A stretch of 23,262 nt of DNA from a virus, in IMG/VR virus record IMGVR_UViG_3300017783_000223, positions 1 to 23,262 of that record; one strand, 5' to 3'. The notes beneath the pieces were generated by a model, which worked only from the letters and a program-made list of their open reading frames with translations, had not been told where the DNA came from and made no database searches. Below are positions 1 through 23,262 of the stretch, in pieces. Numbering within the stretch: position 1 is the first letter of the stretch; each line of letters opens with the position of its first letter. Position numbers and translations under genes: made by a program.

Positions 1-1
1 A

Positions 2-175
2 CAGAGCGTAGACGGAGGATCAATATTGTCTGATTCTTCTGGAACGGTTCCATCAAGAAACTCTGTTGTACTAATAGGCGACAACTATTACGGCAAGCTA
101 AACGGACACATCAAGTCCATCAAATATTTCCCCAAGCGTCTATCTAACGCGAAACTACAGGAACTAACATCATGA
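2..175 (+). CDS. C-terminal end of a tail-fibre-type protein (partial)
   Basis: An open frame enters from the left edge and stops at a TGA overlapping the next start (ATGA). The visible 57 residues contain a GDNYYGKLNGHIKSIKYFPK stretch followed by RLSNAKLQ. This G-x-I-x-x-I-x-Y-F/Y-P-x-R-L-S-x-x-x-L-Q pattern is the usual end of LamG/concanavalin-like domains in phage tail fibres and other receptor-binding proteins. The next two genes are also fibre-like, which fits. The N-terminus lies outside the window, so the trimeric anchor and total length cannot be judged. Confidence 0.6.
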   Translation, partial: QSVDGGSILSDSSGTVPSRNSVVLIGDNYYGKLNGHIKSIKYFPKRLSNAKLQELTS

Positions 176-564
176 CAGAAGAAGTAATCATCGAAGCACC
201 AAAGCGTGACTTCTATCTACGCCTATCGGCTGAGTCAGATATGCCTACTGTGCTGGCTGACTTCTACCGACAGGACTACGTAACTAACGTGGACGAGGAA
301 GGCGTAGAAACGCAGGTAGAGGACGGTGAAAGCTACATGGTGACTCATAGCCATGACTACGCCATCGACGTCGTAGGGACGCTACAGGAGCCTACAGGCA
401 CTATGCTGACTGACGACGAGGGTAACGAGTACCCTGAGATGGCATTAATGGCAGGCTGGCACGTTAACATCCGTCTCGTGGGAGATGCTGTACGTGAGAC
501 TGTAGAGGCGCTGGACGAGACGCACGGGGTTACACCTGAGACACCTATGAGAGTTTGGTTATGA
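172..564 (+). CDS. Conserved-type phage protein of unknown function, tail-fibre region
   Basis: 130 residues, acidic, with no signal peptide or membrane segment. The start overlaps the stop of the fibre gene (ATGA), implying translational coupling. The sequence alternates short beta-like stretches (DYAIDVVGTL, GWHVNIRLVG) with acidic loops, suggesting a small beta-rich domain. No catalytic motif is visible. Its position between fibre genes suggests a fibre accessory, chaperone or structural role, which is inference from context only. Confidence 0.75.
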   Translation: MTEEVIIEAPKRDFYLRLSAESDMPTVLADFYRQDYVTNVDEEGVETQVEDGESYMVTHSHDYAIDVVGTLQEPTGTMLTDDEGNEYPEMALMAGWHVNIRLVGDAVRETVEALDETHGVTPETPMRVWL

Positions 565-1010
565 GTAATTACACTAAGTCGACAGACTTTGCTGTTAAAG
601 ATACGTTAAACAGTGGCGATGCCGGTAAAGTAATTCGTGGCTCTGAGTTTGAAACTGAATTTGACGAAATTGCTACAGCTATTGGAACAAAGGCTGACAC
701 CGCAGGGCCAACATTCACAGGCACAGTAACGATTCCCGTCATTAACCTGGGGGGTACAACTGTTACCTCTACTGCGGCAGAGATTAATCTGCTTGACGGA
801 GTTACTGCTGGAGCTGTAGTTAACGAAAAAGCTGTAGTGTATAGCGATGCTGGTCAGGTTAAAGCAACTACGTTGTCTATTGGTGATTGGGTAATTAAGG
901 TTGACACCAACGAGCTAGTGTTTGAGTACGACAGTACGGAAGTATTTAAGGTAGGTACTGACGGCGCTATTACTTCTGCCGATAATGTCACAGCTTTTGG
1001 TACTATCTAA
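561..1010 (+). CDS. Short tail-fibre-like protein
   Basis: 149 residues from ATG 561, which overlaps the previous stop (ATGA). An in-frame TTG at 555 is less likely. The N-terminus has the SEFETEFDEIATAIGTKAD segment seen at the start of many podoviral fibre or appendage proteins, followed by a Thr/Val-rich repeat-like part and TAAEINLLDGVTAG, a motif very common in phage fibre shafts. The C-terminal 50 residues look beta-rich. It probably forms a trimeric appendage or fibre shaft. The next gene begins inside its stop codon (TAATG). Confidence 0.65.
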   Translation: MSNYTKSTDFAVKDTLNSGDAGKVIRGSEFETEFDEIATAIGTKADTAGPTFTGTVTIPVINLGGTTVTSTAAEINLLDGVTAGAVVNEKAVVYSDAGQVKATTLSIGDWVIKVDTNELVFEYDSTEVFKVGTDGAITSADNVTAFGTI

Positions 1011-1597
1011 TGGCCTTACAAAGTAGCGGTGCAATTAGTCTTGATGATATTCACGTAGAAGCAGGAGGTACTACAGGTACGCTTGCGTCTATTAATGACT
1101 CTGACATTAGAGATCTAATTGGCAAGACTGCTGATACTACTATGGCCTTTAACGAGTGGTACGACGCTAGTGCTGGTACAGTTATTACTGTTACCCAAGG
1201 CATTAAGAGTTTAGCGCAAGCAACCTATTATGGTTTCGAGGACGGTACACCTACAGGTTCAGTATCTCCAACCACTGTAAATGGAAATACTATAACAGGC
1301 ATGACTATAAAGTCTGTTTATCGAACATCTTCAAGTTCTGGTACGTCTTTTACAATTGACGTTAGTTCTGGGATTTCCAACGCAATAGACGCAGACGAGT
1401 TTACAAGTTTTTCATTTATAGCAAACGGTACGCTTACAACTCTTTCAACGTCAGAAGCTAGTACATCAACGATAGGCGGAGGTTTTATACGTAGATGGGC
1501 ATGGTCAGCTTCTAATGGCTTGGACAGTACTGAAATAGCAAACATAAATGCTGAATGGGATGGCTCAGGCGATGTAGAGGTAACCTTTAGACCATGA
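1010..1597 (+). CDS. Tail-fibre-associated beta-rich protein
   Basis: 195 residues, Ser/Thr/Gly-rich with few charges after the N-terminus, typical of beta-structured fibre tips. The opening MALQSSGAISLDDIHVE and the nearby DSDIRDLIG and FNEWYDAS are a recurrent N-terminal module of marine phage structural proteins, probably an attachment helix followed by a beta domain. The start overlaps the stop of the preceding fibre gene by one base and the stop overlaps the next start. No enzymatic motif is seen. A virion appendage is the best reading. Confidence 0.6.
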   Translation: MALQSSGAISLDDIHVEAGGTTGTLASINDSDIRDLIGKTADTTMAFNEWYDASAGTVITVTQGIKSLAQATYYGFEDGTPTGSVSPTTVNGNTITGMTIKSVYRTSSSSGTSFTIDVSSGISNAIDADEFTSFSFIANGTLTTLSTSEASTSTIGGGFIRRWAWSASNGLDSTEIANINAEWDGSGDVEVTFRP

Positions 1598-1821
1598 GAA
1601 CACTTATATACGACACTCCTTTAGCAGATGCTATACACCTTGAAGGCACAATAGAATCTGAAGCTATTACGCAAGATACACCCGTACCGTTTCGAGTGCC
1701 TGTTATACGTGTTGATGGTGTCATTGATATGGATGCAACCGTAGCGTTAGTGCATGAAATGGAAGATCGAATAGATCAAGAGATAGCTGAGGGTTTAATA
1801 ATTGGTCGAGTACCTGTCTAA
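1594..1821 (+). CDS. Small acidic protein of unknown function
   Basis: 75 residues, starting at an ATG that overlaps the preceding stop (ATGA) and ending one base into the next start (TAATG). It is acidic, with a predicted beta N-terminal half (FRVPVIRVDGVID) and a helical C-terminal half (ALVHEMEDRIDQEIAEGL). No family is recognised. The tight coupling on both sides supports a real gene, and its position in the fibre block suggests a structural or assembly accessory. Confidence 0.65.
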   Translation: MRTLIYDTPLADAIHLEGTIESEAITQDTPVPFRVPVIRVDGVIDMDATVALVHEMEDRIDQEIAEGLIIGRVPV

Positions 1822-2288
1822 TGATCGACCCCGTAACCGCTATTGCTGGGGCAACCAAAGCCTTTGCTATGGTGCAGGGGATGGTTCAGGCTGGGCGATC
1901 AGTAGAAGACACCATGGGGCAAATTGCTTCTTGGTATGGACATGCTAGTGATGTTCTGTATCAAGAGCAGAAAGCAAATAAAGTATCACCGTTTAGAAAA
2001 GTAGTTTTTAGTAAGAGTGTAGAAGCTGAAGCAATAAAAGCCTTTGCACGAAAGAAGAAGATACAAGAGCAACAGCGAGAGATTTTGTTAATGATTCGCT
2101 ACGCTTACGGGGATGATGGCTTGCGAGAGTTTCGTGAGTTAAAAAGAAAGATAGTACAAGAAAGGCAGGATACTATTTACAGACAGCAAGAACTAAAAGA
2201 AAACATGCTTTTAAGTTTATTTGCTGTGGTACTTTCAGTAATTAGTTTTGGTTTACTTTCAGCAGTGGTAAGGGAAATTAAAGGATGA
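1821..2288 (+). CDS. Helical protein with C-terminal membrane anchor, unknown function
   Basis: 155 residues. After an N-terminal helical segment (DPVTAIAGATKAFAMVQGMVQAGRSVED) comes a highly charged region rich in Lys, Arg, Glu and Gln (about residues 60-128) that should form long helices or a coiled coil. One hydrophobic segment follows (about 131-149, LLSLFAVVLSVISFGLLSAV). This tail-anchored layout next to two more membrane proteins suggests a lysis accessory or a membrane-bound assembly protein. I recall similar unnamed proteins in podoviruses of marine bacteria but can assign no function. A spanin is possible but lacks its usual features, such as a signal peptide or lipobox. Confidence 0.7.
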   Translation: MIDPVTAIAGATKAFAMVQGMVQAGRSVEDTMGQIASWYGHASDVLYQEQKANKVSPFRKVVFSKSVEAEAIKAFARKKKIQEQQREILLMIRYAYGDDGLREFRELKRKIVQERQDTIYRQQELKENMLLSLFAVVLSVISFGLLSAVVREIKG

Positions 2289-2470
2289 GCAGAGCAGAAG
2301 AGTTATTAGCGAGACTTGAAGGGCATGAAAAGGAGTGCCTTGTTCGCTATGAAATGATTCAAAGACAGCTTGATACAGCAACCAAAGACATTGCTAGCAA
2401 CCGTCAGGCTGTTTATGCGCTATATCCTTTTATTCTTGGTGCCTTGGTATTTGTTGAGTACATACGATGA
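2285..2470 (+). CDS. Small membrane protein with coiled-coil N-terminus
   Basis: 61 residues. Residues 1-40 are charged and helical (ELLARLEGHEKECLVRYEMIQRQLD), and residues about 45-60 form one hydrophobic segment (ALYPFILGALVFVEYI). It is coupled by ATGA overlaps to the gene before and the holin after it. The arrangement suggests a role with the adjacent holin, for example as a regulator or second holin component. That is inference, since no named family is recognised. Confidence 0.65.
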   Translation: MSRAEELLARLEGHEKECLVRYEMIQRQLDTATKDIASNRQAVYALYPFILGALVFVEYIR

Positions 2471-2811
2471 TGCAAGCTCTGATTGGCCCTGTAGCAGATC
2501 TTATTGGCGGACACCTCAAGCGTAAGTCAGAGGAAAAGAAAGCCGTCCATGAAGCCAAGATGGTTTCTATACAGCAAGATGGCAACTGGGAAAACATCCA
2601 TGCTAACAACGCAAGCAGTTCTTGGAAGGATGAGTGGTTTACTATTTTGTTTTCGGTGCCATGTGTCTTGGCATTCTTTCCTGAAATGGTTCCTGTAGTT
2701 ATGTCAGGGTTTGAAGCATTGGATGCCATGCCTGAGTGGTACAAAGGTTTTTTGGGTGCGGCAGTAGCGGCGTCCTTTGGCTTGCGTGGCCTGGCTAACT
2801 GGAGAAAGTAA
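2467..2811 (+). CDS. Putative holin of the three-TM (GTA-type) group
   Basis: 114 residues. It starts with a hydrophobic amphipathic stretch (MMQALIGPVADLIGGHL), then a basic linker, a conserved-looking SSWKDEW motif at 51-57 leading into a membrane segment (about 57-79, FTILFSVPCVLAFFPEMVPVV), then MPEWYKGFLGAAVAASFG (about 88-105), a second membrane segment, and a basic tail. The W-K-D-E-W plus P-x-W-Y-x-G...ASFG pattern matches what I know of the 'holin of 3TMs, for gene-transfer release' family (PF11351). Such proteins permeabilise the inner membrane to release endolysin. The window's endolysin lies about 19.5 kb away at 21967. Confidence 0.6.
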   Translation: MMQALIGPVADLIGGHLKRKSEEKKAVHEAKMVSIQQDGNWENIHANNASSSWKDEWFTILFSVPCVLAFFPEMVPVVMSGFEALDAMPEWYKGFLGAAVAASFGLRGLANWRK

Positions 2812-4034
2812 TGTCTGTTTCGCGCGGTTATGATGCACCAATAAATGAACTAGATTTGCTTGGTGATGGCGGCGGTGGTTTAGGTAGTTTTATGTTTAAC
2901 TACGGACCTAGCGGCGCTCCAAGCAATGCACCCCCTACCGCATTTGAAAGAGGCATTACTCGCGCAGATCCCAGTGAGTTCGGTATGCTTGCTAGTCTTA
3001 GTAACGATGAAATGCCTCCGCCCGGAGAAGATCAAAGACCGTCAGATACGTTCGGTGGTGAAGACAGCCCATTCGACATTATTATGCGAACAATTGTTGG
3101 CGAAATAGGAAATCCGGAAGATATAAGCCCGCAAGTAGTAGCTGTGCTTAATGGTTTTCTTGACGGCTCAAGCTCGGTTGAACTCGAAGAAGTAGGCAGG
3201 GAAATAATTGAGGCTGGCGGCTTTGAGGAGTGGTTGGCTACCCAAGATATTGTGCTTGGAGATCCGGGCGGTATAGAAGATACAACGCAATCGTCAACGG
3301 AAATTATTTTTGATGAGAATGGAAACCCTGTTGAAATAATTATCGACCCAACACTAATTACTCTTCCACCTATTTTAGGGGCTCCGGAAACTCCTATTAC
3401 AACTGAGCCTGCTGGTGGTGGTGGCTCTAGTGAAGGAGACCCTTCAGAAGAAGAAGTAGATGAAGCAATAAGGCAGTTAGAAGAGTATGGCGACATAGCC
3501 GATGACGCTGGTTACAACCCTCCCTCTATGCCTGATGACGGAGTTATAGGCATCCCTGATTATTTTATTGTTGATGAAGACGGAAACGTAAGGGTTATGG
3601 GAGATGAAGGCCGCATCGTCCCTCCCGATCGTGTACCTGATCACGTTGATGTCGACACGCCCGGAACTTATCCGGAAAGTGGATATGTGCGTGACGATCA
3701 AGCTGAACCAGCCACAAGCCCTGCGCCATCGGGTCCCAATATTGTTATAGCGCCTTCTGGCGGTGGTGGCGCTGGTGGCGGTGGTGGCGGCGGTGGAGAG
3801 CCTACAGGCGGAACTGGCGGCGGTACTGGTACAGGAGCAGGTTCTGGCTCAGGCTCAGGATCCGGCTCAGGATCTGGAGCAGGCACTGGCGGCGGTCAAG
3901 CAAGTGGAATGTTTGATCCTAAATTTAGACCTTATATGGCAAGTGTAAATTATCAGCCTGTAGCAATGCCTGGCTTAGTTCTTCCCGATTATGTTCAAGG
4001 CTTAAATGGATTGTTTAAGAGATTATCTAAATGA
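2811..4034 (+). CDS. Glycine-rich low-complexity virion-type protein
   Basis: 407 residues, very acidic and Pro/Gly-rich. The ATG shares a base with the preceding stop and follows a GGAGAAAGT ribosome-binding site. Residues about 312-367 are almost only Gly, Ser, Ala and Thr, including polyglycine and a Gly-Ser dipeptide run encoded by repeats of GGCTCA-like hexamers. The last 40 residues are ordered-looking (FRPYMASVNYQPVAMPG ... LFKR) and may be the folded or conserved part. No domain is recognised. Flanked by the holin and the adaptor, it is probably a virion or assembly protein with a flexible linker. Confidence 0.7.
   Translation: MSVSRGYDAPINELDLLGDGGGGLGSFMFNYGPSGAPSNAPPTAFERGITRADPSEFGMLASLSNDEMPPPGEDQRPSDTFGGEDSPFDIIMRTIVGEIGNPEDISPQVVAVLNGFLDGSSSVELEEVGREIIEAGGFEEWLATQDIVLGDPGGIEDTTQSSTEIIFDENGNPVEIIIDPTLITLPPILGAPETPITTEPAGGGGSSEGDPSEEEVDEAIRQLEEYGDIADDAGYNPPSMPDDGVIGIPDYFIVDEDGNVRVMGDEGRIVPPDRVPDHVDVDTPGTYPESGYVRDDQAEPATSPAPSGPNIVIAPSGGGGAGGGGGGGGEPTGGTGGGTGTGAGSGSGSGSGSGSGAGTGGGQASGMFDPKFRPYMASVNYQPVAMPGLVLPDYVQGLNGLFKRLSK
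3756..3899 (+). repeat. Low-complexity Gly/Ser-coding repeat
   Basis: Within the glycine-rich gene, GGC/GGT codons and then alternating GGC-TCA, GGA-TCC and GGA-TCT codons make a short minisatellite encoding polyglycine and (Gly-Ser)n. Such tracts change length easily by slippage, so related phages probably differ here. Confidence 0.7.
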
Positions 4035-4678
4035 ATTATCTAGACATAATGAACAACGTACTGCGTAGATTGCGCGAAGAAGAAGTTACTAACGTATCTG
4101 AAAATACATACGCAAGGATGGCTGGTGACTTTATTAACGATGCTAAGACAATGGTTGAACAAGCGGCTGACTGGTCTGCATTGCGTGAGACATTAGTAAT
4201 TAACACTGTCGCTGATGACAACCTGTACTCACTAGCCAACTGCGGCGATGACGCAAAGGTCATGTCTGCTTTAAACAATACTCAAAACTGTTTTTTGTCT
4301 TACCAAACTAAAGACTGGTTTAACGACAACATTTATATATCTGATGAAGTTTCTGGTGCGCCTAACTACTACACATTTAAGGGTTTAGACTCTAGTGGCG
4401 ACACTCAAGTGCTTGTTAATCCTAAGCCCGACAATACATATCAGTTACATTTTGATGTAATTAAACGACAAGCAGAATTAACTAACGATTCTGATGTGCT
4501 TAAAGTTCCTTCAAAGCCTGTTATTCATTTGGCTGTAGCACTTCTTGCGCGCGAACGTGGTGAAACAGGCGGTACTTCTACAGCCGAATACTTTGCTATT
4601 GCAGACAAGTACCTATCTGATGCTATTGCTATTGATGCGGCAAAGCATCCAGAAGAGATGATCTTTAGGACTATCTAA
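4031..4678 (+). CDS. Portal-tail adaptor protein (SU10 adaptor-like)
   Basis: 215 residues. The N-terminal helical part (MNYLDIMNNVLRRL ... INDAKTMVEQAADWSAL) followed by a beta insertion (YTFKG, LVNPKPDNTYQLHFDVIKRQ) and C-terminal helices (VIHLAVALLARERGE ... FAIADKYLSDAI) matches the adaptor family of podoviruses such as SU10 and the T7 gp11-type tail-tube adaptor. The protein ring docks under the portal and connects to the nozzle, whose candidate gene follows one base downstream. The start overlaps the preceding stop (ATGA). The assignment rests on helix layout, motif resemblance and gene order. Confidence 0.7.
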   Translation: MNYLDIMNNVLRRLREEEVTNVSENTYARMAGDFINDAKTMVEQAADWSALRETLVINTVADDNLYSLANCGDDAKVMSALNNTQNCFLSYQTKDWFNDNIYISDEVSGAPNYYTFKGLDSSGDTQVLVNPKPDNTYQLHFDVIKRQAELTNDSDVLKVPSKPVIHLAVALLARERGETGGTSTAEYFAIADKYLSDAIAIDAAKHPEEMIFRTI

Positions 4679-4679
4679 T

Positions 4680-6407
4680 ATGGCACAAGAACTACGCAGT
4701 ATTAATCTTGTAGCACCAGCGTTTAAGGGAATTAACACTGAGGATTCCCCTATTGCTCAAGACCCTTCGTTTGCGGAAATAGCGGATAACGCTGTTATTG
4801 ACAAGAGAGGACGTATTGCGGCGCGCAAAGGCCACACTGTTCTTACTACAGATAAAACGGCATTAGGCTCTGAAGCTATTCGAGATGTTCACGAGTATAG
4901 AAACACCTCTGGTGCTACTACTGTTTTGTCTGTAGGCAACAACAAGGTAATGACAGGAACGAGCACCCTTACAGATATATCGTCCTCTATTAGTATCAGC
5001 GCAAGCAACTGGAAAATCGTAAACTTTAATGACAAAGCTTATTTCTTCCAGCGCGGCACACAGCCTTTGGTATATGACGGCACGGTTAGCCCCGCCACTC
5101 TTACTCAGCTAACAGGCGTTACTGCGGCCCAATATGGTAATGAAGTTATATCTGCTTATGGTCGCCTTTGGACTGCAGACACAACCAGCAATAAGTCTAC
5201 GGTTTACTGGTCTGATCTATTAATTGGTAATAACTGGTCTGGTGGTACTAGCGGTAGCATTAACATAGCTAAGGTGTGGCCTGACGGCTACGACGAGATC
5301 GTTGCTTTAGCGGCACACAACGGCCTCCTTATTATTTTTGGACAGCACAGTATTGTTGTTTATCAAGGTGCTGAAGCACCAGCAACGATGGCCTTAGTTG
5401 ATACTGTAGCGGGTGTTGGGTGTGTAGATAGAGACACTATCCAACATACGGGTACTGATGTGTTGTTTTTGTCACATACTGGGCTACGTAGTTTTGGCAG
5501 AACAATACAAGAAAAGTCTATGCCTATTAGCACACTGTCTAAAACCATTACTAAAGACATTATTGAGCTAATACAAGACGAGAATACCTCTTACCGAACA
5601 GTCTATAGCCCAGAAGAAAGCTTTTACTTGCTTACTTTTGTTGGTCAAAACACAACGTATTGCTTTGATTTAAGAGGCAATTTAGAAGATGGATCTTTAA
5701 GAGCAACACGCTGGCCTAACTCTGTATTTACAGCGTATGAGCGGTTAGAGAACGGCAAGTTATATATAGGATCTACTAATGGAATTAGTGAATACAAAAG
5801 TTATTTAGATAATGGGTCGCCTTTCCGATTTAAGTATTACAGTCCAAGCCTTACGTTTGGCGATTCTTCGCGTCTTAAGTTTATCAAGAAGATTAACCCT
5901 ACGATTATTACGTCCAGCAATACAGACATCTTTATTAAGTTTGCTTATGACTTTAACACTAGCTACAGAAATACAACCTTTACTGTGCAGGGCGCACCTG
6001 TAGCAGAGTTTGGTGCTTCTGAGTACGTTTCTTTTTCTGAGCTTTCTGGCTTTACTATAACGTCTACTTTAACGAATGGGGTTTATGTTGTTGATAAATT
6101 CTTAGGTAACTTTTCTACTGCCCCTACAACCGGATCTGGTGGCGGGGCTTTGTTAAATGGTGATAGTTATTCTAATACTGTAGATGGAAAAACGTACGTT
6201 TACATTACAAATGCTTTTGTAGACATAGATACACTAACCGTGTCTGCATCTAAAGAGTTTACAGGAGGTGCTTCTACCACGCGTAAAGCACTAAACGCAG
6301 GTGGAAGTGGCTCTACCGTTGTTGTTGGCCTTGAGGCTGACATCAATGGAAGCGCATTGTCACTACAAGAAATTAATATATTGGCCTTAATAGGTAAAAC
6401 ATTATGA
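4680..6407 (+). CDS. Tail nozzle / stabilisation-type beta-propeller protein
   Basis: 575 residues. It opens with LVAPAFKGINTEDSPIAQDPSFAEIADNAVIDKRGRIAARKG, the usual start of podoviral nozzle or 'phage stabilisation' proteins, then shows repeated blade-like units (KIVNFNDKAYFFQRG, LWTADTTSNKSTVYWSD, EIVALAAHNGLLIIFGQHSIVVYQG, LFLSHTGLRSFGR). These are consistent with a beta-propeller like P22 gp10 or SU10-type nozzles. The C-terminal 150 residues are Ser/Thr/Gly-rich and probably an added beta domain. It should close the tail tip below the adaptor encoded immediately upstream. Confidence 0.7.
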   Translation: MAQELRSINLVAPAFKGINTEDSPIAQDPSFAEIADNAVIDKRGRIAARKGHTVLTTDKTALGSEAIRDVHEYRNTSGATTVLSVGNNKVMTGTSTLTDISSSISISASNWKIVNFNDKAYFFQRGTQPLVYDGTVSPATLTQLTGVTAAQYGNEVISAYGRLWTADTTSNKSTVYWSDLLIGNNWSGGTSGSINIAKVWPDGYDEIVALAAHNGLLIIFGQHSIVVYQGAEAPATMALVDTVAGVGCVDRDTIQHTGTDVLFLSHTGLRSFGRTIQEKSMPISTLSKTITKDIIELIQDENTSYRTVYSPEESFYLLTFVGQNTTYCFDLRGNLEDGSLRATRWPNSVFTAYERLENGKLYIGSTNGISEYKSYLDNGSPFRFKYYSPSLTFGDSSRLKFIKKINPTIITSSNTDIFIKFAYDFNTSYRNTTFTVQGAPVAEFGASEYVSFSELSGFTITSTLTNGVYVVDKFLGNFSTAPTTGSGGGALLNGDSYSNTVDGKTYVYITNAFVDIDTLTVSASKEFTGGASTTRKALNAGGSGSTVVVGLEADINGSALSLQEINILALIGKTL

Positions 6408-7207
6408 GCGATGGAATATTTGGAAATTTTGGAGCAACTCAGCTTGGCGGCTTGCTCGGTGCGTTAGGTCTTTATAGTGCTTACAGTGACCTTGGAAGTC
6501 TTGGCAGAACTGGGCAACAAGCTGGGCAAGATCTTGCTGATTTGCAGTTACAGCAAACTCAGTTTAGACCTTATACAGTAACGACTGCTACAGGTGGACA
6601 ATTTGGCATGATGCGTGATCCATCTACTGGAGCCATGACATATCAAATGAGTGCGTCTCCTGAAGAGCAGGCATTTCAAAGAAACCTTTTTGGTGGAGCT
6701 GGTCAGTTTTTTGATCAAGCGGCTCAAGATCCTGCTGTTCGTGAGCAAGAAATTTACGATCAGATTCAAGCGGCTACTGCTCCACAGCAAATGGCAGAGC
6801 GGCTTGGACTTGAAGAAAGACTAGCGGCTCAAGGTCGCCTTGGCGTACAGACAGCGCAGTTTGGAGGCACTCCTGAGCAACTAGCCATGGAGAAAGCTCA
6901 ACAACAAACAATGGCTCAAGCGCGTCTTGGTGCGGCACAACAGGCTAGACAAGAACAGGCTGGCTTAGCGGCTCTTGGTCAACAGTATTTAATGGGTAGT
7001 TACTTGCCTCAACAGCAAATGCTTGCGGCTTTTGCGCCAGGGCAAACTGCTTCCGCTCAACAGCAACAAGCTCAGCTGTATGGTGCTGGATTGTTTGGCG
7101 AAGCAACAGCATCAGGCATTGATGCATTGCTTGGTGCAGGTCTTGGTCGAGCTAATATCGTAGGCGCGGCTTCTACCGGCTTACTCTCAGGGGCATTTGG
7201 AGGTTAA
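6404..7207 (+). CDS. Gln/Ala-rich internal virion (ejection) protein candidate
   Basis: 267 residues starting at an ATGA overlap. The N-terminus is Gly/Leu-rich and hydrophobic (FGATQLGGLLGALGLYSAYSDLG). The central part is dominated by Gln, Ala and Leu in a helical pattern (QMAERLGLEERLAAQGRLG, MAQARLGAAQQARQEQAGLAALGQQ), and the C-terminus is again Gly/Ala-rich and hydrophobic. Amphipathic Ala/Gln-rich proteins between the nozzle and the large ejection proteins are typical internal or ejected proteins of podoviruses. No family name can be given with certainty. Alternatives are a scaffold or tail-lumen protein. Confidence 0.6.
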   Translation: MSDGIFGNFGATQLGGLLGALGLYSAYSDLGSLGRTGQQAGQDLADLQLQQTQFRPYTVTTATGGQFGMMRDPSTGAMTYQMSASPEEQAFQRNLFGGAGQFFDQAAQDPAVREQEIYDQIQAATAPQQMAERLGLEERLAAQGRLGVQTAQFGGTPEQLAMEKAQQQTMAQARLGAAQQARQEQAGLAALGQQYLMGSYLPQQQMLAAFAPGQTASAQQQQAQLYGAGLFGEATASGIDALLGAGLGRANIVGAASTGLLSGAFGG

Positions 7208-7209
7208 TC

Positions 7210-8535
7210 ATGGCTAGATTTGGAAGAGATTTTGTTCGAGGAGCAACTCAACCTGCGTATCTTGAGGGATTATTTAATCTTGGAAAAACAATAGGCGGAG
7301 CTTCTCGAGAAAAAGAAAGAATGGCAACTCAAAATAAATTAGTTGCTATGGATTCTCAGGCCACAGCAATGTCTGAACAAGGAGATGTTAGTAACTTAAA
7401 CAAACGTCGAGAAGAGCTTGTTGGAATGCTTACTCAAGCAAAAGACAAAGAAACTCGTGAGATGATTCAAGATCGAATAAACAACATAGAAAGTTTAAAA
7501 CAAGTTGCTTTGCCTAAATCAAGAAGCAGAGATCTAATGAATGTTGTTCGCGGTGAATCGTCTATTGAAGAAATAGATAGCGAGATATCAAGGCTTGAAA
7601 AAGACACATCATCTGAAGGTCAAATAAAGTTAGACGCGGCACGAAAAGCAAAAGCGGCAATACAGCAAAGATTAGATTCACTTAAAGATGATCCAACTCT
7701 TATGGCTGAAGTTAATCAATACAAGTACAACGTTAAGCTTAAAGCTCTTACTCAAAAAAATGAGTTGTTTAATCAACAAAAGATGGTTGCGGCTCGTAAT
7801 CTTGCTAGTTTAGATCCTGAGTCTGACGATTATACGGCTAAAGTTACTGAGCTAAAAACCAATGGTTTTGGCTCTGTTGTTAAAGAGTTTGAAAAAAATG
7901 AAGCTGAGCGTCAAACAGCTTTATTAGCTTATAAAAAATTAAAAGAAGAAACGCGAGCATTAACTCCAGATGAACTCACTTACGCTGAAGGGCTTGGCCT
8001 TAAACTTGAAGGCTTGTCTGACATGGCGGCTCGCTCGCTGTACATGAGCGCACTTCTTGAGCGCTCTAAAAAAAGCTGGGCTACGTCAAAGACAATGCAA
8101 TCAGTAACCGCAATGAGTGATGCAGAAGCTCAGTCTGTAGTTGATTTGGCTTTAGAAGATATGTCTGAATCTGCAGAAGAGTTTTATCCAATGCGTGAAA
8201 CCATGGATGAATATATCGAAGATATGTCGCCTGAAGAAAAACAACGACTTTATGGTTTGATGCAAGGAAAAACCAGAGAGCAAGTGCCTGGAATAATAAG
8301 TGACTACTTTAAAGTTTATGCTCCAGAAGCTTTTCAACGCATGCAAGATAAGTTATCTAAAGAAACAAAGGCAACAGAAACTAAAGCGGCAGAAAGAGCG
8401 GAGCTAGAAAAAAATGCAAAAGAAGTTATAGCAAGGGGTCTTGCCGGCAATCTAGAAGAGGCGATTGACTGGATTGAAAATGAAACAGCAAGAAGGTCTG
8501 TTTCTCCTGCAATTCAAAAAGGCAATATAAATTAA
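7210..8535 (+). CDS. Coiled-coil internal virion protein candidate
   Basis: 441 residues, very rich in Lys, Glu, Gln and Ala, with long helical stretches and heptad-like spacing (for example KRREELVGMLTQAKDKETREM, EEIDSEISRLEKD, EKNEAERQTALLAYKKLKEE). No membrane segment is seen. It starts three bases after the preceding stop, and its own stop abuts the next ATG. The location between the Gln-rich protein and a 927-residue giant suggests a second ejection or internal core protein. No enzymatic motif is visible. Confidence 0.6.
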   Translation: MARFGRDFVRGATQPAYLEGLFNLGKTIGGASREKERMATQNKLVAMDSQATAMSEQGDVSNLNKRREELVGMLTQAKDKETREMIQDRINNIESLKQVALPKSRSRDLMNVVRGESSIEEIDSEISRLEKDTSSEGQIKLDAARKAKAAIQQRLDSLKDDPTLMAEVNQYKYNVKLKALTQKNELFNQQKMVAARNLASLDPESDDYTAKVTELKTNGFGSVVKEFEKNEAERQTALLAYKKLKEETRALTPDELTYAEGLGLKLEGLSDMAARSLYMSALLERSKKSWATSKTMQSVTAMSDAEAQSVVDLALEDMSESAEEFYPMRETMDEYIEDMSPEEKQRLYGLMQGKTREQVPGIISDYFKVYAPEAFQRMQDKLSKETKATETKAAERAELEKNAKEVIARGLAGNLEEAIDWIENETARRSVSPAIQKGNIN

Positions 8536-11319
8536 ATGGCTGACACGCTTGAAGACTACATTAATAAACGAGCAGGAATAGAAACTAAGCCTGCACCTAA
8601 ATCTATTGATTCTGACATTTCTGCAGATCTTGATTCTTACCTAAACAAAAGGGTTGAGACCGCTCAGAAAACAGCAAGAGGTGCTGGAAGAGCTATTGCT
8701 CAAGGTTTGACTCTTGGTTTTTCTGACGAGCTTGAAGCGGCTTTATCCGATGGAAAATATAAAGACACCATCAAAGAAGTCAGGCAAGAAATGGCTGAGT
8801 TTTCAGAAAAAAATCCTGGCACCGCTTTTTCTTTAGAGCTTTTAGGAGCAATACCAACTAGCTTTGCTGGAAGTCTTGGCCTAACACGGGCTGGAGTTAA
8901 ATCATTTGCCAAACAAGGAGCTGTAGAAGGGGCTGTTTATGGTGCTGGAACAGGGGACGAGTTTGAAGATAGGCTTATTACTTCAGCCTCAGGCGCTCTT
9001 GCTGGATTAACTTTAGGCAAAGCAATTAGCTTGGCTACAACTCCTCGAAAATCTGGCGGTTTAAAAACAGAATCAAATGAGCTTGCTGATGCAAGTCTAG
9101 ATAAAAAGACAGATGCCCAACGAGCTGAAGACCTAAAGGAAGAGTTGTGGGAAGAAAGAAACATTCCTGATTACGACCGCATTCCTTTGCGTGAAGCCGC
9201 AACCGTTGGCGAGTTTTATAACAGCGCTGTTACTGGTCTTAAAAAGTTTTACGACGATAAAATTACTGGCGCATCAGATGCAATAACTCGGTACATGCCT
9301 CAAGTTGGAATGCGTTTTCAGCGAGCAGACGAAAACGCTCTTCGTATTGTTAATCAAGAATTAGATGATATGGCTGAGGAGCTTCTCCCAATAGCCAAGG
9401 TTATTAATGAAGACGAAAGAGTTAAAGGTATTTTTTTAGATTTTGCGGCAGGAAGAATAACTAACAACGTAAAAAAAGTTGGCGGCGTTAACATGCAGTT
9501 AGCTGACAGCCTAGATGAAAGCATCAGCGTTCTTTTTAATATGATTAAAAATGACTTTTCCCAAGAACAATTGGGTCATTTAAAAAGATATCTAAGATAT
9601 AGCCACGAGAAAAACAAAGACTTAAACGGAACTATATTTGGAATACGTCCAGAAATGTTTCCTGCAAAAGTCTACATGCACACAAGAAATAGATTTATCG
9701 CAAAAAAAATAAAAGAGGAAGAAGACCTTACTGACGCTCAGGTAGAGAAGCGTATGTTCAACGATGCAGGCATGTCTTACCGAAGTCGAGCAACGTACAC
9801 AAGAGATGGGAAAAACCAACCATCAAAGCCTGGCGAAGAAAGGTTAAACCCTAACGATTACGACAACCCGCTCATCTCTGACATGCAACGACTGTTTCAG
9901 TTAGAAAAGTTAAATCAACTGCAAAGAGTTTATGGTGTAGATATTAAGCCAGAAATTGCTTTAAAGAAAAAAAGGTTAATTATTGAGGCTCAACAAGCAG
10001 GTCTTTCACCTGAGCAAATAAAAAAAATAGCTAACAAAGATGTCTACTTAACTCCAGACGAGTTTATGGATGCTCTTGAAATGAGCTTATACAGCAAAGG
10101 CATTAGCTCAGAGGGTGCTGGTTATGCTGTAAACAAAATGACAGAAACAATTATGGGATCTCAAAAAAGTCCTCATCCTATGATTCAAGCAATGAATTCT
10201 TTTGCTTACGCTACAACGCTTGCTGGCCCTATGTCGGCTTTTCTTAACCTTGCAGACATACCCTTGCTTGGCGCTAAGTATGGCAAGGCCGCTGTTTTTG
10301 AGGGTTTAAATGAGTTAAATCCATTTAAAAAAATACCTAGCATAGATCTTAAAAAGGCTGGTCTAGATAATCAGGTCATGGGTGAATTTACAAACAAACT
10401 TAATGACCAAATGCAGGAAGGTGCAGAGGGGTTTATTCAAAAGATTGCAAAAGGATCTCGAAAGGGCGCTGACCTTTTGATGAAAGGCTCTGGCTTTGCC
10501 GCTATGGACAGAGTTGGTAAACGTGGTGTTATTCGTGGCGTGCTAAAGAGTGCCGTTGATGATGCTAAGGCTGGAAAACTTTCGGATAACTGGGGCTTTT
10601 ATTTTGATAAATCAGAGCTTGAATTAATAGCCGAGCAACTTAACAGGCATGGCATAGATCATACAAAGTACAAAGGTAAAGGTGCTGAGCTTGCAGAAGA
10701 GTTAATGTTTGCAGGGTTAGGACAACAACAGTTAATTAGTTCAGCGGGTCGTCCTGCGGCATGGGCTAGGAACCCTAACCTTCGACCACTGTGGGCGTTG
10801 CGTGGCTTTGTAGTTAAACAGCAGGCTCTCGCGTTGCGAGAAGTTGTAGGTAATATCAAAGCAGGCAAGCCGGAAAAAGCCGCAGAGTTTCTTGGGCGTT
10901 ATGCGCTATATGGCGCCGGAGGCTATGCAGTTCTTAACGAAACACGGCAAGGAATATTTGGGGACGGAGACTTTAGTGCGGAAGGTTTAGTTCGCGGTTA
11001 TGGCGACGCTTGGGCAAGCTTGCTAACAGCAAACACTCTTGGTCTTAATGATTATCAGTTTGGACAAATAAAACAAAACGGTTTAATTCCTACAATAATA
11101 GAAGGCATGATTCCAATTGCTGTCGATAGACCTTTAGACGTAGGTAGCAGGGTTGTAGATTTTGTAGATAGAGAGCGGTATGCAACAGAAGTTATTGCAG
11201 ACACGCTCCCAATAGTTAAGCAGTCGGCTAGAGGCGTTAGAAATGTTGGCGGAATGTTTGGATTAGATGAGCTTGTAAATCCCGCCGAAAGTCTTCTTGA
11301 AAGAAAACCTAAAGACTAA
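8536..11319 (+). CDS. Large internal virion / DNA-ejection protein candidate
   Basis: 927 residues. It opens with DTLEDYINKRAG and repeats a similar unit shortly after (DLDSYLNKRVE), a duplicated short motif. Residues about 55-165 contain Gly/Ala-rich hydrophobic helices (GRAIAQGLTLGFSDELEAAL, FSLELLGAIPTSFAGSLGLTR, GALAGLTLGKAI) typical of ejection proteins that interact with membranes. The middle is a long helical region, and the C-terminal third has further hydrophobic stretches (YATTLAGPMSAFLNLADIPLLG, LGRYALYGAGGYAVL). The size and end-of-operon position resemble T7 gp16-like channel proteins, but no transglycosylase motif is seen. The stop overlaps the stop of the convergent NinG-like gene. 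Confidence 0.65.
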   Translation: MADTLEDYINKRAGIETKPAPKSIDSDISADLDSYLNKRVETAQKTARGAGRAIAQGLTLGFSDELEAALSDGKYKDTIKEVRQEMAEFSEKNPGTAFSLELLGAIPTSFAGSLGLTRAGVKSFAKQGAVEGAVYGAGTGDEFEDRLITSASGALAGLTLGKAISLATTPRKSGGLKTESNELADASLDKKTDAQRAEDLKEELWEERNIPDYDRIPLREAATVGEFYNSAVTGLKKFYDDKITGASDAITRYMPQVGMRFQRADENALRIVNQELDDMAEELLPIAKVINEDERVKGIFLDFAAGRITNNVKKVGGVNMQLADSLDESISVLFNMIKNDFSQEQLGHLKRYLRYSHEKNKDLNGTIFGIRPEMFPAKVYMHTRNRFIAKKIKEEEDLTDAQVEKRMFNDAGMSYRSRATYTRDGKNQPSKPGEERLNPNDYDNPLISDMQRLFQLEKLNQLQRVYGVDIKPEIALKKKRLIIEAQQAGLSPEQIKKIANKDVYLTPDEFMDALEMSLYSKGISSEGAGYAVNKMTETIMGSQKSPHPMIQAMNSFAYATTLAGPMSAFLNLADIPLLGAKYGKAAVFEGLNELNPFKKIPSIDLKKAGLDNQVMGEFTNKLNDQMQEGAEGFIQKIAKGSRKGADLLMKGSGFAAMDRVGKRGVIRGVLKSAVDDAKAGKLSDNWGFYFDKSELELIAEQLNRHGIDHTKYKGKGAELAEELMFAGLGQQQLISSAGRPAAWARNPNLRPLWALRGFVVKQQALALREVVGNIKAGKPEKAAEFLGRYALYGAGGYAVLNETRQGIFGDGDFSAEGLVRGYGDAWASLLTANTLGLNDYQFGQIKQNGLIPTIIEGMIPIAVDRPLDVGSRVVDFVDRERYATEVIADTLPIVKQSARGVRNVGGMFGLDELVNPAESLLERKPKD

Positions 11320-11741
11320 TCCCAGCTAACAAACTCTAACCAACCCTTTACTCCTGCCGCCCTGTCATTCTCCATACGGGTGGCTTCTGCTTTGTAATGC
11401 TTAGCTATTTCTTTAACTTCTTTGTGTGCTCGTTTAGCTAGGTCGATGTCTTCTGCTTTTTCTCTAATTAACTCAAGGGCGCCTTCGCCGTAGGTGTCAA
11501 TGTAGTGGCGCACAAAGTAATCTGGGCTACTGCCGAGTCGTTGATGGCATCCATAACAATGAGCAAATGCATTTAAGCCATCGTATCGCAGAGCCTTTTT
11601 AGCTCGACTAAAGTAATGTGAGCAGTGAAGACCTACACTATTCTCTTCGTATTGCTTGCCGCATCCTTGGCACTTGAATTCATTACGCATACGAACGCAT
11701 CTACTAAACCAGTGATCTGCCGCTGTTCTTTTTAGTTTCAT
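11316..11741 (-). CDS. ninG: NinG-like recombination protein (HNH-type zinc protein)
   Basis: 141 residues when started at ATG 11741, which overlaps the ninB stop (ATGA) and has AAGGATC upstream. An in-frame start at 11804 would run far into ninB. Cys24-x2-Cys27, Cys40-x-His42 and His61-Cys62-x2-Cys65-His66 form paired metal-binding knuckles around SHYFSRAKKALRYDGLNAFAHC. This is the pattern of lambda NinG/Rap, a Holliday-junction and branched-DNA endonuclease, and of related HNH proteins. The C-terminal half is a charged helix. Pairing with NinB supports the call. The gene ends tail-to-tail with the large virion gene. Confidence 0.75.
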   Translation of the reverse strand: MKLKRTAADHWFSRCVRMRNEFKCQGCGKQYEENSVGLHCSHYFSRAKKALRYDGLNAFAHCYGCHQRLGSSPDYFVRHYIDTYGEGALELIREKAEDIDLAKRAHKEVKEIAKHYKAEATRMENDRAAGVKGWLEFVSWD

Positions 11742-12163
11742 TGCAATTGATCCTTTAGTTGTTGAGGAAACGGCACATAGACTTGCTTGTTCTCTGAGAG
11801 CCACCTAGTTAGCACCTCAGCCGCTTCCGATAGTTGGATAGGGGTTAGCTTAGCTGTAGAGCTTTTGCCGTGCATGGCCTTTATAACAGGCTTGTAAAGC
11901 ATCTCCTTAACTAACACTTCAGTGAAGGGTATCTCAAGGTTATCACTGAACGGATGTCGCACCCAGCAACCAGCATCATTTAGCTCCTCAGCTATCCGCC
12001 TAAACCAGAGGTGCATTGCATTGTTCTGTCTGTCGCTACGCGTAGTGTCCTTGATGTAGTACAGGATCGTCTTGCCTTCCTGCCATTGATCGAGAACAAA
12101 GTTAATAAAGAAGTTAGCTTTGTCTTTGCTGTCTACTATCCAGCGGTGTGATGGATCTGTCAT
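11738..12163 (-). CDS. ninB: NinB-like recombination protein
   Basis: 141 residues. The TRSDRQNNAMHLWFRRIAEE segment (41-60) followed by WVRHPFS and a C-terminal helix with LTRWLSEN resembles the NinB family. Lambda NinB (Orf) binds SSB and ssDNA and substitutes for RecFOR in recombination. The start is ATG 12163 with AAAAAGGAGATCAA just upstream. It is translationally coupled to the NinG-like gene and lies downstream of the ATPase gene, separated from it by the iteron region. Other phages also combine NinB and NinG with an ERF protein, and one is encoded at 13672. Confidence 0.7.
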   Translation of the reverse strand: MTDPSHRWIVDSKDKANFFINFVLDQWQEGKTILYYIKDTTRSDRQNNAMHLWFRRIAEELNDAGCWVRHPFSDNLEIPFTEVLVKEMLYKPVIKAMHGKSSTAKLTPIQLSEAAEVLTRWLSENKQVYVPFPQQLKDQLQ

Positions 12164-12180
12164 TTGATCTCCTTTTTAGT

Positions 12181-12207
12181 TTGCCCAGTTTGCCCAGTTT
12201 GCCCAGC
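12181..12207 (+). repeat. 3 x 9-bp tandem repeat TTGCCCAGT
   Basis: Two exact copies and one with the last base changed (TTGCCCAGC), immediately upstream of the ninB ribosome-binding site on the minus strand. They read ACTGGGCAA on the minus strand, related to but inverted against the GGGCATTCT array on the right. Confidence 0.9.
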
Positions 12208-12272
12208 TGGCCTCTAATGCCCTAGTTTTACCCCCCTACTTGTCGCGCCAAGCCCCCTTAATGCGACTAAAT

Positions 12273-12300
12273 TTAGGGAAAAGAGGCCGCTTTTCCCTAA
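12273..12300. other. Perfect 11-bp hairpin
   Basis: TTAGGGAAAAG and CTTTTCCCTAA are perfect inverted repeats around the loop AGGCCG. No T-run follows on either strand, so a simple intrinsic terminator is unlikely. It sits near the centre of the facing iteron arrays, as single-strand or origin hairpins do. Confidence 0.8.
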
Positions 12301-12356
12301 CAACAGGGGGTCTAAATGTGGGCATTAGGGGCATTCTGGAGGTTTTGGGGCATTCT
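12301..12356 (+). repeat. 56-bp element, copy 1 (second copy at 20471-20526)
   Basis: Ungapped alignment with 20471-20526 gives 46 identities in 56 positions. The conserved core is GGGGTCTAAA, GGGCATTA and two GGGCATTCT units at the same spacing (9 and 19 bp) in both copies. This equal spacing implies a protein-binding array rather than chance. A third, inverted copy of the 22-bp core lies at 12215-12236. Confidence 0.8.
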
Positions 12357-12383
12357 GGGCATTCTGGGCATTCTGGGCATTCT
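12348..12383 (+). repeat. 4 x 9-bp tandem iterons GGGCATTCT
   Basis: Four exact tandem copies of GGGCATTCT end two bases before the stop codon of the ATPase gene. Single further copies are at 12329-12337, 20499-20507 and 20518-20526. A repeat period of 9 bp is shorter than one helical turn, as in some plasmid and phage binding arrays. Confidence 0.9.
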
Positions 12384-12385
12384 GA

Positions 12386-13525
12386 TTACATTGGTATCCA
12401 GCGGTAGTATTTCTTGCCGTGTGCGCCTCTGCGCTCTAGCTTTAGGTTGTTGCCCTTGAGCAACTCCATGCAGGTGCGAAGCATTTTCTTTGTCACGCCG
12501 TTTGGATTGATCTCGCTATCGTTGAGCATGTCAAACAAGTCTGCTTGAGAGTACAGTTTGTGCGCCTTCATCGAGCTACTTAGGAATATATACTCGTCTT
12601 CGTATTTAGCGATCGCTTTGCCAATCTTGATCTGTGCAGACTGTTTAGCTTTCATATCGCTGATGTCATCGGGACTCATGAATTCAACAGAGTCTACGGA
12701 TTCTTCGTAGCCCACTGTCTCGCTTGTTTGCTTGTACTTAAATCCACCCTCGAAGCTGATCTGGCTTCTATCTTTTTCATTGATTACTAACAACTCTTGG
12801 TGAAATGAAAACTTATCATTGAGGGGGTCGAGTCCAAACATGTTGTCGACGTCAGCCTTGAGGTCTCCAACGCCTTCAAATATAAGTCGGCCATCCATGC
12901 TTCGATGCTTGTTGCAATGCCCCAGCAGTACGACTGTGCCGCCTGCCGCCGCAAATTCTCTGAACACATGAAGCACATCTCGCATTTCACCTTTGTTCAT
13001 AACACCAACAAACTTCTTAAGCGTGTCACAAATAACAATCTTGCCGTCTGCCTCACCCTCTTCACGGATAGCGTTGAGTAGTTCAAGTGCTTGATTAGTA
13101 TTCCGAAGGTACGGGTCATTACTATTTGCCAGCGTAACCATTGTCATACCGTGGCGTTTGCCTAGCTTGGCCTTCTGCAAAGCACCTCTAGCTCCGTCAT
13201 CTTCATTGAAGTAGATAACATCAGAGCCTTTAATAAGGTTATTGCGGATAGATTGGAATAGATTGCCCAGAATCCATACGGTCTTACCAGCTCCTGAAGG
13301 GGCGTATACGAGCGTTACAGTTCCGGTGGTAATCATGCCGGGGATAACGTCTCTTTCTTTAGCCAGGCGCTGTTCAAGCTCTTCTATGCGGTCATTGAGT
13401 GCCGCACTGCGTAATCTGTCTAAGGCGGATCTCCCATTCTGCCCTGTTACAATAGGTTTAAGCATTGATGTTGGTGCTGTTATTTGGTTCTGCTCATCGC
13501 AGTATATTGACCACTCATCAGTCAT
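12386..13525 (-). CDS. RepA/DnaB-like replicative ATPase (AAA_25 type)
   Basis: 379 residues. ATG 13525 follows GAGGGACTGATAA. Walker A is APSGAGKT (75-82), a YFNEDD acidic motif lies at 105-110, and Walker B is KIVICD (162-167). A VVLLGHCNK strand-end motif (198-206) fits the RecA-fold RepA/RSF1010-type hexameric helicases and DnaB-like ATPases of phages. The region from about 310 to 379 resembles a winged helix (YSQADLFDMLND ... KLERRGAHGKKYYRW), which could bind origin DNA. It is followed by the facing iteron region, an attractive binding target. It probably unwinds DNA or loads replication or recombination proteins. No primase motif is visible. Confidence 0.75.
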   Translation of the reverse strand: MTDEWSIYCDEQNQITAPTSMLKPIVTGQNGRSALDRLRSAALNDRIEELEQRLAKERDVIPGMITTGTVTLVYAPSGAGKTVWILGNLFQSIRNNLIKGSDVIYFNEDDGARGALQKAKLGKRHGMTMVTLANSNDPYLRNTNQALELLNAIREEGEADGKIVICDTLKKFVGVMNKGEMRDVLHVFREFAAAGGTVVLLGHCNKHRSMDGRLIFEGVGDLKADVDNMFGLDPLNDKFSFHQELLVINEKDRSQISFEGGFKYKQTSETVGYEESVDSVEFMSPDDISDMKAKQSAQIKIGKAIAKYEDEYIFLSSSMKAHKLYSQADLFDMLNDSEINPNGVTKKMLRTCMELLKGNNLKLERRGAHGKKYYRWIPM

Positions 13526-13671
13526 TTATCAGTCCCTCTGTTTTGGTTGGAAAAGGCTTTAACTGTGACTGACCTAGCCAATCTTGTCAATAACCTTTAA
13601 AAGGTTTGCAACTCTTTACAACTCTTTCGAAGTTCGATAGTATGGTCTGACCTACCAAAAAGGAGAGCAGT
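13526..13671. promoter_or_regulatory. Divergent promoter region between ATPase and ERF genes
   Basis: No gene here. A perfect 7-bp dyad, AACCTTT-A-AAAGGTT (13592-13606), lies in the middle and could be an operator. On the minus strand a perfect TTGACA (plus 13585-13590) points to the ATPase gene but its -10 is poor. A CAACTCTTT direct repeat at about 13609-13628 overlaps the plus-strand promoter. Confidence 0.6.
13615..13643 (+). promoter_or_regulatory. Predicted sigma70-type promoter of the ERF operon
   Basis: TTTACA (13615-13620), a 17-base spacer and TAGTAT (13638-13643) match the sigma70 consensus at 5 and 4 positions respectively. It lies just upstream of the AAGGAG ribosome-binding site of the ERF gene, giving a short leader. 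Confidence 0.5.
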
Positions 13672-14064
13672 ATGAGCAAGCTAATTGAAGAGCTTTTAGA
13701 AGTTCAGCAAGAGTTATCTCACGCCACAGCTGATGCAGTAAACCCTCATTTCAAAAGCCAGTATGTAAAGTTCGAAGATCTTTGGGACTATGCCAAAGAA
13801 GCCTTGAATAGTCACAGCATAATGATCCAGCAGTTAAGCCATGAGTGTGAGGTCGGAGCTTGCATTGAGACTGTGCTGTATGGACACGGCGATTCACTGT
13901 CAACTGGCAAGATGATTGTCCGTGCAGATAAACCAACGGCGCAAGCATTCGGCAGTGCAATCACTTATGCAAAGCGTTACAGCCTATCAATGGCCTTGGG
14001 TATCGGTGCTGATAAAGATGATGATGCCAACAACGCCACCACTGGATCAAAGCGAGCATGGTAA
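13672..14064 (+). CDS. erf: ERF-family single-strand annealing recombinase
   Basis: 130 residues after a strong AAGGAG site. NPHFKSQYVKFEDLWDYAK (24-42) and GSAITYAKRYSLSMALGI (94-111) are the two hallmark blocks of the ERF/Sak family (P22 Erf). These proteins anneal complementary single strands during phage recombination and genome circularisation. The protein lacks the extra C-terminal domain of P22 Erf and is close to a minimal core. An SSB-like protein is encoded two genes downstream and NinB/NinG on the opposite strand, giving a full recombination set. Confidence 0.85.
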   Translation: MSKLIEELLEVQQELSHATADAVNPHFKSQYVKFEDLWDYAKEALNSHSIMIQQLSHECEVGACIETVLYGHGDSLSTGKMIVRADKPTAQAFGSAITYAKRYSLSMALGIGADKDDDANNATTGSKRAW

Positions 14065-14297
14065 CTGGTGAAGAAGAGTTCCTTGCGTATATGAAAGTGA
14101 TACGTGAGGAGTTCGATTTTATTTATCAAGTTAAAAGCGCAGTGGCTAACGAAGAATGGGAGACACTGCGTTGCATCGTAGAAGAGACGCCGAATGAGAT
14201 AAAGGAGGCTTTAAATCTGGCGCAATCTAAGGGCGGTGTATTTACCACCCGTGAAAATCAAGCAATGAAAATTAATCCATCAAGGAGAACGCAATGA
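14058..14297 (+). CDS. Small hypothetical protein in the recombination operon
   Basis: 79 residues, acidic and helical, with no membrane segment. Its ATG lies inside the end of the ERF gene and its stop overlaps the SSB-like start (ATGA). EFLAYMKVIREEFDFIYQVKSAVAN looks like a long helix, and KGGVFTTRENQAMK near the end resembles the tail of small phage proteins found beside annealing recombinases. Function is unknown, and a partner of ERF or the SSB-like protein is plausible from context. Confidence 0.7.
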   Translation: MVTGEEEFLAYMKVIREEFDFIYQVKSAVANEEWETLRCIVEETPNEIKEALNLAQSKGGVFTTRENQAMKINPSRRTQ

Positions 14298-14590
14298 ATG
14301 AAGAAAAGAAATTTGTAGACGGCATGATCGTCAAGCTACCACCGGACACAGCGCCAGACTTTGTAAAGCTAAAGCTGTCGTTCAAGCTGGATGAGTTTGG
14401 CTCATGGATAAGCGCACAAAAAGCTGAAGACCCATCGCTTGAGTGGATCAATGTCGAGATCAAAGAGGGTCGATCTGGCAAGTGGTATGCTGAGCGTGAT
14501 ACGTTTAAGCCATCGCCACAACAACCAGCTCGCCAGCCAGCGCGCAGTGGCCCGCCAAAGTCAGTGCCAAACGACGACATCCCTTGGTAA
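14294..14590 (+). CDS. SSB-like protein with acidic DDIPW tail
   Basis: 98 residues after AAGGAGAACGC. The first 70 residues look like a compact beta fold (GMIVKLPP, FVKLKLSFKLDEFGSWI, EWINVEIKEGRSGKWYAE), then a Pro/Gln/Arg/Ser linker and the terminus NDDIPW. SSB proteins end in an acidic tip such as DDDIPF that recruits partner proteins, so fold, linker and tip together suggest a small single-strand-binding protein, half the usual size. No classical OB-fold signature is evident by eye. Other possibilities are a decoy for SSB-binding proteins or an SSB-interacting protein. Confidence 0.55.
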   Translation: MNEEKKFVDGMIVKLPPDTAPDFVKLKLSFKLDEFGSWISAQKAEDPSLEWINVEIKEGRSGKWYAERDTFKPSPQQPARQPARSGPPKSVPNDDIPW

Positions 14591-14629
14591 CTTCCAGTGT
14601 GGGGTTATGGTTCCTTTCCTCACACCCTT

Positions 14630-14654
14630 GCCCCGTTAAACGCGGGGCTTTTTT
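14630..14654 (+). terminator. Intrinsic terminator after the SSB-like gene
   Basis: GCCCCG (14630-14635) pairs with CGGGGC (14643-14648) and is followed by six T residues. It ends the ERF operon. The DUF4224-like gene begins 13 bases later, so its expression needs read-through. Confidence 0.8.
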
Positions 14655-14667
14655 ATAGGAGAAAGTA

Positions 14668-14841
14668 ATGGCTGAATACGTTTACTACCGTGAACTGTTC
14701 GAGATCTTTAAGGCGTACACTACGCCGAAACTTATCCGCGTGCTGGAGTCTCAGGGTATCGAGTATCTAACCGATGCCAAGGGCAAGCCTTTTACTACGC
14801 GCTCTGCCATCGACGGTGCCCTCGCCAAGTCCGAGTCTTAA
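14668..14841 (+). CDS. DUF4224-like small protein
   Basis: 57 residues from ATG 14668, preceded by AGGAGAAAGTA. The sequence YYRELFEIFKAYTTPKLIRV followed by LESQGIEYLTDAKGKPFTTRSAI matches the general layout of DUF4224 proteins: a helix-turn-helix-like half, then G-I-x-Y...G-x-P-x-x-x-R-x-A. Such small phage proteins are often encoded beside integrases or excision genes, but none is visible here. It may be a small DNA-binding regulator. It is bracketed by terminators at 14630-14654 and 14867-14895, forming a separate short unit. Confidence 0.6.
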   Translation: MAEYVYYRELFEIFKAYTTPKLIRVLESQGIEYLTDAKGKPFTTRSAIDGALAKSES

Positions 14842-14866
14842 CTCGCACCATCGAGCGGCTTCGGGT

Positions 14867-14895
14867 CCCTCCGTGCCTGCGGAGGGGTTCGTTTT
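14867..14895 (+). terminator. Hairpin terminator candidate after the DUF4224-like gene
   Basis: CCCTCCG (14867-14873) and CGGAGGG (14880-14886) form a perfect 7-bp stem with a 6-base loop, followed by GTTCGTTTT. The T-run is short and interrupted, so efficiency is uncertain. Confidence 0.5.
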
Positions 14896-14896
14896 A

Positions 14897-15036
14897 GTTG
14901 GATAGGGGTGGTGCCTTCGGGCTGTCCAGTGCCAACACCTTGCGGGCATCGTGCCACCGGAGGAAAGGGGGTGCGGCGTTTTCGCCCATTGGTACGCCGC
15001 AAACCAACTACCGGGGAAGAGAACTACCCCTGGACT
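14897..15036 (+). ncRNA. Candidate structured RNA with pseudoknot potential
   Basis: This GC-rich stretch between convergent genes has no convincing frame. GTTGG near 14897 can pair with CCAAC at 15004-15008. AGGGGTGGT (14904-14912) pairs with ACTACCCCT (15023-15031), with one wobble. GCGGCGT (14973-14979) pairs perfectly with ACGCCGC (14994-15000). GCC-TTCG-GGC (14913-14922) is a stable tetraloop hairpin. GTCCAG (14924-14929) can pair with CTGGAC (15030-15035), crossing the outer stem as a pseudoknot. It matches no RNA class I know. The strand is not certain, as the pairs work on both. Confidence 0.35.
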
Positions 15037-15047
15037 AGGGCATACTA

Positions 15048-15254
15048 TCATTCTCTAAAGCTATATTGCCATTCGGTAGCATCATCAAACCCATAGGTGT
15101 AATGGATGCTTGAGTTAATGTTAGACCGACCCTCAATAGCATCATTCCAGCCAGCTCGGTAGTCTGACTTAATTAAGCTGATGTAATCCTGCATGTGCCA
15201 TCCGCATGGATCGGTGTCGATTATAGGTACAGCCTTCAATGGATCTAGTGCCAT
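15048..15254 (-). CDS. Small protein of unknown function
   Basis: 68 residues. The central segment WHMQDYISLIKSDYRAGWNDAIEGR, with a Y-x-x-G-W-x-D-A-I pattern, resembles small phage proteins with a helix carrying a 'GWNDA' motif that occur in accessory operons, but no function is known. It overlaps the upstream gene by ten bases and is last in the minus-strand operon. No membrane or metal motif is seen. Confidence 0.65.
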   Translation of the reverse strand: MALDPLKAVPIIDTDPCGWHMQDYISLIKSDYRAGWNDAIEGRSNINSSIHYTYGFDDATEWQYSFRE

Positions 15255-15559
15255 GTCCTTTGACCCCCATCAGTTTTAATAATATCCCAAACAACATCTT
15301 CATCATTGATGATGCTGTGACCTTTCCAATCACATAGAAAAATATGAAGGTCGACTATTTCTCGAGATGCCATCTGACCCCAAGCTTCGCTGTGTTCGAT
15401 TTCTGATTCAGCTAAAAAGCTTGCTTCAATTTCATCGGCATCTACAAACAAATGCAGGATGCCTTCTGCCTCGTTGTAGTCTTCAATGATAGCTCCCATG
15501 TAATCGTCAGCATCTTCTTCGATACTACCGCGTACGAGAATGTTGATTTTTCCTAGCAT
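15245..15559 (-). CDS. Acidic protein of unknown function
   Basis: 104 residues from ATG 15559, chosen because GAGGTG lies eight bases upstream. The ATG at 15574 has no such site and lengthens the overlap with the preceding gene. It is strongly acidic (EEDADDYMGAIIEDYNEAEG, FVDADEIEASFLAESEIEHSE), with a C-terminal half containing hydrophobic strands. Very acidic small phage proteins are often DNA mimics that inhibit host DNA-binding enzymes. This is only a compositional hint, and no family is recognised. Confidence 0.65.
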   Translation of the reverse strand: MLGKINILVRGSIEEDADDYMGAIIEDYNEAEGILHLFVDADEIEASFLAESEIEHSEAWGQMASREIVDLHIFLCDWKGHSIINDEDVVWDIIKTDGGQRTWH

Positions 15560-15728
15560 TGTTAAACACCTCATTTAGCTTTGATGTAGGTATACCATCC
15601 GAGTGACCGTTACCCAAGGCTTCAAACACAAACTGTTGCATGTCTGAAAAGTCAGGCTCACGGTTTTGTATTCGGCATACATTGAAGTAAACCCGGAGCA
15701 ATGACTCCGGGTAGTAACGATCAGGCAC
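15525..15728 (-). CDS. Small basic protein of unknown function
   Basis: 67 residues starting with GTG 15728, six bases after GGAGA, overlapping the preceding stop by eight bases. It starts PDRYYPESLLRVYFNVCRIQ and ends in a basic tail (NNARKNQHSRTR). It is probably helical. The overlap of 35 bases with the next gene is large but both have good ribosome-binding sites. No recognised domain. Confidence 0.55.
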   Translation of the reverse strand: MPDRYYPESLLRVYFNVCRIQNREPDFSDMQQFVFEALGNGHSDGIPTSKLNEVFNNARKNQHSRTR

Positions 15729-15936
15729 AATTTCTCTCCGGTTCTTTCTCTAAAACGCCAAGAGTCACCTTGATACCCATGTCATGCAGTCGCTTTACAG
15801 ATTTAGTCAAGTGATCTCTTGCACGATCAAGTTCGTGAAGTGCCTCCCAATCACGGTCATTGATGTAGATATCAAGCGCATCATGGTATGCACGATATCT
15901 CATAGCGTAATCCTCAATTACTAATTTAATATCCAT
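15721..15936 (-). CDS. Small helical protein of unknown function
   Basis: 71 residues, mostly charged helix (VIEDYAMRYRAYHDALDIYINDRDWEALHELDRARDHLTKSVKRLHDMG) ending in a short strand and a tail. A perfect AAGGAGG site lies upstream and the start overlaps the previous stop (TGATG). No motif indicates function. It is one of the accessory genes co-transcribed with the ArdC-like gene. Confidence 0.65.
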   Translation of the reverse strand: MDIKLVIEDYAMRYRAYHDALDIYINDRDWEALHELDRARDHLTKSVKRLHDMGIKVTLGVLEKEPERNCA

Positions 15937-16298
15937 CAGAATGCCTCCTTACTTTCTAACTTGTTTAGCTCTTCACGCAGGTAGTGGATAGATGAGTTGA
16001 TGTCCAGCATGGTCATGCCAGTGCCATCGGTTAGTTTTGACTGAGGTATGTTGTCCAGCTCTGCATAGGCAATACGCAAATGCTCAATAGCTTTCTTCAT
16101 CTTGTCCCGTCCGTCGATTTGTACGACCTTTTCGTCTTTGATAATGTCAGGAAACAAACTCTTAGCTACCACACGAACAGCTTGCGGGTAGACATTCTCT
16201 GGCTTGTACAGATCAAGCACGTTATCGATAAGAATCTTGATCTCTGACTCCAACAACTCAGGGCAGATCTGTTCGAAATAAGTTTTAGTTAAGTTCAT
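15936..16298 (-). CDS. Helical protein of unknown function
   Basis: 120 residues, mainly alpha-helical. Two parts can be seen: 1-50 (YFEQICPELLESEIKILIDNVLDLYK) and 70-120 (DKMKKAIEHLRIAYAELDNI ... SSIHYLREELNKLE), suggesting a helical bundle or coiled-coil dimer. It starts within the stop of the zinc-ribbon-like gene (TAATG) with GGAGA upstream. No enzymatic residues are recognised. Confidence 0.65.
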   Translation of the reverse strand: MNLTKTYFEQICPELLESEIKILIDNVLDLYKPENVYPQAVRVVAKSLFPDIIKDEKVVQIDGRDKMKKAIEHLRIAYAELDNIPQSKLTDGTGMTMLDINSSIHYLREELNKLESKEAF

Positions 16299-16480
16299 TA
16301 GTAAGTCTCCGGTTCGATTGGCTCATCAGCCATGTAGTTAGAATTAGTTAGTACCTCTGGCCGGTACATTGAAAGCTTTGCTTCTTCGCATTTGTCGCAC
16401 ACTTTGCACAGTGGAATGCCTTTTGCATCATGTTCCCACCACGAGTCTTCGCCTTCGTGCATGCAATAACGTAAGTCCAT
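16298..16480 (-). CDS. Small Cys-rich (zinc-ribbon-like) phage protein
   Basis: 60 residues. Cys6-x-His8, then DSWWEHDAKGIPLCKVCDKCEEAKLSMYRPEVLT with Cys at about 25, 28 and 31, forms a plausible metal-binding knuckle. The YRPEVL ending is a recurrent feature of small phage proteins of this shape that carry a C-x2-C-x2-C and end in 'RYRPEVL'. Their function is unknown. The start follows AAAAGGAGAAAACA, and a long hairpin (16515-16554) lies in its leader. Confidence 0.7.
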   Translation of the reverse strand: MDLRYCMHEGEDSWWEHDAKGIPLCKVCDKCEEAKLSMYRPEVLTNSNYMADEPIEPETY

Positions 16481-16514
16481 TGTTTTCTCCTTTTGGTAAT
16501 CACAAGTAAGTGAG

Positions 16515-16554
16515 GGATTTCCGCAACCCCCGCCAAAGCCGGGGTGCGGAATCC
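16515..16554 (-). promoter_or_regulatory. Leader hairpin upstream of the zinc-ribbon-like gene
   Basis: GGATT, CCGCA and CCCCG on the left pair with CGGGG, TGCGG and AATCC on the right, giving about 15 bp with small bulges and a 7-base loop. No T-run follows on the minus strand, so it looks like a leader or processing structure between the ArdC-like gene and the next gene rather than a full terminator. Confidence 0.7.
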
Positions 16555-16561
16555 TGAACGG

Positions 16562-17395
16562 TTATGCCGCTTGATTGTCATACTTTCGCATGAGTTCGAA
16601 TTGCGACATGCAATACTCGAATGCTTTCTGTGCATCCTTTGCCGCTGTCGTAATGTAACGAGGGTTAGACTTGATAGCCTTCTGCCATGACTTCATGTAG
16701 CTGGCATGTTGGCTAATGTCATAGGTCACACCGAGCTGAGCGCATAGGAAGATAGATCCTAACTCTGCAACTAACTCTTCCTTTGCATAGTCTTCGTGAC
16801 CAAACGCACCAGTTAGATCACGGTCAAGTCGTTTGCTATGACCTGTAGAGTGAATGCACTCGTGGTAAAAAGTAGATTGGTAAGCATCGTCAGATTCAAA
16901 TTGCCCTGGCATAGGCATTCGGATCTGGTCAGCTGAAGGTGAGTAGCAAGGGTTGTGATGTTCTGCGTTACTTACCTTGACTTGCAATGCATCGGCAATC
17001 TCGTTTGGATTGTCCAATCTGCTTTCTCGCAGTGGTATCTCTGGTAACTCGATACCTGTTTGGTCAATGTTGAATAGGTTGTACACCTTTGCAAAAGCAA
17101 ACTCTTTATCAGGGTCTTTCTTATCCTTCGCTTTGTTAAAGAAGATTGCAGGCGTTGCCTTCTGACCTTTGACACTACCGCCAAGTTGTTGCACTTGGTT
17201 CCATGTCAGCCAGTAAGGCTTGGTGTAACCATACTTCCAGCTGGCAATCATAGTCATCAGCTGATTAGTGCCATTGTATGGGCGCTTGGTTACCCAGTTT
17301 TGGTGGAGGCAAGACTGTGACTCCCATGTCTTGCGCCATGTAGTCTCGTCTGCCATAGCAGATTCAACGAGTTCAACGATTCGATCGTATTTCAT
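16562..17395 (-). CDS. ardC: ArdC-like antirestriction protein (ssDNA-binding domain plus zinc metallopeptidase)
   Basis: 277 residues from ATG 17395, seven bases after AAGGAA. An in-frame ATG at 17434 would place this site inside the gene. The N-terminal part (about 1-125) has the ArdC_N pattern: RPYNGTNQLM (38-47), YWLTWNQVQQLGG (61-73), KGQKATPAIFF (76-86). The C-terminal part has HECIH (178-182), a zinc HExxH motif, then EELVAELGSIFL (206-217), where a further Glu can complete the metal site. Plasmid ArdC binds ssDNA and protects incoming DNA from restriction, and the peptidase role is unproven. In a phage early operon it probably protects injected or replicating DNA. Confidence 0.85.
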   Translation of the reverse strand: MKYDRIVELVESAMADETTWRKTWESQSCLHQNWVTKRPYNGTNQLMTMIASWKYGYTKPYWLTWNQVQQLGGSVKGQKATPAIFFNKAKDKKDPDKEFAFAKVYNLFNIDQTGIELPEIPLRESRLDNPNEIADALQVKVSNAEHHNPCYSPSADQIRMPMPGQFESDDAYQSTFYHECIHSTGHSKRLDRDLTGAFGHEDYAKEELVAELGSIFLCAQLGVTYDISQHASYMKSWQKAIKSNPRYITTAAKDAQKAFEYCMSQFELMRKYDNQAA

Positions 17396-17436
17396 AACAG
17401 TTCCTTTTTGGTTTTGGTTAGTAAACTTTATCAAAC

Positions 17437-17652
17437 TTATGCAGAGTTATCTAAAGTTTCTGTCGCTATTGCCTCTTTCAGGATAGAAATAACTTCATGT
17501 TTGTTAAGGCCAAACTCAAATGCCCACATCGTAAACCCTGTCCAATGAGGTTCATCTTTGCTGTAGACATAATGCTCTAGATTCATCAGCACAGTCTCGC
17601 CAATCATCCCTTTGGTATACCACTTAGGGTCTAAGCTTCGTAAGTTATCCAT
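17437..17652 (-). CDS. Small protein of unknown function
   Basis: 71 residues from ATG 17652, which overlaps the preceding stop (TAATG). A TTG at 17661 is less likely. It is rich in aromatics (LDPKWYTKG, LEHYVYSKDEPHWTGFTMWAFEFGLN) with a C-terminal helix (KHEVISILKEAIATE). It is not membrane-like and no known family is recognised. It immediately precedes the ArdC-like gene in the operon. Confidence 0.6.
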   Translation of the reverse strand: MDNLRSLDPKWYTKGMIGETVLMNLEHYVYSKDEPHWTGFTMWAFEFGLNKHEVISILKEAIATETLDNSA

Positions 17653-17864
17653 TAGAACCAACCTCCATCGGCTTCAGTTTTATTCTTTACTAGCTTGCCA
17701 TTCTTTACTTCGTAGACATCAAGGAAATCCATAAAGCCAACTTGCTTTTTCTTTCGGACATTCCATTTACTACCTTCGTCGGGCTTTGCAGTACGAACAA
17801 AGTCTTTCAGTCGCTTGCAAATACGAGCAGGATAAACGTGACCTCTTTCACTAATGTAATACAT
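17652..17864 (-). CDS. Small basic protein of unknown function
   Basis: 70 residues, basic, with a probable beta-rich fold (MYYISERGHVYPARICKRLKDFV, FMDFLDVYEVKNGKLVKN). The first half resembles no domain I can name. Its initiation region (AAAAGGAATTAGTT before ATG) is identical to that of the gene at 18734. A GC hairpin stands 30-65 bases upstream. Confidence 0.65.
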   Translation of the reverse strand: MYYISERGHVYPARICKRLKDFVRTAKPDEGSKWNVRKKKQVGFMDFLDVYEVKNGKLVKNKTEADGGWF

Positions 17865-17898
17865 AACTAATTCCTTTTAGGTAAATAATAAAGCGAGG

Positions 17899-17935
17899 GT
17901 TCTTTGCGCCCCGCACAAACCGGGGGCGCAAGAAC
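17899..17935 (-). promoter_or_regulatory. Leader hairpin upstream of the gene at 17864
   Basis: GTTCT and TGCGCCCC pair with GGGG(G)CGCA and AGAAC, giving about 13 bp around a short loop. The element has the same position and shape as the hairpin at 16515-16554 and, like it, lacks a U-tract on the minus strand. Confidence 0.7.
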
Positions 17936-17942
17936 GTGAGTG

Positions 17943-18131
17943 TCAAAACTTTTGACTAACCTTGGTGTTATCCCAAAGCAATGCCCAACCTGCCATCGTG
18001 TCGTAGAAATCAAGCAAGTCAGTCATAACCTTTTCGACTTGCACCAAGTCTTCATCGTTAAAGAACTCAATCAATGCCAGGGTTTTATCGTCGTCATCAA
18101 AGATTCGATAACATCTGTGTCCATCACTCAT
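17943..18131 (-). CDS. Small acidic protein of unknown function
   Basis: 62 residues from ATG 18131, which overlaps the previous stop by eight bases and has GAGGAG about ten bases upstream. Longer in-frame starts lie inside the neighbouring gene. The sequence runs HRCYRIFDDDDKTLALIEFFNDEDLVQVEKVMTD, a beta-beta-alpha-like pattern, ending with WALLWDNTKVSQKF. Similar short proteins accompany accessory operons in phages, but the function is unknown. Confidence 0.6.
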   Translation of the reverse strand: MSDGHRCYRIFDDDDKTLALIEFFNDEDLVQVEKVMTDLLDFYDTMAGWALLWDNTKVSQKF

Positions 18132-18549
18132 CGTATGGGTACTCCTCGTCTGCTTCGTCATCGTTAGGTGATTCATCGCCAAGACTGTAACCTTCGCTGT
18201 AGTAATCAGCATCGTATTCTTTGCCAAGCGTTTGGCGAATACGTTTTTCAGAAATGCTGGTTGCCCATTCGACGGCATCGTCTTCGCTCTTTGCTAACAC
18301 CTTGACAGTCATCTCAACATTGCTGGTTACTTGAACACAGTAAACGCGTTGCTCAAGAGCATTTTTAATTTCACAGATCCTATCTTCTGAATAGCTTAAT
18401 GTTGACCGCAGTTTTTTAAGCTCCTCTTTATTATCAGCACCAAGATAATGATCTATCTCGTGATGATTAAGGTGGTGAAGTAGCCGACTGCGATAGTCGA
18501 CTAACTCGTGAAACAAACCGTCAAGGTCATTGATTAACTGGTCTTTCAT
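18124..18549 (-). CDS. Coiled-coil protein with acidic tail, unknown function
   Basis: 141 residues. The first 70 are helical (LINDLDGLFHELVDYRSRLLHHL ... EELKKLRSTLSYSEDRICEIKNALEQ). A beta-like segment follows (VYCVQVTSNVEMTVKVLAKSEDDAVEWATS), resembling the small 'V-x-V-x-A-x-x-x-x-x-A' folds common in phage accessory proteins. The end is strongly acidic (DESPNDDEADEEYPYDE). The start overlaps the preceding stop (ATGA). Function unknown. The acidic tail may serve protein binding. Confidence 0.65.
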   Translation of the reverse strand: MKDQLINDLDGLFHELVDYRSRLLHHLNHHEIDHYLGADNKEELKKLRSTLSYSEDRICEIKNALEQRVYCVQVTSNVEMTVKVLAKSEDDAVEWATSISEKRIRQTLGKEYDADYYSEGYSLGDESPNDDEADEEYPYDE

Positions 18550-18734
18550 GCTACATCCTCCGTTGGTACTACATCTATTTGTACTGCTTCCAAATCTAAT
18601 AGGCGTGGCCTGTCATCTAACAGATCGCCTTCGCGCCATCCGATAACTGCATAGGCTCGCGCTAAGCATTCATCGTCAGCTTCCACCATCACAATGTGAC
18701 GTGTTGTTTCAATTAACGTGACTATGTATTCCAT
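18546..18734 (-). CDS. Small beta-alpha protein of unknown function
   Basis: 62 residues. MEYIVTLIETTRHIVMVEADDECLARAYAVIGW has the same strand-strand-helix shape as the second half of the downstream gene (VQVTSNVEMTVKVLAKSEDDAVEWA), suggesting two relatives of one small fold side by side. The start follows AAAAGGAATTAGTT. It is the first gene after the 327-base structured gap and its leader holds several hairpins. Confidence 0.65.
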   Translation of the reverse strand: MEYIVTLIETTRHIVMVEADDECLARAYAVIGWREGDLLDDRPRLLDLEAVQIDVVPTEDVA

Positions 18735-19061
18735 AACTAATTCCTTTTAAATATTAATTAACAGACCGCCGTTCGGCGGCGCGACCCGACACCGGCGCTG
18801 TCCAGCCGGTACAATAGTCGGTCGCCCGACTCGGCGCGGCTGTCGCGGTGTGATCGTGGTGTTGTAATGGGCGTGAGTAAATGGAATGCCATCGAAATTT
18901 TTATCCCGATGCCGCTTATATAAAATGCATTAATTAAATAGATGTTTAATGGGTCACGCGGAAAGCGGAGGCTTCAGCCGGAGCGGTAAATAGCGCGGCT
19001 TTGCCGCGGCTACCGCGTGACCTGGCCCTCAAGATTGGAGACCAACATAAAAAAAGGGAGC
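18735..19061. other. 327-base structured intergenic region
   Basis: No gene is seen. Next to the 18734 gene lie a small hairpin (CCGCC-GTTC-GGCGG, 18766-18779) and a long arm in which GCGACC (18781-18786) pairs with GGTCGC (18820-18825) around ACCGGC/GCCGGT (18791-18796/18805-18810). An AT-rich stretch (about 18890-18950) with TATATAA on both strands may hold a promoter for the minus-strand genes. A 71-base junction-like element (18952-19022) and the terminator of the upstream gene complete it. Confidence 0.5.
18952..19022. other. Three-way-junction inverted repeat element
   Basis: GGTCACGCGG (18952-18961) and CCGCGTGACC (19013-19022) are a perfect 10-bp outer stem. Inside are GGC-TTCA-GCC (18970-18979) and GCGGC-TTT-GCCGC (18995-19007). 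The cloverleaf-like outline lacks the T-loop and anticodon features of tRNA. It could be RNA or a DNA cruciform or binding site. Confidence 0.55.
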
Positions 19062-19071
19062 CTAAGCTCCC
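19049..19071 (-). terminator. Intrinsic terminator of the gene at 19274
   Basis: On the minus strand GGGAGC-TTAG-GCTCCC is followed by seven T residues. The stop codon TAG of the gene lies in the loop (19062-19064), so the terminator is built into the end of the coding region. Confidence 0.85.
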
Positions 19072-19274
19072 TCTCTGATTCCATCCATGAACTTGATAAA
19101 GTGATCTCTCAAGTGTTCGGTTGCTTGCTCATCAATTTTCTTACGAAGATCTTGATGATCAGAATCCTTCAACATTCTTAACAAAGTGTCGATCTCACGA
19201 ACACTTAAACGTAGCTTCAATCCATTCTTCCTAATTCGATAAAGCTGTGCTCTTTCTTTGTTACTCATAGCCAT
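19062..19274 (-). CDS. Small basic helical protein, possible DNA-binding regulator
   Basis: 70 residues after a clear AAAGGAG site, eight bases before ATG 19274. It opens NKERAQLYRIRKNGLKLRLSVREIDTLLRMLKD, strongly basic, with a short strand-helix-helix layout loosely like ribbon-helix-helix or small helical regulators, then more charged helix (LRKKIDEQATEHLRDHFIKFMDG). As the second gene of the operon next to the 1-kb regulatory gap it could be a transcription regulator, but no diagnostic motif is present. Confidence 0.6.
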   Translation of the reverse strand: MAMSNKERAQLYRIRKNGLKLRLSVREIDTLLRMLKDSDHQDLRKKIDEQATEHLRDHFIKFMDGIREGA

Positions 19275-19293
19275 GATAAAACTCCTTTGGTTG

Positions 19294-19311
19294 AGGGGGC
19301 CGAAGCCCCCT
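19294..19311 (-). promoter_or_regulatory. UUCG tetraloop hairpin between two operon genes
   Basis: On the minus strand AGGGGGC-TTCG-GCCCCCT forms a perfect 7-bp stem with the very stable C(UUCG)G loop. No T-run follows. It stands six bases after the stop of the 19318 gene and about twenty bases before the next ATG, and may stabilise mRNA ends or separate two messages. Confidence 0.75.
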
Positions 19312-19317
19312 ATGGAT

Positions 19318-19674
19318 TTAAGCGATCTTGCGAGTCTTCGGTTTCACGACCTTTTTGGAATCCGTTACTGCCGCAGGCTGTGTCTGCTTTAAGAGATGAG
19401 GGTTGGTGAACTCCTCTTCGTCGTGAAAGTTTGAAGACATCTCGACTTGCTGGCCTAACTTGTACAGGTCAATGGTGCCTGTGATGTTTGGGCGTCTCCC
19501 TTCCGGGCTAGCGTCCGCCCAAAACGAGTACGGTAGACGTAAACTAGAACCATCCTCAAACTCAATGGCGACACTGCCTGCGTGTGTTGGACGCTTGCCT
19601 TGATGGAACTGATTAGTCCAGCCAGCAATTGAGATTGATTTGATTTTGTTTTTCATTTCATTTGAAGTTTTCAT
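19318..19674 (-). CDS. Protein of unknown function, first gene of the minus operon
   Basis: 118 residues from ATG 19674, eight bases after AAAGGAAT. A longer frame from 19749 runs through two leader hairpins and is unlikely. The centre (IKSISIAGWTNQFHQGKRPTHAGSVAIEFEDGSSLRLPYSFWADASPEGRRP) looks like a small beta domain, and the C-terminus is a Lys/Thr-rich basic tail. No family is recognised. As the first gene after the long noncoding region it is likely to be expressed early and strongly. Confidence 0.6.
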   Translation of the reverse strand: MKTSNEMKNKIKSISIAGWTNQFHQGKRPTHAGSVAIEFEDGSSLRLPYSFWADASPEGRRPNITGTIDLYKLGQQVEMSSNFHDEEEFTNPHLLKQTQPAAVTDSKKVVKPKTRKIA

Positions 19675-19704
19675 CTTGAGATTCCTTTTCTCTATATGAT
19701 TGAA

Positions 19705-19733
19705 GAGTCCGAAGGGACTCTGTCCCGAAGGAC
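19705..19733 (-). promoter_or_regulatory. Double hairpin in the leader of the 19674 gene
   Basis: On the minus strand GTCC-TTCG-GGAC (stable UUCG loop) is followed by GAGTCC-CTTC-GGACTC. They lie 30-60 bases upstream of ATG 19674, in the same relative position as the other leader hairpins of this operon. Confidence 0.7.
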
Positions 19734-19843
19734 ACTTCATGAACAGCATGGATCAGAGGGGATCAGATTAGCTATGGCCGAACCGGATCATTTCCGGATG
19801 TGTCCTTTTCCGGTAATGATGCGGACTCGGACAAATCTGATGG

Positions 19844-19916
19844 TCAAGACAACCGAAAAAATCCCCAAGGATTTTTAGCTATCGGTTCTTGCGCCCGCTT
19901 TAGCGGGTGGTCTTGA
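19844..19916. other. Nested three-way junction with A/T-rich hairpin
   Basis: TCAAGAC (19844-19850) pairs with GTCTTGA (19910-19916). Inside, AACCGA (19851-19856) pairs with TCGGTT (19882-19887) around AAAAATCC-CCAA-GGATTTTT (19857-19876), and CCCGC-TTTA-GCGGG (19894-19907) forms the third arm. All stems are perfect. The A/T-rich hairpin ends in a T-run on both strands, so it could also act as a bidirectional terminator. Confidence 0.65.
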
Positions 19917-20284
19917 ACTGTTCCCCTCCCATGCTATTGACTGCACGCGCAACATAGGCGGGTGACGGTGCCCCTTGATGGAGCCGCTTGCGGCGGAGAC
20001 ATGGGGATACGAGGGTAGCGTGAACGGAGTGAGGGCCGAGCCGATAGGCGAGCCGAGTATAGTCAACCTCCTGTGAATAGCGCGCGTGCGCGAGCGGCTG
20101 TAGATACGGTTTAGGCGAGTAGCCGTGCCGAAGGGAATCCCCGCATAGGGGATTACCAAGGTAAACCGGAGCCTTTCAGCGAGCCTACGATGGTGGCATT
20201 GGCTCAGTAGATATCAGTGCGCGGTGGTTAACCTGTTAGCTAGTGGTAACCACTGCTTAGGGGTCCTTCACGGACACACACTCA

Positions 20285-20314
20285 TTGGCACCTCTAATCG
20301 TATATCCGTATATA
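20285..20314 (+). promoter_or_regulatory. Weak sigma70-type promoter candidate toward the terminase operon
   Basis: TTGGCA (20285-20290) with an 18-base spacer and TATATA (20309-20314) in an AT-rich island of the long noncoding region. Transcription would run right through the second iteron element to the nuclease and terminase genes. The match is moderate and the strand uncertain. Confidence 0.3.
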
Positions 20315-20470
20315 TATAGGTTCTACCTGTAGGGGATAACGTGGTATCTATCGAAACTTACTAGCATCCAGTTTAAACGATCCTGCGGAACCACCACCGG
20401 GGGGGAGAAACTACGACATCACCAACCTGGAGTTCCCACCCAGATACAAAAAAAGCGGATTTTGGAACCT

Positions 20471-20526
20471 CAACCCGGGGTCTAAACTTGGGCATTACGG
20501 GCATTCTGACCTTTTTCGGGCATTCT
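20471..20526 (+). repeat. 56-bp element, copy 2 (first copy at 12301-12356)
   Basis: 46 of 56 positions match copy 1 with no gaps, including GGGGTCTAAA, GGGCATTA (20490-20497) and GGGCATTCT at 20499-20507 and 20518-20526. The tandem array that follows copy 1 is absent here. Confidence 0.8.
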
Positions 20527-20567
20527 AAATAGGGTTTTTGCGGTTGCCTTAACTTCCTGATTACTAA

Positions 20568-20631
20568 AGGAATAATCCTACGGTTTTTATTCCGTTAAGT
20601 TATAAGGTAGGATTTGTATCAAAGATACAAA
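20568..20631 (+). promoter_or_regulatory. Leader with alternative pairings upstream of the nuclease gene
   Basis: GGAATAA (20570-20576) can pair with TTATTCC (20587-20593). AATCCTAC (20574-20581) can pair with GTAGGATT (20608-20615). TTTGTATC (20613-20620) pairs with GATACAAA (20624-20631). Neighbouring pairs share bases and exclude each other, so the leader could switch folds. The last palindrome alone could also be an operator. Confidence 0.4.
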
Positions 20632-20738
20632 CCGTCGCTACAAAGCAAAGCTTTTAGCTATAAAGAAGGTTGATCGGAGTCTATTTCATATATAGGATAG
20701 GGAGGGTGGGTTGGTTAATAAGACCCTTTAATTTTTTA

Positions 20739-21251
20739 ATGTTGATTGCCATAAACAAGAGAGATGCTCACCAGTCAGAGTTGATGGGGGCAGACACAGT
20801 CAAGCTGTGTGAGATGCAAGGATTCCCTCCAAGGCTAGAAAACAAACGGCAGTCTAGGGTAGATGCAAATATTCTAGGATTTAAGGCTGAGTTTGCTGTA
20901 GCCCGTTTACTTCAAGTAGATCCACCGACAGTCAATGTTCTTACCGATGGCGGTGTTGATCTATGGTTTGATAGTATTTCTATAGATGTAAAAACAACCA
21001 ACAAAGAATATGGCCCGCTGGTGTTTGATAACGCAAATAAGTTCCAAGCTGACATTGCGGTGCTGGTTGGGCAGTCTGAAAAAGAAAATACGTTAAGGAT
21101 CAATGGCTGGATAGATAAACAATCATTCCTATCTAACTCTACGCCACATAATTATGGGTATGGGCCAAGAATAAAAATGGAAGTTAATGAGTTGCGCCCT
21201 ATAGAGCAGTTATGGAAAGGCTTGATGGTAAGGAGATTCAGCGATGGCTGA
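20739..21251 (+). CDS. PD-(D/E)XK-type nuclease candidate
   Basis: 170 residues from ATG 20739. A TTG at 20670 would add a hydrophobic, unlikely extension; no strong ribosome-binding site is close, only a GGGAGGGTGGG stretch about 30 bases upstream. GFKAEFAVARLL supplies a helix with Glu51. LTDGGVDLWF (68-77) gives Asp74, and SIDVKTT (81-87) gives Asp83-Val-Lys85. This E...D...DxK layout is the catalytic core of PD-(D/E)XK nucleases. It lies just before the terminase genes and overlaps the next gene by eight bases, so a role in resolving or trimming DNA at packaging is plausible. A restriction-like or recombination enzyme is also possible. Confidence 0.6.
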   Translation: MLIAINKRDAHQSELMGADTVKLCEMQGFPPRLENKRQSRVDANILGFKAEFAVARLLQVDPPTVNVLTDGGVDLWFDSISIDVKTTNKEYGPLVFDNANKFQADIAVLVGQSEKENTLRINGWIDKQSFLSNSTPHNYGYGPRIKMEVNELRPIEQLWKGLMVRRFSDG

Positions 21252-21678
21252 AGAAAGTTATGTAAAACGCCGCAAGGCTGAAATTAAAAAAAGAAAACAG
21301 GAGTCCGGTAGGCCATCCAAGAAAGATTTGGCGGCTAATTCTCCCGGTGGCAGGAAGAAGGTAGGTCGTCCGAAGGGTGATGCTACGATAATCAACGAGT
21401 ATAAATCGCGTATGCTGGCTTCTCCAAAGTCCAAGCGCGTACTCGATACGATATTTGATGCGGCGTTAGACCATGACCACAAGAATCAGGCGGCGGCATG
21501 GAAGTTAGTCATGGATCGGATACTGCCTGTGGCGGCATTTGAAAAAGATGTCGTGCAAAATGGCGGAAAATCTGCTATTCAGATCAACATTACGGGCGTG
21601 GGTACAGCAGAGGTCAAGGATATTGATCCAACCACTATCCAACCTACGGTGATTGAAGGGGAGTTAGACAATGGCTAA
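21244..21678 (+). CDS. terS: Terminase small subunit candidate
   Basis: 144 residues. The first 50 are highly basic with two AT-hook-like GRP motifs (SGRPSKK, VGRPKG). A helical region follows (INEYKSRMLASPKSKRVLDTIFDAALDHDHKNQAAAWKLVMDRILPVAAFEK), then a beta-like, acidic tail. Basic N-terminus, central helices and acidic tail suit a small terminase that recognises packaging-site DNA and docks onto the large subunit, encoded at 22643. The call rests on layout and gene order. The start overlaps the nuclease stop. Confidence 0.55.
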   Translation: MAEESYVKRRKAEIKKRKQESGRPSKKDLAANSPGGRKKVGRPKGDATIINEYKSRMLASPKSKRVLDTIFDAALDHDHKNQAAAWKLVMDRILPVAAFEKDVVQNGGKSAIQINITGVGTAEVKDIDPTTIQPTVIEGELDNG

Positions 21679-21967
21679 AGAAACATACACTAAAACTTTA
21701 GAAAATCTTGATTTTGAAACTAGAAAAGGGAAAAGAACGGGTGCCGCAGTAGATAAAAGAACTGGTAGGCGTTTAACTTCGCTGGAGGTTGATCTAGTTA
21801 AGCACTATGCAAAAAAAGAAGATCCCAATGGAAGGGTTGCCGCAGGCAAGGCCAGAAAAAAATCCACAATAGCTAAAGCTAAATCAAAGTCTACGGGGAA
21901 AACTCCGGGTCAAAGAGCTTCTGCGGCAATAAAGAAAAAAACTATGCCCGGAAGGAAAAAGCAATAG
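21671..21967 (+). CDS. Small very basic protein, unknown function
   Basis: 98 residues with many Lys and Arg, especially the C-terminal 45 (AAGKARKKSTIAKAKSKSTGKTPGQRASAAIKKKTMPGRKKQ), which look disordered and nucleic-acid binding. A short folded part may exist at 10-50 (FETRKGKRTGAAVDKRTGRRLTSLEVDLVKHYAKK). It sits between the terminase and endolysin genes. It may bind DNA in the capsid or during packaging. No family is recognised. Confidence 0.65.
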   Translation: MAKETYTKTLENLDFETRKGKRTGAAVDKRTGRRLTSLEVDLVKHYAKKEDPNGRVAAGKARKKSTIAKAKSKSTGKTPGQRASAAIKKKTMPGRKKQ

Positions 21968-22311
21968 TGAAATACTTTAAAAGAGAAGAGTTCAACTGCA
22001 CTCATACCAACAAGAACGAGATGGATGACGCGTTTCTGGAAAAATTAGACCAGTTACGCGAAGCCTGTGGCTTTCCATTCGTGATTACCTCGGGTTACAG
22101 GGACTCTACCCACCCCAACGAGGTGAATAAGGAAAAGCCTGGGACGCATTCGCGAGGTATCGCTTGTGATATCCGCGTAACAAACGGAGTTGAGCGCATG
22201 AACATTGTGCACGAAGCTGTAAAAATGGACTTTGGTGGTATTGGCGTAGCCAAAACCTTTGTTCATATTGATGATCGAAAGACAACACCTGTTATGTGGA
22301 CGTACTCATGA
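21967..22311 (+). CDS. M15-family peptidase endolysin
   Basis: 114 residues starting with GTG 21967, overlapping the preceding TAG. TSGYRDSTHPNE (41-52), GTHSRGIACDIR (59-70) and FVHIDDR (98-104) give the peptidase M15 zinc ligands His61, Asp68 and His100, as in D-Ala-D-Ala carboxypeptidase-like endolysins (Peptidase_M15_3). It would cleave peptidoglycan cross-links at lysis. It has no signal peptide or membrane anchor, so export needs the holin at 2467. It is close to the minimal M15_3 domain length with no cell-wall-binding domain. Confidence 0.85.
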   Translation: MKYFKREEFNCTHTNKNEMDDAFLEKLDQLREACGFPFVITSGYRDSTHPNEVNKEKPGTHSRGIACDIRVTNGVERMNIVHEAVKMDFGGIGVAKTFVHIDDRKTTPVMWTYS

Positions 22312-22646
22312 GATTTTCGCACGGTGACGCTCTAACTGCTGGCTCTCCTAACCATATCTTAGCGGTTCCTGCTGGATACGATGCAATAGTTACGTATCTG
22401 CTTATATCTAACACCGGATCTAACAAAAACATTAGTGCTAAGTGGGTTCATAACGGTGTAGACATTAATTTTATAGCAGGAAAAAACGTAAATGCTGATG
22501 AATTCTTAGAATTTGGCGGTCAATCTGGCGAGTTCCTTGTAGCAAAAGAAGGAGATACTATTACGTTAACGCCGGAAGCAGGTTCTACGTTTGTTAGTAT
22601 CATTTCTTTTGTGTTAATGCCTGCAACACCAAGGCTAAACTTTTGA
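22308..22646 (+). CDS. Small beta-rich phage structural protein candidate
   Basis: 112 residues from ATG 22308, overlapping the endolysin stop (ATGA). Strand-rich pattern (HILAVPAGYDAIVTYLLISNTG, NISAKWVHNGVDINFI, FLVAKEGDTITLTPEAGSTFVSIISFVLM) with few helices resembles small capsid-decoration or fibre-head proteins such as the single-domain beta sandwich 'head decoration' group. The family is not certain. Its position before the large terminase suggests a virion part. Confidence 0.55.
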   Translation: MRFSHGDALTAGSPNHILAVPAGYDAIVTYLLISNTGSNKNISAKWVHNGVDINFIAGKNVNADEFLEFGGQSGEFLVAKEGDTITLTPEAGSTFVSIISFVLMPATPRLNF

Positions 22647-23262
22647 GTGACCTCAATATAGAACTACTGCCTTGGCAACAAGAGGTTTGGGCAGACGATA
22701 CCCGATTTAAAATTGTAGCGGCTGGCAGACGAACGGGTAAGTCTCGCCTCGCCGCATGGATGTTGATAGTAAATGCTCTGCAGGCCGATAGGGGACATGT
22801 ATTCTACGTTGCACCAACGCAAGGACAAGCGCGGGACATCATGTGGCAAACTCTTTTGGAGTTGGGTAATCCTGTTATCGCTGGCAGTCACATCAACAAT
22901 TTACAAATCAAGCTTATCAACGGAGCTACAATCAGTCTCAAGGGAGCTGATAGACCAGAAACCATGCGAGGTGTTAGCCTCAAGTTCTTAGTCTTAGATG
23001 AATACGCGGATATGAAGCCCGATGTATTTGAACAAATCTTAAGACCGGCACTTGCGGATCAGAAGGGGTGTGCAATGTTTATTGGCACGCCCATGGGAAG
23101 GAATCACTTTTACGAATTGTATAAGTATGCGGAGCTAGGTGATGATGAAACTTACGCGGCCTACCATTTTACTTCTTACGATAATCCTCTGCTTGATAAA
23201 GATGAAATCAATACTGCTAAAAGGAGTATGTCTAGTTATGCGTTCCGTCAAGAATTTATGGC
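22643..23262 (+). CDS. terL: Terminase large subunit (partial, N-terminal half)
   Basis: 206 complete codons from TTG 22643, which overlaps the previous stop; the gene runs off the window. No better start exists because the frame just upstream is closed. Walker A AAGRRTGKS (26-34), Walker B FLVLDE (115-120), and the coupling motif FIGTP (146-150) define the ATPase domain of a large terminase. It powers DNA packaging into the procapsid. The nuclease domain, with its Asp triad, is outside the window. TTG starts are uncommon, and the overlap may couple its translation to the upstream gene. Confidence 0.9.
   Translation, partial: MSDLNIELLPWQQEVWADDTRFKIVAAGRRTGKSRLAAWMLIVNALQADRGHVFYVAPTQGQARDIMWQTLLELGNPVIAGSHINNLQIKLINGATISLKGADRPETMRGVSLKFLVLDEYADMKPDVFEQILRPALADQKGCAMFIGTPMGRNHFYELYKYAELGDDETYAAYHFTSYDNPLLDKDEINTAKRSMSSYAFRQEFM

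Follow-up and report, generated by a model that had tools for sequence, protein, structure and literature searches.

Two sets of short repeats that face each other lie between an ATPase gene and a NinB-like gene of an uncultivated marine phage, which raises the question of what protein reads these repeats and what the site does. The window analyzed here, that is, the whole stretch of DNA, is the linear IMG/VR virus record IMGVR_UViG_3300017783_000223, 23,262 nt in length. The gene order on its minus strand is ATPase (12386-13525), the 222-base element, NinB-like and NinG-like, with the element occupying the whole gap from the ATPase stop codon to the NinB ribosome-binding site. ERF is encoded divergently on the other side of the locus and is followed by a protein that, judging from its DDIPW tail, is presumably SSB-like. 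A 57-aa protein encoded at 14668-14841 showed a weak excisionase-like profile match (5e-4), and no integrase was seen. Rfam and tRNA searches of the window returned no matches.

Structure of the intergenic element

The element and its neighbor on the NinB side comprise the following features:

11738-12163, minus strand: NinB-like gene, immediately past the element
12180-12206, plus strand: right arm (NinB side), three tandem TTTGCCCAG iterons
12214-12222, plus strand: degenerate inner unit CTAATGCCC of the right arm, pairing with GGGCATTAG at 12320-12328 in the predicted fold
12273-12300, unstranded: perfect 11-bp hairpin with a 6-nt loop, at the element centre
12320-12337, minus strand: inner units of the left arm, the variant GGGCATTAG (12320-12328) and GGGCATTCT (12329-12337)
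12348-12383, minus strand: left arm (ATPase side), four tandem units, AGAATGCCC / GGGCATTCT, adjoining the ATPase stop codon

A single 9-bp unit with the consensus WWTGCCCAG makes up both arrays, in opposite orientations. The longest run of identity at lag 9 spans 28 bases, whereas 5000 dinucleotide shuffles of this segment gave 13 at most, and no second tandem run of at least 16 was found anywhere in the window at lags 4-40. The word GGGCATTNNGGGCATTCT occurs 5 times against 0.01 expected, one copy lying 8 kb away, at 20490. The facing arrays are thus real and far outside chance, and the preliminary description, which had noted three TTTGCCCAG units facing four-plus-one GGGCATTCT units (the "plus one" being the inner unit at 12329-12337), is accurate as to their number and position. 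The inverted pair of 22-mers that it listed exists only as an imperfect match with gaps, between approximately 12210-12231 and 12311-12332.

The perfect hairpin that had been seen between the arrays is present as well, and no other perfect hairpin of 11 bp (loop 3-20) occurs in the window. It had been treated as a core part of the element; two relatives with ATPases 98-99% identical to that of the window (L004 and L008) lack it, so that it is a lineage-specific insert, and we ruled it out as the key element. Palindromes resembling this hairpin occur in L006, L013 and L075.

Conservation of the arrays in related phages

Relatives of the ATPase and NinB were retrieved from IMG/VR, and facing period-9 arrays were detected in each of the 84 distinct ATPase-to-NinB intervals; no relative was encountered that had both genes but lacked iterons, a finding that would have spoken against the origin proposed earlier. 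In most relatives, the arrays begin at the ATPase stop codon, and in the others, past an inserted small (cargo) gene; they finish near the start of the next gene, whichever gene that is. In the intervals of L009, L013-L020, L031, L034 and L098, varied small genes flank the array, which stays intergenic. Two ATPase-NinB loci of different clades, L085 and L039, are located about 36 kb apart in the same 58,241-base IMG/VR record, which therefore probably joins two phage genomes.

A blind scan of 2.9 million viral contigs (IMG/VR) for facing GCCC/GGGC arrays yielded 66 loci. The non-coding arrays among these adjoin a member of the ATPase family or its NinB partner, with one exception (L263), and the remaining loci, judged by eye from the sequence, resemble collagen-type coding repeats. 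The exception comes from an unrelated phage, in which facing 9-bp arrays of the GGGGCACTT type (L263:4719-4817) lie after the gene for a DUF5906/VapE-like helicase, overlapping a small ORF; this is possibly an independent case of the same layout. A tblastn search with the ATPase against 50,697 cultured-phage records produced no match, and bacterial and archaeal genomes contained a single partial match, in a gammaproteobacterial MAG. A profile scan aimed at more distant ATPases returned loci already known, and our literature search found no publication on this ATPase family with iterons.

The ATPase and its predicted winged helix

The gene that precedes the element encodes a protein of 379 aa, in which we distinguish the following parts:

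12386-13525, minus strand: RecA-fold ATPase, the proposed iteron-binding initiator (Pfam AAA_25, 1.4e-10)
12389-12628, minus strand: C-terminal winged-helix domain by predicted fold, residues ~300-379
12458-12490, minus strand: predicted recognition helix, residues 346-356, including residue 348 and the candidate type-determining residue 350 (Arg/Leu)

AAA_25 is the sole Pfam family that scored over its cut-off for the ATPase; the best PHROG match, 6357, has unknown function in that database, and there is also a weak Sak4-like profile match. A profile search of PDB sequences yielded no convincing relative. The GAGKT motif (Walker A) is invariant in the family, and the protein combines a RecA-fold core with a winged helix; no primase domain was found in it. 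Structural matches of the core are RadA (Z 11.7), T7 gp4 (11.5) and DnaB helicases (range Z 10-12), and also Rad51, all obtained with a less confident core model (mean pLDDT 64); the RecA fold is common to helicases and recombinases such as Rad51 and does not separate them. The C-terminus had been thought to look like a winged helix, and the AlphaFold2 model supports this (pLDDT ~90; 89.9 for the domain modeled alone), with matches in VIA-align to the winged helices of Zur, PadR and the MarR type at Z ~8. Residues 348 and 350 fall within helix 346-356 in the model.

Co-variation of array type with the winged helix

The arrays come in two types, with the core GCCC (G type) or CCCC/ACCC (C type). 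Types were called with an automatic phase finder and, because GGGG runs confused it and phasing failed for some elements, partly revised by eye. Among 48 relatives, all 33 of G type have Arg at ATPase residue 350, and all 15 of C type have Leu there. Positions 324, 331 and 368 likewise separate the two types. All outgroups have Arg350 and G-type sites, and because the combination of E368 with Arg350 is found in these G-type outgroups, residue 350 is the best candidate for the determinant. Two proteins, the ATPase and NinB, were compared for tracking of the array type: normalised information on type is 1.00 for four winged-helix columns and 0.38 for the best column of NinB, which does not track it. 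The repeats thus show the behavior expected of binding sites, and the adjacent ATPase is the protein that fits, as anticipated in the preliminary description; from the predicted fold together with the co-variation, we infer strongly that its winged helix binds the arrays, and consider this very probable.

The array type changes 8 times by parsimony on the tree of the ATPase core (shuffled mean 11.0), 10 times on that of NinB (shuffled mean 12.9) and once on that of the winged helix (shuffled mean 12.8, minimum 8), all three being FastTree trees of short sequences with moderate supports. In six sister pairs of opposite type, identity is higher up to about residue 300 and falls across the winged helix and the element; it recovers at NinB in the pairs where NinB directly follows, L018/L015 having inserted genes there. 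The cleanest pair is L038/L039, in which DNA identity is mostly 95-100% over the ATPase core, 63-83% over the winged helix, 49-67% over the element and 98-100% from NinB onward, with other aligned stretches 86-98% alike. Nearly identical loci thus differ mostly in the winged helix and the arrays, which form a specificity cassette of about 400 bp that is swapped between related phages by recombination. The winged helix adjoins the main array, so hitchhiking alone could keep these two linked; it is insufficient, however, as adjacency does not explain the matching type of a distant arm described below.

A second, distant arm

The window contains one further set of units, located between the early and late operons:

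20478-20526, plus strand: second single arm, a GGGGTCTAAACTT-like box followed by repeat units, in the order GGGCATTAC GGGCATTCT, 10 nt, GGGCATTCT

This arm is about 8-9 kb from the main element, and in all 14 genomes that have it, this arm and the main array are of one type, C in four (L047, L032, L034, L021) and G in ten. In L047 (C) and L036 (G), the flanks of the second arm are shared whereas the iterons differ. Given the distance, the match in type requires a reader acting in trans. The second arm is present in the clade of the window and, at a slightly different place, in a second clade, where, in our reading of the alignment, it appears to be followed by a conserved promoter-like motif, TTGTTTAAC...TATATATAGGATAGGGAGGG. 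A pattern scan for this arm missed many genomes, and the region was then read directly; by such reading, it was not seen in the examined members of the group comprising L011, L014-L018, L038 and L051, or in distant clades. The second arm is accordingly missing from many relatives, whereas the main element is present in all.

Two other intergenic features were observed nearby. A short box (CCCACCCAGATACAAAAAAAG...) at 20431-20468, upstream of the late operon, recurs at 81-100% identity over 32-74 nt in many of the relatives retrieved for this region, some of which lack the second arm. The GC-rich intergenic stretch at 19800-20480 is 73-75% identical over ~700 nt in two relatives only (L173, L222). 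The region 19880-20480 was rejected as a structured RNA: its fold is no better than those of shuffles (z -0.3), and there is no Rfam match.

A probable replication origin and the alternatives

By analogy with known initiator systems, we consider the element to be a bipartite iteron site and most likely the replication origin of the phage. Tandem short direct repeats adjoin the gene of a replication-type protein, the arrangement by which iteron origins of the theta type are recognized. A near-complete 35.4-kb relative encodes portal, capsid, terminase, tail, exonuclease, ERF, NinB, NinG and the ATPase, and among the examined ORFs of at least 100 aa, we found no polymerase, primase or other helicase. 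GC skew was discarded as evidence on the origin, since across the window it seems to track the direction of the genes and is therefore uninformative.

Under the proposed mechanism, winged helices would bind the two facing arrays, with residue 350 setting the core base, and the bound RecA-fold motor might, by analogy, assemble as facing rings on the centre of 30-115 bp, where the inverted repeats could extrude or melt. The centre has a mean AT content of 45% over the 84 elements (52% in the window), and the AT-richest 40-mer near the main site reaches 70%, under the 99th percentile of the window (75%); no AT-rich unwinding element was found beside the repeats at the main site. Because the centre is not AT-rich, melting would need the motor or the inverted repeats. 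Host polymerase and primase would load next, as suggested by the apparent lack of either in the near-complete relative. The distant arm would serve as a secondary site for the ATPase, either auxiliary, like the separate site of P4, or regulatory. In a broader scheme, which we put forward tentatively as possible rather than probable, RecA-fold ATPases might recognize their own origin through an exchangeable winged helix, cassette swaps might change replicon identity, and the distant arm might link initiation to the late-transcription switch.

The main rival to the origin is an operator role, alone or in addition. As an operator instead of an origin, the site would let the winged helix on the arrays control ninB/ninG and, via the distant arm, the late operon. 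The right arm directly adjoins the start of NinB, the second arm precedes the promoter-like motif in one clade, and the main site lacks an AT-rich unwinding element, all of which would suit such control. The left arm is, however, directed back at the 3' end of the ATPase gene, and a two-armed array ending the gene of a motor protein fits known initiator systems better (PMC7581432, PMC4234260). Moreover, the main element is found in all relatives and the second arm is not, and the near-complete relative showed no further initiator or helicase among the ORFs examined. We regard the operator, whether as the sole or as an added function, as unlikely.

Far less plausible is a structured RNA or single-stranded DNA hairpin (a terminator, antiterminator or processing site) between the co-directional genes, maintained by pairing of the arms. 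The fold of the element is very stable (z -6.0 as RNA, -6.8 as DNA), and the two arms are complementary at most core positions. However, pairing is rare at unit positions 1-2 (19% and 17% of elements have the same base there) even though they are A/T in ~90% or more of the units; the distant single arm has no partner and still switches type with the main array; the central stem is not conserved; and Rfam has no match. An equally improbable reading is a boundary of recombination or cargo insertion, that is, a gene-exchange repeat with the ATPase as the recombinase: relatives carry varied small genes on either side of the array, ERF, exonuclease, NinB and NinG are encoded, and the ATPase has a RecA fold, but the exchange borders fall outside the unit of winged helix and array, not within it, presence in 84/84 intervals suggests a required function, and a hotspot leaves the residue-350 code unexplained.

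With the element read as an origin, an uncharacterized phage ATPase family gains a testable role, together with a code for DNA recognition of which reciprocal variants occur in nature. That the binding domain has repeatedly been exchanged along with its sites points to replicon identity being under selection in free marine phages; in satellites, origin-directed nuclease attack exerts such selection (PMC8263062), and competition from cognate origin copies is an alternative (PMC4488673). A connection of replication to the control of late genes also becomes directly testable through the distant arm of matching type.

Comparison with known initiator systems

Several features of this locus have counterparts in characterized replicons. 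In SaPI, as outlined in PMC7581432 (citing Ubeda 2007), short iterons directly follow the helicase gene and the C-terminal domain of Rep recognizes the origin, and SCCmec Cch2 binds downstream of its own gene (PMC7581432). The position directly downstream of the motor gene is shared with the repeats described here, but the SaPI Rep and Cch2 helicases are DUF927 or D5/SF3-like, in contrast to the AAA_25 protein with a RecA fold, and the phage adds a second arm 8-9 kb away. In the RepA/ori system of PLE, satellites of Vibrio cholerae, the binding domain and the iterons co-vary and are swapped as a module, and only cognate pairs replicate (PMC8263062). The co-variation and modular exchange found here resemble this system, although PLE are satellites, not free phages, and RepA belongs to the RepA_N type, with an N-terminal binding domain and semi-palindromic iterons of ~30 bp.

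The pRN1 ORF904 protein and BPP-1-type phages have a helicase with a C-terminal winged helix and an essential stem-loop of ~100 nt downstream (PMC4234260). Their helicases are of SF3 and carry a primase domain, whereas the ATPase has neither by profile or fold, and the stem-loop of pRN1 is not built of iterons and is poorly conserved in sequence. Satellite phage P4 has a second repeat site, crr, located kilobases from its origin. The winged helix of the P4 alpha protein, a helicase, binds short origin repeats (PMC4234260). P4 differs in having a primase-helicase fusion, direct repeats and a helicase of another family. Lambda O is not known to have a motor domain. The iterons of the lambda origin are located within the O gene, next to an AT-rich tract (PMC7466680). 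Lambda thus shares with the present phage the placement of iterons within or beside the gene of the (here proposed) initiator, and differs in its AT-rich tract, as opposed to a centre that is not AT-rich. The layout is therefore ordinary in principle; what is new is the protein family, the exchange of the cassette in free phages and the distant matching arm.

Follow-up and report, generated by a model that had tools for sequence, protein, structure and literature searches.

A covarying, predicted pseudoknot RNA element located directly after stop codons in phage genomes

The preQ1-II and preQ1-III riboswitches are H-type pseudoknots in which one stem holds an additional hairpin, and the HDV-like ribozyme combines a nested double pseudoknot with hairpins P3 and P4. 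Flaviviral exonuclease-resistant RNAs are pseudoknots of 3' UTRs, often arranged in tandem, that stop the 5'-to-3' exonuclease Xrn1, while the PeSL cassettes of T4-type phages are small mobile intergenic stem-loop elements. Type III antitoxins and the pseudo-ToxI of phage PhiTE are, in the accounts given by PMC3475682 and PMC5086642, phage- or plasmid-encoded tandem H-type pseudoknots; the antitoxin is natively followed by a Rho-independent terminator and then by a toxN-, cptN- or tenpN-like toxin gene (PMC5086642). Gene 32 of phages T4 and T2 carries a pseudoknot in its mRNA, which as described in PMC3014915 is a single 5' operator through which the SSB acts on its own gene. Phage mRNA pseudoknots are a kind already known; what is new here is a pseudoknot family that is missing from Rfam.

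The window analysed here is the whole of the IMG/VR phage contig IMGVR_UViG_3300017783_000223 (23,262 bases), of a phage whose relationship to cultured marine phages is only distant, and the segment examined spans positions 14897-15036. It is flanked by two convergent gene sets, of which the plus-strand set comprises Erf-like annealing and DUF4224/excisionase-like proteins (Pfam and PHROG searches) and a protein that we label SSB-like, and the minus-strand set ends with a 68-aa gene. A GC-rich, noncoding segment able to form a pseudoknot had been predicted here, and such a segment is indeed present. The features of the locus are the following.

14294-14590, plus strand, opposite to the element and not downstream of it: SSB-like gene (our label; no Pfam or PHROG match)
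14668-14841, plus strand: DUF4224/excisionase-like gene (57 aa), the convergent neighbour
14862-14891, plus strand: intrinsic-terminator-like hairpin, serving the plus-strand operon
14896-14972, no strand assigned: flanking 5' half (plus sense), conserved in sequence, with GTGCC at 14911, 14929 and 14951
14973-15035, minus strand: predicted pseudoknot RNA element, 63 nt, 5' end at 15035 and 3' end at 14973; covariation
14973-14978, minus strand: S1 3' strand, CGCCGC; covariation
14979-14983, minus strand: loop L3, GAAAA (mostly RRAAU in the family; two As invariant in 57/57)
14984-14988, minus strand: S4 3' strand, UGGGC; covariation
14989-14992, minus strand: S2 3' strand, CCAA; covariation
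14995-15000, minus strand: S1 5' strand, GCGGCG, pairing with 14973-14978 and crossing S2 and S4
15004-15007, minus strand: S2 5' strand, UUGG, pairing with 14989-14992; covariation
15013-15030, minus strand: S3 hairpin, GGGG (15030-15027), loop 15026-15017 (UAGUUCUCUU), CCCC (15016-15013); covariation
15031-15035, minus strand: S4 5' strand, GUCCA, pairing with 14984-14988; covariation
15048-15254, minus strand: 68-aa gene without Pfam or PHROG match, stop codon at 15048-15050, 12 nt before the element

On the minus strand, positions 14973-15035 almost certainly specify a compact pseudoknotted RNA that forms a structured family of its own, as judged from comparison of related sequences. The fold is an H-type pseudoknot in which S1 (6 bp) crosses both S2 (4 bp) and S4 (5 bp), and the S3 hairpin is inserted into the first stem, in the minus orientation into its 5' strand. 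Covariance model R1, with the window among its 38 training sequences, scores the window element at 70.2 bits (E 1e-11, minus strand). Read as minus, the consensus runs GUCCA, S3 hairpin with a pyrimidine-rich loop, linker, YYGG, UUG, GCNGCG, YC, CCRR, UGGAC, RRAAU, CGCNGC, with GUCCA/UGGAC forming S4, YYGG/CCRR forming S2 and GCNGCG/CGCNGC forming S1; units measure 58-88 nt across the family. Loops L1 and L2 are 3 nt and 1-2 nt long, the interval from S2 to S1 contains no hairpin, and the J segment is variable (UUGAG, UUGG, GUAG). Outside the variable S3 loop, the two As of L3 are the only invariant unpaired bases among 57 distinct sequences. The S3 loop contains CUCC in 31/57 sequences, the window clade having CUCUU instead. 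The 16-nt flank after S1 begins with ACC in 27/56 rows of alignment A3, is pyrimidine-rich and loosely resembles a tRNA 3' end; a tRNA search of the window found none. The element shares with preQ1-II and preQ1-III the H-type pseudoknot with a hairpin inserted in a stem, but its hairpin occupies the 5' strand of the first stem, it has no Rfam match and it is not a dedicated 5' UTR element.

Support for this fold comes from covariation. Across the 57 distinct sequences (of 60), 98.8% of cells are paired and 16 of 19 pairs display two-sided changes, with 136 two-sided-change cells observed as against 32.6 in shuffles; none of 500 shuffles matched these pairing and covariation values, and six slid versions of the alignment, none of them comparable, each fell to 30-52% paired. 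In the smaller set (38 sequences, minus reading), pairing reaches 100% in S1 and in S2 and 99.5% in S4, two-sided changes occur at 12/19 pairs, and again 0/500 shuffles attain the pairing or covariation values. A weaker measure, further pair types, was attained by 15/500 shuffles with 57 sequences and by 32/500 with 38 sequences read as minus, and by all 500 under the plus reading. Each of the four YYGG/CCRR pairs of S2 is intact in 57/57 sequences. S1 had been withheld from the model behind the 60-row alignment, and 337/337 scored cells nevertheless pair (332 Watson-Crick and 5 G-U). Compensated variants include GCAACG/CGUUGC (second copy of L003) and GUCGCA/UGCGAC (L063) in S1; GACCA/UGGUC (L019, L038), GUCUA/UAGAC (L063, L197) and GCCUA/UAGGC (L173) in S4; and, given in plus sense, the change of GGGG/CCCC to AAGG/CCUU in S3 of L009.

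The functional strand is evidently the minus strand, because the wobbles are almost all G-U when read as minus, and the position of same-strand stop codons (below) agrees. The original prediction had read the plus strand, where the 720 scored cells hold 28 A-C, 1 G-U and 6 other non-Watson-Crick pairs, as against 41 G-U, 1 A-C and 12 other in the minus reading; in the window itself, one S4 pair is a U-G wobble as minus and C-A as plus. S3 registers set by hand yield a few additional plus-type wobbles (L056, L060, L158). Thermodynamic stability gave little indication of this: energy z was -2.06 for 156 nt of the plus strand (6/200 shuffles equally good), -0.27 for the minus strand and between -1.03 and +0.81 for eight single elements folded without pseudoknots. 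The element is detectable by covariation, and folding energy alone would have missed it.

The fold first proposed for the whole 140 nt can be retained in part. Its 6-bp helix (14973-14978 with 14995-15000) and a helix crossing it are conserved, the remaining helices being without covariation, and its extent holds for 14973-15035 and not for the 5' half, where 14 sequences revealed no convincing covariation on either strand (14896-14972). The 7-bp helix TAGTTGG/CCAACTA and the long-range helix TAGGGG/CCCCTG are in competition with S2, S3 and S4. In seven close relatives including the window, helices of this type can pair in plus except GTGCC/GGCAT, which is broken in 3/7, and no two-sided change was found in any of them; the 140-nt plus-strand fold was therefore rejected, its best-energy helices lacking such changes. 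The proposed UUCG tetraloop is replaced by UUGG in L007 and L008 and by GUCG in L009. The segment had also been called noncoding, which agrees with single-base indels between near-identical phages (in the G run before 14973 and at an S3 loop base) that make coding unlikely.

The flanking half 14896-14972 corresponds, in L037-type phages, to the stretch from the element to a same-strand gene. Two or three GTGCC direct repeats, 18-23 nt apart, are kept beside the element (window 14896-14972; L006, L017) and could be iterons or protein sites. The motif at 14892-14908 was considered as a repeated phage-polymerase promoter and rejected: the only other site is a 17-mer resembling this motif (TTTTAGTTGGATAGGGG, 3/17 mismatches), at 11828-11844 inside the NinB-like gene, although two matches in the window compare with 0.08 expected by chance. 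Tandem 9-nt units resembling GGGCATTCT were further observed at 12320-12383 and 20490-20516.

Protein searches, pattern scans and covariance model R1 identified, by a tally of contig names over all searches, 80 IMG/VR contigs of uncultured phages besides the window that carry the element. Related contigs were found through the SSB-like protein (8) and the DUF4224 protein (54), and every one that extends far enough has the element after the query gene. The DUF4224 contigs, selected without reference to the element, constitute an unbiased sample; 47/54 are positive and the remaining 7 stop 85-1052 nt past the DUF4224 gene, so that the covarying homologues and the presence in near-identical phages that the prediction called for are confirmed. 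Candidates from IMG/VR pattern scans were retained only if S1, S2 and S4 pair; one scan contributed 10 of 23 new loci and another three new contigs (L142, L155, L158) together with L137, identical with the contig of L016. Alignments A1 and A2 hold 38 sequences from 45 distinct matches, L082, L094, L131, L133, L139, L141 and L160 having been excluded as chance matches ahead of the counts; the second copy of L158 and the cut-off copy of L102 are absent from them, and A3 includes the former and not the latter. Loci L179, L184, L185 and L188 are members by covariance model search and were left out of a later run, and the weak matches L066, L069, L087:900-976, L098 and L134 (E 0.03-0.8) were excluded from membership. 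A short weak match at G039:C1:4779-4815 (19.4 bits, E 0.0186) lies in the record that also holds the element of L187.

Outside this collection, a single GTDB scan returned four matches that we judged to be coding chance matches. Neither the element at the DNA level nor the DUF4224 protein had a match in cultured phages, an element-only search giving two 18-nt matches in Listeria phages that were taken as chance, and R1 finds no element in the 8.3-kb stretch of MW202828, which has an SSB-like relative. Rfam 15 produced no match at the gathering cut-off in the window and 11 loci; at E up to 10 nothing fell on the window element, and weak matches to snoRNA, plastid and lncRNA families in L034, L063 and L187 were dismissed as chance. 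With strong covariation and no Rfam family matched, the earlier description as a structured RNA of no assigned class stands. A literature search found no published description of the element, which does not prove absence.

The location of the element follows a simple rule. With ORFs of at least 45 aa, a same-strand stop lies -1 to 20 nt before the first copy in 48/54 cases (41/54 with 60 aa), compared with 15/54 on the other strand and 676/10800 random positions (6.3%); the overall distance is -1 to 33 nt. The upstream genes form eight blastp clusters (two large, two pairs and four singletons), some possibly spurious as they were built from ORFs of at least 45 aa, which indicates that the element is not bound to a single gene. 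Counting the nearest recognised gene after the element, with only six marker proteins sought and with rows that are sequences including later tandem copies rather than independent events, we found that 43 of the 60 rows have a convergent gene (31 DUF4224, 8 small membrane protein, 4 DUF3310) and 13 a same-strand gene (68-aa 'PIRT' protein 9, HTH protein before a terminase gene 3, ArdC 1), with 4 not assigned; the element precedes a same-strand gene, as a riboswitch would, in the 13 rows and not in the 43. The predicted setting between convergent operons applies to the window and most relatives and fails in the 13 same-strand copies, so that convergence is not the defining feature; location after a stop codon is. 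Mid-operon cases include L176, L179, L184 and L187, in which the element follows the preceding stop codon by 3 nt and stands about 17 nt ahead of the start of the HTH gene; L180 resembles the L176/L187 arrangement, its 5' side being clipped by the model.

Plus-side gene content varies freely among these phages and the element persists. In L020, L022, L033 and L059, DUF3310 separates the element from the DUF4224 gene, which marks a variable gene spot; L020 has more than 1 kb of additional coding DNA there, which looks by eye like a DNA methylase. A further, diverged copy precedes ArdC in L003 and L004; their flanks can be aligned with those of the window, L007, L008, L009 and L017, all of which lack a copy at this spot, and by this comparison the element is gained or lost between close relatives. 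Most phages carry a single copy, as do most other records searched whole. In L034, L158, L177 and L178 two copies lie in tandem, spaced by about 70 nt, L182 has three, and L102 has a second copy cut by the contig end. The 58-kb contig G003 has two SSB-like/DUF4224/element modules (G003:C1:19545-19608 and 55422-55481; L008, L173), the second with about 70% DNA identity to that of the window, reflecting a double module or a chimeric assembly. A U-rich stretch follows the element in only 12/56 cases by a lax rule, which argues against an intrinsic terminator. Compared with PeSL cassettes, the element has no early promoter or U-tract and has a conserved pseudoknot.

These observations lead us to favour, tentatively, a cis-acting pseudoknot RNA at gene ends that blocks or bounds the upstream message on its 3' side. 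Borne on minus-strand operon transcripts, the knot would fold where the upstream gene ends, after translation of that gene, and the compact structure would slow RNA-degrading enzymes arriving from the 3' side or mark a boundary for processing, thereby preserving the message of the upstream cistron and setting it apart from downstream RNA. Between genes of one operon this could give the two halves different lifetimes, and at an operon end the knot could act as a 3' cap replacing a terminator stem. Such a block or boundary fits the use at operon ends and within operons, the missing U-tract, the several upstream genes and the tandem copies, arrays of two or three being compatible with a graded barrier. 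Against protection, a plain GC hairpin would be enough to slow exonucleases, the distance to the stop varies, and stability does not exceed that of shuffles when pseudoknots are disallowed. Moreover, the retention of a pseudoknot in which loop As are invariant and CUCC is frequent in the S3 loop is a hint of a specific partner.

The alternatives rank approximately as protein- or ligand-bound switch, attenuator, small RNA, defence decoy and ribozyme. The hint of a partner from the conserved loops bears on the first, a cis-regulatory switch or operator in which a phage protein or small ligand binds the knot and controls the next gene by attenuation or ribosome access. The element lies 17-19 nt before a start in L176, L180 and L187, about 29 nt before that of ArdC in L003 and about 90-140 nt before the 68-aa 'PIRT' gene in 9/60 rows, and the gene 32 pseudoknot of T4 offers a precedent. 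A switch is nonetheless rather unlikely, since the nearest recognised gene has the opposite orientation in 43/60 rows, leaving nothing to control, and the coupling is to the upstream stop and not to a downstream start. The operator of gene 32 serves one SSB gene, whereas the element stands behind several different genes, and the window's SSB-like gene has the opposite orientation and is not located downstream.

A transcription attenuator or factor-dependent terminator acting on the RNA strand, which we consider unlikely, would account for a location directly behind stop codons and in the gap where convergent genes meet, both being places where terminators belong, and the minus operon of the window has no convincing intrinsic terminator (one weak site overlaps S3); the scarcity of U-tracts and the copies inside operons speak against it. 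A trans-acting small RNA released from the 3' UTR, whose pyrimidine-rich S3 loop would pair with Shine-Dalgarno sequences, draws on the frequent CUCC and is distinctly unlikely: the window clade departs from this motif, the second copy of L034 has a 3-nt loop (hand register), and no promoter or terminator delimits an sRNA.

The tandem pseudoknots, in one to three copies about 70 nt apart in phages, recall pseudo-ToxI and raise the idea that the phage uses them as a decoy, or to mimic the antitoxin, against type III toxin-antitoxin defence in its host, for which PMC3475682 supplies the precedent. Type III units are, in the accounts cited above, 36 nt long and natively precede a terminator and toxin gene, whereas those described here measure 58-88 nt, include an inserted hairpin and follow stop codons. 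A decoy is improbable: the stop-codon coupling is left unexplained, U-tracts are mostly lacking, and Pfam and PADLOC recognised no toxN-, cptN- or tenpN-like toxin gene among the scanned neighbours.

A self-cleaving RNA, part of the original prediction and conceivable as a ribozyme processing operon transcripts, is just as doubtful. Size, pseudoknot and covariation are as expected for small ribozymes in the account of PMC10085705, which gives CUGANGA and GAAA as the hammerhead core blocks. In no permutation does the element correspond to a hammerhead, CUGANGA being absent from the window RNA, the J segment variable and the L3 AA the sole invariant; the hairpin-less S2-S1 interval and the short L1 and L2 disagree with an HDV-like fold, and no Rfam ribozyme matched. 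A single-stranded DNA structure serving as a recombination or replication site would agree with the mobility seen in L003/L004 and the adjoining variable gene content, but is very improbable given the strict one-strand wobble bias and same-strand stop coupling, which point to transcripts.

Returning to the cis-acting block or boundary, an extension that we regard as unlikely is that the element is a mobile, tandemly amplifiable phage module halting host RNases at gene borders. It would by analogy be a phage counterpart of flaviviral exonuclease-resistant RNAs, tuned to decay from the 3' side, from which bacterial decay would mostly proceed here, in contrast to the 5'-to-3' direction of Xrn1. 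If so, phages would paste this module behind stop codons and thereby set message lifetimes.

The element adds a strongly covarying RNA missing from Rfam, with the positional rule that it stands directly after stop codons. If messages are protected or cut by it, phages would shape host mRNA decay by means of nothing but RNA; were it a decoy, it would be one more defence-evasion RNA. The element also documents mobile RNA modules in coding-dense phage genomes.
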